Shown in pieces: positions 1-64,000 of a stretch of DNA of 64,000 nt. The first letter of the stretch is position 1. Each line of letters starts with the position of its first letter. A program made the translations under genes and the position numbers. Under the pieces are notes generated by a model. That model saw nothing but the letters and a program-made list of their open reading frames with translations, did no database searches and was not told the origin of the DNA. The stretch is from Advenella alkanexedens (GTDB lineage: Bacteria; Pseudomonadota; Gammaproteobacteria; Burkholderiales; Burkholderiaceae_B): NCBI RefSeq assembly GCF_019132845.1, contig NZ_JAHSPR010000006.1:62001-126000 (forward strand), read 5' to 3'.

Positions 1-3000
1 TGACCCGGTACACATCACCCTGGGTCCATTGGGTGTCTGAAGCCCGACTGACCGGCTCAATGGTTTTCTCTATCACATAACCGGCATAAGCGGGCCGGGT
101 AACCGGCACGGCTGCCAGCGCACTGACAGTCGCCCACACCCTGCCCGGTCCCTGTTTGCTCAGAGACAGCGATTCCCTGTCGGTACCTGCCCAAGGGGAC
201 AAGACTTTCTGGTTAAGGCTCATATTCTCCCAGGTCTGGGCTTCACCATTGGGTGGCATCAGCATCATATTGACACTACCCTTGGCCGGTGTTTTTTCAA
301 ACTGCCGGGCAAACTGACCCACGGCCAGGGTTCCCCACAAGTTGGCGGTGGTGGTCGACCACGCCCCTTTCTGCTGCATCTGCAGCAGACCCTGCAACAT
401 ATAGGGGATATCGTTTTCCCATGCTTTCTGATTCATGGCAGCCAGCAACAGCTTGCCCATATTCGCCTCTGGATTAAGCATGAGCCACCAGGACGAGTTG
501 CGACCGGTATCGGCAAAAACCATCGCCGTACCCTGACGGTCCATGCGCGCGACCAAGGCATGACGAATCCGTTCCAGCATCTGGCTGCGGTTCGGGATGC
601 CCTTGACCCGGGTAACAATATTCATCCAGTCAATGAGCGCAGCAGTTGACCAGTTCTGGGTATCCAGCTTGACCGATGACAACAGGGAAGGCGTGACCCG
701 GCCATAACGGGAAAGCGCTTCAAGGGCAATCACACGACGCTCAACATTGTCATTGACGGGTGCCCAGGTATTGCGCCGCAACTTGCCCAATACATAATTG
801 TGCAAGCCATCAAGCATACGATCCCGGTAGGCTGCAGGAATGCCATCAACCACTCCCTGTTTTTGCGCCTCATCGGCCATGGAAATCAGGTAGGCCGTCA
901 ATACCACATCACCATTCAGGACAGCACTGGGAAAATACATGGCCAGACCATCCTGATCCAGATAAGCGGGCAATTGCTCCATGATGGCATTCCATTTTTC
1001 GGGGCTGCTCAAGCCAACCGCAATGGAAGAGACCTGTTCAAGGCAGGTATAAGGATAGTTGTTGAACCATTTACGCACATTCTGCAGCCCGCCAGCCAAC
1101 GTAGGCTGCAACTGGACCTGCACGCCCCCCACAAACCGCCCCGCTTTCTGCAGCGACTCGGGGGGCACCTGCAAAGGAAAATCACTGACCGGCGTTTCAG
1201 GGCTGACCGATAACAGGGCAGCCTGGCGCACCGTGACGGGCGTTGCCGGTGATACTTCCTGGATGAAGCGCAGTTGATCCTGCGCATCACCGGAGCCAGT
1301 CTCGGCAACCCGCAACGTCCAGTTGAGCGTTTGACGGTCAAGGATCGAACCCGAAACGGGCACCTGGACATCCCAGCTCAATTGCCCTGAAGACCCCGCT
1401 GCCAGTTCAAGCTCTTGCGCCGGCAATGACTGTGGTGCCACCGCTGTACCGGTAAAGCTGGCCTGTACCCGTGTTTTCATGGCTCGGGCACTGGCATTGC
1501 GTACGGTGACCATGGCCTGATAACGGTCGCCTTCGCGCACCACCTGTGGCAAGCCCGGAATAATTTGCAGGTCCTGCGTGGTATGAATGAAAACAGCCCC
1601 GTCACCAAACAGCTGCGTACCATGATCGGCCGCCACCAGCACCTTGAAACGGGAAATCACGTCGTTAAGCGGGATATCAATGGTGGCCTGCCCCTGCCCG
1701 TCCAGCTCCACATTGGGCTTCCACAACAAGAGCGTATCGAGCAACTCGCGGGTGGGCGCGCCAATGCCGCCCCCACCGCCCGGTGGCAAGGCTTTACGGC
1801 CATAATGCCGACGCCCGATTATTTCCAATTGTGCCGTGGCCGTTTCAACACTGTAAGGACGCACGCCCATCATGCCCTCAAGCAGTTTCCAGCTGGGGTT
1901 ATCGGCCAGTTCAAGCAGTGCCTGATCCACCACGGCAACCGCCACGGTAGCCCCGGCGGCCGGCCTGCCATCGGGTAAGACGGCCTTAATGGTAGCCTTG
2001 GCGGTTTCCCGGATCTTGTACTGTTCCTTGTCGGGTGTTAACTGTATATTGATTTTATGCGCCGGACTTTGTACCCGGATATCGGTCAGGCCAAAACGGA
2101 AAGCGGGCTTGGCCAGGTCAATCATGGCCGTGGGCGCTGCCACTTCTTCGCTATCTTTGCCCCAGTTGAACAGGGACAGGCCAAGTGACTGACGGACCCG
2201 TCCACGCACAGCCAATACGGATACATACACATTGGGCCCCCATTCGGGTTTGATGTCAAGACTGACGGTTGGATCTTTGCCATCGATATCCACCACTCTG
2301 GCTTCCAGCACCCCTTCACGCTCGACAGCCAGCAGTGCGGTTGCCTGCCGAAACGGCATTCTCACCTGGAAACGGGCCTGTTCACCGGCCGCATATTCCT
2401 TACGCTCAGGGATGATATCGATGCGGTCATTATTCTCACCGGCAAACCAGAGTTCTTCCTGCCCGACAACCCAGACAGAAGATTCCGCCCGGGACAGGTT
2501 CCCCTGCTCATCCCGGACTTGGGCTACCAGGCTGACACGCCCGGTTTCCGTCAGGGAAACATCGCATTCAAGCCGGCCGTCATGATCGGTACGACCCTCA
2601 CAAACCGTACCCATATCCTGACTCACGCGCTGCGTGTCATAACTGTAAAAACCGCCTACCAAACGTTTGCGTACGGTATGAGAGGTGTATTTGACGGCCT
2701 GAACCTGAATGGGGGTTTGCCCAAGCGGTTTGCCAGACGGCGTCAGGGCCAGCGCGGTGATTTTGGCATTTTTACCCTTTTCAAGATAGTAACCGGTACG
2801 AATGCCTGCCACGATATTGGCCGGCCAGGCCGCAACCTGCTGGCTCAGGGTTTGGATTTCACCGTTCGGATCCAGGAAGCTGGCTTCAAAGGTAAAGGTT
2901 TTGGCTTGTTTAACCTCTGGAACAGGGGTAATTTCCAGCCGTGCCCCTCCTTTGTCATCCAGCTCCAACCGTTTTTTATCCACAAACAGTCGTGTCGCAG

Positions 3001-5515
3001 AATCAGACTGCTCATAGTCATCTTCATCCTTTATCGTGCGAGGCGGCTCAAAAGAAAAATCGCTGTAATCGGCAAAAGACACTGAGCGGTCCCGTGCCAT
3101 GGCCGAAATGGTCACAGGCAACTGACCCGCCGCACCACCGGCTATGTAATTAAGTTGCAAATCCAGATCAAGCGCATGCGGTGCAACAATGGCCCCCCCT
3201 TCCTGCCCGGGCTGGGCAATTTTCAGGCTACCCGTGAGCAGTGGCAATTTGAAAGCCTCGACCCTGAAAGAAGCGCTGCCAAAATAATCACTGCCCACAC
3301 TGTCAAACCGTGCTTCATATTCACCAAGCTTGGCCGATTTCGGAATCGTCCAGTTCGTGATGGCACTGAGGCCACCACTGGGACTTGGCTGCCACTCGAC
3401 GGGAATTTCGTATGTGTCAGAAGAGCCCATATGCGAAATGGTCAATTGCACGGGCCGTCGCCCGGCATCAGGCAAACCAAAACCATCACGGGTTTCAGTA
3501 CGGATAAAGTGCTTCATGGACACGGTTTCACCGGCCCTGAACAGGCTGCGATCAAACACCGTGTGGGTTTTCAGGTCAAGCTGATCACTGCTGTACCCCA
3601 TGGGCACGTTAAAGCGCCAGGGTTCGATACCCCGGTCCCAGCTGGTCAAGGCAAATGAATAATCCGACATCCCGTTGGCCATGGGATGGGTTTCGGGAAT
3701 ACGCACAGAGACAAAATAACCGCTCATGCCATTGTTTTCGCAATAATCCTTGCCACTGACGGGCTTTTTCAAATGCCAGATACCGTGTTCACCGGTTTGG
3801 CCGCCCGCCACCACCTGACCATCGCAAGCCAAGACATTCACCTGCGCATCAGGCACCGGCTTGGCATCATCCAGGGTAGTAACCCAAACCAGAAAATCAT
3901 CCTTGCCCTTTTTAACGTGCACGCCCAGGTTGGTTACCAATACTGCCGTTCGCACATACATGGGGTTACGGTCTTTCAGCAAGGACTGTCCCAAATGGGC
4001 AGACTTGACTTCAAGTACATGAAAGCCGGTTTGCTGCAATGGCAAGCCGATCACTTCAAAATCACGCTCGTTATTGCCACCTGAAGCAGGCAAATTGATT
4101 TTGGAGATTTTTTCATTATTGGCCAGGATGGACACCGAGCGGCTATCCACCTCTGTTTTCGGGTCTTCCCGGTCCCAGTCAATGGCCAGGTCATTCATGA
4201 TGGCACGGATATTGGCAGGACTGTAACGAACGTCATCAAGACGACGCACCCGGTGAAACCAGTTAAGTACATCCTGGTCGGTTTGCGGTACAAAATCACT
4301 GACCTGTCCCGGAGAAATGAAGTGATCACCCGCCTGCAAATGGCTTTCCACATTGCGTACCGTCAGGGGGACCAGGGCAGGTTGCTCTTTCAATGTTTTG
4401 CCCGGCTCGGTTTCGGCGTGTTTTTCTATAATGCCGAAAGTGGATGAGGCAAATTTCACCAACGGTGGAGTACGCCCGAAAGCACTCTTTAACGGAAACT
4501 GACTGGCATTGGATAACTGCCTGCCCGCGTCATCCCGAAAATCAGCGGGCAACACCACCCGCATTTCCGCATTTTCCGGAAATGGAGCCGCAAACCTGAC
4601 ACTTTCAACCAGATTATCAGGCGACTCATCCGCCCAGGAAGGGGAATACGTTTTGCCATCCACTTCCAGGGTAATCGCCTTGGCCAGTTCAAGCGAAACC
4701 GGGGCGCTAAAGTTTAAGGTAATGGGCTTGACGGGCATGCAGGCGGCATTCTGGTTTTCACGCAGACAGCTGAAACTGACCTTGAAGGGCTCCCTGACCT
4801 CATAATTTCGTTCATAGGGCAGTTCAGACAACAAACCGCCGGCACCTTCAAGACCTTTGTTAATAAACAGCTGCATTTTGCCACTGGCAGGAAGGCGTCG
4901 GCTGCATTGCACGACTTCAACCTGCCCGGCACGGTCTGACAGATAGTCCAAAGACTGACTTAACAGCTCAAGTTTTTCCTGCTGCCCCAATACCCGCACC
5001 GGGATTTGCTCACCATAGCCGGTCACCGTGCAAACGGCTTTCCGGGCCAGGGATTGGGGATTGACCGGTGCCGTGAAATTAATCACAAAGGCCTGGTCTT
5101 CATCGACCTGGTCACCGTAGGGCACGACATAATCCACCCGGGGACCGCCCGTATTGAAGGTGTATTGAGGTTCTGACTGCACGACCTTGCCCTGCAGGTC
5201 ACGAAACGCGGGATTGGGGGAAACGGTGCAGGTCACACCAGAGGGCACCCTGCCTTCAAAATCATAAGACCAGTTGGAAACATCACTCCATTTCCCATGG
5301 CCTGTCAGCGTAGGGTGATCGCATTTAACCAAGAGGGGATCGGGACTGTCGGCACGTCCAAGACGAATTACCGGCTCACTGAAACGAGCCTTGACGCTGC
5401 TGACCTCGTTAATGCGCCCGGTGGGTATCAGCGACGCTATTTGTGCCGCCTGTACGACAGAAGCCGTACCCGCCAGCAACACAAACCCCAAGGACACAAA
5501 ATGTCTTTTATACAT
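1..5515 (-). CDS. Bacterial alpha-2-macroglobulin family protein (partial, 3' end outside window)
   Basis: About 1838 codons are open without a stop from ATG 5515 to the left edge. The N-terminus is a classical cleavable signal peptide (MYKRHFVSLGFVLLAGTASV, cleavage near VQA-AQ) with no lipobox cysteine, so a soluble periplasmic or secreted protein is likely. The order is typical of the family: beta-sandwich macroglobulin repeats, an MG2/bait-like central part, a Gly-rich stretch, then the alpha-2-macroglobulin domain and a helical thioester domain. The thioester motif YPYTCLEQ lies at 1034-1057, Cys about residue 1491. In characterised relatives such proteins trap or inhibit foreign proteases and work with penicillin-binding protein 1C, whose gene would lie to the left, out of view. 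The ribosome site GGGG precedes ATG closely. It follows pgk in the same direction across a 121-bp leader with competing inverted repeats. Family call sure; target unknown. Confidence 0.93.
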   Translation of the reverse strand, partial: MYKRHFVSLGFVLLAGTASVVQAAQIASLIPTGRINEVSSVKARFSEPVIRLGRADSPDPLLVKCDHPTLTGHGKWSDVSNWSYDFEGRVPSGVTCTVSPNPAFRDLQGKVVQSEPQYTFNTGGPRVDYVVPYGDQVDEDQAFVINFTAPVNPQSLARKAVCTVTGYGEQIPVRVLGQQEKLELLSQSLDYLSDRAGQVEVVQCSRRLPASGKMQLFINKGLEGAGGLLSELPYERNYEVREPFKVSFSCLRENQNAACMPVKPITLNFSAPVSLELAKAITLEVDGKTYSPSWADESPDNLVESVRFAAPFPENAEMRVVLPADFRDDAGRQLSNASQFPLKSAFGRTPPLVKFASSTFGIIEKHAETEPGKTLKEQPALVPLTVRNVESHLQAGDHFISPGQVSDFVPQTDQDVLNWFHRVRRLDDVRYSPANIRAIMNDLAIDWDREDPKTEVDSRSVSILANNEKISKINLPASGGNNERDFEVIGLPLQQTGFHVLEVKSAHLGQSLLKDRNPMYVRTAVLVTNLGVHVKKGKDDFLVWVTTLDDAKPVPDAQVNVLACDGQVVAGGQTGEHGIWHLKKPVSGKDYCENNGMSGYFVSVRIPETHPMANGMSDYSFALTSWDRGIEPWRFNVPMGYSSDQLDLKTHTVFDRSLFRAGETVSMKHFIRTETRDGFGLPDAGRRPVQLTISHMGSSDTYEIPVEWQPSPSGGLSAITNWTIPKSAKLGEYEARFDSVGSDYFGSASFRVEAFKLPLLTGSLKIAQPGQEGGAIVAPHALDLDLQLNYIAGGAAGQLPVTISAMARDRSVSFADYSDFSFEPPRTIKDEDDYEQSDSATRLFVDKKRLELDDKGGARLEITPVPEVKQAKTFTFEASFLDPNGEIQTLSQQVAAWPANIVAGIRTGYYLEKGKNAKITALALTPSGKPLGQTPIQVQAVKYTSHTVRKRLVGGFYSYDTQRVSQDMGTVCEGRTDHDGRLECDVSLTETGRVSLVAQVRDEQGNLSRAESSVWVVGQEELWFAGENNDRIDIIPERKEYAAGEQARFQVRMPFRQATALLAVEREGVLEARVVDIDGKDPTVSLDIKPEWGPNVYVSVLAVRGRVRQSLGLSLFNWGKDSEEVAAPTAMIDLAKPAFRFGLTDIRVQSPAHKINIQLTPDKEQYKIRETAKATIKAVLPDGRPAAGATVAVAVVDQALLELADNPSWKLLEGMMGVRPYSVETATAQLEIIGRRHYGRKALPPGGGGGIGAPTRELLDTLLLWKPNVELDGQGQATIDIPLNDVISRFKVLVAADHGTQLFGDGAVFIHTTQDLQIIPGLPQVVREGDRYQAMVTVRNASARAMKTRVQASFTGTAVAPQSLPAQELELAAGSSGQLSWDVQVPVSGSILDRQTLNWTLRVAETGSGDAQDQLRFIQEVSPATPVTVRQAALLSVSPETPVSDFPLQVPPESLQKAGRFVGGVQVQLQPTLAGGLQNVRKWFNNYPYTCLEQVSSIAVGLSSPEKWNAIMEQLPAYLDQDGLAMYFPSAVLNGDVVLTAYLISMADEAQKQGVVDGIPAAYRDRMLDGLHNYVLGKLRRNTWAPVNDNVERRVIALEALSRYGRVTPSLLSSVKLDTQNWSTAALIDWMNIVTRVKGIPNRSQMLERIRHALVARMDRQGTAMVFADTGRNSSWWLMLNPEANMGKLLLAAMNQKAWENDIPYMLQGLLQMQQKGAWSTTTANLWGTLAVGQFARQFEKTPAKGSVNMMLMPPNGEAQTWENMSLNQKVLSPWAGTDRESLSLSKQGPGRVWATVSALAAVPVTRPAYAGYVIEKTIEPVSRASDTQWTQGDVYRV

Positions 5516-5541
5516 TTCCCCTACCCCTATTTTTCCTGAAG

Positions 5542-5597
5542 GGCATCGGCTGATGCCATAATTTTACGTTCTATTCTGAACGCTTATTATGGCATCA
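5542..5597 (-). promoter_or_regulatory. Competing inverted repeats in the pgk-macroglobulin spacer
   Basis: TGATGCCATAAT (5551-5562) and ATTATGGCATCA (5586-5597) form a perfect 12-bp inverted repeat with a 23-nt loop. A third arm, GGCATC (5542-5547), can instead pair with GATGCC (5552-5557). The two hairpins share one arm and exclude each other. In the minus-strand transcript they lie just ahead of the macroglobulin start. The site could be an RNA switch or attenuator, or simply a dyad operator. The pairing is seen; the function is inferred. Confidence 0.5.
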
Positions 5598-5636
5598 CTT
5601 TGAAATGTAATAAAGTTTTACTTATATGATATAAAA

Positions 5637-6836
5637 TTATTGGGCAAAACGTTGTTGCAGGATATCGACGGCAGGCAATGTCTTGCCTTCGAGGAACTCC
5701 AGGAAAGCACCGCCGCCGGTAGAGATATAGCCAACCTTGTCGGCAATGCCAAACTTGGCAATTGCAGCCAGGGTATCGCCACCACCGGCAATGGAAAAGC
5801 CTTCGGACTCGGCAATCGCTTCGGCAATTTTTTTCGTGCCATTGGCAAATGCGTCGAACTCGAACACACCCACCGGACCGTTCCAGACGATGGTTCCGGC
5901 TTTTTTCAGAATTTCGGCCAGGGTATTGGCAGTTTGTTCACCAATATCAAAAATCATATCGTCATCGGCCACTTCAGTCGCGGCTTTTTCAGTAGCCGGT
6001 GTATCGGCAGAAAAGGACTTGCCACAAACCACATCAACAGGAATGGGCACACCGGCACCCCGCTTGGCCATGATATCAATCACGGTTTTGGCCTGTTCTA
6101 CCTGATCGGGTTCTGCCAGGGACTTGCCAATATTCAGGCCACTGGCCAGCATGAAGGTGTTCGCAATACCACCGCCCACAACAAGCTGGTCGACGCGTTC
6201 AGCCAGGGCCTGCAAAATGGACAGTTTGCTGGAGACCTTGGAGCCGCCTACAATCGCCACCATTGGACGCTTGGGATTTTGCAATACACGGCCCAAAGCG
6301 GCCAGTTCTGCCTCAAGAAGCGGTCCGGCACAAACAATCGGTGCAAACCGGGCCATACCATGCGTGGTGGCTTCGGCACGGTGCGCTGTACCGAATGCAT
6401 CGTTCACATAAACATCACAAAGCGCGGCCATTTTACGGGACAGCGCTTCATCATTTTTTTTCTCGCCCACATTCACGCGGCAATTTTCCAGCAATACAAC
6501 CTGGCCGGGCGCTACCTCAAAGCCGCCATCCACCCAGTTCTGCACCAGCTCAACCGGCTGGCCCAGCAATTCGGACAAACGGGCGGCCACGGGTGCCAGA
6601 CTGTCTTTGTCGGTCAGGGTGCCTTCGGTGGGACGCCCCAGATGAGACGTAAGCAGGACGGCAGCGCCTGCCTCAAGTGCCATTTTAATGGCTGGCACCG
6701 AAGCCCGTACACGGGTGTCTTCGGTAATAATTCCCTGATCATTCAGGGGGACATTTAAATCGGAACGGATAAACACACGTTTACCCTTGAGTTGATCCGC
6801 CTTGGCCAGTGCAGAAAGCGTTTGAACGTTTAACAT
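5637..6836 (-). CDS. pgk: Phosphoglycerate kinase
   Basis: 399 aa, full length for the bacterial enzyme. It interconverts 1,3-bisphosphoglycerate + ADP and 3-phosphoglycerate + ATP in the cytoplasm, the first ATP-yielding step of lower glycolysis. Visible hallmarks are the N-terminal substrate loop [15 protein letters not shown] in the 3-PG site, GGSKVSSKL in the hinge region, NGPVGVFEF, and [13 protein letters not shown] near the C-terminus in the nucleotide site. The start ATG 6836 fits the family N-terminus. It lies downstream of gap on the same strand, with an intrinsic terminator between them, so it probably has its own promoter in 6837-6943. Confidence 0.98.
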
Positions 6837-6943
6837 TATTTTTGCATGTCCTTAATGTATGATTATCGACTGCATGGAGCAGGCCATTTCATGCAGACCG
6901 CGCATCCATTCATGGTGATTTGACAATATTGATTGTAATAAGG

Positions 6944-6978
6944 AAAAACGGCATCTTAAGTAACAGGATGCCGTTTTT
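6944..6978 (-). terminator. Intrinsic terminator downstream of gap
   Basis: AAAAACGGCATC (6944-6955) pairs perfectly with GATGCCGTTTTT (6967-6978): a 12-bp stem with an 11-nt loop whose A/T ends provide a U-run in either direction. It sits 22 bp beyond the gap stop codon, and pgk begins beyond it. Confidence 0.85.
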
Positions 6979-7000
6979 CGTGAATTGCGAAATGAACTGA

Positions 7001-8011
7001 TTATTTGGCGTTCATCAAGGCAACAGTGGTATCAAGCATACGATTGGAAAAGCCCCACTCGTTGTCGTACCAGGATGCCACTTTAACCAGTTTGCCAGAA
7101 ACTTTGGTTAAGGTAGCGTCAAATGAGCTGGAGGCCGGGTTATGGTTGAAGTCGATGGAAACCAGCGGTGCTTCGTTGTAATCCAGAATACCTTTCAGGG
7201 AACCTTCAGACGCGGTTTTCAGGATGGCGTTCACTTCCTCAACGGTTGTTTCACGGCTGGCGATGAAAGACAGATCAACCATGGAAACATTGATGGTCGG
7301 AACACGGATCGCGTAGCCATCGAGTTTGCCATTCAATTCGGGTAATACCAGGCCAACAGCCGCTGCAGCACCGGTTTTGGTCGGGATCATGCTCATGGTG
7401 GCAGAACGTGCACGACGCAGGTCTTCGTGGTAGACGTCGGTCAATACCTGGTCATTGGTGTACGCATGAACGGTAGTCATCAAACCGGTTTCAACGCCCA
7501 GGGCTTCGTGCAGGGGCTGAACCAGCGGAGCCAGACAGTTGGTGGTGCAGGATGCGTTGGAAATAACGGTGTCGCTTGCTTTCAGAACCTGGTGGTTAAC
7601 ACCGTATACGATAGTAGCGTCAACGTCTTTACCGCCGGGTGCGGAAATAATGACTTTTTTGGCACCGCCTTTCAGGTGGGCGCTGGCTTTTTCCTTGCTG
7701 GTGAAAAAGCCGGTACATTCCAGCACGACGTCAACATTGAGTTCACCCCATGGCAATTCTGCCGGATTACGGTTGGCCAGCACACGGATCCTATCACCGT
7801 TAACCACCATGTAATCGCCATCAACCGTTACCGTACCGGGGAACTTGCCGTGGGCAGTATCGTATTGGGTTAAATGAGCGTTGGTTTTAGGGTCGCCCAA
7901 GTCATTGATAGCGACAATTTCGATATCATGGGATTTGCCACTTTCGTAGTGGGCACGTAATACATTGCGGCCGATACGACCGTATCCATTGATTGCAACA
8001 CGAATGGTCAT
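7001..8011 (-). CDS. gap: Glyceraldehyde-3-phosphate dehydrogenase, type I
   Basis: 336 aa, normal length. It oxidises glyceraldehyde-3-phosphate with NAD(P)+ and phosphate to 1,3-bisphosphoglycerate. The N-terminal Rossmann motif is [15 protein letters not shown], followed by the catalytic cysteine in [12 protein letters not shown] (about residue 155), [20 protein letters not shown] and the C-terminal [12 protein letters not shown]. It begins 16 nt after the tkt stop with a ribosome site (AGGAGAG) just before the ATG, so the two are probably one transcript. That unit ends at the hairpin at 6944-6978. Confidence 0.98.
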
Positions 8012-8027
8012 TACATTCTCTCCTGGT

Positions 8028-10082
8028 TTATAAAACTTGCTTGACTGCGTCGGCCACTTTTTCTGAAGTCAGGCCAAAATGCTTGAATAAAACACCGGCG
8101 GGTGCTGATTCACCGTAGGTATCAAGGCCCACCACAACACCGTCACGTCCGGTGTATTTATACCAGATGGAAGACACGCCTGCCTCGACGGCCACACAAG
8201 GCAATTCTTTTGGCAAAACAGAATCTTTCCATTCTTTTGACTGACGGTCAAATACATTGGTGCTTGGCATGGAAACCACACGCACCGGAATATTTTCACT
8301 GGCAAGGGCTTCCTGGGCTTTCAGGGCGATTTCAATTTCAGAACCCGTGGCGATAATAATGGCCTTGGCCTGCTCGGCATCACGCAATACGTAACCACCC
8401 TTTTCAATATTGGCGACAGCTTCAGGGCTGCGCTCGACAAAAGGCAGGTTTTGACGCGACAACAGCAAGGCACTGGGACCACCCTGCTGTACGTTTGTAC
8501 CCAGGCTGGCCGGACGGCTGACGGCTGATTTCCAGGCAATGGCGGTTTCCACTGTATCGCAGGGACGCCAGACATCCAGGTTGGGAATCAGACGCAAGCT
8601 GGCAGCATGCTCGACAGACTGGTGAGTAGGGCCGTCTTCACCCAAACCGATGGAATCATGGGTAAAAACATGCACCACACGCTGCTTCATGAGCGCGGCC
8701 ATGCGAATCGCATTGCGGGAATAATCGGAAAAGGTCAGGAAGGTGCCGCCAAATGGCAGGTAACCGCCATGCAGGGCAATACCATTCATGATGCCGGCCA
8801 TACCGAATTCACGTACACCATAGTTGATGTGACGGCCAAACTGCAGGCCATTGCCAGTGGCACGAACCGGAGCAACCCCTTTCCAGTCAGTAAAGTTGGA
8901 GCCGGTCAAGTCGGCCGAACCACCCAAAAACTCGGGCAGGATTTCAGCCAAAGCAGCAATGGCAAACTGGGAAGCCTTACGTGAGGCAACCGTTTCAGCT
9001 TTATTCACGGTTTCTTGCAGGTAAGCATTGAACTGAGCGGCAAAATCGGCAGGCAGTTCGCCATTCATGCGACGGGCCAGTTCCTTGGCCTGCTCGGGGA
9101 ATTCTTGTGCGTATCGGTCAAAGCGGGCTTGCCATTCGTCTTGCAGCTGAATGCCACGCTCTACCTGGTTCCAGCCCTGGTAAATTTCGCTGGAAATTTC
9201 AAAGGCGGGCAGATCCCAGCCAATCGCGGCACGGGTTGCCTCGATCTCGACGGCACCCAGGGGTGAACCGTGCACTTTTTCAGAGCCGGCCATATTGGGC
9301 GCGCCTTTACCGATTACCGTTTTGCAGCAAATAAGGGTAGGACCGGCATTGTCACCAAGCGCCGCTTCTTTGGCCTGGGCAATGGCACGATCAACAGCGT
9401 TTACGTCGTGGCCGTCCACATCGCGAATCACATTCCAGCCATAGGCCTCAAAGCGTTTGGGGGTATCATCGGCAAACCAGTTTTGTACCTGGCCGTCGAT
9501 GGAAATGCCATTGTCATCGTACAGTACAATTAAACGGGAAAGTCTGAGTGTGCCGGCCAATGAAGCCACTTCGTGGGAAATGCCTTCCATCAGGCAACCA
9601 TCGCCGACAAACGCGTAGGTGAAATGATCAATGACAGGCAGGCCAGGCTTGTTGAATTCCAACGCCAGCAAGCGCTCTGCCAGGGCAAAACCGACCGCAT
9701 TGGCAATACCCTGTCCGAGGGGACCGGTGGTGGTTTCGACGCCAGCGGTAATACCCACCTCGGGGTGCCCCGGTGTTTTGGAGTGCAGCTGGCGGAAGTT
9801 TTTCAGTTCCTCGATGGAAAGATCATAGCCGGTAAGGTGCAGTAAAGCATACAAGAGCATGGAGCCATGACCATTGGACAGCACGAAGCGGTCACGGTCG
9901 AACCAGGCCGGATTTTGCGGATTATGACGCAAATGCCGTGTCCATAAAGCCTGTGCAATTTCCGCCATCCCCATAGGGGCACCGGGATGACCGGAATTTG
10001 CCTTTTGAACGGCATCCATGGCGAGCGCACGGATTGCATTTGAAAGAAGTGGCGGATTATTGCTTGTGGCAGTATTCTTCAT
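8028..10082 (-). CDS. tkt: Transketolase
   Basis: 684 aa from ATG 10082, which has AGGA seven bases upstream; an upstream in-frame codon at 10133 has weaker support and precedes poorly conserved residues. The thiamine-diphosphate enzyme transfers two-carbon ketol units in the pentose phosphate pathway. Seen: the N-terminal [26 protein letters not shown], the ThDP-binding [12 protein letters not shown]...DDN block, and the pyrimidine-domain motif [15 protein letters not shown]. It leads into gap, giving a sugar-phosphate operon. The region in front is AT-rich and divergent to rsmE. Confidence 0.97.
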
Positions 10083-10299
10083 GTGTGTCCTATCTTGCGA
10101 TATATATACAATCTTGCGAACAAATTTTTTCAATAACCTATAATTTTAGCACTCTAAACCTTGCTCTTTGTCGACTGCCTGTATAAAGTAAAATTTATCC
10201 ATGTGATTTGCCTTGTCCGCAAGGGAAAATTTACCTGCAGGCTTTTGCCCTGCCCCTGTCAATCAGGATTAACCTGTTTATTCATATTGTTTATTTTCA

Positions 10300-11037
10300 A
10301 TGGCTACTCCCCGGTTTTATTGTCCCATTCCACTGCCCCTTAACGAAACCATCGCCCTGCCCGATAATGTCGCCCACCACGCCTCGCGCGCGCTGCGCCT
10401 GCGTGAAGGGGATGAGATCGTCCTGTTTGACGGAAAACAGGGGCAATACCATGCCGAACTGCGCTTCATGAACGGCAAGGCCATGGCTGCCATCAAGTAT
10501 TTCAATGCACAAGAGCATGAACTCAAAGGCAAAATCACTCTGGTCCAGGGCTTGCCTTCAGGCGATAAAATGGACTGGATCATCGAAAAAGCCAGCGAAC
10601 TGGGCGTACAGCACCTGATACCCATACAGGCAGAGCGCAGCGTCTTGAATCTAACCGGCAACCGTCTTGAAAAGCGCCAGGATCATTGGGAAAAAGTAGC
10701 CATATCAGCCGGTGAACAATGCGGCAGAAACCGGATATTGCAAATAGAACCCCTGCAAACACTGGCCCGGTTTGTATCAAATCATCCCCAACTGGATCAC
10801 AAGCTACTGTGTCACCCTGAAGGCGGTACCGATCTGGCCACTTACCTGAAAGCACAAGCCGATGCCAAAGAAATCTGCCTGATTGTTGGCCCTGAAGGAG
10901 GATGGTCTGACCGGGAGCTGGATTTACTCAAGAAAAATGGCGCCTGTCAAATTACGTATGGATCAAGGGTTTTGCGTACCGAAACGGCAGGCCTGGCACT
11001 CACGGCAGCCTGCTCGGCATTAATGAACTGGGTTTGA
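10300..11037 (+). CDS. rsmE: 16S rRNA (uracil-1498-N3)-methyltransferase
   Basis: 245 aa, usual length. It methylates N3 of U1498 of 16S rRNA using S-adenosylmethionine, acting on the assembled small subunit. An N-terminal PUA-like domain (about 1-70, HHASRALRLREGDEIVLFDG) precedes the SPOUT/trefoil-knot methyltransferase domain. Hallmarks are GDKMDWIIEKASELGVQ, KRQDHWEKVAISAGEQCGRN, the SAM-site IVGPEGGWSDRELDLL and LGSRVLRTET-like YGSRVLRTETA. It is transcribed alone, divergently from tkt, and ends at a hairpin shared with the convergent barstar-like gene. Confidence 0.96.
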   Translation: MATPRFYCPIPLPLNETIALPDNVAHHASRALRLREGDEIVLFDGKQGQYHAELRFMNGKAMAAIKYFNAQEHELKGKITLVQGLPSGDKMDWIIEKASELGVQHLIPIQAERSVLNLTGNRLEKRQDHWEKVAISAGEQCGRNRILQIEPLQTLARFVSNHPQLDHKLLCHPEGGTDLATYLKAQADAKEICLIVGPEGGWSDRELDLLKKNGACQITYGSRVLRTETAGLALTAACSALMNWV

Positions 11038-11044
11038 AGTAAAG

Positions 11045-11073
11045 AACGGCCACACCGGGAACAGGCCGTTTTC
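11045..11073 (+). terminator. Terminator after rsmE
   Basis: AACGGCC (11045-11051) and GGCCGTT (11064-11070) make a 7-bp GC-rich stem followed by TTC. It lies between the convergent ends of rsmE and the barstar-like gene and could serve both. Confidence 0.65.
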
Positions 11074-11091
11074 TGCACATTTGATGAGTAT

Positions 11092-11580
11092 TTATTTGCT
11101 CTGGCTTTCAGCGCCCTGACTCTCGGCATAGGGTGCAGGCGCCACACCAGGCTCGGGGTCGGAATGCTTGCCCACATGTTCTATTGAATACACAAAAATC
11201 CGGTCCTTGTCAGCGGCAAACTCAAGCGTATCATTCAGAATACCCTGAATATCCCGGGCATCTTCAGCCAGAGTTGGATCACCCGAATGCAGGTTTTTAA
11301 TCCAGAGCACCATACCTTTTTTCTGGTCCAGCAGGGTTTCTCCCAGGCAGTCCAACAAGGCATCCATATTGTTGCCAAAGAAAACCGGATAATCGACAGC
11401 TTTGGCCAATGCCCTTAAAATGGCGGAGCGATTCCTGGCCTTGTCACAATCAGCGGAAAAAAATGTCAGACCCAGCTCTTCTGCCAAAGCGGCAACTTCT
11501 TCCTGCTTCTGGGACTCAGCCTTGATTTCCCCGCCGGAAGACAGGATCTTCGTTAATATCGTTTCTGATTTTTTACTCAT
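11092..11580 (-). CDS. Barstar-family protein
   Basis: 162 aa. The central part (about 60-140) matches the barstar fold: an RSAILRALAKAVDYPVFFGN helix-loop followed by NNMDALLDCLGE, the segment that carries the RNase-binding residues in barstar. Barstar inhibits the secreted RNase barnase, but many chromosomal homologues in betaproteobacteria have no RNase beside them and no known partner. No barnase-like gene is seen here. Its ATG overlaps the stop codon of the patatin gene (ATGA), implying translational coupling. The C-terminal about 20 residues look disordered (DPEPGVAPAPYAESQGAESQ). Family call good, role unknown. Confidence 0.8.
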   Translation of the reverse strand: MSKKSETILTKILSSGGEIKAESQKQEEVAALAEELGLTFFSADCDKARNRSAILRALAKAVDYPVFFGNNMDALLDCLGETLLDQKKGMVLWIKNLHSGDPTLAEDARDIQGILNDTLEFAADKDRIFVYSIEHVGKHSDPEPGVAPAPYAESQGAESQSK

Positions 11581-12821
11581 GATGCGCCCTCATTAAAAAA
11601 CGCCTTAATTTCATCTATTCGCTGCATCGTATCCACATAAGCGAGATTTATCAACTCTGTTGTAAATTCCGCCTCAAATAATAAATGAGAGGCAACTATA
11701 CTACCTGTATGAACGCCACCCTTGGAAGAAACCCCCAAAACGCGCAAAAACGCACGTACGGTCTGTGGCATGCACTTTAAATGCATCATGGCGATTTCGT
11801 CAATAGATTTGCTCGGGCCCAGCGTGAGAACGTCAATGGTTTTCAGGGCCGGGCTAAGCTCGGTCTGTTCGGGAATCACCTTTAACAGGGAGTTTATACG
11901 GTGAATGCGTTCCAGATCAATCGAAAGCCCATCCACAAAAATATCCGACAGGGCATGCCCACCCAATTGGGCCAGGGTTGGATAGTTCTCCGAGCAATGC
12001 TCAAAAGAAACCGCTTCCTGTATATTGTGATCCGTCGTGCTGATGACCACCACTTTTTCCGCCCCAAGATGAATGGCCGGGCTGATGGGAGCCAACTGTC
12101 GCATGGAACCATCGCCACACCACTCGGTATGCGCCTGAACAGACAGGCATTGCGCCGGAAACACAAACGGAATGGCGCTGGAGGCCATCAAATGACGCAA
12201 CTCAATTTCACAGGCAACCGATTTTCGCCTGAAGCCCTGCCATTCCTGCATGGTATGCTTGGACTGGTAAAACGTTAAATGAGTCCCCGTGGTGTAACTG
12301 GTTGCGGTAATCGCCAGCGCCGACAGGTCATGATTGCGCAGATTATGCCTGAGATTGTCAAAGTGCATGAACCGGCCCAGCAAATGCGCCAAAGGCCGGT
12401 TATCAAGCAAAGACTTGGGGCTTTGCGCCCTGATAAACGGGCTGGCCCAGCCAAACATCAAGAGAGACAGCCAGCGGCTTGCATTCCCAAAAACCCCCAC
12501 CGGGTCGGAACGGTATACCTGACTGGTTTTGATATTGCTCCAGATATGACGCAGGCGCCTGACTGAGGCGTGCGGAAAAGCAGCCCGACAGGCATACCCA
12601 GTGGCATTGATGGCGCCAGCAGAAGAGCCGCAGATGATCTGGAACGGATTACGGAAACCGGGACTGCGATGGGGATCAAGAATATCAAGCAAAGCCCAAA
12701 GCACCCCTATTTGATAAGCTGCCTTGGCCCCGCCACCGGTAAACACCAGTCCAACCGGCATTTTCCGAGGTGAGGCGGCATGATCAGAGGCTGGAGAATT
12801 TATTTCCGGGAGTATTGGCAT
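11577..12821 (-). CDS. Patatin-like phospholipase family protein
   Basis: 414 aa from ATG 12821. The patatin fold is shown by the oxyanion-hole motif GGGAKAAYQIG near the N-terminus, the nucleophile elbow GSSAGAIN (GxSxG serine about residue 69) and the catalytic aspartate in CGDGSMRQLAP. Patatins are Ser-Asp acyl hydrolases acting on phospholipids or other acyl esters; there is no signal peptide, so it is probably cytoplasmic. The start lies inside the 3' end of maeB (about 38 bp overlap) and the stop overlaps the barstar-like start. TTG codons just upstream and an ATG at 12761 are alternative starts; 12821 keeps the GLVFTGGGAK block intact. Substrate unknown. Confidence 0.85.
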   Translation of the reverse strand: MPILPEINSPASDHAASPRKMPVGLVFTGGGAKAAYQIGVLWALLDILDPHRSPGFRNPFQIICGSSAGAINATGYACRAAFPHASVRRLRHIWSNIKTSQVYRSDPVGVFGNASRWLSLLMFGWASPFIRAQSPKSLLDNRPLAHLLGRFMHFDNLRHNLRNHDLSALAITATSYTTGTHLTFYQSKHTMQEWQGFRRKSVACEIELRHLMASSAIPFVFPAQCLSVQAHTEWCGDGSMRQLAPISPAIHLGAEKVVVISTTDHNIQEAVSFEHCSENYPTLAQLGGHALSDIFVDGLSIDLERIHRINSLLKVIPEQTELSPALKTIDVLTLGPSKSIDEIAMMHLKCMPQTVRAFLRVLGVSSKGGVHTGSIVASHLLFEAEFTTELINLAYVDTMQRIDEIKAFFNEGAS

Positions 12822-15090
12822 CAACAACCGTTAGCGCCGCCATGTTGACAATACGACGCACTGTTGAGCTGGCGGTCAGAATATGGATAGGCGCGTTAAC
12901 CCCCAACAGGAACGGCCCCACAGCCACGTTACCACCGGCACATGTCTTAAGCAGGTTATAGGCAATATTGCCGGCATCCAAATTCGGACAAATCAACAGG
13001 TTGGCACTGCCCGACAGAGTGCTTGAAGGCAGCAGACGCTTGCGTACGTCTTCATCCAACGCCGCATCCGCATGCATTTCACCATCGATTTCCAACCCGG
13101 GCTCCTGCTCACGAATAATATCAAGGGCTTCACGCATCTTGGAGCCGGACATCGGGTTATCGGTGCCAAAGTTGGAACTGGACAGCAAGGCAACCTTGGG
13201 CTCGATTTGCAAATGACGCATTTCTTCAGCCGCCATCCGTGTGATTTCAGCCACTTCAGCCGCAGAAGGATCTGCATTAACGTGAGTATCGGCCACCGCT
13301 ACCGTGCGCTCTGACATCAGCAGGATATTCATGGCACCGTAAGTCGTGACACCCGGTGCCTTGCCAATGACCTGATCAACCAGGCGCAGGTGGTTGGCAT
13401 AAGTACCGACCGTACCGCATATCATGCCATCGGCATCGCCCAGCTTGACCATCATGGCACCAATCAAGGTCAAACGGCGACGCATTTCAACCCGGGCAAA
13501 TTCCTGGGTGACCCCTTTGCGATTCATCATTTCCCAGTAAGTTGTCCAGTACTGTTTGAAACGGGGATCATTTTCAGAGTTGGTGACATCAACATCTTCA
13601 CCAAGACGAATACGCAGGCCAAATTGACGGATGCGATGTTCAAGCACGGCAGGACGGCCAACCAGAATGGGTCGGCAGATTTTTTCGTCGATCAGAACCT
13701 GTACCGCCCGCAAAACCCGCTCATCTTCACCCTCGGTAAATACGATACGGGATTTACCGCCGTCACGGACATAGGAGCGTGCCAGCGAGAACATGGGCTT
13801 CATGAAAGAGCCGGAATGATAAACAAACTGCTGCAACTGTTCAGCGTAGGCCTCGAGATCCTCAATGGGACGGGTGGCAACGCCATCTTCCATGGCCGCC
13901 TTGGCCACGGCAGGCGCAATCCTGACGATCAGACGGGGATCAAAAGGCTTGGGAATGAGGTAGCCGGGACCAAAGTCAAGCTGGTTACCCCCATAGGCAG
14001 CAGCCACAACATCGTTGGGCTCTTCCTGGGCCAGTTTGCAAATGGCCTGCACCACTGCCTTTTCCATGCCACGGGTAATCGTGGTGGCCCCCACATCAAG
14101 GGCTCCCCTGAAAATATAGGGGAAACAAAGCACGTTATTGACCTGATTGGGATAATCGGAACGACCGGTTGCCATCACCACATCATCACGGACGGCATGC
14201 GCGTCTTCGGGCAGGATTTCGGGGTTGGGGTTAGCCAAAGCCAGAATCAGCGGATTTTCTTTCATTTTCAACAGCATTTCGGGCTTGAGTACACCACCGG
14301 CGGACAGCCCCAGGAAAGCATCCGCACCGTCAATGATTTCAGCCAATGTCCGCAATGGCGTCTCTTGCGCAAAGCGTTCCTTGGCAGGATCCATCAACTC
14401 CTTGCGTCCCTTGTAAACCACGCCCTCAATGTCCGAGACCCAGATATTTTCAACCGGCAAGCCCATATCAACCAGCAAATCAAGGCAGGCAAGCGCTGCA
14501 GCTCCGGCGCCTGACGTAACCAGTTTAATCTTCTTGATATCCTTGCCAACCACCTTCAGGCCATTCAAAAAAGCCGAGACTACCGTAATGGCAGTGCCAT
14601 GCTGGTCATCATGAAAAACCGGGATTTTCAGGCGTTCACGCAGTTTTTTCTCTACCAGAAAACATTCAGGGGCCTTGATGTCCTCGAGGTTGATACCCCC
14701 AAAAGTGGGCTCCAGACCGGCAATGATCTCGACCAGTTTTTCCGGGTCATTCTCGTTGATTTCAATATCAAAGACATCGATACCGGCAAATTTCTTGAAA
14801 AGTACAGCCTTGCCTTCCATGACAGGTTTGGAGGCCAGGGGGCCGATGTTACCCAAGCCCAGCACGGCGGTTCCATTCGTGATAACACCAACCAGATTGC
14901 CACGGGCCGTATATTGAATGGCATTGACCGGATTGCTGACGATTTCATCGCAAGCAGCCGCCACGCCTGGCGAATATGCCAGCGCCAAATCGCGCTGGTT
15001 TGACAATTGTTTGGTTGGCGTTACGGAAACCTTGCCCGGACGGCCTTTTTTGTGATATTCCAAAGCAGCCGCGCGTAATCTTTCATCCAT
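12784..15090 (-). CDS. maeB: NADP-dependent malic enzyme with phosphotransacetylase-like domain
   Basis: 768 aa, the length of the two-domain bacterial MaeB type. It decarboxylates malate to pyruvate with reduction of NADP+. The N-terminal malic enzyme domain (about 1-420) shows [29 protein letters not shown] and the dinucleotide fold [16 protein letters not shown]. The C-terminal half (about 430-768) resembles phosphate acetyltransferase and in relatives is a regulatory, acetyl-CoA-responding domain rather than an enzyme. The start fits the family N-terminus [20 protein letters not shown]. It heads the maeB-patatin-barstar chain. Confidence 0.97.
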
Positions 15091-15226
15091 GTTTGAATCC
15101 TGTACTGACTTAGTGTATGAGTATTGAGCACTCTATCATACGAAAAATACGCCTGAATTGCACGATGAATCATACAATTTGTGCGCCTATTCTCCAAAGA
15201 TGCCCGTCTGCCGGGTTCTGGCTCGT

Positions 15227-16138
15227 TCAAAGACACTCGTCCAAATACAAAAACACACCGGATGGATCAAATAATCCCTTGACCCTGCCCTCCACATGGG
15301 TAATCGAGTGAACCAACCGCTCACGCTCTGACTCACTTAACATTACGCTACCCGGCATGGCTGCCGGTGGCCCGGGCATTTTACGAAGGACCATTTCCTG
15401 GGCCCAAACCAGCGTTGCCCGATGCCCCAAAAACAGACGGGCCAGGTTGATATCCGCATGCAAGGCCTTGAGCGCATCCAGCCTGTACGAGAAAGGCCAG
15501 CTTGCCAGACCCAGACTCCACTCAACATCATCTTCACGCAACAGCTCAAACAGGTTGGGAATAATTCTTTGCAAGACCGGGATGGCCAGCGGGGACTCAT
15601 CATTGACGCCAAAACCACCCAAAACAGCCGTTTTTCCGTCCGCAAACATGACATGCATCCGCTCCAGCCCCGAGGTATGAGTATAACCAGGCCTGACATC
15701 ATGATATTCGGGACTTGCCAGCCAGTGTACCAGTGTCACATCAGCCGGCACCTGTTCAAACTGCCGGTAACCCAACGACAGCAGTTGGCCGGCGGTGGCA
15801 GCCGGCTGAGCCAGGCAGGCGTTATCACCCAATGGCTCCACCCGGGACAGAGATGGATCAATCCTGACGCTTAGGCAGGAACGGCCAATCACGTTCTCCC
15901 GCACGGCAATACCATCAAGCACCATGGCCACATCATACTCGGCACACAAGGCCTGCAAATGGAGCGCATCAGCCAACCGGGTGATGGTGACCGAAGCGGC
16001 CCCGTAACCATCCACTTGCCCCTCATCCCGGATTGACCCTTTGACTGAACGGGCAACCCGTTGACAGAAATTCTGCCACGGACTCTGGCTGACCGCCCTT
16101 TTGCCAAAACTCAAAAACGCACGACGATTCATGGTCAT
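15227..16138 (-). CDS. Uncharacterised protein with twin-arginine-like N-terminus, weakly FAD-oxidase-like
   Basis: 303 aa from ATG 16138, with AGGTGG 11 bases upstream; ATG 16132 is possible. The N-terminus MTMNRRAFLSFGKR has a twin-arginine look but no hydrophobic segment follows, so export is doubtful. About residues 50-190 recall the PCMH-type FAD-binding domain of glycolate/lactate oxidases (RIDPSLSRVEPLGDNACLAQ; HTSGLERMHVMFADGKTAVLGG), but the usual pyrophosphate-binding Gly/Ser motif is missing. I do not recognise a named family. It is transcribed alone, divergent from the aminotransferase gene. Confidence 0.6.
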   Translation of the reverse strand: MTMNRRAFLSFGKRAVSQSPWQNFCQRVARSVKGSIRDEGQVDGYGAASVTITRLADALHLQALCAEYDVAMVLDGIAVRENVIGRSCLSVRIDPSLSRVEPLGDNACLAQPAATAGQLLSLGYRQFEQVPADVTLVHWLASPEYHDVRPGYTHTSGLERMHVMFADGKTAVLGGFGVNDESPLAIPVLQRIIPNLFELLREDDVEWSLGLASWPFSYRLDALKALHADINLARLFLGHRATLVWAQEMVLRKMPGPPAAMPGSVMLSESERERLVHSITHVEGRVKGLFDPSGVFLYLDECL

Positions 16139-16307
16139 AATGATATTGCCACCTAAAAACAATTAAATAAACCCGTACATTTTAAGTGCCATTCCATCGA
16201 TACGAATGACGGAATGCCGCCCACAAACTACAATCCACTATTATATTCAGCCGAATCACGCTTTTTCGGCTTGTGTCTGCAGTTTTATTTTTACCCCCGA
16301 GCTTGCC

Positions 16308-17498
16308 ATGTCACGTATTGCCAAACGAGTTGAAAAAGCCCTGACTTTTCAGGCGATGGAAGTCACCAAAATAGCCCAAACCCTGAAGGAACAGGGAAAA
16401 GACATTATCAGTCTTGGAATCGGTGAGCCCGACTTCACCGCCCCCGCCATCGTTGTGGAAACCCTTAACCATGCAGCAGAGGCCGGTTTAAGCGGTTACA
16501 GCCCGGCACTGGGCATTGCGCCATTGCGGGCGGAAATCGCCAACTATTACAAAAAAAGTTTTGGTGCCAGCGTTAAACCCGAACAAGTCATTATCACGTC
16601 TGGGGCTTCGGGCGCCCTTTCGTTGGCCTGTTTAAGCACGTTGAATCCCGGCGATGAAATACTCATGCCAGATCCGGCTTACCCGGCCAACAGCAACTTT
16701 ATTATCTGTGCCGGCGCCATCCCCCGCCTGATTCCCTGTACCGCAGAAGAACGGTTCCAGCTATCTGCTGAAAAAATCATGGCCAACTGGACCCCTAATA
16801 CCCGTGGCGTCCTGATTGCCTCACCCAGCAACCCCACCGGCACGTCCGTCGACAACCAGGAGTTGAAAAAAATCATCCAGGCGGTCAAAGCGCGCAATGG
16901 CCTGGTCATCATGGATGAAATTTACCTTGGCCTGAGCTATGATCATGATCCGGTTTCAGCCCTGACCATTGACCCTGACATCATCGTTATTAACAGCTTT
17001 TCAAAGTATTTTCATATGACAGGCTGGCGCCTGGGCTGGATGATCGCCCCTGAAGACATCGTACCCGCCGTGGAAAAACTGGCCAGCAGCCTGTGCATTT
17101 GCCCATCAACCCTGGCCCAGCATGCCGCGATTACCTGCTTTACCGACGAAGCTATGGCCATCTATGAAAAACGCAGGCTGGCCTTTAAAGAGCGCAGGGA
17201 TTATCTGCTTCCCGAACTTGAACGGCTGAATCTGCAAGTGCCGGTCGTCCCCGATGGCGCCTTCTATATTTATGCCGATATCAGTCATTACGCGCACGAC
17301 AGCGAAACATTTGCCCGGGATCTGCTGAATGAAACCGGTGTAGCGGTTGTTCCAGGCCTGGATTTCGGGCCGGAACACGCCCGCCGCATGATTCGGATCT
17401 CTTATGCCACGGGGCTGGATCGACTGAAAGAGGCGATTGCCCGCATGGCGCCTTTCCTGCAGAAACTGGCGGCAAGAAAATCAATCGCGCATCAATAG
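16308..17498 (+). CDS. Pyridoxal-phosphate-dependent aminotransferase, class I/II
   Basis: 396 aa from ATG 16308. A longer frame opens at 16206, but MSRIAKRVEKALTFQAMEV is where the family begins. Fold type I aminotransferase: GIGEPDFTAP near the N-terminus, SGYSPALGIAPLR, SPSNPTGT, MDEIYLGLSYD with the PLP-binding Asp/Tyr, and the Schiff-base lysine in SFSKYFHMTGWRLGW. An arginine near RMIRISYATG should bind the substrate carboxylate. The amino donor cannot be told from sequence; aspartate, alanine or aromatic amino acids are all possible. The 3' end overlaps the convergent lytic transglycosylase gene by 7 bp. Confidence 0.93.
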   Translation: MSRIAKRVEKALTFQAMEVTKIAQTLKEQGKDIISLGIGEPDFTAPAIVVETLNHAAEAGLSGYSPALGIAPLRAEIANYYKKSFGASVKPEQVIITSGASGALSLACLSTLNPGDEILMPDPAYPANSNFIICAGAIPRLIPCTAEERFQLSAEKIMANWTPNTRGVLIASPSNPTGTSVDNQELKKIIQAVKARNGLVIMDEIYLGLSYDHDPVSALTIDPDIIVINSFSKYFHMTGWRLGWMIAPEDIVPAVEKLASSLCICPSTLAQHAAITCFTDEAMAIYEKRRLAFKERRDYLLPELERLNLQVPVVPDGAFYIYADISHYAHDSETFARDLLNETGVAVVPGLDFGPEHARRMIRISYATGLDRLKEAIARMAPFLQKLAARKSIAHQ

Positions 17499-18346
17499 AA
17501 CTGACCCAGGTTCTTTCCTAAGGGAATCCCGGACTCAAGCGCTATCCGTTTACGCTCGTCCTGCACCCTGGCGGCATAACCGCTCCCCCCATTCGGACCG
17601 GTTGCCCCAACGTAACAGGCCAGCCCCCCATCTACCGAGCCCCGACGCTTGATACAGTCACGCAAGATCCGGGTACCCACCCGGACATTGGCCACCGGGT
17701 TCAAGGCTGACAGCCTGCCACCGTAAAACTCATCGAATTTTTCGGCATGCACCCGTGTCAGCACCTGCATCAGCCCCTGTGCGCCCACATGACTCTCGGC
17801 AAAAGGGTTATATCGTGACTCTACCGCGATGACACCCAGCACCAGCAGGGGGTCAAGGTCTTTTTCCCGGGCCGCCTCATAAACAGTCAGGATCAGCGAA
17901 CCGGTCACGTTACGGGCCACCTTGAATTTGCGGGCGATGTAATCCCTTAACAACTGCGCCTGCTCGGCCGACACGCCCGGCAGGCTGAACTGCGGCTGGT
18001 CAATGGTCAAATTGGCAAAAAAGCCCTTCTCGGTGGCAGCCTCTTCTCCACTGACGACAGCCGAAGAAACCTCTTTCCTGGAGCGTTCATATTGATCATT
18101 GACCGCAAACAAATTCCGGAAATCCTGCTCGGACACCATGGAGTTATCCGGCTCAAGTGCAGCCAGCACCGCCAGCCGCACCTGCTGAAAACGGTCTTGC
18201 GCTGACGGCAAAATGAATATGGCCGCAACCAGCACCGTTGCGGCAATGCCCAGATACATGACCATTAAGCGAAAAAAATCATGAAAAAAAGAAACGATGC
18301 CCTGACGAACCGAGCGGGTTTCAGGACTGAGATCAAACAAAGCCAT
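17492..18346 (-). CDS. Membrane-anchored lytic transglycosylase (SLT domain)
   Basis: 284 aa. A single N-terminal membrane segment (about 28-48, LMVMYLGIAATVLVAAIFIL) anchors it in the inner membrane, and the catalytic domain (about 155-275) faces the periplasm. The SLT motifs are seen: GVIAVESRYNPFAESHVGAQ with the catalytic Glu in VESRYNP, GLMQVL, and NPVANVRVGTRIL, then LACYVGATGPN. Such enzymes cleave peptidoglycan glycan strands to 1,6-anhydro-muropeptides. It has no cell-wall neighbours and is convergent with the aminotransferase. Confidence 0.9.
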   Translation of the reverse strand: MALFDLSPETRSVRQGIVSFFHDFFRLMVMYLGIAATVLVAAIFILPSAQDRFQQVRLAVLAALEPDNSMVSEQDFRNLFAVNDQYERSRKEVSSAVVSGEEAATEKGFFANLTIDQPQFSLPGVSAEQAQLLRDYIARKFKVARNVTGSLILTVYEAAREKDLDPLLVLGVIAVESRYNPFAESHVGAQGLMQVLTRVHAEKFDEFYGGRLSALNPVANVRVGTRILRDCIKRRGSVDGGLACYVGATGPNGGSGYAARVQDERKRIALESGIPLGKNLGQFY

Positions 18347-18469
18347 CTTTCATTTCCAACAAGTGGGAAAAACCCCAAATATAACCCGAAAATTCATTCA
18401 TTCATGAAATATCCATATCACGGCATCCCAAACCCGACAAACACCCATACCGACCGTCGTCGGATATCC

Positions 18470-18475
18470 TATAAT
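18470..18475 (+). promoter_or_regulatory. Candidate -10 box of ubiD overlapping an apparent ATG
   Basis: A perfect TATAAT spans 18470-18475; the first in-frame ATG of the ubiD frame (18474) lies inside it. No good -35 is seen at the right spacing, so the promoter is only probable. If used, transcription starts near 18482 and that ATG is not in the mRNA. Confidence 0.5.
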
Positions 18476-18509
18476 GAAAAGTCTTCCAAATTCTGATAGG
18501 CCGAATAAA

Positions 18510-20054
18510 TTGAAATACCGTGACCTGCGTGACTTCCTCAGTCAGCTCGAAAAACTGAACAACCTGAAAGCCATTCAAACACCGGTTTCCACCCATCTTG
18601 AAATGACGGAAATCAGCGATCGCGTATTACGCAAGGAAGGGCCCGCCCTGCTTTTCAATCATGCCCTGCACAATGGCCAGAAATCGGACATCCCGGTGCT
18701 GACCAATCTGTTTGGCACGCCCCAGCGGGTTGCCTGGGGCATGGGGGCCGACAGCACCAGTGCCCTGAGGGAGATTGGTGAACTACTGGCCACCCTGCGT
18801 GAGCCCGAGGCACCCAAAAGCCTGAAAGATGCTTTTGGCAAGGTCTCCATGCTGAAATCCGCACTTTGGGACATGGCTCCGAAAATGCATCGTCACGCCC
18901 CCTGCCAGGAAATCATTCTTGAGGGCGATGACGTTGACCTTAACCGCCTGCCCATCCAGACCTGCTGGCCTGGCGATGTAGCCCCCCTGATTACCTGGGG
19001 CCTGGTCATTACCAAAGGCCCGCTGGCCAAACGCCAGAACCTGGGCATTTACCGCCAGCAACTTATCGGCCGCAACAAACTCATCATGCGCTGGCTGTCC
19101 CATCGTGGTGGCGCTCTTGATTTCCGTGATTTCGCCCTGGCCAATCCGGGCAAACCGTTTCCGATTGCCGTAGCCCTGGGTGCAGATCCGGCTACCATCC
19201 TGGGGGCCGTAACCCCCGTTCCCGACAGCCTGTCCGAATACCAGTTTGCCGGCCTGCTACGTGGTTCACGCACCGAGCTGGTCAAGGCCATTGGCAGTGA
19301 TTTATCCATTCCCGCTTCGGCAGAAATCGTGCTTGAAGGGCATATCCTTCCTTCATCCGACCCACGGGTTCTGGCTCCCACGGTACCCGAAGGCATGACG
19401 CCCCCCAAACAATCCGCTTATGAAATGGCATTGGAAGGCCCCTATGGCGACCACACCGGTTACTACAACGAGCAGGACTGGTTCCCGGTCTTTACGGTTG
19501 AACGCATTACCATGCGCAAGAACCCCATTTACCACTCCACCTATACCGGAAAACCACCCGATGAACCTGCTGTATTGGGGGTGGCCCTGAACGAGGTATT
19601 TGTTCCCCTGCTCAAAAAACAACTGCCTGAAATCGTCGACTTTTATCTGCCCCCCGAAGGCTGCAGTTATCGCTTGGCGGTGGTTTCCATCCGCAAGCAA
19701 TACGCTGGCCATGCCAAACGCGTCATGTTTGGCGTCTGGAGCATTCTGCGTCAGTTCATGTACACCAAATTCATTATCGTAGTGGATGATGATGTGGACA
19801 CCCGCGACTGGAAAGAGGTCGTCTGGGCCATAACCACCCGGATGGATCCGGTCCGGGATACCTTACTGGTGGAAAACACCCCCATTGATTACCTGGACTT
19901 TGCCTCTCCGGTATCAGGTCTGGGTGGCAAGATGGGGCTGGATGCCACCAATAAATGGCCTGGTGAAACCCAGCGCGAATGGGGCACGCCCATCAAGATG
20001 GATGAGGATATCAAAACCCGGGTGGATTCTCTATGGAAGGATCTGGGCTTGTAG
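18510..20054 (+). CDS. ubiD: UbiD family decarboxylase (3-octaprenyl-4-hydroxybenzoate carboxy-lyase)
   Basis: 514 aa from TTG 18510; the alternative ATG at 18474 would add 12 residues. TTG is preferred because [14 protein letters not shown] aligns with the family N-terminus (KYNDLRDFL in E. coli), an AGG lies about 10 bases upstream, and the ATG falls inside TATAAT. The enzyme removes the carboxylate from the prenylated ring in ubiquinone synthesis, using prenylated FMN made by UbiX. Seen: [34 protein letters not shown] with the prFMN/Mn-binding Arg region, and [11 protein letters not shown] with the catalytic acidic cluster. The C-terminus overlaps the convergent yqjK-like gene by 44 bp. 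ubiX is not in the window. Confidence 0.93.
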
Positions 20055-20415
20055 AAGCCGGTTGACGGGAAGGCGCCCTGCTTTCCCGACTCTGGAATTT
20101 ATGGTATACAAACCAGGAAACCGCTGCCAGCACCACCGGCTTAAGCACTTTTGAACGGGTTTTGCTGGAACGCAACAAAAACCGACCCACCAACAGGCTA
20201 AGACGTGGATTCTTTTCCAGGTAAGCAAACAAACCAGAAGGAATGCCCGTCATGCGGGATAAGCCCAGGCTGCCGCTTTGCAACAATTGCTGCCTCAGCG
20301 CACGTGGAGAAGCCGAAAGGCTCAGTTTCCTGAAACTCAAGCTAGCAATTTCCCGCTCGACGTCTATCCGGGCAACCAGCAACTGTTTGTGCAATTCCCG
20401 TTCTTTTCGGTTCAT
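20011..20415 (-). CDS. YqjK-like hypothetical protein
   Basis: 134 aa from ATG 20415, which overlaps the stop of the preceding yqjE-like gene (ATGA). A basic, heptad-rich N-terminus ([20 protein letters not shown]) resembles E. coli YqjK, third gene of the yqjC-D-E-K cluster; a hydrophobic stretch ([16 protein letters not shown], about 95-110) could touch the membrane, and the Pro/Ser-rich tail looks disordered. The call rests mainly on position in the trio. The 3' end overlaps the end of ubiD. Function unknown. Confidence 0.65.
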
Positions 20416-20804
20416 GGACGATCCTCTGTGGCCACTGCCGTGCTGCCCCGCATACACTGCGCATCATCTTGCAAGGCCTTGACCGTTGCGGAAAATGGCA
20501 GGTGTTTCCTGATGAGACGGGAACGGACATAGAAAAAGCAGGCCAGTGACGCCATGGTATGAAACAATACCAAGCCCAGCAACACGACAAAACGGTATTC
20601 GGTACCCCAAAAATACAGGCCAACCAATACGGTTGCGCTCATGAGGGCCAAGATAAAAAAAACGAAACCAAACATGCTCAACCACAGCATGCCCAGCATA
20701 CGCTCTTTTTCCTCGGCCACTTCAAGCCCAAACAACTCCATGCGGGTGGCGGCGATTTTAAACAGGCTGCCAACCGCATTTTTCAGATCATGCCTGACGG
20801 TCAT
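20412..20804 (-). CDS. Phage holin family / YqjE-like membrane protein
   Basis: 130 aa from ATG 20804 (AAGGGT about 10 bases upstream; a TTG at 20822 is less likely). Two membrane segments are clear: about 44-66 (MLWLSMFGFVFFILALMSAT) and 72-95 (RFVVLLGLVLFHTMASLACF). An amphipathic N-terminal helix with the LFGLEVAEEKERM motif is typical of the YqjE/DUF1469 family. In E. coli YqjE sits beside YqjD, an inner-membrane ribosome-associated protein of stationary phase. Middle gene of the trio, 25 nt after the DUF883 gene. Confidence 0.82.
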   Translation of the reverse strand: MTVRHDLKNAVGSLFKIAATRMELFGLEVAEEKERMLGMLWLSMFGFVFFILALMSATVLVGLYFWGTEYRFVVLLGLVLFHTMASLACFFYVRSRLIRKHLPFSATVKALQDDAQCMRGSTAVATEDRP

Positions 20805-20828
20805 AAAGGCGATACCCTTCAATAATGC

Positions 20829-21146
20829 TTAACGACGACCAATGATAACACCCAACAACAAGCCGGCCAGACCCACCATGCCGATTGAGCGCCATGGATT
20901 TTCATGCACGTACTCATCGGTCACCCGTACGGCTTCCTTGCTTTGGACAATCGCTTTTTCCTGGGTTTCCCTGAAACTGTCAGTAGCCCTGTGAATGGCA
21001 TTCATCGCCCTTGCGCGTAACTCATGCGCTTTTTCTTCACCGGCACCTGCAGCCTCCTTCAGCAAGGATTCGGCATCTTCAATACTTTTACGCAAGCTTT
21101 CCAGCAATTGCTCTTCGGTTTGCTCCAGACTTTTTCGTACGGCCAT
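20829..21146 (-). CDS. ElaB/YqjD/DUF883 family membrane-anchored protein
   Basis: 105 aa. A long charged helix (about 1-75, TEEQLLESLRKSIEDAESLL) precedes ENPWRSIGMVGLAGLLLGVI, the conserved C-terminal membrane anchor with glycine-zipper spacing, and ends in IIGRR. E. coli ElaB and YqjD bind ribosomes at the inner membrane and rise in stationary phase or stress. It is first of the yqjD-yqjE-yqjK-like trio, with GGAGAAAGCA just before the ATG. Confidence 0.9.
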   Translation of the reverse strand: MAVRKSLEQTEEQLLESLRKSIEDAESLLKEAAGAGEEKAHELRARAMNAIHRATDSFRETQEKAIVQSKEAVRVTDEYVHENPWRSIGMVGLAGLLLGVIIGRR

Positions 21147-21310
21147 TTGCTTTCTCCAAAAAGTTAAGGGGTTCGGAACATCATATATGATTTTTTGGGC
21201 ATCACCCTATATAAAATACTTAAAAAAGTGTCAACTTATTGCTTCATTGTAATAATAACAAGGCAACAGGCGCATCGTCCCGCCATAAAAGCCGCTTGCC
21301 CGATGAGGCC

Positions 21311-21946
21311 TTAATCTTTCTGCCGGGTACCGAAAATACGGTCACCGGCATCACCCAACCCGGGAATGATATAACCATTTTCATTCAGGCCCTCATCCAC
21401 CGAGGCAGTGTAAATATCCACATCAGGATGCTTGCCAAGCACTTTCTCAATCCCCACCGGAGCCGCCACCAGCACCAGCGCCCGAATCTCGCGGCAACCG
21501 GCCGCCTTCAGCATGTCGATGGTAGCCACCATGGAACCACCGGTCGCCAGCATCGGGTCGATAATCAGGGCAATCCGCTGATCCAGATCATCCACCAGCT
21601 TTTTAAGATAGGTGGCGGCCTCAAGGGTTTCTTCATTGCGGGCAATGCCTACCGCGCTGACCTTGGCGCCCGGAATCAAAGAAAGAACGCCTTCCAGCAT
21701 GCCAATACCGGCACGCAAGATGGGTACGACGGTCACTTTCTTGCCGGCAATTTTTTCTACCACAACCTGACCGCACCACCCATGGATGGTGGTGTTTTCA
21801 AGCGGGAAGTCTTTGGTGGCCTCATAAGTAAGCAACGCTGAAATTTCCTGGGCCAGTTCGCGAAAACTTTTTGTACTCAGATCTGCACTGCGCATAATGC
21901 CCAGTTTATGTCTGATAAGGGGGTGCCGGATCTCGTGGATGGCCAT
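21311..21946 (-). CDS. upp: Uracil phosphoribosyltransferase
   Basis: 211 aa from ATG 21946, preceded by GGAGAAATT; the frame extends to 22006 but the family starts at [16 protein letters not shown]. It salvages uracil to UMP using PRPP. The PRPP-binding loop is [15 protein letters not shown] (about 125-140); [11 protein letters not shown] and the uracil-binding C-terminus [16 protein letters not shown] are intact. Related enzymes are GTP-activated. Transcribed alone, divergent from queA. Confidence 0.97.
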
Positions 21947-22136
21947 AATTTCTCCGATGGATTCACAATACAATATATTCAGTCTGCCAGTATTGAAAAA
22001 GGGCATAACTTTGCCGGGTCATTCATTTCAATGGCGCAGGGTTAAACTCGCTTTATAATAACCCCTTACCCGGCAGCAACCATGCCGAAATGATAATACG
22101 CCCTTCGATATTTTTCCAACTACCTTCGCTGTTTTC

Positions 22137-23195
22137 ATGTATCAGATCAACAATACGCTTACCGTTGCCGACTTCAATTATGAGTTGCCACAAGCGCTTA
22201 TCGCCCAGACACCTCCTGCCTCCCGCGGACAAAGCCGCCTGTTGCACATCGATCCGCAAGACCGGTTACACGACCTTGCCTTTCCCGATATCGTGAATCT
22301 GCTAAAACCCGATGACCTGCTTGTTTTCAACAACACCAAGGTCATCAAGGCCCGCCTGTATGGCCAAAAACAAAGCGGAGGAAAAGTCGAGGCCCTGATC
22401 GAGCGTATTACCGAACCCACCCGTGCCCTGGCGCATCTCAAATCCAGTAAATCCCCCAAGGCAGGAACCCGTCTGGTCTTTGAGAACGCCTTTAAGGCAG
22501 AGGTGCTGGGCCGCGAGGGTGAGCTGTTTGACATTCGTTTTCCGGGCAATGTGCTGGACCTGCTGGATCAATACGGTGCAACACCCTTGCCCCCCTATAT
22601 CCAGCACGAGGCCGACTCATCCGATGAGCAGCGCTATCAAACCGTATATGCCCGGGAACCTGGGGCCGTTGCCGCTCCAACCGCCGGCCTGCATTTTGAC
22701 GATACCCTATTACAGCAAATAAAAGCCGCAGGTATTAATTGTTCCTTTGTCACCCTCCATGTGGGTGCCGGCACCTTTCAGCCCGTACGGGTTGAACAAT
22801 TAAAAGACCACACCATGCATGCCGAATGGTATACCGTCGGGCAGGAAACCGTTGATGCCATATTACAAACCCGGGCCAGGGGCGGGCGTGTGATTGCGGT
22901 GGGCACCACCAGCGTGCGGGCACTGGAATCGGCCGCCCATCAGGGCGGTCTCGCGGGGACCAAATGCCCAATCGCCCACTCGGCGGATACCCGTCTGTTC
23001 ATTACCCCTGGCTACGAATTCCAGGTCATCGACGGGCTCCTCACCAATTTCCACCTGCCCCAATCCACCCTGCTTATGCTGGTTTCAGCGCTGTGCGGCC
23101 TTGACACCATGCGCCAGGCCTATCAACATGCCATCGCTCAACAATACCGTTTCTTCAGCTATGGCGACGCCATGTTCATTGCGCCCCGCGCCTGA
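22137..23195 (+). CDS. queA: S-adenosylmethionine:tRNA ribosyltransferase-isomerase
   Basis: 352 aa, normal length. It transfers and rearranges the ribosyl group of SAM onto 7-aminomethyl-7-deazaguanine in tRNA to give epoxyqueuosine. Family blocks are present: FNYELPQALIAQTPP, DLLVFNNTKVIKARL, the RYQTVYAREPGAVAAPTAGLHF block, THLTLHVGAGTF-like VTLHVGAGTFQPVR, GTTSVRALESA and FHLPQSTLLMLVSAL. It is the first gene of the queA-tgt-yajC-secD-secF run and lies 50 bp before tgt, the preceding step on the same tRNA pathway. Confidence 0.97.
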   Translation: MYQINNTLTVADFNYELPQALIAQTPPASRGQSRLLHIDPQDRLHDLAFPDIVNLLKPDDLLVFNNTKVIKARLYGQKQSGGKVEALIERITEPTRALAHLKSSKSPKAGTRLVFENAFKAEVLGREGELFDIRFPGNVLDLLDQYGATPLPPYIQHEADSSDEQRYQTVYAREPGAVAAPTAGLHFDDTLLQQIKAAGINCSFVTLHVGAGTFQPVRVEQLKDHTMHAEWYTVGQETVDAILQTRARGGRVIAVGTTSVRALESAAHQGGLAGTKCPIAHSADTRLFITPGYEFQVIDGLLTNFHLPQSTLLMLVSALCGLDTMRQAYQHAIAQQYRFFSYGDAMFIAPRA

Positions 23196-23239
23196 AGCCA
23201 AGGCCCACCCACCACCCCGATCAAAATTATTTATATTGA

Positions 23240-24385
<1,146 letters not shown>

Positions 24386-24438
24386 TCAAGTTCCGCTACA
24401 ATATCCCGTTAATATAATTATTTTTTTGGAGTTACCCC

Positions 24439-24786
24439 ATGCTGGCAACAGATTTATCACAACTCATTATTGCTCAAGCCGCCCCCGAGGGTGCTGCAGG
24501 TGGATTGGCAAGTTTTCTGCCAATCATCCTCATGTTTGTGGTGCTTTATTTCATGATGATCCGTCCACAAATGAAGCGTCAGAAAGAACATAAAGCCATG
24601 GTCGAAGCACTGACCAAAGGCGATGAGGTCATTACTTCGGGTGGTCTGCTGGGTAAAGTCAGCAAAGTCACCGATAACTACATTACCATTGAAGTGGCTG
24701 AACTGGCCGAGAAACCCGTTGAAGTCCTGCTGCAACGCGGAGCCGTTACCAATATTCTGCCCAAAGGCACCATCAAATCCCTGTAA
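24439..24786 (+). CDS. yajC: Preprotein translocase subunit YajC
   Basis: 115 aa. It has one membrane segment (about 22-43, LASFLPIILMFVVLYFMMIR) with the family motif MMIRPQMKRQKEHKAMVEAL after it and a cytoplasmic SH3-like tail containing GDEVITSGGLLGKV. YajC is an accessory subunit of the SecDF complex. It sits 52 bp after tgt and is followed by a strong intrinsic terminator before secD. Confidence 0.97.
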   Translation: MLATDLSQLIIAQAAPEGAAGGLASFLPIILMFVVLYFMMIRPQMKRQKEHKAMVEALTKGDEVITSGGLLGKVSKVTDNYITIEVAELAEKPVEVLLQRGAVTNILPKGTIKSL

Positions 24787-24795
24787 GGCTGCCCT

Positions 24796-24826
24796 GCCCT
24801 TAATTTTTTAAGGGCTTTCTTTTTTT
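24796..24826 (+). terminator. Intrinsic terminator between yajC and secD
   Basis: GCCCTTAA (24796-24803) and TTAAGGGC (24808-24815) form a perfect 8-bp stem with a TTTT loop, followed by TTTC and a run of T to 24826. This is a textbook Rho-independent signal inside what is normally one operon; it may reduce rather than stop transcription into secDF. Confidence 0.85.
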
Positions 24827-24852
24827 AATCAACCTATTTATACGGCTACGGC

Positions 24853-26727
24853 ATGAACCGCTATCCTCTCTGGAAATACCTAATGGTACTGGTTGCATTG
24901 GTAATCGGTATTATTTACACCATCCCGAATTTTTTCGGGGAATCACCTGCTGTCCAGGTTTCTAGCGCAAACGTTACACTCAAGGTCGATCAACAGCTGT
25001 TAAGCCGCGTTGACAGCATCCTCAAACAGAATAACATTCCTTACACGGGCTCTTATTTTCAGCAAAATGGTCCGGTTGGCACCATCCGCATCCGCTTTGA
25101 TTCCACCGACAACCAACTCAAGGCCAAAGACATCCTTGAGCGCAGTCTGAATACCAATACACAAGAGCCCGATTATACGGTTGCCCTGAACCTGCTGTCC
25201 GGGTCACCCGACTGGCTGACCAGCCTTGGCGCAAACCCCATGTACCTGGGTCTTGACTTGCGCGGTGGCGTTCACTTCCTGCTGCAGGTTGACATGAAAG
25301 GCGCACTGGAATCGCGCTACGATACCCTGACCACCGACATCCGCAGCATTCTGCGCGACCAGAAAATAGAGGTTGAGTCCGTCAACAAGTCAGGCGCCAG
25401 CATTGTCTCCACTTTTGCATCCGAGAACGACCGCAACAAAGCCATCGGCGCGTTCCGTAGCCGCATCAATGAACTGACCTTTACCGAATCTGTCGACAAT
25501 GGCAAATTCATCCTGACCGGACAAATCAGCCCAAGCGAGATCACCCGGGTAGAACAAACCGCCCTCAAACAAAACATTCTTACCCTGCATAACCGCATTA
25601 ATGAATTGGGCGTTGCCGAACCGGTTATCCAGCAGCAGGGCAACGACCGTATTGTTGTCCAGTTGCCCGGCATTCAGGATGTGGCCAAGGCCAAGGAAAT
25701 CCTTGGCCGCACCGCCACCCTGCAATTGCGTATGGTCGACGATTCCCCCGCGGCCTTGTCTGCCCTGGCCAGTGGCACAGTGCCATTCGGACTGGAGTCT
25801 TTCAAGGATAGCGATGGCCGTCCCATTCTGGTTCGTCGCCAGGTTCTGCTGACCGGTGAAAACCTGGAAAACGCCCAGGCCGGCCGCAACCAGCAAACCC
25901 AGGAGCCCACCGTCAACCTGACCCTGGACAATAAGGGTGCCCGTATTTTCCGCGACACCACCCGTGACAACATAGGTAAACGACTGGCCATTATCCTGTT
26001 TGAAAACAATCGTGGACAAGTTGTGACTGCTCCGGTTATCCGCAGTGAAATTCCCAACGGACAGGTTGAGATTTCAGGCAGCATGACTGCCCAGCAGGCC
26101 GCTGACGTATCCCTGTTGCTTCGTGCCGGCTCACTGGCCGCCCCCATGAGCATTATCGAGGAACGCACAATTGGTCCAAGCCTGGGTGCGGAAAACATCA
26201 AGAAAGGGTTTGATTCCACCCTGTACGGCTTCATCATGATTGCCGTGTTCATGATTATTTACTATCATCTCTTTGGTATTTTCTCCACCCTGGGCCTGAT
26301 CTTCAACGTCTTGCTGCTGCTGGCGCTGCTCTCCATGCTGCAGGCCACGCTTACCCTGCCAGGTATTGCAGCGCTGGCCCTTACCCTGGGTATGGCGATT
26401 GACGCGAACGTGCTGATCAACGAACGGATCCGCGAGGAGCTGCGAGGCGGTGCGTCACCTCAACAGGCCATCAATACCGGTTTTGACCGGGCATGGGGAA
26501 CCATTCTTGACTCAAACCTGACCTCCCTGATTGTTGGCCTGGCATTGCTGGCCTTCGGCAGTGGTCCCATCCGTGGCTTTGCCGTGGTGCATACCCTTGG
26601 CATCCTGACCTCCATGTTCTCTTCCGTCGTGGGTGTCCGGGCATTGGTCAACCTTTGGTATGGCAGCCGTAAAAAGCTCAAGACCCTGGCCATCGGTACT
26701 GTCTGGAAACCGAATGCAGAGAAATAA
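24853..26727 (+). CDS. secD: Protein-export membrane protein SecD
   Basis: 624 aa. With SecF it uses the proton gradient to pull exported proteins through SecYEG. The first membrane segment (about 7-25) is followed by the large periplasmic P1 domain starting around GLDLRGGVHFLLQVDM. Five more membrane helices fill about 450-610, with LALTLGMAIDANVLINERIREE carrying the proton-path Asp. Slightly longer than many homologues because of the periplasmic part. The ATG is 67 bp after the yajC stop, past the terminator. secF follows 77 bp later. Confidence 0.97.
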   Translation: MNRYPLWKYLMVLVALVIGIIYTIPNFFGESPAVQVSSANVTLKVDQQLLSRVDSILKQNNIPYTGSYFQQNGPVGTIRIRFDSTDNQLKAKDILERSLNTNTQEPDYTVALNLLSGSPDWLTSLGANPMYLGLDLRGGVHFLLQVDMKGALESRYDTLTTDIRSILRDQKIEVESVNKSGASIVSTFASENDRNKAIGAFRSRINELTFTESVDNGKFILTGQISPSEITRVEQTALKQNILTLHNRINELGVAEPVIQQQGNDRIVVQLPGIQDVAKAKEILGRTATLQLRMVDDSPAALSALASGTVPFGLESFKDSDGRPILVRRQVLLTGENLENAQAGRNQQTQEPTVNLTLDNKGARIFRDTTRDNIGKRLAIILFENNRGQVVTAPVIRSEIPNGQVEISGSMTAQQAADVSLLLRAGSLAAPMSIIEERTIGPSLGAENIKKGFDSTLYGFIMIAVFMIIYYHLFGIFSTLGLIFNVLLLLALLSMLQATLTLPGIAALALTLGMAIDANVLINERIREELRGGASPQQAINTGFDRAWGTILDSNLTSLIVGLALLAFGSGPIRGFAVVHTLGILTSMFSSVVGVRALVNLWYGSRKKLKTLAIGTVWKPNAEK

Positions 26728-26804
26728 AGGCATTCACCCGCAAGCAAGGCTTAACACGTAAACAATGTTCCTGAACCCGAGCGGTTCAGGAGCCGGGAAT
26801 TAAA

Positions 26805-27746
26805 ATGGAATTATTCAGAATCCGTAAAACCATACCGTTCATGAAGTATGCCCTGATCCTTAACGTGATCAGTGCCATTACTTTCGTACTGGCGGTATTT
26901 TTCATCGTTACCCGCGGTTTTCACCTGTCAATCGAATTTACCGGTGGAACCGTCATGGAAGTCAATTACCAGCAACCCGCCGAACTGGATTCGATCCGCC
27001 AATCGGTCGCGTCCCTGGGCTATACCGACTTCCAGGTACAAAACTTTGGCACGTCACAAGACGTCATGATCCGTCTTCCCATTCAGGAAGGTGTCACTTC
27101 AGCTGCACAAAGTGAAAAAGTCATGCAAGCCCTCCAACAGATTGACCCCGGTGTCGAATTGCGCCGGGTTGAGTTCGTCGGGCCACAGGTGGGCAGTGAA
27201 TTGTTCAGCAATGGCCTGAAGGCGTTTTTCTTTGTGGTCCTGGGCATTATTGTGTACCTGGGTTTCCGCTTTGAGTGGAAATTCGCCATCGCCGGCATGA
27301 TTGCCAACCTGCACGACGTGGTGATCATTCTGGGCTTTTTTGCCTTTTTCCAATGGGAGTTCTCTTTACCCGTACTGGCCGGCGTGCTGGCGGTACTGGG
27401 CTATTCGGTCAACGAATCGGTGGTTATCATGGACCGGATCCGTGAAAACTTCCGCAAACAGCGCAAAACCAGCGTTCGCGAAGTCATTGACAGTTCCATT
27501 ACCCAAACCATCTCCCGGACCATTATTACCCACGGCTCTACCCAAATGATGGTGCTGTCCATGTTCTTTTTTGGCGGCCCCACCCTGCATTACTTCTCAC
27601 TGGCCTTAACCATTGGCATCTGGTTTGGCATTTATTCCTCAGTCTTTGTGGCCGCTTCCATTGCCATGTGGTTGGGCGTCAAACGTGAAGACATGCTGAA
27701 AGTACCCAAAAAAGAAGACCCGGCTGCCGAAATCATGGAAGGCTAA
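26805..27746 (+). CDS. secF: Protein-export membrane protein SecF
   Basis: 313 aa, standard length. Six membrane helices: one at about 17-37, then a periplasmic P4 domain containing SIEFTGGTVMEVNY, and five from about 135 to 290. The family block ANLHDVVIILGFFAF and YSVNESVVIMDRIRENFRK are intact. It completes the translocation-motor pair with SecD. GGAG lies upstream of the ATG (GGAGCCGGGAATTAAAATG). Confidence 0.97.
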   Translation: MELFRIRKTIPFMKYALILNVISAITFVLAVFFIVTRGFHLSIEFTGGTVMEVNYQQPAELDSIRQSVASLGYTDFQVQNFGTSQDVMIRLPIQEGVTSAAQSEKVMQALQQIDPGVELRRVEFVGPQVGSELFSNGLKAFFFVVLGIIVYLGFRFEWKFAIAGMIANLHDVVIILGFFAFFQWEFSLPVLAGVLAVLGYSVNESVVIMDRIRENFRKQRKTSVREVIDSSITQTISRTIITHGSTQMMVLSMFFFGGPTLHYFSLALTIGIWFGIYSSVFVAASIAMWLGVKREDMLKVPKKEDPAAEIMEG

Positions 27747-27801
27747 GCCCAGGCTTCATTAAGTTGCCCTTCAATAAAAGGGTTAGCTAAAGACTTAGCC
27801 G

Positions 27802-27852
27802 TTAAATTGCCCCCAACAACCGCATATCACCGGTTTCTTGGGGGCAATTTAA
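27802..27852. terminator. Long perfect hairpin between secF and miaB
   Basis: TTAAATTGCCCCCAA (27802-27816) pairs perfectly with TTGGGGGCAATTTAA (27838-27852), a 15-bp stem with a 21-nt loop. There is no clean U-run on either side, so it may be a terminator of secF, an RNA-stability element or a binding site. It begins 56 bp after the secF stop and ends 116 bp before miaB. Confidence 0.6.
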
Positions 27853-27967
27853 TTAGCGCTCATTTTTCAATGCAAAAACAAACAGATAGAAAAAAGGGCG
27901 ACAATAAGAGTACAATCTGCTTTTCCTTTTTTTGCCCCCGGGCTCAAACCCGCACCGGTATCCAACT

Positions 27968-29404
27968 ATGCAAGAAACCAATATCAAACGCTCCGGCCTT
28001 AACTCCGAAACGGTTAAGCCTGTTGAATCCCCCCTGTCTTCCCTGGCCGCCCCCGATGGCAGCACCCGCAAGCTTTACATCAAGACGTTCGGCTGCCAGA
28101 TGAATGAATATGACTCAGACAAAATGGCCGATGTCCTGCGTGAAAACCAGGGTCTGGAATTGACTAACGATCCGGAAGATGCCGACGTCATCCTGTTCAA
28201 CACCTGTTCAATCCGTGAAAAAGCCCAGGAAAAAGTTTTTTCCGACCTGGGACGCGCCAATCAGCTTAAACAGAAAAAACCCAATCTGGTCATTGGCGTA
28301 GGCGGTTGCGTGGCCAGCCAGGAAGGCGCCACCATCATTCGCCGCGCCCCTTACGTTGACGTCGTTTTTGGTCCCCAGACCCTGCACCGTCTGCCAGACC
28401 TGATCAATAAACGCCACGAAACCGGCCGCTCGCAAGTCGATATCAGCTTCCCCGAAATTGAAAAATTCGATGCCTTGCCACCCGCCCGCGTCGAAGGCCC
28501 ATCGGCATTCGTCTCCATTATGGAAGGCTGTAGCAAATACTGCAGTTTTTGCGTGGTTCCCTATACCCGTGGCGAAGAAATTTCCCGTCCGTTTGAAGAC
28601 GTCCTGCAGGAAGTGGCCGACCTGGCAGACCAGGGCGTGAAGGAAGTCAATCTGCTGGGCCAGAACGTCAATGCTTACCGTGGCACCATGGGAGACAGCG
28701 GTGAAATCGCCGACTTTGCCATGTTGCTCGAATACGTTCATGAAATCCCGGGCATTGAGCGCATCCGCTATACCACCTCCCATCCCAAGGAAATGACCAA
28801 CCGCCTGATTGAGGCGCACGGCGCCCTGCCCAAGCTGGTGCCTTTCCTGCACCTGCCCATCCAGACCGGCAGCGACCGCATCCTGGCCGCCATGAAGCGC
28901 GGCTATACCGGGCTTGAGTTCAAGGCCATTGCCCGCAAACTGTATGCGGCACGTCCCGGCCTGACCCTGTCTTCCGATTTCATCGTGGGTTTTCCCGGTG
29001 AAACCGATGCCGACTTCGAAACCACCATGAAACTGATTGAAGATGTCAATTTTGACACTTCATTTTCTTTCATCTATTCGCGTCGTCCCGGCACGCCAGC
29101 CGCCGACCTGCATGATGACACCCCTTACGATGTCAAACTCAAGCGCCTGCAACGCCTGCAGGCCCAAATCAACAAACAGGCCAAGGCCATCAGCCATGCC
29201 ATGCTCAACACGATTCAGCCCGTCCTGGTCGAAGGCGAATCGCGCCGCGATAAAAATGAACTGACCGGACGTACCGAAAACAACCGGATCGTCAATTTTT
29301 CCGCACCCAAACGCCTCATTGGCCAAATCGTCAATGTACGCATCACCGATGTCTACACCAACTCACTGCGTGGCGAGGTGGTAACCAGCGAGCAGGTTAG
29401 CTAA
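27968..29404 (+). CDS. miaB: tRNA-2-methylthio-N6-dimethylallyladenosine synthase
   Basis: 478 aa from ATG 27968; the frame extends to a TTG at 27932 without homology. This radical-SAM methylthiotransferase adds CH3-S to i6A37 of tRNA. The N-terminal UPF0004 domain has [21 protein letters not shown] and [10 protein letters not shown] with three cluster cysteines; the radical-SAM CxxxCxxC is [19 protein letters not shown]; the C-terminal TRAM domain (about 400-478) binds RNA. Its stop overlaps the phoH ATG by one base (TAATG). Confidence 0.97.
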
Positions 29405-30429
29405 TGGCTGTCAAACGCAACCAACCGGTCATCATCACCCTTGATGGTGACAATATGCAACTGGCCAACCTATGTGGCCCCCTGGATGAAAACCTGCGGC
29501 AAATCGCCCAAGCATGGGGGGTCAAACTGGGCCGTAACGGCAACCGTATTACCCTGGAAGGCGAGCAGGCCCTGAAGGCGGGCAATAGCATCGAGATTTT
29601 TCATCGGCGGGCCCGCCATAAAGACCTCTCCATTGATGATATCCAGCTGGGCCTGGTAGAACAGAAAGCCTCTCCACACAAAGCGGCCCCCGCTTCATCA
29701 ACCCGAGCCAAAGAAGAAGACGATCTGCCACCACTGGATGATGAAAGCGACACCATTATCCTGCGCACGCGACGCAGTGACCTGCGTCCCAGAACGCCCA
29801 GCCAGCGCCAGTACCTGAATAATGTCCTGCGCAATGACATTACCTTTGGCACCGGCCCTGCCGGCACGGGCAAGACCTGGCTGGCCGTGGCCTGCGCGAT
29901 TGATGCCCTGGAACGTGAAAACGTCCAACGCATCATCCTGACGCGTCCCGCGGTAGAGGCTGGCGAGCGTTTGGGTTTTCTGCCCGGCGATCTGGCCCAG
30001 AAAGTGGATCCATACCTGCGCCCCTTGTATGACGCGCTTTACGACCTGATGGGCTTTGAAAAAGTACAGCGCCTGTTCGAAAAACAAACGATTGAAATCG
30101 CACCGCTGGCCTATATGCGCGGTCGCACCCTGAACCATGCCTTTGTCATCCTTGACGAAGCCCAGAACACCACACCGGAACAGATGAAAATGTTTCTGAC
30201 CCGCATTGGTTTTGGCAGCAAGGCCATTATTACCGGTGACCCGACACAGGTTGACCTGCCCAAAGGGCAAAAAAGCGGCCTGTCCCATGCCCTGCAGGTT
30301 TTGCAATCGGTCGAAGGTATTGCTTTTTCACGCTTTTCCAGTAAAGACGTGGTCCGTCATCCGCTGGTGGCTCGCATTATTGATGCCTATGATGAATCAG
30401 AGGCGCTCTCCGGCCACACTCTCCGTTAA
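29404..30429 (+). CDS. ybeZ: PhoH family protein (YbeZ type)
   Basis: 341 aa. PhoH-like P-loop ATPase, thought to act as an RNA helicase or chaperone partner of YbeY. Walker A GPAGTGKTWLA at about residue 150, Walker B FVILDEAQNTT, and sensor-like TGDPTQVDLP are intact. An N-terminal KH-like or ferredoxin-like extension (about 1-80) precedes it. The order miaB-ybeZ-ybeY-ybeX-lnt matches the enterobacterial cluster, and the start overlaps the miaB stop. Confidence 0.95.
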   Translation: MAVKRNQPVIITLDGDNMQLANLCGPLDENLRQIAQAWGVKLGRNGNRITLEGEQALKAGNSIEIFHRRARHKDLSIDDIQLGLVEQKASPHKAAPASSTRAKEEDDLPPLDDESDTIILRTRRSDLRPRTPSQRQYLNNVLRNDITFGTGPAGTGKTWLAVACAIDALERENVQRIILTRPAVEAGERLGFLPGDLAQKVDPYLRPLYDALYDLMGFEKVQRLFEKQTIEIAPLAYMRGRTLNHAFVILDEAQNTTPEQMKMFLTRIGFGSKAIITGDPTQVDLPKGQKSGLSHALQVLQSVEGIAFSRFSSKDVVRHPLVARIIDAYDESEALSGHTLR

Positions 30430-30452
30430 TCCTCTTACCGTTAAAAGCCATC

Positions 30453-30929
30453 ATGCCAGAACCCGTTCTCAGCTTTACCGTCCAATACGCCGTGGATGCG
30501 CCGGAACTGTCACGCCAGCAACTGCGTGCCTGGGCCCTGAAGGCCGTCCAGGCCGCCAACCAGGATTGCCCTGATGCATTCCAGCGTGCCGAACTGACCC
30601 TGCGCCTGGTAAACACCGCTGAAGGCCGATCCCTGAATGCCAGCTACCGCGACAAAGATTATGCCACCAACGTCCTGACTTTTGAATACGGCGTTGACCC
30701 GGAAGGCACGGCACGCGGAGACATTATCCTGTGCCTTGATGTATTGAAAAAAGAAGCTGAAGAACAGGGCAAACCATTCAAACACCATGCCGCCCACCTG
30801 GTGATTCACGGCACCCTTCACGCGCTGGGTTACGACCATCTCAACCACGATGAGGCCGAACACATGGAGGCCATGGAAGTTGCCATCCTGACGCGTTTAC
30901 ATATCGAAAACCCTTATCTGGAACGTTGA
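30453..30929 (+). CDS. ybeY: Endoribonuclease / rRNA maturation factor YbeY
   Basis: 158 aa. It is a metal-dependent RNase acting in 16S rRNA 3'-end maturation and ribosome quality control. The zinc motif HGTLHALGYDH (HxxxHxxxxxH, about 118-128) is complete, and the conserved KDYATNVLTFEY block with the RNA-binding Arg region is present. It lies 23 bp after ybeZ. Confidence 0.96.
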   Translation: MPEPVLSFTVQYAVDAPELSRQQLRAWALKAVQAANQDCPDAFQRAELTLRLVNTAEGRSLNASYRDKDYATNVLTFEYGVDPEGTARGDIILCLDVLKKEAEEQGKPFKHHAAHLVIHGTLHALGYDHLNHDEAEHMEAMEVAILTRLHIENPYLER

Positions 30930-31052
30930 TAAGGGGCAAAAAACAAGACGTTTAAAAGAGAATCCCGGCATTTTCAATGAACAAGATGAAATTTCATCAA
31001 AAAATCTTCATTTTGAGTTATGCTTAAATTCCCATTAACTAGACGTCCAGAG

Positions 31053-31949
31053 ATGTCAACAGATCCATATCCTTCCAGCGAGGCTGACTCGGAATCGAAG
31101 TCAGCCAAAAAATCAACCGCACGCTCTTTATTGCAGCGTTTTAAAACTTTCATTGGCCAAAACGAGCCTGAAGACCGTGAAGATATCCAGGAAATCCTGT
31201 GCGCCGCACATGACAGGGAAATCCTGGACGATGACTCTTACACGATGATTCTGGGCTCCATTTCGGTCACCGAAAAAAATGTCAGCGACATCATGGTTCC
31301 CCGCTCACGCATGGATATGCTTGATGCCTCGCTATCCGTGCAGGAACTGCTGCCCATCATTATCGACACGGCTCACTCTCGCTTTCCCGTCTACGAAAAT
31401 GAGCGTGACAATATCATTGGCATTTTGCTGGCCAAAGATTTACTGCGCTTTTTCAATGACCCCGAGCTTAAAATCCGCAACCTGATCAGGCCTGCCTATT
31501 TTGTGCCCGAAACCAAAAAACTCAATCAACTGTTGCGCGACTTCAAGGAAAACCGCAATCATCTTGCCATCGCCATCGATGAATATGGCAGCATTACCGG
31601 CCTTATCACCATGGAAGATGTCCTTGAGCAAATTGTGGGTGATATTGAAGATGAATACGATGAAGAAGCCGAGCAAACCATTTTCCCTGAATCGGAAAAT
31701 GCCTGGCGGGTCATGGCCATCACCGATATCAGCGACTTCAACCAAACCATCCACAGCCATATCCCCGAAGATGACTATGACACCATTGGTGGCTGGCTGG
31801 CAGCAGAACTGGATCACATTCCCCAACGTGGCGACACGCACGACTACGAAAACCTGAGGTTCCGGGTCTTGCGGGCCGATGCGCGACGCGCCTTGTGGCT
31901 GCATGTCAGGCGCTCCACCTCCTCCGCTGTTACCAACAAAGACAACTAA
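31053..31949 (+). CDS. ybeX: CorC/YbeX family protein with CBS pair
   Basis: 298 aa from ATG 31053 (MSTDPYPSSEADSESKSAK); an in-frame ATG at 31020 would add 11 residues and cannot be excluded. Order: a soluble N-terminus with EDREDIQEIL, two CBS domains (about 65-185; VSDIMVPRSRMDML and HLAIAIDEYGSITGLITMED), then the C-terminal CorC_HlyC transporter-associated domain (about 205-290; DDYDTIGGWLAAELDHIP). There is no membrane part. YbeX is linked to ribosome maturation in E. coli, and earlier to Mg2+/Co2+ efflux. It ends 3 bp before lnt. Confidence 0.93.
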   Translation: MSTDPYPSSEADSESKSAKKSTARSLLQRFKTFIGQNEPEDREDIQEILCAAHDREILDDDSYTMILGSISVTEKNVSDIMVPRSRMDMLDASLSVQELLPIIIDTAHSRFPVYENERDNIIGILLAKDLLRFFNDPELKIRNLIRPAYFVPETKKLNQLLRDFKENRNHLAIAIDEYGSITGLITMEDVLEQIVGDIEDEYDEEAEQTIFPESENAWRVMAITDISDFNQTIHSHIPEDDYDTIGGWLAAELDHIPQRGDTHDYENLRFRVLRADARRALWLHVRRSTSSAVTNKDN

Positions 31950-31952
31950 ACC

Positions 31953-33521
31953 ATGATGCACCGGCTTTTATTGCTTGCCGCGGGCGCCTTGCATGCCCTG
32001 AGCTTTTCCGCCTCCCCGCTTCCTGCATGGAGCCTGTCATCAATACAAATCATCACCCTGGCCCTGCTGGCCTGGCATGTCTTCAGGGCGGCTAACGTAC
32101 GTCAGGCGGCCGGCTCCGCCGCCTGGTTCAGCATCAGCAATTTCTGCGTGGGTATTTACTGGCTGTTCATCAGCATGAACACCTACGGCGCGCTGGCAGC
32201 GCCACTGGCCGCTGCCGCCGTCTTCCTGCTGTCCGCCTATTTAAGCCTGTATCCCATACTGGCCGCCAGCGTCACCCGCTACCTGTCAAACCGTAATCTG
32301 TCCAGTTTCATACTTGTCTGGGCCGGTTGCCAGGCCTTATCCGAATGGCTGCGCAGTTTTATTTTTACCGGCTTTCCCTGGAACAGCACGGGTTATGCTC
32401 ACACCGACGGTGCCCTGTCCGGCTGGGCCCCCGTCCTGGGTGTTTACGGTGTCGGTTTCATGGCAGCACTGGTATCCGCACTCTTGGCTGCCGGCCTTGT
32501 TTACCTGCACAAACAGCAACAAAAAAAATCAATTCTTTGCCTGGCATTTATCGTCGGGTTGTTCATGCTCAGCGTTGGACTGAAACAACTATCCTGGCAC
32601 CAGCCTCATGGCAACCCCATTTCAATCAGGCTGGTCCAGGGGAATATTTCCCAAGACCGCAAATTCCATCCCGACACGATGATGGAAAGCATGTATGAAA
32701 ATTTTGACCTGGCCTTGCTGGAACCCGCCGACCCTGAAGCGCCCGCCAAAGTCATCATTTTCCCGGAAACCATCATCCCCGGCTTCCAAAACCGGATGAG
32801 CCCGGAATTCTGGCAATCAGTCACCCAAATAGCCGAACACACCCAAAGCGTTTTTTTCATGGGCGTTCCTTTGCGCACCCTGGATCATCGCGGTGAACGC
32901 TTCACCAATAGTGTCATCGCCCTTGATGGCAACACCAGCACCGAGGCCTTGATGTCCGGCCTGGAGCTGCCGGTTTATGATAAACAACACCTGGTTCCTT
33001 TTGGTGAATTCATCCCCTACGGATTTCGCTGGTTTGTTCACGCCCTTGGCATACCGCTTGGCGATTTTGACCGAGGCACCGCTTTTCAACACAACTTCGT
33101 GGTAGAAGAGCAGGTTTTTGCACCCAATATCTGCTATGAAGACGTTTTTGGCGAAGAGCTGTTGCCCGCCCTGTTTGCACGGCCCGACGGCTCCCCGGGT
33201 GCCAGCATTATGTTTAACGTCAGTAACCTGGCCTGGTTTGGCAATACCTTTGCCCTGGGACAACATTTGCAAATAGCACGCATGCGCAGCATGGAAACCG
33301 CGCGTCCCATGGTACGCGCGACCAATACGGGTACCACCGCAGCCATAGATGCCAACGGCAACTTGATTGCCGCGCTGCCTACCGCCATTCCAGGTGTGTT
33401 GGATGTACAGGTACAGGGAACGCAAGGCTATACGCTTTATGCTCGTACCGGCAATAGCCTGGTTATTATTCTGTCACTGCTTTGCATTGCCTTGGGTGTG
33501 CTTATCAGAAAAAAAGCCTGA
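31953..33521 (+). CDS. lnt: Apolipoprotein N-acyltransferase
   Basis: 522 aa. Inner-membrane enzyme that adds the third acyl chain to the N-terminal cysteine of lipoproteins. Six or seven N-terminal helices (about 5-200) lead into a carbon-nitrogen hydrolase domain (about 215-490). The Glu-Lys-Cys triad is visible in IFPETIIPGF, in the loop before GVPLRT or KQHLVPFGEF, and in APNICYEDVFGEEL. FIFTGFPWNSTGYA is the usual membrane-part signature. A last helix closes the protein. Confidence 0.96.
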   Translation: MMHRLLLLAAGALHALSFSASPLPAWSLSSIQIITLALLAWHVFRAANVRQAAGSAAWFSISNFCVGIYWLFISMNTYGALAAPLAAAAVFLLSAYLSLYPILAASVTRYLSNRNLSSFILVWAGCQALSEWLRSFIFTGFPWNSTGYAHTDGALSGWAPVLGVYGVGFMAALVSALLAAGLVYLHKQQQKKSILCLAFIVGLFMLSVGLKQLSWHQPHGNPISIRLVQGNISQDRKFHPDTMMESMYENFDLALLEPADPEAPAKVIIFPETIIPGFQNRMSPEFWQSVTQIAEHTQSVFFMGVPLRTLDHRGERFTNSVIALDGNTSTEALMSGLELPVYDKQHLVPFGEFIPYGFRWFVHALGIPLGDFDRGTAFQHNFVVEEQVFAPNICYEDVFGEELLPALFARPDGSPGASIMFNVSNLAWFGNTFALGQHLQIARMRSMETARPMVRATNTGTTAAIDANGNLIAALPTAIPGVLDVQVQGTQGYTLYARTGNSLVIILSLLCIALGVLIRKKA

Positions 33522-33640
33522 TTTTTTCTCAAGAAATTTTTCTGGCAAGCACAAAAACAATATTTTTTGGCAAAAAAACATCATTTTCAGAGGCCAATCA
33601 TTAAAATGTGGCTTTTTTGTACATAAGCAACAAAAAGGTC

Positions 33641-33669
33641 TTGCACAAAGATAGAAACATAGGCATAAT
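33641..33669 (+). promoter_or_regulatory. Promoter of the tRNA cluster
   Basis: TTGCAC (33641-33646) and CATAAT (33664-33669) are separated by 17 bp and lie 26 bp before tRNA-Ala, a good sigma-70 fit. Confidence 0.65.
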
Positions 33670-33695
33670 TCTAATTCTTCGCTAGTCACTCAATT

Positions 33696-33771
<76 letters not shown>

Positions 33772-33860
33772 ACTTTCTTTGGAAAGGTTTAGCGAAGCAG
33801 GTTGTGAAACAGTTTTTATCGCTCACAATCAAAATGTAGTAAGTTTTAAGTTAAAGTCCT

Positions 33861-33936
33861 GTCCCCTTCGTCTAGAGGCCTAGGACACCACCCTTTCACG
33901 GTGGGTACAGGGGTTCGAATCCCCTAGGGGACGCCA
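33861..33936 (+). tRNA. tRNA-Glu (TTC), copy 1
   Basis: 76 nt with encoded CCA. GTCCCCT/AGGGGAC acceptor, anticodon arm CCACCCTTTCACGGTGG with anticodon TTC, T-arm AGGGGTTCGAATCCCCT. Identical to the copy at 34135. Confidence 0.97.
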
Positions 33937-33975
33937 AACTTTTTAGTTTGATGTTGACTTTACACATACCGCTGC

Positions 33976-34052
33976 GGAGCGGTAGTTCAGTTGGTTAGAA
34001 TACCGGCCTGTCACGCCGGGGGTCGCGGGTTCGAGTCCCGTCCGCTCCGCCA
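33976..34052 (+). tRNA. tRNA-Asp (GTC), copy 1
   Basis: 77 nt with encoded CCA. GGAGCGG/CCGCTCC acceptor, anticodon arm CCGGCCTGTCACGCCGG with anticodon GTC, T-arm GCGGGTTCGAGTCCCGT. It is a queuosine-modified tRNA species, acted on by the Tgt and QueA encoded upstream. Confidence 0.97.
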
Positions 34053-34060
34053 AAAGATTC

Positions 34061-34089
34061 AAAAGCCCTGACTTTTTCAGGGCCTTTTT
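34061..34089 (+). terminator. Terminator after first tRNA-Asp
   Basis: GCCCTGA and TCAGGGC make a 7-bp stem with a CTTTT-type loop, followed by CTTTTT. It lies between the two tRNA-Glu/Asp copies, so the second pair depends on read-through or its own start. Confidence 0.75.
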
Positions 34090-34134
34090 AATGCTACACG
34101 ATATGAAGCATTAAGAACAGTTAGACAAAGTCCT

Positions 34135-34210
34135 GTCCCCTTCGTCTAGAGGCCTAGGACACCACCCTTTCACGGTGGGTACAGGGGTTCGAATCCCCTA
34201 GGGGACGCCA
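34135..34210 (+). tRNA. tRNA-Glu (TTC), copy 2
   Basis: Same 76-nt sequence as the first copy, 274 bp further on. Confidence 0.97.
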
Positions 34211-34249
34211 AACTTTTTAGTTTGATGTTGACTTTACACATACCGCTGC

Positions 34250-34326
34250 GGAGCGGTAGTTCAGTTGGTTAGAATACCGGCCTGTCACGCCGGGGGTCGC
34301 GGGTTCGAGTCCCGTCCGCTCCGCCA
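34250..34326 (+). tRNA. tRNA-Asp (GTC), copy 2
   Basis: Same 77-nt sequence as the first copy, 274 bp further on. Confidence 0.97.
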
Positions 34327-34335
34327 CAAAATTTC

Positions 34336-34373
34336 AAAAAGCCCTTAGCTTTGATTAAGCTAAGGGCTTTTTT
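34336..34373 (+). terminator. Terminator of the tRNA cluster
   Basis: AAAAAGCCCTTAGCTT pairs with AAGCTAAGGGCTTTTTT around a TGATT loop: a long, strong stem with a U-run. It closes the tRNA operon. Confidence 0.9.
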
Positions 34374-34439
34374 CATGTCCGGCAATAATTCTTCACTATC
34401 TCAGTAGCACGCTCGGTTCACATAACAATAAAGCATAAG

Positions 34440-34545
34440 TGAAGTGCCCCCCAAATGTTGGACAATTAAAAACTAGGCAGCTAAAACCTGAGTCCGGTAT
34501 TGTACCGGACTCAGTCCATTTAACGTGGGAATGCATATTAGAAGC
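34440..34545 (-). mobile_element. IS3-family insertion sequence relic (right end)
   Basis: On the minus strand a frame reads TLNGLSPVQYRTQVLAA and stops at 34473, the C-terminal signature of IS3/IS150-group transposases. It is followed by GTCCAACATTTGGGGGGCACT, close to the terminal inverted repeat of that group. Only about 35 codons and one end survive; the rest is gone. The relic abuts the 3' end of the deaminase gene. Confidence 0.75.
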
Positions 34546-34558
34546 ACATATCCACCAC

Positions 34559-36078
<1,520 letters not shown>

Positions 36079-36101
36079 AAAAAATACTCTTTCAATTCAA
36101 A

Positions 36102-37559
36102 TTAAAGCAAGGGAGAAAATAAACGGGCGGTAGAGATCAAAAGGCGATAGGCAACACTTTGTTTCCTGAGCACCACTTCCTCTGAAGACTGCAGGGACTC
36201 ATGAAACTCACGGGCCAGCAACTCATTGGCCTTGGGTTCATAACACAATACCGAAACCTCAAAGTTAAGGTAAAAACTGCGATAATCAAAATTGGCGCTG
36301 CCAATAAAAGACAGGTCATCATCAATGACCAGGGTTTTGGTATGCAGCATGCGCGGCGTGTATTCGTATATCCGGACCCCCGCCCTGACAAGATCATCAT
36401 ACCAGGATCGGGTTGCCAGTGTGACCACCAGATTATCACTTTTGCGAGGCACCAGCAAACGCACATCCACCCCTTTAAGGGCCGCGGATGTCAGGGCAAA
36501 CAGCGAGGCTTCATCGGGCACAAAATAAGGAGTGGTTAAATAAATCCGTTTGCGGGCCCGGTACATGGCTGACAGCATCACCCGCAAAATGGGGGCAAAA
36601 TCAGAGTCGGGCCCCGAAGGTATGACCTGCATGCGATAAGCCTGGGATGGTTCTGTCACCACACGTTCTACATCAGGCTCGTTCTCCCCGGTTTTTCTTA
36701 AGATCCTGACCAAAGAAAGATCCCCGGTTGAGTAATGCCAGTCTTCAATAAAAACACTTTCAAGCCAGGCTACGACCGGACCATCCACCTGGATATGCAC
36801 ATCATGGTAGGCGTGGGGGGTTTTTCTCAAGTCCTGCATATCGGCAATATTGACCCCACCGGTAAAACCGCTCAGGCCATCACAAATCACGATTTTCCGG
36901 TGATTGCGGAAATTGATCAGAGAAAACAGGCGACGCCAGGTGATGTTATGAAAAAAACCCAACGCTCCGCCCGCCTCGGTAAAATCACGCATGAAACGAC
37001 GGGTAAGCCGGGAAGAGCCCAGGGCATCCACCAGCAAATATACCTTTACGCCCTCTTTGACTTTTTTCGTCAGCAAATCCCGCAAAGCCCGACCGGTTTG
37101 ATCATTCTCAAAAATATAATACTCAAGCAGAATATATTTTTCCGCCTTGTCAATAGCCTCAAAAATCACATCATAGGTTTTTTCGCCGCCAGATAACAGG
37201 CGGTAATCCATGGAGTGGCACAAAGGGATATTCGTAATATTGAAAATAAGCCGGGCCATTGACTTATAGGCATCAGGAAAATCTTCGGTCTGGATAAAAG
37301 GAGACCAAATGGCATAATTCCGTTCGACAATCTGCCGGCTTCGACTACGGCTGAGTCGGTGCCTGATTATTTTTTTAGGACCAAACAGATAATAAATAAA
37401 GAATCCCAGGACAGGAATAAAGCTAAGGGTAAGAATCCAGGTCAGTGTGGATACCGGTGATCTTTTCTGCAATAGAATCCAGCCGCCCATGGCGACAATA
37501 TACAAGGTCCAGACCGTGTATATAATAAAAGCATGAAATTCCTGAGGAATCAAAGACAC
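36102..37559 (-). CDS. cls: Cardiolipin synthase
   Basis: 485 aa from GTG 37559. Two N-terminal membrane helices (about 10-30, 40-60) precede two phospholipase-D domains. HKD motifs: HRKIVICDGLSGFTGGVN (about 223) and HTKTLVIDDDLSFIGSANFD (about 400), each with the H-K-D triad. It condenses two phosphatidylglycerols, or phosphatidylglycerol with another lipid, to cardiolipin at the inner membrane. Length fits the ClsA type. A 23-bp gap separates it from the Nudix gene. Confidence 0.95.
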   Translation of the reverse strand: MSLIPQEFHAFIIYTVWTLYIVAMGGWILLQKRSPVSTLTWILTLSFIPVLGFFIYYLFGPKKIIRHRLSRSRSRQIVERNYAIWSPFIQTEDFPDAYKSMARLIFNITNIPLCHSMDYRLLSGGEKTYDVIFEAIDKAEKYILLEYYIFENDQTGRALRDLLTKKVKEGVKVYLLVDALGSSRLTRRFMRDFTEAGGALGFFHNITWRRLFSLINFRNHRKIVICDGLSGFTGGVNIADMQDLRKTPHAYHDVHIQVDGPVVAWLESVFIEDWHYSTGDLSLVRILRKTGENEPDVERVVTEPSQAYRMQVIPSGPDSDFAPILRVMLSAMYRARKRIYLTTPYFVPDEASLFALTSAALKGVDVRLLVPRKSDNLVVTLATRSWYDDLVRAGVRIYEYTPRMLHTKTLVIDDDLSFIGSANFDYRSFYLNFEVSVLCYEPKANELLAREFHESLQSSEEVVLRKQSVAYRLLISTARLFSPLL

Positions 37560-37698
37560 TTAGACACCCTTATGATGGCAACTCGATTTCTTCCTGCTTT
37601 CCCTTGTTTAACAGGCATTGACGACTGCACCTGCATGTGCAAAGGTCAGAATAATCCAATCAAGCCCACGGGTACATACCCATTAAGCCACATGCGGT

Positions 37699-38511
37699 TT
37701 ATTCAGAACGCTTTTCACCTTTACCCAGTTCATGCTCTGTACGCCGCCTGCGCATCAACAAAACCCTTGCCGCATGAAGATCATCCAGTATGGGCGCACT
37801 GGCAATCAGAACCAGGATGGACGCCAACACCACTGTAAATGTAAATCCCAAATGCTTGAAACCGAAAGCACCGGTTACCCCTCCCAGAAAAAACAGAAAC
37901 ACCAGCTTGCTTAACAATTTGAGCTTGGCCCGGTCTCCCCTGACAATGGGTTTTTTGGGATCATTCTTATTGGGATTCCAATAAAACAGCTTGCCCAATT
38001 CAATGCCAATATCGGTCACCATGCCGGTCACATGCGTGGTTCTGAATTCAGAGTGGGACATTTTGGTAATGATGGCATTTTGAAGCCCCATGATATAACA
38101 CAACACGGCAACGGTTACCGAGGTCCAGAGCCAATCGTAATACCACTGCATGCCATCAAGGGCACCAAACAGGATCAGCATCATGGCTTCCAGCAAAATC
38201 GGCAGCGCATATTCGCTTCGCAAATAAGAATGCCGAGCCCAGTTAATAATGATTGCCGTCGTACCCGCTCCGGCCGTAAAAGCCATGAACGCCCCCAGGC
38301 CAGAGAGCACGATCGTCCAGTTCCACAAAGCCAGGGAGTCTGCCATGCCCGAGACAATACCCGACATATGCGACGTATACTGCCCGATCGCCAAAAAACC
38401 CCCAGCATTGATTGCCCCGGCAATAAATGTCAAATAATAAGCAAGTGATGAATTTGCATCTTTAGTTCTTATTTTTCCACTTAAACGACGCGAATAGTCT
38501 TTGAACGACAT
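37699..38511 (-). CDS. DUF1275 (YoaK family) membrane protein
   Basis: 270 aa from ATG 38511. About six hydrophobic segments spread over 20-245. The family opening YYLTFIAGAINAGGFLAIGQYTSHM appears near residue 22, and GLQNAIITKM with TTHVTGMVTDIGIELG follows in the middle. Transport or another membrane role is assumed but not established for this family. It stands alone between cls and bioB. Confidence 0.88.
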   Translation of the reverse strand: MSFKDYSRRLSGKIRTKDANSSLAYYLTFIAGAINAGGFLAIGQYTSHMSGIVSGMADSLALWNWTIVLSGLGAFMAFTAGAGTTAIIINWARHSYLRSEYALPILLEAMMLILFGALDGMQWYYDWLWTSVTVAVLCYIMGLQNAIITKMSHSEFRTTHVTGMVTDIGIELGKLFYWNPNKNDPKKPIVRGDRAKLKLLSKLVFLFFLGGVTGAFGFKHLGFTFTVVLASILVLIASAPILDDLHAARVLLMRRRRTEHELGKGEKRSE

Positions 38512-38724
38512 GTTCCACAAACACAATTTTTAAAAACAAACTGAAAAATATTGACCGTGTCTTGCCCAGACCGCAAAATTACACTAAAACACGACAAAAC
38601 ACATAATAAAGCAGCTAATTTACGTTAAATATCAAAAACAACACCCATTTAACATTATTGCTTATTTATCTTTGCGACTTTACGATAAGTAAATTTGAAT
38701 CATTACTTAAGCGAAAAACTGCAA

Positions 38725-39711
38725 ATGGATACATTAACACAACCAGGCACATCCCATCAAAATACCGTATGGAATGTCACATCAATTGTCGGTTTATTTG
38801 AACTGCCTTTCATGGACCTGTTATTTCAGGCCCAGCAAATTCATCGCGCTCACCACAAGCCCAATGAGATCCAGTTATCCAGTCTGCTGTCCATCAAAAC
38901 CGGTGGCTGTGCCGAAGACTGCTCCTACTGCCCCCAGTCGGCGCGTTACAACACGGAAGTGAAGGCTGAAAAACTGATGCCACTTGAAGAGGTCGTCAAT
39001 GCAGCAAAATCGGCCCGTGATAATGGTGCCCAGCGCTTTTGCATGGGTGCGGCATGGCGCAATCCCAAACCCCACCAACTGGACGAAATCGCCAAAATGA
39101 TCACGGCCGTCAAGGAACTGGGTATGGAAACCTGTGTCACTCTGGGCATGCTGCAGGAAGGTCAGGCAGAACAATTACGTGACGCAGGTCTGGACTATTA
39201 CAACCATAACCTTGACACTTCCCCCGAGTTCTATGGTGAAATCATTACCACCCGCACTTATGAAGACCGCCTGGAAACCCTGGAAAGAGTACGTAATGCC
39301 GGACTCAATGTGTGCTGCGGTGGTATTGTGGGGCTGGGAGAATCCCGCCGGGAACGCGCAGGCCTGATTGCCCAACTGGCCAATCTGGATCCTTACCCGG
39401 AATCGGTGCCCGTGAACAACCTGGTCAAAATCAAGGGCACGCCATTATTTGATAATGAAGACCTGGACCCGTTTGAATTCATCCGCACGATTGCCGTGGC
39501 CCGCATTACCATGCCTAAAGCCTATGTTCGCCTGTCTGCCGGGCGCGAGCAAATGAGTGACGGCATTCAGGCACTTTGTTTTCTGGCTGGTGCAAATTCT
39601 ATTTTCTACGGCGAAAAACTGCTGACCAGTGGCAACCCCCAGGCACTGGCCGATCAACAGTTACTGGAACGGCTTAATCTGAAAGCGACAGGCGCCCAAA
39701 ACCATCATTAA
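38725..39711 (+). CDS. bioB: Biotin synthase
   Basis: 328 aa from ATG 38725; a TTG-initiated extension to 38695 is less likely. Radical-SAM enzyme that inserts sulfur into dethiobiotin. The [4Fe-4S] motif is [13 protein letters not shown] (CxxxCxxC, about residues 57-64); the YNHNLDTS block, [11 protein letters not shown] and the conserved Arg in RLSAGRE mark the [2Fe-2S] site. No other bio genes are in the window. The upstream 200 bp is AT-rich with no clear BirA-type palindrome. Confidence 0.97.
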
Positions 39712-39740
39712 GATTAAGCCACACCCAAGCAGAAAACATT

Positions 39741-40598
39741 ATGATTTATCTACTTCTAAGCATTTTATGCAGCGTGACGGTATCCGTCCTGTTGAAAATA
39801 GCCCGCCAACACGCGGTTGACATCAAACAGGCCATTGCCTTCAACTATGTAACCGCCATTACGTTATGCTGGCTGCTTTTACAACCCAAGCTCTCGGGCG
39901 ACAGCATACAAGCATTACCCTGGGGGCTGTTTGCCATCTTGGGCGTATTGTTGCCACTGATTTTCCTGGCCATGTTCAAGGCTGTTGAATTTGCCGGCAT
40001 TGTACGTGCCGATGCCGCACAAAGGCTTTCCCTGTTCCTGCCGATTATCGCTTCATTCACGATTTTTGGAGAAACGCTGTCGCTGCCACGGGGCGTCAGC
40101 CTGGTCATCGCCTTCATTGCCCTGTTTTGTCTGCTCTGGAAACCTGCCTCAGGTGCCTCCGCGCGGCAAACCCGCAGCAGTGTCCTGTATCTGTTAATGG
40201 TGTGGCTCGGTTACGGCGTAATTGATATCCTGTTCAAGCAAATGGCTAAAACCGGTACTGCGTTCCCTACCGGACTGTTTATTGCCTTTGCCATGGCGGG
40301 CTTACTTATGTTTTTTTACTTATTCGCCAGCAAGGCACAATGGCACCTGCGCCATGCTGTTGGCGGTCTGGTGCTGGGTTGCCTGAATTTTGGGAATATC
40401 CTTTTTTATATCAAGGCCCACCAACACTTCAGCGAAAACCCCACCCTGGTTTTTACCACCATGAACATTGGTGTCATCAGCCTGGGTACGCTGGTTGGCG
40501 CCCTGGTTTTCAGGGAAAAGATCAGCCTGGTCAATGCCATCGGCATTGTGCTGGCCATCCTGGCCGTATTCTGCCTTTATTACTGGATTATTGCCTGA
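39741..40598 (+). CDS. EamA/DMT-family permease
   Basis: 285 aa with about ten hydrophobic helices in two repeated halves, as in drug/metabolite transporters. It begins 29 bp after bioB on the same strand and may share its transcript. The substrate is unknown; linkage to bioB does not prove a role in biotin or precursor export. The last helix ends VLAILAVFCLYYWIIA. Confidence 0.85.
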   Translation: MIYLLLSILCSVTVSVLLKIARQHAVDIKQAIAFNYVTAITLCWLLLQPKLSGDSIQALPWGLFAILGVLLPLIFLAMFKAVEFAGIVRADAAQRLSLFLPIIASFTIFGETLSLPRGVSLVIAFIALFCLLWKPASGASARQTRSSVLYLLMVWLGYGVIDILFKQMAKTGTAFPTGLFIAFAMAGLLMFFYLFASKAQWHLRHAVGGLVLGCLNFGNILFYIKAHQHFSENPTLVFTTMNIGVISLGTLVGALVFREKISLVNAIGIVLAILAVFCLYYWIIA

Positions 40599-40662
40599 GT
40601 CGCTTCAGTAGGTTCTTGGCCCGACGCCCCACCAACAGGCCAGGGATCTGCACAGGCTAACC

Positions 40663-40700
40663 GTGCATCTCCCGCCCTGAACGGCAAGGCTTCTCACACA
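40663..40700 (-). mobile_element. Decayed IS200/IS605-type right end
   Basis: On the minus strand GAAGCCTTGCCGTTCAGGG continues into CGGGAGATGCAC. This resembles the conserved hairpin end of IS200/IS605-family elements (GAAGCC, stem with TTCAGGGC, GGGAGATGTCAC) with a few changes. No transposase frame survives in the 139-bp spacer between the permease genes. The match is by eye. Confidence 0.45.
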
Positions 40701-40737
40701 ATCCGGCAAACCCCGCCAACCCGCGGGATTTACTTTT

Positions 40738-42135
40738 TTAATCAAGCGCCTCAAGTCGTTCCTGTTCAAGTCGTTCCTGTTCAAGTCGTTCCTGTTCAAG
40801 TCGTTCCTGTTCAAGTCGTTCCTGCTCAAGCTTTTCCTGCTCCTCATCGGCTTTTAGCTGCTCGATAACTTCTTCCATTTTCTCTTTATCAGCGGAAATA
40901 TCAATACTGAGATCGACGCGTGGATCAAGTTCCAAGACGGCCGGGGCAGGCTGAATATCAACCGGCATGGGCACAAAAGGCTCTGGCTGCACCCGGTATT
41001 TCCCGGATACTTTTTGACGACTGATAAATAATGTCAGGATAAATGCACAAATGGAGGTGAAAATGTAGAACATCCCCGAGCCCATTTCATCCATCAGCTT
41101 ACCGGCCACAACAGGCCCCAGACCCGCACCAACCCCGTAGACCATCAACAGGACGCCACTTAAGCCCACCCGCAGACCAGGCTCCACATGATCATTGGCA
41201 AAAGCGGTAGCCAGTGGATAAATGGTAAATTGCAAAACCCCCACAATAGCCGCCAACAGCAGTAGCAACGGAAAGGGTATCGACCAATATCCATACAGGG
41301 GAATCGTCACCAGGGTTAGCAGGAAAACATTAATGCCAATCAGTTTGACCCGATCAATCCGGTCAGACAGCCATCCCATTGGCCACTGGAACAACACGCC
41401 CGCCATTACACAGACAGACAGGTACAAGGCAATCTGGTCGGTATCCAGGCCCAATTTAATACCATATACCGGTGCCAGACTGTAAAACGTACCGGTAATA
41501 CAACCCGCCATGAATAGAATAAACAAGGACATGGGCACCAATCTGATAAACACCGGCAACTTGATAGGTGCCTGAGACTGAATAACCGGATGAACCCGGC
41601 GTGTCATGGCCACAGGAATCAGGCAAAGAGCCATTGCAATGGCAACCACAATAAGTGGCGTATGATCCAATGACGGAAAAATGGAAATTGAAGCCTGACC
41701 CAATACCAGCCCGGAACTGGACATAATCATGTAAAAAGCAAAAATACTGCCACGCGTTGTCGAGTCAGACTGATCGCTCAGCCAGCTCTCAAGAATCATG
41801 TACTGTGTGACCATGGCCATACCCACGATGACCCGGAAAAGCAGCCACAACGTAATATTTGACACAATGGTCTGCAATAAAACCATCACTGTCACAATGG
41901 CAGCGGCAATGGCATAAGCCCGGATATGTCCCACATAAACAATCAGCCGGTGCCCGGTGCGGGCCCCCAGAACAAGTCCCGTATAATAGGCCGCCATCAG
42001 CAGGCCTACCCAAACCTCACTGACATGGTTCTGCGTAAGAAAGAGCGCAATGTACGTGTTGAATAAACCCGTACCAAGAGACAAGAAAAGAATTGCAGTG
42101 TAAAGCGACAAAAAGGACAAAAACAGTGAAATCAT
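40738..42135 (-). CDS. MFS permease (YcaD-like) with repeat-encoded coiled-coil tail
   Basis: 465 aa. Twelve hydrophobic helices fill about 1-385 with motif GLVLGARTGHRLIVYVG-like in the first loop and DRIDRVKLIG in the second half. The cytoplasmic tail (about 390-465) is acidic and ends in five near-perfect QERLE pentapeptides, predicted to form a coiled coil. The repeats come from a 15-bp DNA unit. Substrate unknown. The stop lies at the edge of the IS200/IS605-like relic. Confidence 0.85.
   Translation of the reverse strand: MISLFLSFLSLYTAILFLSLGTGLFNTYIALFLTQNHVSEVWVGLLMAAYYTGLVLGARTGHRLIVYVGHIRAYAIAAAIVTVMVLLQTIVSNITLWLLFRVIVGMAMVTQYMILESWLSDQSDSTTRGSIFAFYMIMSSSGLVLGQASISIFPSLDHTPLIVVAIAMALCLIPVAMTRRVHPVIQSQAPIKLPVFIRLVPMSLFILFMAGCITGTFYSLAPVYGIKLGLDTDQIALYLSVCVMAGVLFQWPMGWLSDRIDRVKLIGINVFLLTLVTIPLYGYWSIPFPLLLLLAAIVGVLQFTIYPLATAFANDHVEPGLRVGLSGVLLMVYGVGAGLGPVVAGKLMDEMGSGMFYIFTSICAFILTLFISRQKVSGKYRVQPEPFVPMPVDIQPAPAVLELDPRVDLSIDISADKEKMEEVIEQLKADEEQEKLEQERLEQERLEQERLEQERLEQERLEALD
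40751..40825 (-). repeat. 15-bp tandem repeat x5 in the MFS tail
   Basis: TCAAGTCGTTCCTGT occurs five times head to tail, with one change at the last base of copy 5; a degraded sixth follows. Each unit encodes five residues, so slippage would change tail length without shifting frame. Confidence 0.95.
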
Positions 42136-42171
42136 ACCCAGACACCTGCAATCCGCAATCCAGAACAGTAA

Positions 42172-42196
42172 AAGGTCCCTGCCAACGCAGGGACCT
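42172..42196 (-). terminator. Hairpin downstream of the peroxiredoxin gene
   Basis: AAGGTCCCTGC and GCAGGGACCTT form a perfect 11-bp stem with a 3-nt CAA loop, 18 bp beyond the peroxiredoxin stop; the transcript continues TTTTAC. Confidence 0.7.
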
Positions 42197-42214
42197 TAAA
42201 AAATTACCAATAAA

Positions 42215-42721
42215 CTAGCCTAACTGGGACAATAATGTCTTTGCATCACTCACTTCATAAGCACCGCCTTCCTCAAGGTTCAGAAGCGTAACCACACCAT
42301 CCTCCAATACAGCGGAATAGCGGCGTGAACGCACGCCCATACCCCGGGCAGTCAAATCAAGCTCAAGACCCATGGCTTTGGTCCATGTTGCCGATCCATC
42401 AGCAAGCATGCGTACTTTACCCTGTGCATTCTGTTCCCGACCCCAGGCACCCATCACAAAAGCATCATTGACGGCAACACACCAGATTTCATCAACCCCC
42501 TTGGCTTTGAGCTGGCTTTCCAGTTCAATATATCCTGGCAGATGCTGGGCAGAGCAGGTTGGCGTAAAGGCACCGGGTACTGCAAACAGGGCAATTTTTT
42601 TGCCTTTGACCAGGTCCGATACTTGAAATGCATTGGGCCCCAAAGAACAACCTTCGGAAGCGGTTTCAATAAACTCTGTTAATGTACCGTCTGGCACTTT
42701 ATCGCCAATTTTAATCATCAT
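42215..42721 (-). CDS. Peroxiredoxin (Prx5 / AhpE-like glutaredoxin-dependent type)
   Basis: 168 aa. It reduces H2O2 and organic peroxides. The peroxidatic cysteine is in FAVPGAFTPTCSAQHLPGY (about residue 55), with the PxxxT/SxxC motif intact; VNDAFVMGAWG and RSRRYSAVLEDG are typical of the Prx5 group. It probably uses glutathione/glutaredoxin; no fused glutaredoxin domain. GGAGAAGTC precedes the start, where two ATGs stand in tandem. Single-gene unit ending at a hairpin. Confidence 0.94.
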   Translation of the reverse strand: MMIKIGDKVPDGTLTEFIETASEGCSLGPNAFQVSDLVKGKKIALFAVPGAFTPTCSAQHLPGYIELESQLKAKGVDEIWCVAVNDAFVMGAWGREQNAQGKVRMLADGSATWTKAMGLELDLTARGMGVRSRRYSAVLEDGVVTLLNLEEGGAYEVSDAKTLLSQLG

Positions 42722-42803
42722 GACTTCTCCTTGAAATAAAGTCTATATGAAAGGAAAGTGTATCACTACCTGCCTTGAAAAAAAACAAATGCCCCTGAAA
42801 ACA

Positions 42804-42842
42804 AAAACCGCCTTATCCCGGTTAAGGGTTTAAGGCGGTTTT
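42804..42842 (-). terminator. Intrinsic terminator of the UspA gene
   Basis: AAAACCGCCTTA (42804-42815) and TAAGGCGGTTTT (42831-42842) form a perfect 12-bp stem, U-rich on exit, 25 bp after the stop codon. Confidence 0.88.
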
Positions 42843-42866
42843 ATTTGCAAAAAGACCACTTAAGGA

Positions 42867-43328
42867 CTAGCTGCTTTCCTTGACACGATAGACCAGAACC
42901 GAGGTATGCGCCAAAGACAGCACCTTGATCGTTACGCTACCCAGCAACAGCCGGGACAAACCGCTGCGGCCATGACTGGCTATATATATGAGGTCACAAT
43001 TATGCTCTTTGGCAGCCTCTACAATGCCATCGGCCACACTGTAATTGGAGGTAATGACTGATGTTGCCTTAACCCCTGCCGTTTCAGCCCGCTCCAGGAC
43101 CGGCTTCAGATACTCCTGTGCTTCTTTTTTGGCAGCCTCTTCGTAATCGCCATCGGAAATGGCATATGAAGCCGCCATACCATCAAAACCAATCAATGTT
43201 GAAAAAGGCTGGGTGACATTAATGGTAACGATCTCAGCGCCAATTTGGCGGGCAAAACAAATACCGGAATTGGCAGCTTGAGCAGAAATTTCTGAACCAT
43301 CGATAGGCAGCAATATTTTTTTATACAT
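42867..43328 (-). CDS. Universal stress protein, UspA family
   Basis: 153 aa, one Usp domain. KKILLPIDGSEISAQAANSG opens the fold; the ATP-binding type signature G-x2-G-x9-G-S is present near the end as SHGRSGLSRLLLGSVTIKVL, suggesting a nucleotide-binding member. Role: stress survival, partner unknown. AAAGGAGCTCA precedes the ATG. The DUF442-type gene lies 18 bp upstream on the same strand. Confidence 0.93.
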   Translation of the reverse strand: MYKKILLPIDGSEISAQAANSGICFARQIGAEIVTINVTQPFSTLIGFDGMAASYAISDGDYEEAAKKEAQEYLKPVLERAETAGVKATSVITSNYSVADGIVEAAKEHNCDLIYIASHGRSGLSRLLLGSVTIKVLSLAHTSVLVYRVKESS

Positions 43329-43346
43329 AAAGTGAGCTCCTTTGAA

Positions 43347-43691
43347 CTAGGATGTTTGTTTGGCGGCATTGTACAGATGCGTACAACGGGTTCCGGTACG
43401 ACAAAAAGCCAAAATAGGTGTTGGCAAGGTTTTCAGATACTCTTGAAACTGATTGACGTTTTCCTGTGTCATTGCACCACTCACCACAGGCTGGTACACC
43501 ACGGTAAGACCGACCTCTTGCCCGGCCTTGATGATCTCGGCTGAAAGCGGCTGGGTGTCGCCACCTTCCAGATCGGGACGATTGATAATAACACTATTGA
43601 AACCGGCCGCCTTGACGGCAGCCATATCACTCGCGCTTAATTGGGGTGCAACGGCAACGGTATCACTTAACGGTGTAAATGGTGTAGACAT
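43347..43691 (-). CDS. TIGR01244/DUF442 family phosphatase-like protein
   Basis: 114 aa from ATG 43691, preceded by GAGGAATTC; the TTG at 43709 is unlikely. Small dual-specificity-phosphatase-like fold with the pocket AFCRTGTRCTHL near residue 100. Homologues are either stand-alone or fused to metallo-beta-lactamase (Blh type) and are linked to sulfur or sulfide metabolism. It may be co-transcribed with uspA. Biochemical role not settled. Confidence 0.85.
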   Translation of the reverse strand: MSTPFTPLSDTVAVAPQLSASDMAAVKAAGFNSVIINRPDLEGGDTQPLSAEIIKAGQEVGLTVVYQPVVSGAMTQENVNQFQEYLKTLPTPILAFCRTGTRCTHLYNAAKQTS

Positions 43692-43821
43692 GAATTCCTC
43701 TTCAATCAACTATTTGAAGGATATAGAAGTATCGTACTCTTTATCCTTTCCGGTTATCTGATTTTATGCTAGTTTATTTGATTGTAAACAATTATTTTTC
43801 ACTTTTCCCGCCAGATTCATC

Positions 43822-44364
43822 ATGCAAGCCGATACCTGCCATATCCGTCCCGCACAGCCCAGTGACATAACCGCCATTCAATCCATTTATGCACATCACG
43901 TCCTTTACGGCATGGCCACCTTCGAAGAAACAGTTCCCGATGTGAATGAAATGCGCCAGCGTTATGACAAAGTCATTACGGCCGGATACCCCTATCTGGT
44001 TGCCCTTTACAACAATGAAGTGGTTGGCTATTGTTATGCCTCCGCATACCGCCCGCGCATTGCCTATCGCTTTACGGTAGAAAACAGCATTTATCTGCGC
44101 CATGACATGGGACAAAAAGGGATTGGCAGCCAACTGTTAGCGGCGCTCATCAGACATTGTGAACTAGGCCCCTGGCGCCAGATGATCGCGGTGATTGGTG
44201 GCACCGAAAACCTGGCATCCATCAATCTGCACAAGCGTCACGGCTTCACCCTGACAGGCATACAGCCCAACACGGGTTTCAAACATAACAGATGGATTGA
44301 TACAGTCTTGATGCAACGTGAAATTGGCGAGGGCAGCCACACACTGCCCCAACAGGAGAATTAG
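43822..44364 (+). CDS. GNAT acetyltransferase, phosphinothricin/methionine-sulfoximine type
   Basis: 180 aa. An N-terminal ITAIQSIYAHHVLYGMATFE block and NSIYLRHDMGQKGIGSQLL (acetyl-CoA pyrophosphate loop, Q/RxxGxG/A) followed by GGTENLASINLHKRHGF are characteristic of the PAT family. These acetylate glutamate-like inhibitors such as phosphinothricin or methionine sulfoximine; physiological substrates are often unknown. The 3' end overlaps dnaQ by 4 bp in convergent orientation. Confidence 0.9.
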   Translation: MQADTCHIRPAQPSDITAIQSIYAHHVLYGMATFEETVPDVNEMRQRYDKVITAGYPYLVALYNNEVVGYCYASAYRPRIAYRFTVENSIYLRHDMGQKGIGSQLLAALIRHCELGPWRQMIAVIGGTENLASINLHKRHGFTLTGIQPNTGFKHNRWIDTVLMQREIGEGSHTLPQQEN

Positions 44365-45065
44365 GCGAGCTCACGCCATAAACAGGTTTTTCCGGCTACT
44401 TTATCCAGGGCATCCAGGTACTCCTGGTGCGCCTGCAGCTCTGGATCTGACGGCCTGATAACCGGCAATATCAAGGTATCCAGTGCCAATATGTCTGTCA
44501 TTTTTTTTTGTGTACCCTGCTCACCCGTTTCATCTATCAGCAGACCAAACTGACCTCGTGTCATGGCCAACCAGACTTCAGCCAGCAGCTCGGCGTCCAG
44601 CAAGGCGCCATGCAAGACACGATGCTTGTTGGAAATATCAAAACGCTCGCAAAGCACGTCAAGGTTATTGCGCTTGCCAGGGAATCGTTCCCGCGCCATG
44701 GCCAGGGTATCGGTAATAAGACCGGCAATGCTGTTAAGCGTAGGCATGCCTACCCGGGCAAACTCGGCATTCAGGAATTTAGTATCGAACGCGGCATTAT
44801 GAATGATAATTTCAGCGCCTTCCAGATAAGCGGCAATGCGTTGCGCCTCATCGCTGAATCGATTGTGTTGGGACAGAAACTCGGTGGTCAGGCCATGAAC
44901 CGCCAAAGCCTCGGGGGAGCTGTCCCGGTCGGGGTTGAAATAAAGATGCAGGTTATTCCCGGTTAACTCCCGATTAATGACCTCGACACACCCCAGCTCA
45001 ATAACCCGGTCGCCCTGATCCGGATCAAGGCCTGTAGTTTCGGTATCAAGAATAATCTGACGCAT
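44361..45065 (-). CDS. dnaQ: DNA polymerase III epsilon subunit (3'-5' exonuclease)
   Basis: 234 aa. Proofreading exonuclease of the replicase. Exo motifs: I LDTETTGLDPDQGDRVIELG, II IIHNAAFDTKFLNAEF, III HGALLDAELLAEVWL with the HxxxxxD pair. The C-terminal about 50 residues should bind the alpha subunit. In many relatives it is next to rnhA; here it is 4 kb away and on the other strand, 26 bp from fabI. Confidence 0.97.
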   Translation of the reverse strand: MRQIILDTETTGLDPDQGDRVIELGCVEVINRELTGNNLHLYFNPDRDSSPEALAVHGLTTEFLSQHNRFSDEAQRIAAYLEGAEIIIHNAAFDTKFLNAEFARVGMPTLNSIAGLITDTLAMARERFPGKRNNLDVLCERFDISNKHRVLHGALLDAELLAEVWLAMTRGQFGLLIDETGEQGTQKKMTDILALDTLILPVIRPSDPELQAHQEYLDALDKVAGKTCLWRELA

Positions 45066-45091
45066 TATTTATACAACCCCGGAAAAAACAA

Positions 45092-45874
45092 TTAAGCCAT
45101 ACCTGGCACAACAGCCGAGAAGCCGGCATCGACATGCACCACCTGGCCGGTAATTCCTGCCGCCAACTCTGACAACAGGAAGGCTGCAGTATTGCCCACG
45201 TCATCAATAGTCACATTACGACGCAAGGGAGCATGTTTTTCAACAAAATTCAGAATAACCGAAAAATCCTTGATGCCACTGGCTGCCAATGTCTTGATGG
45301 GGCCTGCGGAAATCGCATTAGAACGGATACCCTGCTCGCCCAGTGCGCTGGCCAGATAACGGACACTGGCTTCAAGAGAAGCTTTAGCCAGGCCCATGGT
45401 ATTGTAATTGGGGATGGATTTTTCTGCACCCAGGTAAGTCATGGTAAGGACAGAGCCTTTGCGTGCCTGCAGCAACGGCAATGCCGCCTTTGCCATGGCT
45501 GGAAAACTGTAAGCCGAAATATCATGGGCAATACGGAAATTCTCACGGGTAACGCCATCCAGGAAATTGCCGGCAATGGCTTCCCGGGGTGCAAAACCAA
45601 TGGAGTGCACAAGGCCATCCAGGCCGTCCCAGTGCTTTGCCAGCTCGGCAAACGCGGCATCAATGTTTTCATCAGAGGAAACATCGCAGGGAATCACGAT
45701 ATTGCTGCCAAAATCAGCGGCAAATTCCGTGACACGGTCTTTGAAGCGGTCGCCGACGTAGGTGAATGCCAACTCGGCACCTTGCTGATGACAGGCACGT
45801 GCAATGCCATAAGCAATGGAACGATTGGAAATGACGCCTGTGACCAGGACTCTTTTATTTGCAAGAAAACCCAT
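45092..45874 (-). CDS. fabI: Enoyl-[acyl-carrier-protein] reductase (NADH)
   Basis: 260 aa. It reduces enoyl-ACP in the last step of each fatty-acid elongation cycle. NADH-binding [13 protein letters not shown] at the start, [11 protein letters not shown] with the Gly linked to triclosan sensitivity in FabI, and the catalytic Tyr/Lys in [20 protein letters not shown]. Length normal. It lies just upstream of dnaQ on the same strand and downstream of mltD. Confidence 0.97.
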
Positions 45875-45913
45875 TGTTTCTTATCCTATTTTGCAAAATG
45901 GAATCATTATAAA

Positions 45914-45947
45914 AAAATTGCGTAACCTGAAAGTATTACGCAATTTT
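45914..45947 (-). terminator. Intrinsic terminator of mltD
   Basis: AAAATTGCGTAA and TTACGCAATTTT form a perfect 12-bp stem. In the mltD direction it runs into seven T. Located 30 bp after the mltD stop. Confidence 0.9.
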
Positions 45948-45977
45948 CATCTTGAAAATTTAGCGGTTCGGCCGGGC

Positions 45978-47639
45978 CTAACCGCGGCTTCCGGCTCCGG
46001 GAATACGTAACGATGCCCCTGGTTTCAGGTCTGTGTTACTCATGTTATTCAACGCTTTCAAATCTTGAACCGATGTATTATAACGTTTTGCCAAAGAGTA
46101 AAGTGTGTCTCCCTTGACCACTTTATGAGCCGATACCTTTTTCTTCGCCTCGGCTTTTGGAGCCGGCTTGGTTAAAGAAGCCGTACGCACGGCAGGCTTG
46201 GCAGGGGTTTGGGCGACAGCGGCCACCGCAGGCCGTGTATACACGGCCGGCCGTGAAACGGTGGCAGGAATGGCGGCCTTTGAAGCGGCTACGGGTACGG
46301 CACGTACACCCGCCGTTAAGCTGGCATTATTACCTGAATTGATAATATCAACCAAAGGATCTATATTTCTTGCTGCCAAAGCCGCTGCCACATCGGGTTT
46401 TTTGGTATAAACGGCTGAAGGAACGGGTGCCGAAGCCCGGGCGGGTACCGTTGGGGACATGGCTGAGGGCCTTGCCACATTATCGTTGCTGGCCAGCATG
46501 GCCGGTGCCGCCGTGTTAATGGCAGGCGCCATGATGTCATTAGGTGTAATACCCGCCGATGCACCCGAATTGCGTGGCACCATCAGGGTTCTGGAAGACA
46601 GGGCAACCGACTGCTTTGATCCATAACCATTCAGCGACTTCAACTTGTCCAGGGAAATGCCGTGTTTGTCTGCAATACTTGCCAGGGACTCGCCCGGAGC
46701 AGGGGTATAGCCTTCCCACGCCGAGAGTTCTCCCTGGTAATTTTTAAGGTTACGCTTGAAGGCAGTCACTTTATGCTTGGGCAGCAGAATTTGCGAAGCG
46801 TGCTCATCAAGCAGTACACTTCGCTGGAACGATGGATTCAGTTCACGAAATTCCTCAACGGAAATCTCGGCCAATCGGGCCGCAACGTCCAGATCAATGT
46901 CATGCGTGTTGCTGACTTTCTCGAAATAAGGCTGGTCTGGCACATGAGGCAGTTTAATGCCATAACGGGCGGGATTCCTTATGATGTTTTCGAAAGCCTG
47001 TAACTTGGGAACATAATCACGTGTTTCCTTGGGCATCTTAAGGGACAGGTAATCGGTACCGAGCCCCGTACTGGCATTACGCTCACGGGCACGCTTAACC
47101 GCACCCTCTCCCCAGTTGTAAGAGGCGAGAGCCAAATGCCAGTCATTATCCTGAAAACCGTGCAGATATGACAGATAATTAAGCGCGGCATGGGTAGACT
47201 GGACAGGATCCCGTCTTTCATCTTTCCACCAGTCTTGCGTCAAGTTGTAATGCGTGCCCGTACTTGGAATGAATTGCCACAGACCGGCCGCTTTGGCACT
47301 GGAAACCGCTTTCGCATTATAGGCACTTTCAACAAACGGCAACAAAGCCAGTTCAGTGGGCATATTGCGTCTTTCCAGTTCCTGGGTAATATAGTGAATA
47401 TACTTGCTTGAGCGCTGCGCCATTATTTGCACGGACGCAGGACGGGCCGCATAGTAATTGGTCCAGTATTCAACCCTGTCATCTTGCAGATCGGGCATCT
47501 TGAGCCCTTTGCGGATTCTTTCCCAAACATCTTTTTGCTGCCCATTTGAGGAAGAATAATTTTTGGAAGAATTACCGGAGGATGCACACCCGGTTAAAAC
47601 AACAACTGAAGCTATAACGGCAAGCTTAACTAATTTCAT
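45978..47639 (-). CDS. mltD: Membrane-bound lytic murein transglycosylase D-like lipoprotein with LysM domains
   Basis: 553 aa from ATG 47639 (AGGGA upstream; the TTG at 47666 is not the start). Lipoprotein signal peptide with lipobox LTGC (Cys about 19), so outer-membrane anchored. The SLT catalytic domain is about residues 85-190, with catalytic Glu in LALLPFVESAYNAKAVSSAK and GLWQFIPSTGTHY. A LysM-like segment follows near 315-365 (PAPGESLASIADKHGISLDK). An Ala/Pro/Val-rich linker of about 130 residues comes next, and a clear C-terminal LysM (HKVVKGDTLYSLAKRYNTSV). It cleaves peptidoglycan to anhydro-muropeptides. gloB starts just upstream; the two coding regions are 8 bp apart. Confidence 0.95.
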   Translation of the reverse strand: MKLVKLAVIASVVVLTGCASSGNSSKNYSSSNGQQKDVWERIRKGLKMPDLQDDRVEYWTNYYAARPASVQIMAQRSSKYIHYITQELERRNMPTELALLPFVESAYNAKAVSSAKAAGLWQFIPSTGTHYNLTQDWWKDERRDPVQSTHAALNYLSYLHGFQDNDWHLALASYNWGEGAVKRARERNASTGLGTDYLSLKMPKETRDYVPKLQAFENIIRNPARYGIKLPHVPDQPYFEKVSNTHDIDLDVAARLAEISVEEFRELNPSFQRSVLLDEHASQILLPKHKVTAFKRNLKNYQGELSAWEGYTPAPGESLASIADKHGISLDKLKSLNGYGSKQSVALSSRTLMVPRNSGASAGITPNDIMAPAINTAAPAMLASNDNVARPSAMSPTVPARASAPVPSAVYTKKPDVAAALAARNIDPLVDIINSGNNASLTAGVRAVPVAASKAAIPATVSRPAVYTRPAVAAVAQTPAKPAVRTASLTKPAPKAEAKKKVSAHKVVKGDTLYSLAKRYNTSVQDLKALNNMSNTDLKPGASLRIPGAGSRG

Positions 47640-47647
47640 GAGTATCC

Positions 47648-48430
47648 CTAGAATGAATTCTTCCAATCGCGCAACACGGCAAATACCTCATCGGGGGCAT
47701 TCAAACTGCGCCCGGCTTTGTCCTGTGCGGCATTAATAACAGACTCGCACTCAACCCGCATAAACGGATTGGTCTTAAGTTCGTGACCGACCGTAGTGGG
47801 AACGGTTGGTTTTTGCTGGTTCCTGATCAAGCGTGCTTCTTGTGACCACTGCTGCAAATCAGGATTACTCCCCTCTACTGCAAGCGCCCATTCAATATTG
47901 CTCAATGTATACTCATGAGCGCAAAATACCCGCGTATTTTGCGGCAGTTTTCTGAATTTATCAATGCTCTGGTACATTTGCGTGGGATTCCCTTCAAAAA
48001 TTCTTCCGCAACCGGTCGCAAACAGGGTATCACCACAAAAAAGCACGGGTTCGTTGGGATTGATATCGCCATAATAGGCAATATGACCCAATGTATGACC
48101 GGGCACCTCAAGGACAGAGAGCGACCAGGAAAAACCGTCTATGCCGACCCTGTCGCCTTCCTGCAAGGGCACATCGCAAAAAGGAATGGACTCTGTGGCA
48201 GGACCAAACACTTTGGCTCCCGTGTGTTCACGCAAACCGGCAATTCCTCCCACATGATCGGCATGGTGATGGGTGACCAGAATGGCCCGCAAATCCAGGT
48301 TTTGAGCCCGCAGCACTTCCAGCACCGGTTCGGCCTGACCGGGATCAATCACCACGGCATTGTTCCCCTGTACAATTATCCAGATATAATTATCGTTAAA
48401 GGCACTGATGGGCTGAATTTTACAGGTCAT
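47648..48430 (-). CDS. gloB: Hydroxyacylglutathione hydrolase (glyoxalase II)
   Basis: 260 aa from ATG 48430 (MTCKIQPISAFNDNYIW); a TTG six bases earlier is the only competitor. Metallo-beta-lactamase fold with the binuclear metal motif VTHHHADHVGG, then EVPGHTLGHIAYYG, FCGDTLFATGCGRIFEG and HEYTLSN. It hydrolyses S-lactoylglutathione to D-lactate and glutathione in methylglyoxal detoxification. It is divergent from the methyltransferase gene, with a 51-bp gap holding both starts. Confidence 0.96.
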   Translation of the reverse strand: MTCKIQPISAFNDNYIWIIVQGNNAVVIDPGQAEPVLEVLRAQNLDLRAILVTHHHADHVGGIAGLREHTGAKVFGPATESIPFCDVPLQEGDRVGIDGFSWSLSVLEVPGHTLGHIAYYGDINPNEPVLFCGDTLFATGCGRIFEGNPTQMYQSIDKFRKLPQNTRVFCAHEYTLSNIEWALAVEGSNPDLQQWSQEARLIRNQQKPTVPTTVGHELKTNPFMRVECESVINAAQDKAGRSLNAPDEVFAVLRDWKNSF

Positions 48431-48481
48431 ATCCAATACTTAAATGCTCCAAGAAATATCTACACTTACCCCGAGGCAGGC

Positions 48482-49276
48482 GTGACACAAACCAACCCGC
48501 AGATTTTAAACCTTACGCAATGGCTCAATACTGATCCCGGTCAAACTGTTATCCGCTGGGAAACAGATAAATTTGATCAGATCGTTGCCAACGCATTTGG
48601 CTTCCATGCATTGCAAATTGGCTTGCCGGCATGGGATTTTCTGCGAAACAACCGGATCAGGTCAAAAGCGATTTTAACGGATGAATCCAAAAAAAATGTA
48701 ACATCGACCGATCAGCCAAAAATCATTCACGGCCGCCTGGACCAACTGCCTTTCCCCAACTGCAGCCTGGATCTGGTTATTCTTCCACATATTCTAGAGT
48801 GCTCGCAAGACCCGCATCAAATTCTACGGGAAGTGGAGCGGGTACTGGTTTACGAGGGCCGGGTGGTTATTTCCGGCTTCAATCCCAACAGCCTGTGGGG
48901 CCTTCGCAATGGCATGCCATTCATGAATCCATGGATCCCCATTCCCAACCGCAACATGGTCTCGGTCCGTCGCCTGAAAGACTGGTTCAAATTATTATCC
49001 CTCGACATCAATCGGGGTCATTTCGGCTGCTATACTCCTGCCTGTCAAACCGAGAAGTGGCTTAAGCGCTGGGATTTCATGAACAGGGCCGGTGACCGCT
49101 GGTGGCCCGTGACCGGAGGCGTCTACGTGCTTTCAGCCGAAAAACGGGCTCGCGGCATGCACCTTGTCGGGCCCTTGCTCAAGAAAAAGCAACGCAGAAA
49201 AAGTCTGGCCAGCAGACGTCCTGCCATTATTACCCAAAGAGATATCACTCAATTGTTCAATACGGAAAATGGATAA
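48482..49276 (+). CDS. SAM-dependent methyltransferase of the gloB-rnhA cluster
   Basis: 264 aa from GTG 48482, with GAGG 6 bases upstream. The frame stays open leftwards to 47915, but that part lies opposite gloB and is not coding. Class I methyltransferase fold: [16 protein letters not shown] at motif I (degenerate, no GxGxG), the [18 protein letters not shown] motif II/III and [19 protein letters not shown]. Homologues sit beside gloB and rnhA in many beta- and gammaproteobacteria; their substrate is not known. Its end overlaps the rnhA start by 8 bp. Confidence 0.9.
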
Positions 49277-49727
49277 AAAAATAGTTGAAATATGGACTGA
49301 CGGTGCCTGCAAGGGCAATCCCGGCATTGGTGGGTGGGGCGTATTGCTAAAACAGGGACACCATGAAAAAACACTTTGCGGAGGGGAATCCGAAACCACC
49401 AATAACCGAATGGAAATGACCGCAGTCATCCAGGCACTTAAAGCACTGAAGCGCCCCTGCAAGGTCCTGCTTCACATTGATTCACAATATGTGCAAAAAG
49501 GCATTACCGAATGGATGGACGGCTGGATCAGGCGTGACTGGAAAACTGCCGATAAAAAACCAGTAAAAAACATGGATTTATGGCTTGAACTGAACGAACT
49601 GGTGGCCCGGCATGACATTACCTGGAAATGGGTCAAAGGCCATGCCGGTGACCCGGGCAATGAACGCGCAGACCAACTGGCCAATGAGGGCGTCCTGATG
49701 GCCAAAAAAAATCACTCCGCAGAGTGA
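49269..49727 (+). CDS. rnhA: Ribonuclease HI
   Basis: 152 aa from ATG 49269. It cleaves RNA in RNA-DNA hybrids. Catalytic acidic residues are in [43 protein letters not shown] and [10 protein letters not shown]; the basic helix of E. coli RNase HI ([18 protein letters not shown]) is present. The start lies within the methyltransferase 3' end (ATGGATAA), so the two are probably translationally coupled. An upstream extension of the frame was discarded. Confidence 0.97.
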
Positions 49728-49745
49728 TTTTGAACAGACACCGGC

Positions 49746-49961
49746 CTATTTAAGGCATCCCATGCGTCGGGCACGTTCACGCTCGGCATCCGCACGGACA
49801 TTGTCATGGGCTCGTGACAGGAAATTGCTGGTCCCAGGAATACCAGGCTGCTGGATAATCCGGGACTGGACCTGCGCACATTCTGCAGCCTTACTGTCAT
49901 CAACCGGACCATTGGCACAGGCTGCCAACAACAGGCATGGAAGAAGAATCATTTTTTTCAT
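49746..49961 (-). CDS. Small lipoprotein
   Basis: 71 aa from ATG 49961, with AAGG upstream. The signal peptide MKKMILLPCLLLAAC ends in a lipobox (LAAC), giving a mature product of about 57 residues with two further cysteines. No known domain. It is followed by the convergent rnhA end 18 bp away. A second small lipoprotein lies 52 bp upstream in the same direction, so they may be one unit. Confidence 0.7.
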   Translation of the reverse strand: MKKMILLPCLLLAACANGPVDDSKAAECAQVQSRIIQQPGIPGTSNFLSRAHDNVRADAERERARRMGCLK

Positions 49962-50012
49962 TAACTTAACCTTAAAAGGCAAATGGATTAATTAATCCGA
50001 ACGGGTTTAACT

Positions 50013-50303
50013 TTAACCAAAAACACACAGTTTTTGGACACTTAACTCACGAATCTGGTTCAGGCGCCATTGCGCAGCCTGTTCTGCCTGTTGAATTTGG
50101 GCTGGATCATTACCAAACAGCGGCTCATTGCCATGACGCAATTGATTCAGCAAAATATTCAGGCGGTCGGACTCCCTGCCTATTTCCTTGCACGTCAGGG
50201 TTTGTTTTTCATCTTCAGTAAGTGCAGGAACAATTTTAACCGGATTGGCGCAACCTGCCGCCACAAACAGAACGGGAACCGTTAGCAACAACGCTAGTTT
50301 CAT
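50013..50303 (-). CDS. Small lipoprotein
   Basis: 96 aa. MKLALLLTVPVLFVAAGC is a lipoprotein signal with lipobox VAAGC; mature part about 79 residues, helical and charged (LTEDEKQTLTCKEIGRESDR), with two further cysteines that could form a disulfide. No family recognised. Confidence 0.75.
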   Translation of the reverse strand: MKLALLLTVPVLFVAAGCANPVKIVPALTEDEKQTLTCKEIGRESDRLNILLNQLRHGNEPLFGNDPAQIQQAEQAAQWRLNQIRELSVQKLCVFG

Positions 50304-50488
50304 GAAATGCCTTTCAACTGGTTAGACTGCCATCAAGTGTAGCAAAACTGCTTGCACAATACGATCTTTCTGTTCAGCCAAAACAAATTTTAACAGGCCG
50401 GGCCACTCATCATCCTTGGCTAATAACAACATCCTGCAAACCATTTTCCAGATAAATCTTTACACTTTTTTAATTACTATGTTATATA

Positions 50489-50507
50489 ATTAATGATAAT
50501 CATTATC
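50489..50507 (+). promoter_or_regulatory. Fur box ahead of the TonB-dependent receptor
   Basis: ATTAATGATAATCATTATC differs from the 19-bp Fur consensus at only its first two bases. It lies about 40 bp before the receptor start, inside an AT-rich stretch that should hold the promoter. It predicts iron repression. Confidence 0.88.
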
Positions 50508-50547
50508 AATATTAATCTTAAATACATTGAGCTTCCGCATTCATAAC

Positions 50548-52629
50548 ATGAGTCATACACAAAACTCCAGGCTGTCCGCCTCTTTCAAACTGAACCGTTT
50601 GGCCAGTGCCATTTTGTTGGCAACGGCCGCCACCTCTTCTTACGCACAGGACAACAGCACCATTGATGACATGGCTGCTGTTGAGCTTGAGACCATCTTC
50701 GCCTCTGCCAGCAGTGTTGAAAGCGAAATTCGTGATGCGCCTGCCAGCGTCAGTGTGATTACCCGTAAGGAACTGGACCGTAAACCCACTGCCAGTATTG
50801 CCGAAGTGCTTGGCACGATTCCCGGTGTAACCGGTGGTTTTGCCCCTGCCGGTGCAGGTTCAAAAATCGCTTTTCGCGGCATGCCCGACAAATACACCCT
50901 GATTCTGGTTGACGGCAAACGTATCGGCGGCTCCAACCTGCTTGGACATCGCCCTGACACCATTCCCCAGGACCTTGACTGGCTGTCGCCCGATGCCATT
51001 GACAGAATCGAAGTCGTGCGCGGCGCCATGTCCACCCTGTACGGTTCTGAAGCCATGGGCGGGGTCATTAACATTATTACCCGCAAAATCGATAACGTCT
51101 GGAGCGGTTCACTCACGAACAGCCTGAGCGTGCCCGACTCTGGCAAATCCGGCGACACCAACTCTCACAGCTTTAATATTGGCGGCCCGATTACAGAAAG
51201 CCTGGGCATCCGGCTGGGCGGCAGCTATACCAACCGTGAACCCGATACAGGTCCCCGTGGTTCCAGTGGCTCGGCCAACCAGAACATGAATGCCAAACTC
51301 AACTGGCAACTGAATGAAAATCACAGCTTCTATCTGGATGGCTCCGTAGGGCGCAACAAGGCTGAAGAGTTCCCCGACCTGACGCAACGTGAAGCCCAAG
51401 ACGGCGTTACCAGTGAAATTTTTGGCTCTGACATGCGCCACACCTATTTTGGCATTGGGCACGAAGGCCGTTTCGGTGAAATCCGCACTAAACTGGATCT
51501 GTACGCCAACAGCTATGAGAACAAGGGCGAAGGCGATCAATTGGGCGCAAAATCCAAAGAACATGTTGCCGATTTCAAGGTTGACATGCCCTTTAGCACG
51601 GCTGGCGTGGAACACTGGCTAACCGTAGGTGCCCAATACAAACGGGAAGAAGTTGAAAACCCCAGCAATATTGGCAATATCCTTAGCGTCCTGCTGCCGG
51701 GTGGTGATACCATCACCGCCGATAAACACCCCAAAGGCTGGGCATGGTCACTGTTTGTTGAAGACCAGATTTTCCTGCGGGACGACCTGATCCTGACCTT
51801 GGGGGTACGTGGTGACAAGTCAGACGAATTTGATTTGCATGTCAGCCCGCGCGGATACCTGGTTTATCATCCTACCGAGTCATGGACCATCAAAGGTGGC
51901 GTTTCAAAAGGCTTTCGTGCCCCCAACCTGAAAGAGCGTTCTCTCACCTCTGGCACCTCTTCCATGGGCATGGGTTGTACTTCACTGCGTCCTTTGGGCT
52001 ATACCGGCGGCCAGTGCTACATGATTGGCAATCCAGACCTGAAACCTGAAGTCAGCACCAACTATGAGCTGGGTATTGCTTTTGACCAAGCCGGTTACTC
52101 GTTTGACCTGACCTACTTCCACAGCAAAATCAAAGATATGATCCAAAATGGCTTTCTGGGTAATATCAACGGCACCTGGTACACCCAGCAATTCAATATT
52201 GAAGAAGGAGAAACCGCCGGCCTGGAAGCCTCATTTGGCCTTCCCATTACAGACGGCTTAAGACTGAGCGGCAATGCCACTTACATGATCAAGTCCAAAA
52301 ACAAAACCACCGGTAGCTGGCTGAACATGACACCCAAATGGACCGCCAATGCCCTGCTTGACTGGCAAGCCACAGAAAAACTGTCCACCTATGCATCGGT
52401 ACAGTATATTGGCAAACAACTTTATACCCCACCCGTAGACTATACAGGGAGCAACCATTTTGCCTATGCAAACACCACACTTGATATCGGCGTTAACTAT
52501 GCCGTTAACAAAAACCTGACTTTGCGTGCCGGCATTCAAAACCTGACCAATAATATCGCCAGAACCGATGACGATTACGGTGACGGAAATGGTCGTACCT
52601 ACTACATGGGTGTGACTGCCCGCTTCTAA
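50548..52629 (+). CDS. TonB-dependent outer-membrane siderophore receptor
   Basis: 693 aa from ATG 50548 (a TTG at 50527 is less likely). Signal peptide of about 30 residues ending ATSSYA-QD. A TonB-box-like stretch (MAAVELETIFASAS) precedes the plug (about 55-170; DAPASVSVITRKEL, IDRIEVVRGAMSTLYGSEAM, GGVINIITRK). A 22-stranded barrel follows, with the RAPNLKERSL and NPDLKPEVSTNYELG motifs and a terminal phenylalanine (YMGVTARF). It resembles FepA/CirA/BfrD-type catecholate receptors, but ligand specificity cannot be read from sequence. The Fur box just upstream supports iron uptake. Confidence 0.92.
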   Translation: MSHTQNSRLSASFKLNRLASAILLATAATSSYAQDNSTIDDMAAVELETIFASASSVESEIRDAPASVSVITRKELDRKPTASIAEVLGTIPGVTGGFAPAGAGSKIAFRGMPDKYTLILVDGKRIGGSNLLGHRPDTIPQDLDWLSPDAIDRIEVVRGAMSTLYGSEAMGGVINIITRKIDNVWSGSLTNSLSVPDSGKSGDTNSHSFNIGGPITESLGIRLGGSYTNREPDTGPRGSSGSANQNMNAKLNWQLNENHSFYLDGSVGRNKAEEFPDLTQREAQDGVTSEIFGSDMRHTYFGIGHEGRFGEIRTKLDLYANSYENKGEGDQLGAKSKEHVADFKVDMPFSTAGVEHWLTVGAQYKREEVENPSNIGNILSVLLPGGDTITADKHPKGWAWSLFVEDQIFLRDDLILTLGVRGDKSDEFDLHVSPRGYLVYHPTESWTIKGGVSKGFRAPNLKERSLTSGTSSMGMGCTSLRPLGYTGGQCYMIGNPDLKPEVSTNYELGIAFDQAGYSFDLTYFHSKIKDMIQNGFLGNINGTWYTQQFNIEEGETAGLEASFGLPITDGLRLSGNATYMIKSKNKTTGSWLNMTPKWTANALLDWQATEKLSTYASVQYIGKQLYTPPVDYTGSNHFAYANTTLDIGVNYAVNKNLTLRAGIQNLTNNIARTDDDYGDGNGRTYYMGVTARF

Positions 52630-52733
52630 CCTTAAAACCGCTTTTACAACCGGGAACTTCGGATATGCCCCCGAGGTTCCCCTTGTTTTTAGCGATATGT
52701 TTTCCTACTTCACAACCCATCAAGAAGCCAATA

Positions 52734-54035
52734 ATGCAACACCGTGACGGTTATATCATTGATGTTTCCTATCCTCTTCATTTTCACAAGGAAATGCAGC
52801 CGATATGGCTATGCCACACCATACAGACATTAGGCTGTGCCGTTCCGGATATCAGTAAACCTTACCGCTATTGCGAGTTGGGCTGTGGGCCTGGCCTCAA
52901 CCTGCTGGTTGCCGCGGCCTGCAACCCTGCCGGACAATTCACCGGCATTGATTTCAACAAAAAGCATATTGCCAGCGCCCAGGCATTGGCAAAAACGCTG
53001 AACATTGAAAACATCCGTTTTATTGAAGCCAGTTTCGATGATTTTGCCGCAAACAATAGCGGAAAATTTGATTTTATCGTCAGCCACGGCACATGGTCAT
53101 GGCTGCCACCCAAGGCCCAGGCCGGCATTCTTCAACTGATTTACCAATCACTTGAGCCGCAAGGCCTGGTGTACCTGCACTACATGTGTTACCCCGGTGC
53201 CGCCCGCCTGACTGCCCTGCAAAAAGTGCTTTATGAGGCCGCCAAAATAACCAAGGGCGATTCGGTACAAGGCATCCAGAACGGCATGACACTGCTGCGC
53301 ACATTGGCCAACAAAGGGGCAGGCCTGTTCGTGGACAACCCCGAAATCCAAAAAGAATTGCAAGCACTTGAAAAAGAATTGCCTGCCTATCTGGCACACG
53401 AGTTCCTGACTGATTACTGGCACCCCCAACATTCTGCCGACCTGCACCGTATTATCAGCCAGACAGGAGTCAGCTTCATCGGCAGCGCCAATGGCTTTGA
53501 GAATATGGATACCCTGTCTATCCCTGGCAATCTCCAACCAATCCTGAAAAACCTGCCCGGCCAGGCACTGCGGGAAACCGTCAAGGATATGGCTCGCAAC
53601 CAGCACCAGCGGCAGGATGTTTTTCAATCAAGCCCCCAGACACTGGATGTTGAAAAACACCTCGACCTGATGGACAAAACCGTTTTCAAGGCACTGCCCA
53701 ACATGCCTGCACCGGGTTCACTTGAATTCAAAACCCCGATTGGCATCATTCCCGGGCCTGCGGATTTATTTTCACCCTTGCTGACCGCCTTGAAAAAAGG
53801 CCCACAGTCCTTTCAGGCATTACGCCAGCTGGCTCCATTCCAGGCAGAGCCGGGCCTGCTGCTACAGGCCCTGGCCATGTTAATGTGGGCCGATTATGCC
53901 CACCCCATCCGCCCTGAACAGCAGCCAACGCCTGCTGCGGCAAACCTGCAAGCCTGGTTGAACAGTCAACAACTGCCTTTGCGGCTATTGCCCGAATGCG
54001 GCACGGCAAGCATGACGCAGACCAGCCAGCATTAG
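52734..54035 (+). CDS. Class I methyltransferase with C-terminal methyltransferase-regulatory domain
   Basis: 433 aa from ATG 52734; an ATG at 52665 would add 23 residues and is less likely. SAM motif YRYCELGCGPGLNLL at about residue 48 and FTGIDFNKKHI after it are typical of the fold. DFIVSHGTWSWLPP sits at motif IV. The C-terminal half (about 220-400) matches the pattern of the methyltransferase regulatory domain found in related proteins, with an LLLQALAMLMW winged-helix-like block. Substrate unknown. It follows the TonB receptor and precedes the P-loop protein in the same direction. Confidence 0.82.
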   Translation: MQHRDGYIIDVSYPLHFHKEMQPIWLCHTIQTLGCAVPDISKPYRYCELGCGPGLNLLVAAACNPAGQFTGIDFNKKHIASAQALAKTLNIENIRFIEASFDDFAANNSGKFDFIVSHGTWSWLPPKAQAGILQLIYQSLEPQGLVYLHYMCYPGAARLTALQKVLYEAAKITKGDSVQGIQNGMTLLRTLANKGAGLFVDNPEIQKELQALEKELPAYLAHEFLTDYWHPQHSADLHRIISQTGVSFIGSANGFENMDTLSIPGNLQPILKNLPGQALRETVKDMARNQHQRQDVFQSSPQTLDVEKHLDLMDKTVFKALPNMPAPGSLEFKTPIGIIPGPADLFSPLLTALKKGPQSFQALRQLAPFQAEPGLLLQALAMLMWADYAHPIRPEQQPTPAAANLQAWLNSQQLPLRLLPECGTASMTQTSQH

Positions 54036-54146
54036 CCGTATTGGCAAATTCATCAGCACATCAAGCTGCAAGACTTATAATTGCTTTTGACCGGTACAAA
54101 TTGCCGGATTATTGAACATTTACACTGTCTTGCTTAAAGGAGACTC

Positions 54147-54773
54147 ATGTCTGCCCCTTGCGCGCTTTTCATTCTGGGTCATGCCGGTACCGGAAAATCG
54201 GTACTGACCACTCGTTTTATCCAGCGACAGCTGCAACAACAACGCACATGGTGCGTTCTTGACAAAGATACCGTCGGCGAATACTGGACTGGCCCTTTCC
54301 TGGAGGCTTTCGGCCAGGACCCGAATGACCGGGACAGCCCTTTTTTCAAGGAAAAAATACGTGACCTGCAATATAAAAGCACCCTGCTGATTGGCAAAGA
54401 ACAACTGGAACTGGGCCTAAATGTGGTATTTCCCGGGCCCTGGAGCCGGGAACTGGCTTCAGGTGCCCTGTTTTCCGCGCAAGCCTTGGGCCTGCCGGCC
54501 AATACAAGCCTGCGTCATGTCTGGCTTGACCTGCCCCACCCGGTTCGTAAAGCACGCATCATTCAGCGGGCAGACCCGCGTGACCATTGGAAGCTGCAAA
54601 ATTGGGAAGCCTATATTCAGTCATTAAAAAAACCGCCAGCGGTTGAACAGGGAAAAATACCGGTACTTGATGCCAGTGCTTCACCCGATGCGCTTTTGAA
54701 TACACTGGAAACCTTGCTGCAAAACCCGCCGGGCAACCTGACACCCCGGGACACGGTTATGCAAAAAACATAA
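54147..54773 (+). CDS. P-loop ATP-binding protein (AAA_33/kinase-like)
   Basis: 208 aa. Walker A LFILGHAGTGKSVLT begins at residue 7; no obvious Walker B beyond NVVFPGPW, but HVWLDLPHPVRKARIIQRAD resembles the lid Arg region of small-molecule kinases. GGAG precedes the ATG by 5 bases. 111 bp separate it from the methyltransferase. The phosphoryl acceptor is unknown; it is a soluble cytoplasmic protein. Confidence 0.7.
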   Translation: MSAPCALFILGHAGTGKSVLTTRFIQRQLQQQRTWCVLDKDTVGEYWTGPFLEAFGQDPNDRDSPFFKEKIRDLQYKSTLLIGKEQLELGLNVVFPGPWSRELASGALFSAQALGLPANTSLRHVWLDLPHPVRKARIIQRADPRDHWKLQNWEAYIQSLKKPPAVEQGKIPVLDASASPDALLNTLETLLQNPPGNLTPRDTVMQKT

Positions 54774-54787
54774 CTGGCCCTTACCCC

Positions 54788-55717
54788 TTAATACCCAGAC
54801 ATAAACACAGCAGGGGCAGACTGCATTTGAGCCCATTGGCGCGGCGACATGCCAAAACGCTGGCTAAAAGCCCTTGATAGAGAAGAAGCGCTGGAAAATT
54901 CCAGCTCCATCGCTATCAGCTTAAGCGGACGCTTGTCCCTGATCATGGTGCACGCCAGCGTCAGCCGCCAATCGGCCAGATAAGCAGCGGGCGTCATACC
55001 AGTCACCTGCCTGAAAGCAGCGGCAAATGCGCTGCGTGACATGGCGGCCGTTTGCGCCATAGACGCCAGTGACCAAGGCTTGCCGGGTGACTGATGCAAG
55101 GCAACCAGTGTTTTTGCCAACCGGGCATCTGCCAACCCCAGAATCAATCCACGGGAAACACCTACTTTATGGGGGTGGTCCAGGATCCAGCGTAACAACT
55201 GGATCAAAACCACCTCAAAAAGACGATTGGCAATCAAGCGGGAACCACAATGCATTTTTTCAGTTTCAGCGAACAGCAAATCAAGGGCAGGCTGTAAACC
55301 GGCCACTTCCCGCAAGGGCACCCAGACTACAGGCGGTAAGGCAGCCACAAACGGATTTCGCTCTCCGCCATCAAAATCCAAAGTGGCGCAAGTGAAATCA
55401 GACCCTTCTTCGGGCGGATTGACAAACACATGAGCCAGGGGCCGCGTATACAGCAGCAAGGACGGCTCATTCAGCGCCAATACGGGCTCCACCCCCTGCA
55501 TGGCAGGATGCCTTACCTGCATGCTTCCCCTGCGCAGGACATGCAGAAACGCTCTCCCGGGTATCGCATCAAACGTATTGGTGCCACACAAGAGACCCGA
55601 ATGGAACAAGCTGGCCTGCACCCTGAAGTGCGCCAGCAATCCCGACAGGCGATCAACAGAAGGCGCTGGGCTCTGATGCTGCAAACTGGACGATAAGTTA
55701 ACTTTTCTGGATTTCAT
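54788..55717 (-). CDS. AraC family transcriptional regulator
   Basis: 309 aa from ATG 55717 (AGGTGGC just before it; the frame extends to 55768). N-terminal cupin-type sensor domain (about 15-185, AraC-binding-like cupin_6 group). The C-terminal DNA-binding domain (about 205-300) has two helix-turn-helix motifs: WSLASMAQTAAMSRSAFAAA and LKLIAMELEFSSASSLSRAF, ending FGMSPRQW. It is divergent from the protoglobin-redoxin pair across an 83-bp spacer, the usual layout for control of the neighbouring operon. Confidence 0.9.
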   Translation of the reverse strand: MKSRKVNLSSSLQHQSPAPSVDRLSGLLAHFRVQASLFHSGLLCGTNTFDAIPGRAFLHVLRRGSMQVRHPAMQGVEPVLALNEPSLLLYTRPLAHVFVNPPEEGSDFTCATLDFDGGERNPFVAALPPVVWVPLREVAGLQPALDLLFAETEKMHCGSRLIANRLFEVVLIQLLRWILDHPHKVGVSRGLILGLADARLAKTLVALHQSPGKPWSLASMAQTAAMSRSAFAAAFRQVTGMTPAAYLADWRLTLACTMIRDKRPLKLIAMELEFSSASSLSRAFSQRFGMSPRQWAQMQSAPAVFMSGY

Positions 55718-55800
55718 GCCACCTATTATCCAGAACAAAGGCGCATCATACAAGCAACCGTGATTCAAACGCCGTATAAATTACACGCCAGGAGACCGTC

Positions 55801-56457
55801 ATGAAACCCTTTCAATTCATTCTGCTTAGTGCCACCGCCGGCATCATTCAGTCATCAACAGCTGCCGCCCAAGAAGCAATTCCCGGTTATGCCTATGGAC
55901 AGCCAACACTTGCCCAGGCCCCCTACACGGCGAGCGATCTGGCAGCACTGCAAAAAACCATGCTTTTTAGCGATGAAGACATTCAGGCATTGCGGCAAAG
56001 CAAAGCGATCCTGGCTGACCAGACCGATGCCATTCTGGATGTCTGGTACGGTTTTGTGGCCTCCACCCCGGAGCTGCTGGTTTATTTCAGTGATGCCAAA
56101 ACCGGACAGGCAGACCCTGCCTATCTGGCCGCCGTGCGCAAGCGTTTTGCCCAATGGATTCTGGATACGGCAGACGCCCGGTTTGACCAGGACTGGCTGA
56201 ACTGGCAATATGAAATCGGCCTGCGCCATACCCACCACAAGAAAAACAAAACCGATGGTGCCAGCAGCGTTCCACAGGTACACTTTAGATATTTGGTTGG
56301 GTTAACCATCCCCATTACCACCACCCTTAAACCATTCCTGGGTAATAAGGGCGCCTCTGCCGAAGAAGTTGAAAAAATGCATGCGGCCTGGGTCAAGGCG
56401 GTTTTATTGCAGGTCATCCTCTGGAGCCAGCCCTACATCAGGGAAGGCGCTTTCTGA
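55801..56457 (+). CDS. Protoglobin-domain protein with N-terminal signal peptide
   Basis: 218 aa. Residues 1-23 (MKPFQFILLSATAGIIQSST, AAA-QE) form a clear cleavable signal. The rest matches the protoglobin family: IPGYAYG, DQTDAILDVWYGFVASTPEL, and the heme-pocket block YEIGLRHTHHKKNKTDG (proximal His candidates about 145-148), VHFRYLVGL. Usual family members start near IPGYAYG and are cytoplasmic. AGGAG lies 6 bases before ATG 55801, so the leader appears to be translated. Likely a periplasmic heme protein binding O2, NO or CO. Followed 13 bp later by a redoxin gene. Confidence 0.85.
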   Translation: MKPFQFILLSATAGIIQSSTAAAQEAIPGYAYGQPTLAQAPYTASDLAALQKTMLFSDEDIQALRQSKAILADQTDAILDVWYGFVASTPELLVYFSDAKTGQADPAYLAAVRKRFAQWILDTADARFDQDWLNWQYEIGLRHTHHKKNKTDGASSVPQVHFRYLVGLTIPITTTLKPFLGNKGASAEEVEKMHAAWVKAVLLQVILWSQPYIREGAF

Positions 56458-56470
56458 ACAGGGCAACGGT

Positions 56471-56953
56471 ATGAACAAAAGTTATTTTCCAATCCAGGAA
56501 TGGCATGTATCGCAGTGGTTCAATACACCGCAACCACTGCAACTGGCCGACCTGCGCGGTCATGTCGTGATGATTCACACCTTCCAGATGCTATGCCCGG
56601 GTTGCGTGCTGCATGCCATTCCACAAGCGGCAAAAGTACACCAGGCCCTGGCTGCCGAAGGCTTGAAAGTGATTGGCCTGCACACGGTTTTTGAACATCA
56701 CGAGGCCATGCAGCCACATGCCCTTGAAGCCTTCATTCACGAATTCCGCCTGCGCTTTCCCATTGGTGTAGATGCCCCCTCTACCCACAACCCGATTCCA
56801 CAAACCATGGCGCAATGGGGCTTGCAAGGCACCCCAAGCCTACTTATCCTGGATAAACAGGGGCATGTCCGGCTAAACCATTTCGGCCAGATTGATGACC
56901 TGGTTTTAGGAGCCACGCTGGGACGCTTGCTGGCCGAGAATATAGAAAACTAA
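56471..56953 (+). CDS. Redoxin/TlpA-like thiol-disulfide protein
   Basis: 160 aa from ATG 56471. Thioredoxin fold with LCPGCVLHAIPQAAK (CxxC, about residue 45), the second half with GTPSLLILDKQGHVRLN (cis-Pro site GTPS). No signal peptide, so apparently cytoplasmic, unlike the upstream protoglobin. AGGGCAACGGT precedes the start. Probably co-transcribed with the protoglobin gene (13 bp gap). Peroxide or disulfide reduction is plausible; not proven. Confidence 0.8.
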   Translation: MNKSYFPIQEWHVSQWFNTPQPLQLADLRGHVVMIHTFQMLCPGCVLHAIPQAAKVHQALAAEGLKVIGLHTVFEHHEAMQPHALEAFIHEFRLRFPIGVDAPSTHNPIPQTMAQWGLQGTPSLLILDKQGHVRLNHFGQIDDLVLGATLGRLLAENIEN

Positions 56954-57017
56954 TGGCTATGGGAAATTAATAGTTTAAACAGGTTAAAGTTATTCACGGA
57001 CTGTTTATCCACAACCA

Positions 57018-57851
57018 TCAACCTGTCAGTCTTGCCCGCCCGGCCAGCCGGGCGGCCGTCAAATGATAGGCGGCATCAATGATCCGGTTGCGATAGCTGG
57101 CATTGCCTTCCTGCGGTTGCAAATTCCCGTAGGCAATTTCACCTGCGATACCCATACACAACACCCCTGCCAGCGCAGCAAAAAAGGCATCGTCGGTCAC
57201 TGACAGAAAAGCCCCCACAAGGGAACTGCACATGCAGCCCGTCCCGGTTACCCGCGCCATTTCAGGCCGGCCATTTTCTATAAAACAGGTACGCTTGCCA
57301 TCAGAAACAATATCAACCGCCCCCGTCACCGCAAGCGTTGTGTTCAGTTTACGGGCGGTATTTTCAATAAATATCCGTGTTTCCTGTTGAAGCGCATTAC
57401 CGTCAAACACCGCCGTAGCATCAACCCCCCGGGTTTTTTCATCCAGTCCGGCCAATACCCGTATTTCTGACAGATTGCCGCGAATGACAGAAAAGCGGGC
57501 CTGCTGCAACAATTGACGTACCGTTTCTGTCCGGTAGGGCGTGGCCCCCGCCCCCACCGGATCCAGGACCAGCGGGATTCCTTTTGCATTGGCCTGTTTG
57601 GCGGCGGCGTGCATGGCAGCCACCGTTGCCTCATTCAAGGTGCCCGTATTAATGACCAGGGCAGCGGCAATTGACACCATATCCCTGACTTCATGAATGC
57701 TGTCCGCCATGACCGGCGAAGCCCCGATGGCCAGGGTCATGTTGGCGCAGTCATTCACCGTCACATAATTGGTAATATGATGAACCAGTGGGGTACTGGC
57801 ACGGACCTTGTCCAGTAAAGTTCCAATGTCGGTTTTCAGCTGATGCCGCAT
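57018..57851 (-). CDS. thiM: Hydroxyethylthiazole kinase
   Basis: 277 aa from ATG 57851 (GGAGAAAA upstream; the TTG at 57872 is less likely). It phosphorylates the thiazole alcohol of thiamine in salvage. Seen: VHHITNYVTVNDCANMTLAI near the N-terminus, the thiazole-binding loop PVMADSIHEV, LDPVGAGATPYRT, IRGNLSEI, and the catalytic Cys/Gly region ARVTGTGCMCSSLVGAF. No thiD or thiE is adjacent, and no thi-box is visible upstream. Confidence 0.95.
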   Translation of the reverse strand: MRHQLKTDIGTLLDKVRASTPLVHHITNYVTVNDCANMTLAIGASPVMADSIHEVRDMVSIAAALVINTGTLNEATVAAMHAAAKQANAKGIPLVLDPVGAGATPYRTETVRQLLQQARFSVIRGNLSEIRVLAGLDEKTRGVDATAVFDGNALQQETRIFIENTARKLNTTLAVTGAVDIVSDGKRTCFIENGRPEMARVTGTGCMCSSLVGAFLSVTDDAFFAALAGVLCMGIAGEIAYGNLQPQEGNASYRNRIIDAAYHLTAARLAGRARLTG

Positions 57852-57946
57852 TTTTTCTCCGGATACGCACAAAATAAGGCCTGTTTAATACAAGCCTTAT
57901 TTTACTACTGTACAAAAAATATCCGTCAATATCCATACAACCCGGT

Positions 57947-58546
57947 TTACGTCTTGCGGGCAATAAACTGAACCACGGCTCCCTTGCCGGTATGAAGCTT
58001 ACCTTCATGAATGTCCCGTACACACTCCTTGCTGACAAGAAGTGAATATGACGCAAACGCCTGTTCCAGCTCTTCTTTGCTTACCAGCATGTCTACATTA
58101 CCAGGGCCACCGGTTCGGTACTCAAGCTGCTCAGGCGTATACAGTTCAGCCAGCAGAACGCCTTCAGGCTTGAGTGTTTTACGGATTTGCTCATACAGAA
58201 AAGGCCGGTTTGCCGAAGGCAAATGACAAAAAACCATGATAACCGCATCATATTCAGCCTCGGGTAACTCATGAGTCGTGAGATCGGCATGAATCGTGTG
58301 TACCCGGGTCTGCTTCAGGGCAGCCAGCTGGCGGGTTTTATCAAGGCCGGCCTGCGCATAATCCAGTGCCCAGACCTGATTGCCCTGTTGGGCCAGAAAA
58401 ACCGCATTGCGCCCTTCCCCCTCGCCAAGACATAAAATCTTTTGAGGCATTGCCAGCGTATTGAACAAATCCCTGTTCTCTTTCAGGAAATCATTGGGTT
58501 CAGTACCGTATACGTACTCTTCACCTGAAAAACGCTCATTCCACAT
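57947..58546 (-). CDS. TehB-like SAM-dependent methyltransferase
   Basis: 199 aa from ATG 58546 (MWNERFSGEEYVYGTEPNDF); the upstream frame to 58615 lacks homology. Motif I is ILCLGEGEGRNAVFLAQQG, motif II VWALDYAQAG, and YDAVIMVFCHLP follows at motif IV. This subgroup resembles tellurite-resistance TehB and thiopurine-type methyltransferases; tellurite or thiol methylation is possible but unproven. A single-gene unit between thiM and the TerC riboswitch region. Confidence 0.85.
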   Translation of the reverse strand: MWNERFSGEEYVYGTEPNDFLKENRDLFNTLAMPQKILCLGEGEGRNAVFLAQQGNQVWALDYAQAGLDKTRQLAALKQTRVHTIHADLTTHELPEAEYDAVIMVFCHLPSANRPFLYEQIRKTLKPEGVLLAELYTPEQLEYRTGGPGNVDMLVSKEELEQAFASYSLLVSKECVRDIHEGKLHTGKGAVVQFIARKT

Positions 58547-58661
58547 GCAAACTCCCGATCCAATTAAACTGCCAATTATCGTAACATGTATTTCGCGTTC
58601 ACCATTCAGCAACATTCATTAATAACGACACGGGGTTTACCATGATTTATGCAATTACTTC

Positions 58662-58689
58662 TTGACTTCGCTCAAGCTTCCCATATAAT
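58662..58689 (+). promoter_or_regulatory. Sigma-70 promoter of the TerC gene
   Basis: TTGACT (58662-58667) and a perfect TATAAT (58684-58689), 16 bp apart. The predicted transcription start near 58696 is the 5' edge of the riboswitch. Confidence 0.85.
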
Positions 58690-58694
58690 TACGC

Positions 58695-58834
58695 AAATCA
58701 AGGGGAGTAGCTTTCTTCCGCCGCATCGTCATTTCGATTGTTTGTCTATAACGCAAGCGTCCGGTGCCCGGGCAACATGCCAAATGTTGCAAGCAAGACC
58801 TTGCCATTACGGGCAAGGTACGTCTTCTCTATTT
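58695..58834 (+). ncRNA. yybP-ykoY (manganese) riboswitch
   Basis: The conserved elements are in order: AAGGGGAGTAGC (58700-58711), CCGCATCGTCAT, a variable arm, CAAGACCTTGCC (58794-58805), and GGGCAAGGTACGTCTTC (58811-58827). The two last segments pair through CCTTGCC/GGCAAGG. This architecture is that of the yybP-ykoY family, which senses Mn2+ in E. coli and Bacillus. Ahead of a TerC gene it is in its classical context. It starts close to the predicted transcription start and is followed by a terminator hairpin. Confidence 0.92.
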
Positions 58835-58839
58835 AAGAT

Positions 58840-58880
58840 GGCCTGTGTCCTGATGGATCAGGCCTTTTTGTTTTTTTTGT
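58840..58880 (+). terminator. Riboswitch expression-platform terminator
   Basis: GGCCTG (58840-58845) pairs with CAGGCC (58859-58864), then TTTTTGTTTTTTTT. It lies 13 bp after the aptamer and about 100 bp before the TerC start, so ligand control is probably by termination/antitermination; metal would favour read-through. Confidence 0.85.
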
Positions 58881-58977
58881 CCGGTACATTCCCCTTTTAT
58901 TCATAAGGAAACCGCTCAAAAAGACTCAAGCCAGATCCGTTTCTCTTTCCAATTTCTGTTATTTCAAAGGGTAACTG

Positions 58978-59691
58978 ATGCTTGAATTTTTACAAACACT
59001 CAGCTGGGCAGCCGTCTTTCAGATTATTCTGATTGATATTCTGCTTGGTGGCGACAATGCCGTGGTTATCGCCCTGGCCTGTCGCAACCTTCCTAAAAAA
59101 CAGCGCATGCAAGGTATTTTATGGGGTACCGCTGGCGCAATCGGCCTGCGGGTTGTCCTGATTGCCTTCGCCCTGACCTTGCTCAGCATTCCTTTCCTGA
59201 AAATTGTCGGTGCCCTGTTACTGGTATGGGTTGGCGTTAAGTTGCTGATTCCCGAAGACGATGCCCATGGCAATATCGAAGGCAGCACGTCGATTATGTC
59301 TGCCGTCAAAACCATTATCGTGGCTGACTTCGTGATGAGTCTGGATAACGTTATCGCCATTGCCGGTGCCGCCCAAACCGCCAACCCCGACCATCAGATT
59401 GGCCTGGTCATCTTCGGTCTGGTCGTCAGTGTACCTATCATTATCTGGGGCAGCACGATCGTCTTGAAACTGATCGACAAATTCCCATGGGTCGTTACCT
59501 TTGGCGCTGCGTTACTGGGCTGGATTGCCGGTGGCATGCTGTTGACCGATATTTTCATCGTGGAAAGAATTGGCGAGCCTTCAGGCATGCTGAAACTGAC
59601 TGCTGAAGTGATTGGTGCAGTCACTATCGTTGCGCTGGGCAAATTTTTTGCCAGCCGCAAACTCAAATCAAGTGCCAACGCCGAAGCTTAA
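58978..59691 (+). CDS. TerC family membrane protein (putative Mn2+ exporter)
   Basis: 237 aa. Seven to eight hydrophobic helices. The two acidic signatures are ILIDILLGGDNAVVIALACR (about 16-35) and VADFVMSLDNVIAIAGAAQ (about 116-134), each with an Asp/Asn pair expected to bind metal; an acidic loop PEDDAHGNIEG lies between. TerC/YjbE-YkoY proteins are implicated in Mn2+ export, including co-export metallation of secreted enzymes. The upstream yybP-ykoY riboswitch supports this. Confidence 0.93.
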   Translation: MLEFLQTLSWAAVFQIILIDILLGGDNAVVIALACRNLPKKQRMQGILWGTAGAIGLRVVLIAFALTLLSIPFLKIVGALLLVWVGVKLLIPEDDAHGNIEGSTSIMSAVKTIIVADFVMSLDNVIAIAGAAQTANPDHQIGLVIFGLVVSVPIIIWGSTIVLKLIDKFPWVVTFGAALLGWIAGGMLLTDIFIVERIGEPSGMLKLTAEVIGAVTIVALGKFFASRKLKSSANAEA

Positions 59692-59759
59692 GTTAACAGG
59701 CCGGTCTGGCGGCAGTCAGCCAGCCCCCGGCCTTTAGGCAAACAGTCAAACATAAAAAC

Positions 59760-59794
59760 CGGGCAAGTGAAAATTTCATTTGCCCGTTTTTTTT
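59760..59794 (+). terminator. Terminator after the TerC gene
   Basis: CGGGCAA and TTGCCCG form the stem core, extended by weaker GTGAAA/TTTCAT pairs, then TTTTTTTT. The rest of 59692-60007 holds AT-rich DNA leading to panD; I see no clear promoter. Confidence 0.85.
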
Positions 59795-60007
59795 AAGCTG
59801 ACGCAATTTAACTGAAAATTTTCTGCCATTATGCCTGACAGACCCAAAAAATTGCTCAGCAAATCATATAATTAGCCCTGTCCAATTTATATTTGCACTC
59901 CCCCTCCCCTCATTATCATTAAGATTTTCCCTCCACAGGGGGCACCATGCATCTATATTTTTCAACAAATACCGCAGTATTGTGTTTTGTATAAAGGTAA
60001 CAAACAA

Positions 60008-60391
60008 ATGTTTCGAATGATGATGAATAGCAAAATTCACCGCGCTCAAGTGACCGAGGCGAATTTGGACTATGTCGGCTCTGTAACCATCGACCAGGAC
60101 ATCCTGGACGCCGTTGGCATGCTGGCCAATGAAAAGGTGCATATTGTCAATAACAATAACGGTGCCCGTCTTGAAACCTATATTATCCCCGGCAAGCGGG
60201 GCAGTGGCGTGATTTGCCTTAATGGTGCGGCAGCCCGCCTGGTTCAGAAAGGCGATATTGTCATTATCATGTCTTATGTTTATGTTGATGCCAAGGAAGC
60301 CGAAACCCATCAACCCAAAGTGGCCATCATGGGTAAAAACAACCGCATCAAGGAAATTATCGGGGCTGAACCCGAAGCCACCATTATGTAG
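60008..60391 (+). CDS. panD: Aspartate 1-decarboxylase (proenzyme)
   Basis: 127 aa from ATG 60008; an in-frame TTG at 59987 is dismissed. It makes beta-alanine for pantothenate and CoA. The self-cleavage site is [10 protein letters not shown]: Gly24-Ser25, where Ser25 becomes the pyruvoyl group. Catalytic Tyr in [13 protein letters not shown] and [12 protein letters not shown] are conserved. AAAGGTAACAAACAA stands ahead of the ATG. No panB or panC is nearby. Confidence 0.97.
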
Positions 60392-60442
60392 TTTTGTTTT
60401 TCATGGCCTGGGAACACACTGCATTGCATTGCCTGGCCAGTT

Positions 60443-60985
60443 GCACTTGACATCCTCGCCCACCTGAAGGAGGGCGATTCCTACGGCGCTAAACAAGGGC
60501 GACCCCCTGTCTAGTCGCTTCGGCGGATTCCTGCTTCGCTGGACGGTCTGACTGCACCCTTCCTCCACAGGCCAACACGGCATGCCCTGCCGCTAAGATA
60601 TTGATCGCGCCGACCAAATCGGCGTTTTCCTCAAATCCACACTCGATGCAGGCAAAGCGGGCTTGCGTCTGGCGATTGTCTGCCGGCGGAACTCGAACCA
60701 GCCCTGATCGAGAATCGACTGGTTGAGGCCCGACTTGGCCTTGACGTTGCGCCCCGGCGCTTCCGCACTTCCCGCGACGGATATTGCCGATCTTCTGGTG
60801 GCACTTCGTGACTTTGGTTTTTGCCTTCTTCCAGTTGTTGCTGAATTTCGTTTTACGCGACATGGCTCGTTGATAACGAGCCAGCCGCCCTTGCTGGACA
60901 CGGTAATGTTCTTCGGCCTGCCCTGTTCGGCGGCTTCGCCTAAAGGTTGCAGCGCAACCAAATCACTTGGACGAGGTTTGTCGCG
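60443..60985 (-). pseudogene. IS200/IS605 tnpB pseudogene with right end
   Basis: Fragments of a TnpB (OrfB) protein are recognisable in two frames on the minus strand, in order: GRPKNITVSSKGGW; ARYQRAMSRKTKFSNNWKKA and KIGNIRR; AGSAEAPGRNVKAKSGLNQS and ILDQGWFEFRRQ; NRQTQARFACIECGFEENAD. At the three joins the frame shifts and stretches are missing that should contain the first RuvC Asp, the RuvC Glu (IEDL region) and the first half of the zinc ribbon. The element's right end is still present: CGCCCACCT/AGGAGGGCG hairpin (60457-60476) next to GGATGTCA ending near 60448. No tnpA is left. Not a functional nuclease. Confidence 0.85.
60448..60480 (-). mobile_element. Right-end hairpin of the IS200/IS605 relic
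   Basis: On the minus strand the sequence GAATCGCCCTCCTTCAGG continues into TGGGCGAGGATGTCA, with one mismatch in a 9-bp stem. In intact elements the region just inside this end also encodes the 3' part of the TnpB guide (omega) RNA. Confidence 0.75.
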
Positions 60986-61153
60986 CATTCCGATCAAATA
61001 TCAAAACCCTTTTTATTTTCCCATGCACGCCTGATGAACTACCCACAACCTCTTTAGCCGGACATCATGTCCGTTTTTTATCCTGCAAGACGGCTGTACA
61101 GATTATCCAAACTTAAATTAAAAAGGCTATTTATTTTATAATATTTAAGTTTT

Positions 61154-62113
61154 TCAGGGAACAAAAGCGAAACGGGTCAAGTGAAAGAAAACCGGTGCGG
61201 CAAACACAACGGAATCCAGCCTGTCAAGCACCCCCCCATGCCCTGAAATCAGATAACCCCAGTCTTTGGTACCTATACTTCTTTTAATGGCAGACAGGGA
61301 AAGGCCGCCCAGAAAACCGCAGGCCACAATAATGAATGACAGGAACGCGGCCTGCAAGAGGGTGAACGGTGTTATCCACCACAACGCGGTACCGGCCGCA
61401 ATGGCCAAAAACCCGCCTCCCATAAGACCTTCAACGGTTTTTGAAGGGCTGACATTGGGTGCAACTCTGGTTTTACCAAACAGTTTGCCAACAATGTATT
61501 GGAAAATATCACTTAATTGAACCACCAGCAAAAGGTACATTAACAATAGCAGATTTTGCCCCTCATAACCGGGAATCGGCAAAAGCATTAAGGCCGGTGC
61601 ATAGCTTAAGCAATAAACCGTCAGCATCAGCCCCCACTGGATTTTGGCAACACGGGAAATAAAGGCATCGGTGTCACCGGACAAGGCCGTAACGGCCGGC
61701 AACAGCAAAAAACCATAAACGGGTAAACACATCACAAAAAGCCCGTACCAGTCTGCACCAATCAGCCAGTATTGCAGGGGAATGGCAATATAAAAACAGA
61801 TACACAACGCCCAGTGATCACCTTTGCGGGTGGGCGTCAGGGTAATGAACTCACGCAGCGCGAAAAATGACAGCAAGGCATACAGCACCAGGGTGGCCAC
61901 TTTTCCAATAACAAAGCAGCCAACCAGGACAGCAACCATGATCCACCATGCCCTGATCCGGTCATTCAAATTGCGTATGACTTCAGTATTGTTTTTCCGG
62001 GCCAGGTATTGCCCGATACTACTGGCCACGACGAGTAACAAAATAAGCCCAGCCAAAATCCACCAGAATTTAATGGGGGCCTGGGTAATTACGGTTGAAA
62101 TGAAACTGTCCAA
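61154..62113 (-). CDS. Phosphatidate cytidylyltransferase-like protein (CdsA family)
   Basis: 319 aa from TTG 62113, which has AGGAG 9 bases upstream. Seven or eight membrane helices. It would make CDP-diacylglycerol from phosphatidate and CTP. The family signature is visible near the C-terminus: SAIKRSIGTKDWGYLISGHGG and VLDRLDSVVFAAPVFFH, plus VSPSKTVEGLMGG. It ends the cassette of CDP-alcohol phosphatidyltransferase, acyltransferase and this gene, and so is probably a second, specialised CdsA beside the housekeeping copy elsewhere. Start codon and context are sure; lipid product is not. Confidence 0.9.
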   Translation of the reverse strand: MDSFISTVITQAPIKFWWILAGLILLLVVASSIGQYLARKNNTEVIRNLNDRIRAWWIMVAVLVGCFVIGKVATLVLYALLSFFALREFITLTPTRKGDHWALCICFYIAIPLQYWLIGADWYGLFVMCLPVYGFLLLPAVTALSGDTDAFISRVAKIQWGLMLTVYCLSYAPALMLLPIPGYEGQNLLLLMYLLLVVQLSDIFQYIVGKLFGKTRVAPNVSPSKTVEGLMGGGFLAIAAGTALWWITPFTLLQAAFLSFIIVACGFLGGLSLSAIKRSIGTKDWGYLISGHGGVLDRLDSVVFAAPVFFHLTRFAFVP

Positions 62114-62136
62114 TTTACTTGCTCCTGATGCCGGGT

Positions 62137-62748
62137 TCAGTCCATTGTTATTTCAGTGGGCGCCAAGGCAATGACCGCCTCCCTGGCTCTTTGCAGGAAG
62201 GCCGCTTTACCTTCGTTTTCTATGGCTTCAAGTGCCGCGCCATATGTAACCGTACATGCCAGGGGAACCGGAATCAGACTTCCCTTTGGCAGACAGCGCC
62301 GAGTATTATCCAGATAAACAGGAATCAGCTCCACCGTCTTGAACTTTTGGGACAAATAATAAAGCCCGGACTTGAACGGGGCCGGCAAAGGCAAAAAATG
62401 ACGAGTACCTTCCGGAAAGATAATCAGGGAATCGCCGTTTTCCAGTGCCTCGTATAAAGGTGCCAAAGGGTCGCCCGACTGTTTATCACGGGAAATAAAC
62501 ACGACATTTAAGCCCTGCGTGGCAATATGCCGTCGAGCACCAGCTTTGTCCCAATAGTCACGGGCGGCTACCGGACGCGTGGTTTTACGTAATTCAGCCG
62601 GTAAGGAAGACCAGATGGCCAGGGTGTCCAGGTGACTGGTGTGGTTGGCAAAATATATACGCTGCCGGTTTTGCGGCTGGCTTGCCTGCCAGCGTGGCAA
62701 AGCGCCAATCAGAAAACGGGTGGTGAATGAAAGCAAAGAAGATATCAT
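62137..62748 (-). CDS. 1-acyl-sn-glycerol-3-phosphate acyltransferase-like (PlsC family)
   Basis: 203 aa. NHTSHLDTLAIW carries the H-x4-D catalytic motif (about residue 36) and EGTRHFLPLPAPFKSG the glycerol-3-phosphate-binding EGTR motif; VAARDYWDKAG and VPVYLDN fit the group. There is no strong N-terminal membrane helix beyond the first 15 residues. It overlaps the upstream CDP-alcohol gene (ATGA) and lies 23 bp before the CdsA-like gene. Acyl acceptor unknown. Confidence 0.9.
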   Translation of the reverse strand: MISSLLSFTTRFLIGALPRWQASQPQNRQRIYFANHTSHLDTLAIWSSLPAELRKTTRPVAARDYWDKAGARRHIATQGLNVVFISRDKQSGDPLAPLYEALENGDSLIIFPEGTRHFLPLPAPFKSGLYYLSQKFKTVELIPVYLDNTRRCLPKGSLIPVPLACTVTYGAALEAIENEGKAAFLQRAREAVIALAPTEITMD

Positions 62749-63407
62749 GCCTGGCTCCTGCGATTTTCCAGTTCAGCGGCGATATCTTTGGTGCGGGTAT
62801 AGCAGGTAATGAACGAGCCCACGGCAATAACACCGCTGGCCAGTATCAGGCAGTATTGTGTAGACCAAAAGTGATATTCAATGGCCCCCAACAGACAGGC
62901 TGCAGTCAAGACAGCCATTCTGTGCTGTTTGGCCATGGGACCGCGAAAACTTTGCGGTAAACCCAGGCTGCCACCAAAAACACGGATATAAGCCGTTAAG
63001 GCTGACAGCAAGGCGCCCAACCAGCCTAACCATGAAATATGGATGGCATAGCCCAGAGACACAATCAGTAAGGTATCAGCGACCCGGTCGGGGAATTCAT
63101 TGAATATTTCCCCGGTTGCTGTTTTTTTACCCCCTTCAAGCGCCACCATTCCGTCCAACAAATTGCACATTAACCGTAGCTGTATGCCCACTGCGCATAA
63201 GACCAATCCGTATATACCCGGCCAAAAAAGTAAAGCCAGGGCACCGATGGCGGCAAATAAAATGCTGAGGCAGGAAATCTGGTTAGGTGTGGGAAACGAC
63301 TTCCTGGCCAGAAAAGAGACAAGGCCAATGACCAGACGGTTGTGACGACTGGCAATAGGCCGGCGGTTTTCTGCCGCATCGGCTTGTAATGATGAATGTT
63401 TATCCAT
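62745..63407 (-). CDS. CDP-alcohol phosphatidyltransferase family protein
   Basis: 220 aa with about six membrane helices. The family motif reads LDGMVALEGGKKTATGEIFN then EFPDRVAD: compared with DGx2ARx8Gx3Dx3D, Arg is replaced by Leu and the third Asp by Asn, while the first and last Asp remain. It should displace CMP from CDP-diacylglycerol with an alcohol, but the variant motif suggests a separate subgroup. First gene of the three-gene lipid cassette; its stop overlaps the acyltransferase ATG. Confidence 0.88.
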   Translation of the reverse strand: MDKHSSLQADAAENRRPIASRHNRLVIGLVSFLARKSFPTPNQISCLSILFAAIGALALLFWPGIYGLVLCAVGIQLRLMCNLLDGMVALEGGKKTATGEIFNEFPDRVADTLLIVSLGYAIHISWLGWLGALLSALTAYIRVFGGSLGLPQSFRGPMAKQHRMAVLTAACLLGAIEYHFWSTQYCLILASGVIAVGSFITCYTRTKDIAAELENRRSQA

Positions 63408-64000
63408 GACTTAACCCATAATAGTTTTAAAAATTATCATCCCAAGCAATCGTTAAAGCAACTGCCAAATAGAGCAATAGCATGATATCTTTGCACAAAC
63501 CCGAAAAAATTCTCACATTATCAACGCCCCATCCCTGTTTAATCTCCCGCCGGGAAAAAACAATCCGTGCGTGATAACCCTCTGGGGAAACATCTACGCC
63601 CGGAACGGAACTTGACGATGATTCACCCCTCCCTCATGAGAGAAAACCGTTTAAAACACACCCTGGCAGTGTTTTTAAAAAAGTCATAAAATCATTAAAA
63701 ATCAATAACCTAAGCCATTATTCAAAATAACTTGCTTGATTTTCAAAAATGAGATATACTTGGCTAAATCGCCAAATAATAAGTCAATAAAACCAAGCAC
63801 TTATGGCGATTTGTTATATAACTATATTAAAAACCGGCAATCTCTCCATTCGAGCTTGCAAAAAAAACCGGCAATCATAAAACTGCAATAAAAACAGGTT
63901 ACTCTATAAGCGCTGCCCTGTTTTGCAGTAAAAAATCGAGAGCAAATCCGAGACGTTTGCTCACACCAAAGCATTATCAACAATTATTTTTATAAAGAGA
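63408..64000. other. AT-rich non-coding region with repeats
   Basis: No convincing gene in 593 bp. It must hold the promoter of the lipid cassette (minus strand). AAATCGCCA..ATAAGT (63766-63784) and ACTTATGGCGATTT (63799-63812) form an imperfect inverted repeat with a bulge. A 14-bp direct repeat AAAAACCGGCAATC occurs at 63829-63842 and 63863-63876, 34 bp apart. A weak AAAACAC/GTGTTTT hairpin lies at 63653-63676. The right end AAAGAGA may be a ribosome site of a gene beyond the window. Confidence 0.5.

Follow-up and report, generated by a model that had tools for sequence, protein, structure and literature searches.

The locus considered here raises the question of what a protoglobin that begins with a predicted signal peptide might do, and whether the genes on either side of it belong to the same task. 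It lies in a 64,000-nucleotide stretch of the Advenella alkanexedens genome (contig NZ_JAHSPR010000006.1, positions 62,001 to 126,000; hereafter the window), in which a preliminary description had recognized an exported protoglobin, a redoxin and an AraC-type regulator, and had proposed them as a possible heme-based redox or NO sensing unit. On rechecking, the coordinates and spacings agree with that description: the regulator gene (54788..55717, minus strand, 309 amino acids) is separated by 83 bp from the divergent protoglobin gene (55801..56457, plus strand, 218 amino acids), which is followed after 13 bp by the redoxin gene (56471..56953, plus strand, 160 amino acids).

The encoded globin matches the family model PF11563 with 109.5 bits (E 2e-31; cut-off 25 bits). 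The same model covers globin-coupled sensors; unlike these, the window protein has a leader and lacks a signalling domain, being a single domain without an output or membrane part. Its nearest known proteins are the Methanosarcina acetivorans protoglobin (MaPgb, PDB 2veb) and Aeropyrum ApPgb (7ute). From residue 25 to its end, it aligns with MaPgb residues 4-195 (E 9.7e-65) at 53% identity, with homology spanning the whole MaPgb chain; the N-terminal extension of MaPgb thus appears to be present (residue 25 corresponding to MaPgb residue 4), and the predicted leader, which MaPgb lacks, comes on top of it. The proximal heme ligand His143 (codon at 56227..56229, plus strand), Trp82, Tyr83 and Phe116 correspond to MaPgb His120 (F8), Trp60 (B9), Tyr61 (B10) and Phe93 (E11), and these four residues are shared by all 82 aligned rows, i.e., 81 locus rows, two of which (L003 and L047) are one place, plus MaPgb, with L078 and L081 being unreadable there. 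The early claim of an intact heme-pocket block therefore holds, and this includes the invariant heme-ligand histidine. Two other positions differ: MaPgb Phe145 is replaced by Leu in the window protein and in 76 of the 82 rows, and the E20 residue, Cys in wild-type MaPgb and Ser in the mutant that was crystallised, is Ala in the window protein and in 77 rows. The window protoglobin contains no cysteine at all. For MaPgb, ligand-binding and gating roles of B9, B10 and E11 are described, as is a heme buried by loops and the N-terminal extension, and the physiological role of this best-studied protoglobin was termed “still unknown” in 2013 (PMC3680402); peroxynitrite isomerisation and nitrite reduction by MaPgb in vitro are reported elsewhere (PMC4020757).

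The leader itself, MKPFQFILLSATAGIIQSSTAAA followed by QEAIPGY, combines a Lys in its n-region with a hydrophobic core and an AxA site, as would be expected of a Sec-type signal peptide. The predicted signal peptide covers residues 1-23 (55801..55869, plus strand), and cleavage between AAA and QEA would leave a full-length globin starting with QEAIPGY, residues 1-24 being extra relative to the MaPgb alignment. As initially noted, no internal Met is available near IPGYAYG: the sole in-frame ATG, GTG or TTG ahead of IPGY is the ATG backed by a ribosome site (AGGAG, 55790..55794, plus strand, 6 nt upstream, SD 5). A fixed rule that asks for charge, hydrophobic core and AxA, which is our own simple rule and distinct from SignalP, scores the protein as positive, together with two of the other ORFs among 34 selected from the window (3/34 in all).

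Protoglobins with such leaders are widespread among close relatives. The GTDB genome collection was scanned with an alignment of four protoglobins, and the best 80 of 481 relatives were analysed together with the window protein (81 rows), a sample that leans to window-like sequences. With starts chosen on the basis of ribosome sites, a leader was found in 64 of these 81 proteins, with representatives in Proteobacteria, Planctomycetota and Bacteroidota, so that the homologues of this subgroup are far from uniformly leaderless. In a quick tree with many open forks, one clade (SH-aLRT 97) has leaders in 57 of its 59 rows, L017 counted among them and L010 and L064 being the exceptions; with L017 under its earlier label, nine changes between leader and leaderless were counted in the tree. 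Leaderless forms occur in Nitrosomonas, Mesorhizobium, several deep rows, archaeal MaPgb and L108, and the nitrite oxidiser Nitrotoga has the leader form. Individual rows needed care: L017 was counted as leader-bearing and the start of L046 was moved, as the start chooser had picked an upstream ATG in these rows; L078 and L081 were read in frame with a Met placed first by script; in L084 and L089, another ATG near IPGY with ribosome-like sites makes the leader label unsure; and L003 (the place of L047) as well as L001 and L002 (the window) were entered once in trees and tallies. As a side observation, three Mesorhizobium species of this survey have a protoglobin; the account in PMC4648194 reports none in the rhizobial genomes searched there.

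A leader-like stretch could also be non-functional, the protein then being a cytoplasmic globin with an N-terminal extension. The modest hydrophobic core of the window protein (8-residue mean 2.12) is in line with this, as is L010, which is 73% identical to the window protein and has no leader. However, Lys, core and AxA come together in 60 of the 64 leader-labelled proteins and in none of the 18 leaderless ones (17 plus L004), and the long start is preceded by ribosome sites in most non-Bacteroidota rows, which makes a non-functional leader very improbable. A count by codon position is equivocal and slightly raised the weight given to a non-functional leader: changes in the leader DNA fall on all three positions and those in the mature DNA mostly on the third, a pattern expected for a signal peptide but also for untranslated DNA, and in one of the four groups compared the leaders are out of register because of an indel. 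The premise that family members are normally leaderless and cytoplasmic is thus true of archaeal and some bacterial proteins, but not of the branch that includes the window protein, where most members have a leader. Likewise, a periplasmic protoglobin would be unusual with respect to the literature, yet the leader is common in genomes: in the open-licence literature, judged mainly by titles and abstracts, no treatment of an exported protoglobin or of an AraC-protoglobin-redoxin cassette was found.

The regulator that faces the pair consists of a cupin domain (Cupin_6, PF12852, 120 bits) and HTH_18, and its predicted model (pLDDT 86.8) shows strands followed by helices, as in a cupin joined to an HTH. 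The cupin-type AraC gene that faces the globin and the redoxin recurs: such a gene accompanies the protoglobin in 33 of the 81 loci, each time divergent and no more than 200 bp away. This and the other neighbour counts were obtained by tblastn and HMM searches, with HMMs built from the counted loci themselves. All 34 cassette AraC proteins (the duplicate pair L003/L047 included) have the three cysteines Cys44, Cys110 and Cys157, and so have all 27 proteins of a second sequence set. The top NCBIfam match is the equivalog model for RclR (NF040475), whose cut-off of 400 bits is far above the 85 bits scored here, and by this test the protein is not RclR. It is 27% identical to E. coli RclR over the aligned part; Cys110 aligns with RclR Cys89, and between Cys44 and RclR Cys21 the alignment leaves a shift of three residues. 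For E. coli RclR, oxidation of Cys21 and Cys89 is described as the activating step (PMC7464077), and P. aeruginosa RclR is described as responding to HOCl and HOSCN by switching on rclX, an AhpD-like gene next to it (PMC7950407). The locus resembles E. coli RclR/rclABC and P. aeruginosa RclR/rclX in that a cysteine-bearing AraC-type regulator adjoins a redox operon, and the P. aeruginosa case, by its description, also in the AhpD-like gene, which is found in 12 of the 33 AraC cassettes; unlike in the RclR systems, the first target gene here would be a globin. A restriction of the three cysteines to the globin cassette was considered and dropped, as a 46%-identical paralogue in a protoglobin-less congener, divergent from an Ohr-like gene (named by eye), has kept all three. 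The cysteines thus appear to mark an AraC subfamily rather than the globin cassette, and, as far as one case shows, this AraC group adjoins genes for thiol-oxidant or peroxide defence elsewhere too.

A candidate operator recurs in the upstream regions of the AraC-linked cassettes. TGGAY-N16-TGGAY occurs in 19 of 33 such regions (150 bp each, the L046 stretch having been taken from the wrong start); 300 rounds of dinucleotide shuffling produced 0.04 on average and never more than 1, and the other repeat periods between 13 and 35 gave 0 or 1. In the window, the direct repeat TGGAC-N16-TGGAT (55687..55712, plus strand) lies within AraC codons 2-11. Relative to the chosen AraC start, 12 of the 19 repeats are inside the gene, two of them (L048 and L055) only through a doubtful upstream start, one overlaps the start, and six are outside (e.g., L032 and L047). 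Since the 19 repeats fall into different frames relative to AraC (12, 6 and 1) and six of them lie beyond its start, coding alone does not explain the repeat, and its interpretation as mere AraC coding sequence was rejected. For AraC proteins, a 21-bp period would place both HTH sites on the same face of the helix.

The third gene encodes a TlpA/ResA-like redoxin that matches the Pfam AhpC-TSA and Redoxin models above cut-off (33.6 and 29.2 bits) and has the active-site motif CPGC (56594..56605, plus strand), with CPGC or CPAC in readable relatives. Its nearest solved relatives, SPOA0173 (PDB 3eyt, E 1.8e-53) and 3lor (E 1.1e-48), are thioredoxin-like proteins of unknown role that have the block FQMLCPGC in common with it. 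The leaderless CxxC redoxin of the preliminary description is borne out: by eye, no leader is present in the window protein or in 33 other cassette redoxins with a readable N-terminus, three Mesorhizobium rows with broken readings being left out. The suggestion that the two products are in different compartments is probably right, given a leader on the globin and none on the redoxin.

A redoxin relative is close to the protoglobin in 39 of the 81 loci (locus-derived HMMs), comprising 23 AraC loci, nine loci of the Nitrotoga type, L024, L052, three from Mesorhizobium and two from Cytophagales with weak scores. The combination of divergent AraC, globin and downstream leaderless CPxC redoxin thus recurs in 23 of the 33 AraC loci. 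An AhpD-like gene is present in 22 of the 81 loci, namely the 12 AraC loci mentioned above, nine Nitrotoga-type loci and L052; it is absent from the window locus, and one CMD-family gene lies elsewhere in the window's genome. Because strong redoxin relatives (E <1e-50) are found in only 17 of 101 related genomes, the presence of a redoxin beside so many globins is not a matter of chance, and since the redoxin accompanies the globin across distant phyla, with two different kinds of regulator, a shared task is likely.

The second kind of regulator is of the MarR type, found in 36 of the 81 loci (28 within 700 bp, eight further away, within about 3 kb). Its C-terminal part has a C-x2-C, a C and a further C. 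An HMM built on five seeds that carry this motif collected 37 sequences, of which 36 retain the four cysteines and the remaining one is a fragment. An AlphaFold model of this protein has a pLDDT of 90.1, with block means of 90 to 97 for residues 161-219; structure matches cover mainly residues 11-155, the MarR part, and thus barely test the cysteine part, and among the 60 sequence matches listed of 127, none reaches beyond profile position 151. Protoglobins thus appear to be associated with cysteine-bearing regulators from two unrelated families. Neither regulator was found in 12 of the 81 loci, eight of which are leaderless and one of which (L056) has only 157 bp of upstream sequence. In keeping with an oxidant-related role, the protoglobin gene on a Hymenobacter plasmid has a catalase gene nearby, as well as one that encodes a hexameric tyrosine-coordinated heme protein.

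No protoglobin was found in nine congeners, and a match was obtained in three of the 101 related genomes, one of these being the genome of the window. In the congeners G002 and G005 the redoxin is present (85 and 84%, respectively) without any protoglobin, and an entry of the redoxin into the window genome together with the globin is therefore unsupported; the redoxin seems to have an existence independent of the cassette. In G002, the methyltransferase gene, the AAA gene and the redoxin gene follow each other in the order of the window, by eye, with neither AraC nor globin between them, and the AraC-globin pair can thus be regarded as an extra unit that was either gained here or lost there.

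Taken together, these observations are best accommodated by an oxidant-response operon with a thiol-sensing AraC protein, an exported heme detoxifier and cytosolic thiol enzymes, a reading to which we assign a little less than an even chance. The cytoplasmic AraC protein, as a distant relative of RclR, would use its conserved cysteines to sense a thiol-reactive oxidant, bind the TGGAY repeat and activate the divergent protoglobin-redoxin operon. The protoglobin would be exported by Sec, loaded with heme b in the periplasm, and intercept reactive species at its open heme iron, for which peroxynitrite, peroxide, hypohalous acids and NO are candidates. In the cytosol, the redoxin, joined in relatives by the AhpD-like protein, might handle the same stress by repairing or reducing thiols. 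For the substrate, the isomerase and reductase activities of MaPgb may serve as leads. Several findings count against this reading: 10 of the 33 AraC loci are without a redoxin (four of them with less than 2.4 kb of downstream DNA), the 12 loci mentioned above have no regulator of either kind, the redoxin also occurs on its own, the three AraC cysteines are not particular to the cassette, and the kinship to RclR is weakened by the low model score and the shifted Cys21 counterpart. Moreover, a multi-turnover ferrous reaction of a periplasmic globin needs a reductant, and none is encoded at the locus.

Nitrogen oxides could provide a different chemistry. The globin would then act in the periplasm on NO, nitrite or peroxynitrite from nitrification or denitrification, and the AraC protein would respond to nitrosative stress. 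The window's genome has a NirK above the family cut-off and no globin of the PF00042 type, hence no flavohemoglobin by that model; the leader form in Nitrotoga fits the same idea, as do the in vitro activities of MaPgb on nitrite and peroxynitrite (PMC4020757). In addition, Noc1089 of Nitrosococcus oceani, a protoglobin numbered beside nitrosocyanin (Noc1090), is given as energy-induced in a table whose other entries include NsrR and a nitric oxide reductase (PMC3772326). However, NirK exceeds the cut-off in just 2 of 31 genomes with an AraC-linked protoglobin (completeness not stated; 31 of 32 AraC loci, L049 left out as coming from the same MAG as L045), compared with 22 of 200 genomes of the order, the window's own included. 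NirK presence hence did not track the protoglobin, and neither a link to denitrification nor the NO sensing proposed at first is indicated by this survey. A search of the window's genome found no NirS, and no nirK or nirS was noticed adjoining the cassettes, where most flanking genes are unannotated. A nitrogen-oxide role of the globin is accordingly considered unlikely.

The globin might instead be the sensor, binding O2, NO or CO outside the cytoplasm and signalling to the AraC protein or through the redoxin. Protoglobins are placed in the sensor-globin cluster (PMC4020757), and the distal site of MaPgb is described as being reshaped upon ligand binding (PMC3680402). The protein lacks any output or membrane part, though, the redoxin is leaderless, and, if the globin is exported, the inner membrane lies between it and the regulator, which has a cupin domain and cysteines of its own. 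With three invariant cysteines and a distant kinship to RclR, the AraC protein appears the more natural sensor, and a sensing globin is highly doubtful. Of the unit envisaged in the preliminary description, the redox context and the recurrence with redoxin and AraC therefore stand, and the heme-based sensing part is not supported, as an exported single-domain globin could not act directly on a cytoplasmic AraC protein. Also scarcely probable is a globin that stores or transfers heme, O2 or CO in the periplasm while its redox neighbours maintain heme or thiol homeostasis. A TonB-dependent receptor (50527-52629) lies 2.2 kb ahead of the AraC end, and its top NCBIfam matches, each short of the model's cut-off, are to siderophore and heme receptors, but two genes separate it from the cassette, and a heme buried as in MaPgb (PMC3680402) is ill-suited to hand-over.

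Beyond this locus, the oxidant-response reading can be extended to the family. A large branch of periplasmic protoglobins, spread over several phyla, may act as oxidant detoxifiers under the control of either RclR-like AraC proteins or four-cysteine MarR proteins, a generalization that we put forward tentatively and as somewhat less probable than not. If true, such a branch would give single-domain protoglobins a physiological function. A recurrent, probably exported and oxidant-linked protoglobin with fixed partners would offer a testable role for a globin outside the cytoplasm, and the cassette would tie a globin to thiol-based regulators of the hypochlorite kind. The data thus suggest an overlooked group of exported globins, which may act against reactive oxidants.

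Protoglobin genes in several phyla are adjoined by MarR-type regulators, which lie at 5161-5835 (+) in L033, 5204-5893 (+) in L057, 5245-5916 (+) in L051, 7548-8174 (+) in L060 and 5344-5925 (-) in L082, all loci from other genomes. A C-terminal module of four cysteines is conserved in 36 of the 37 regulator sequences collected by HMM, the remaining one being a fragment. This module is a possible Zn or iron-sulfur redox switch. A regulator gene of this four-cysteine type also faces a redoxin gene in L100, in whose genome a search of related genomes (n = 101) returned no globin match.

The AraC regulator of the window has a Cupin_6-type counterpart in a congener (L110, 1489-2310, -; 46% identity), which retains all three cysteines and forms a divergent pair with an Ohr-like gene. 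In the window itself, a TonB-dependent receptor (50527-52629) is encoded two genes upstream of the AraC gene; its best NCBIfam matches, siderophore and heme receptor models, fall under the cut-off.

Directly downstream of a leaderless protoglobin in three Mesorhizobium species (L082, L086, L088), the redoxin reads as two pieces with a break near the CPGC block, and may represent a decayed gene or a frameshift. Protoglobin genes also occur on plasmids: in Hymenobacter volaticus (L107), the annotated gene row comprises protoglobin, catalase, a hexameric tyrosine-coordinated heme protein, DUF2024 and a MarR regulator, and on Agarilytica plasmid pSU1 (L104), the neighbours of a leader-bearing protoglobin are an HTH gene in divergent orientation and yghU, whose annotation is glutathione-dependent disulfide-bond oxidoreductase. 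According to an excerpt of PMC3772326, an energy-induced protoglobin of Nitrosococcus oceani, Noc1089, is numbered beside nitrosocyanin (Noc1090).

In three Bacteroidota loci (L060, L061, L066), protoglobin genes are paired in tandem. Because the first protoglobin of the L060 pair is leaderless and the second carries a predicted leader, this host may possess both a cytosolic and an exported protoglobin in the same cell.
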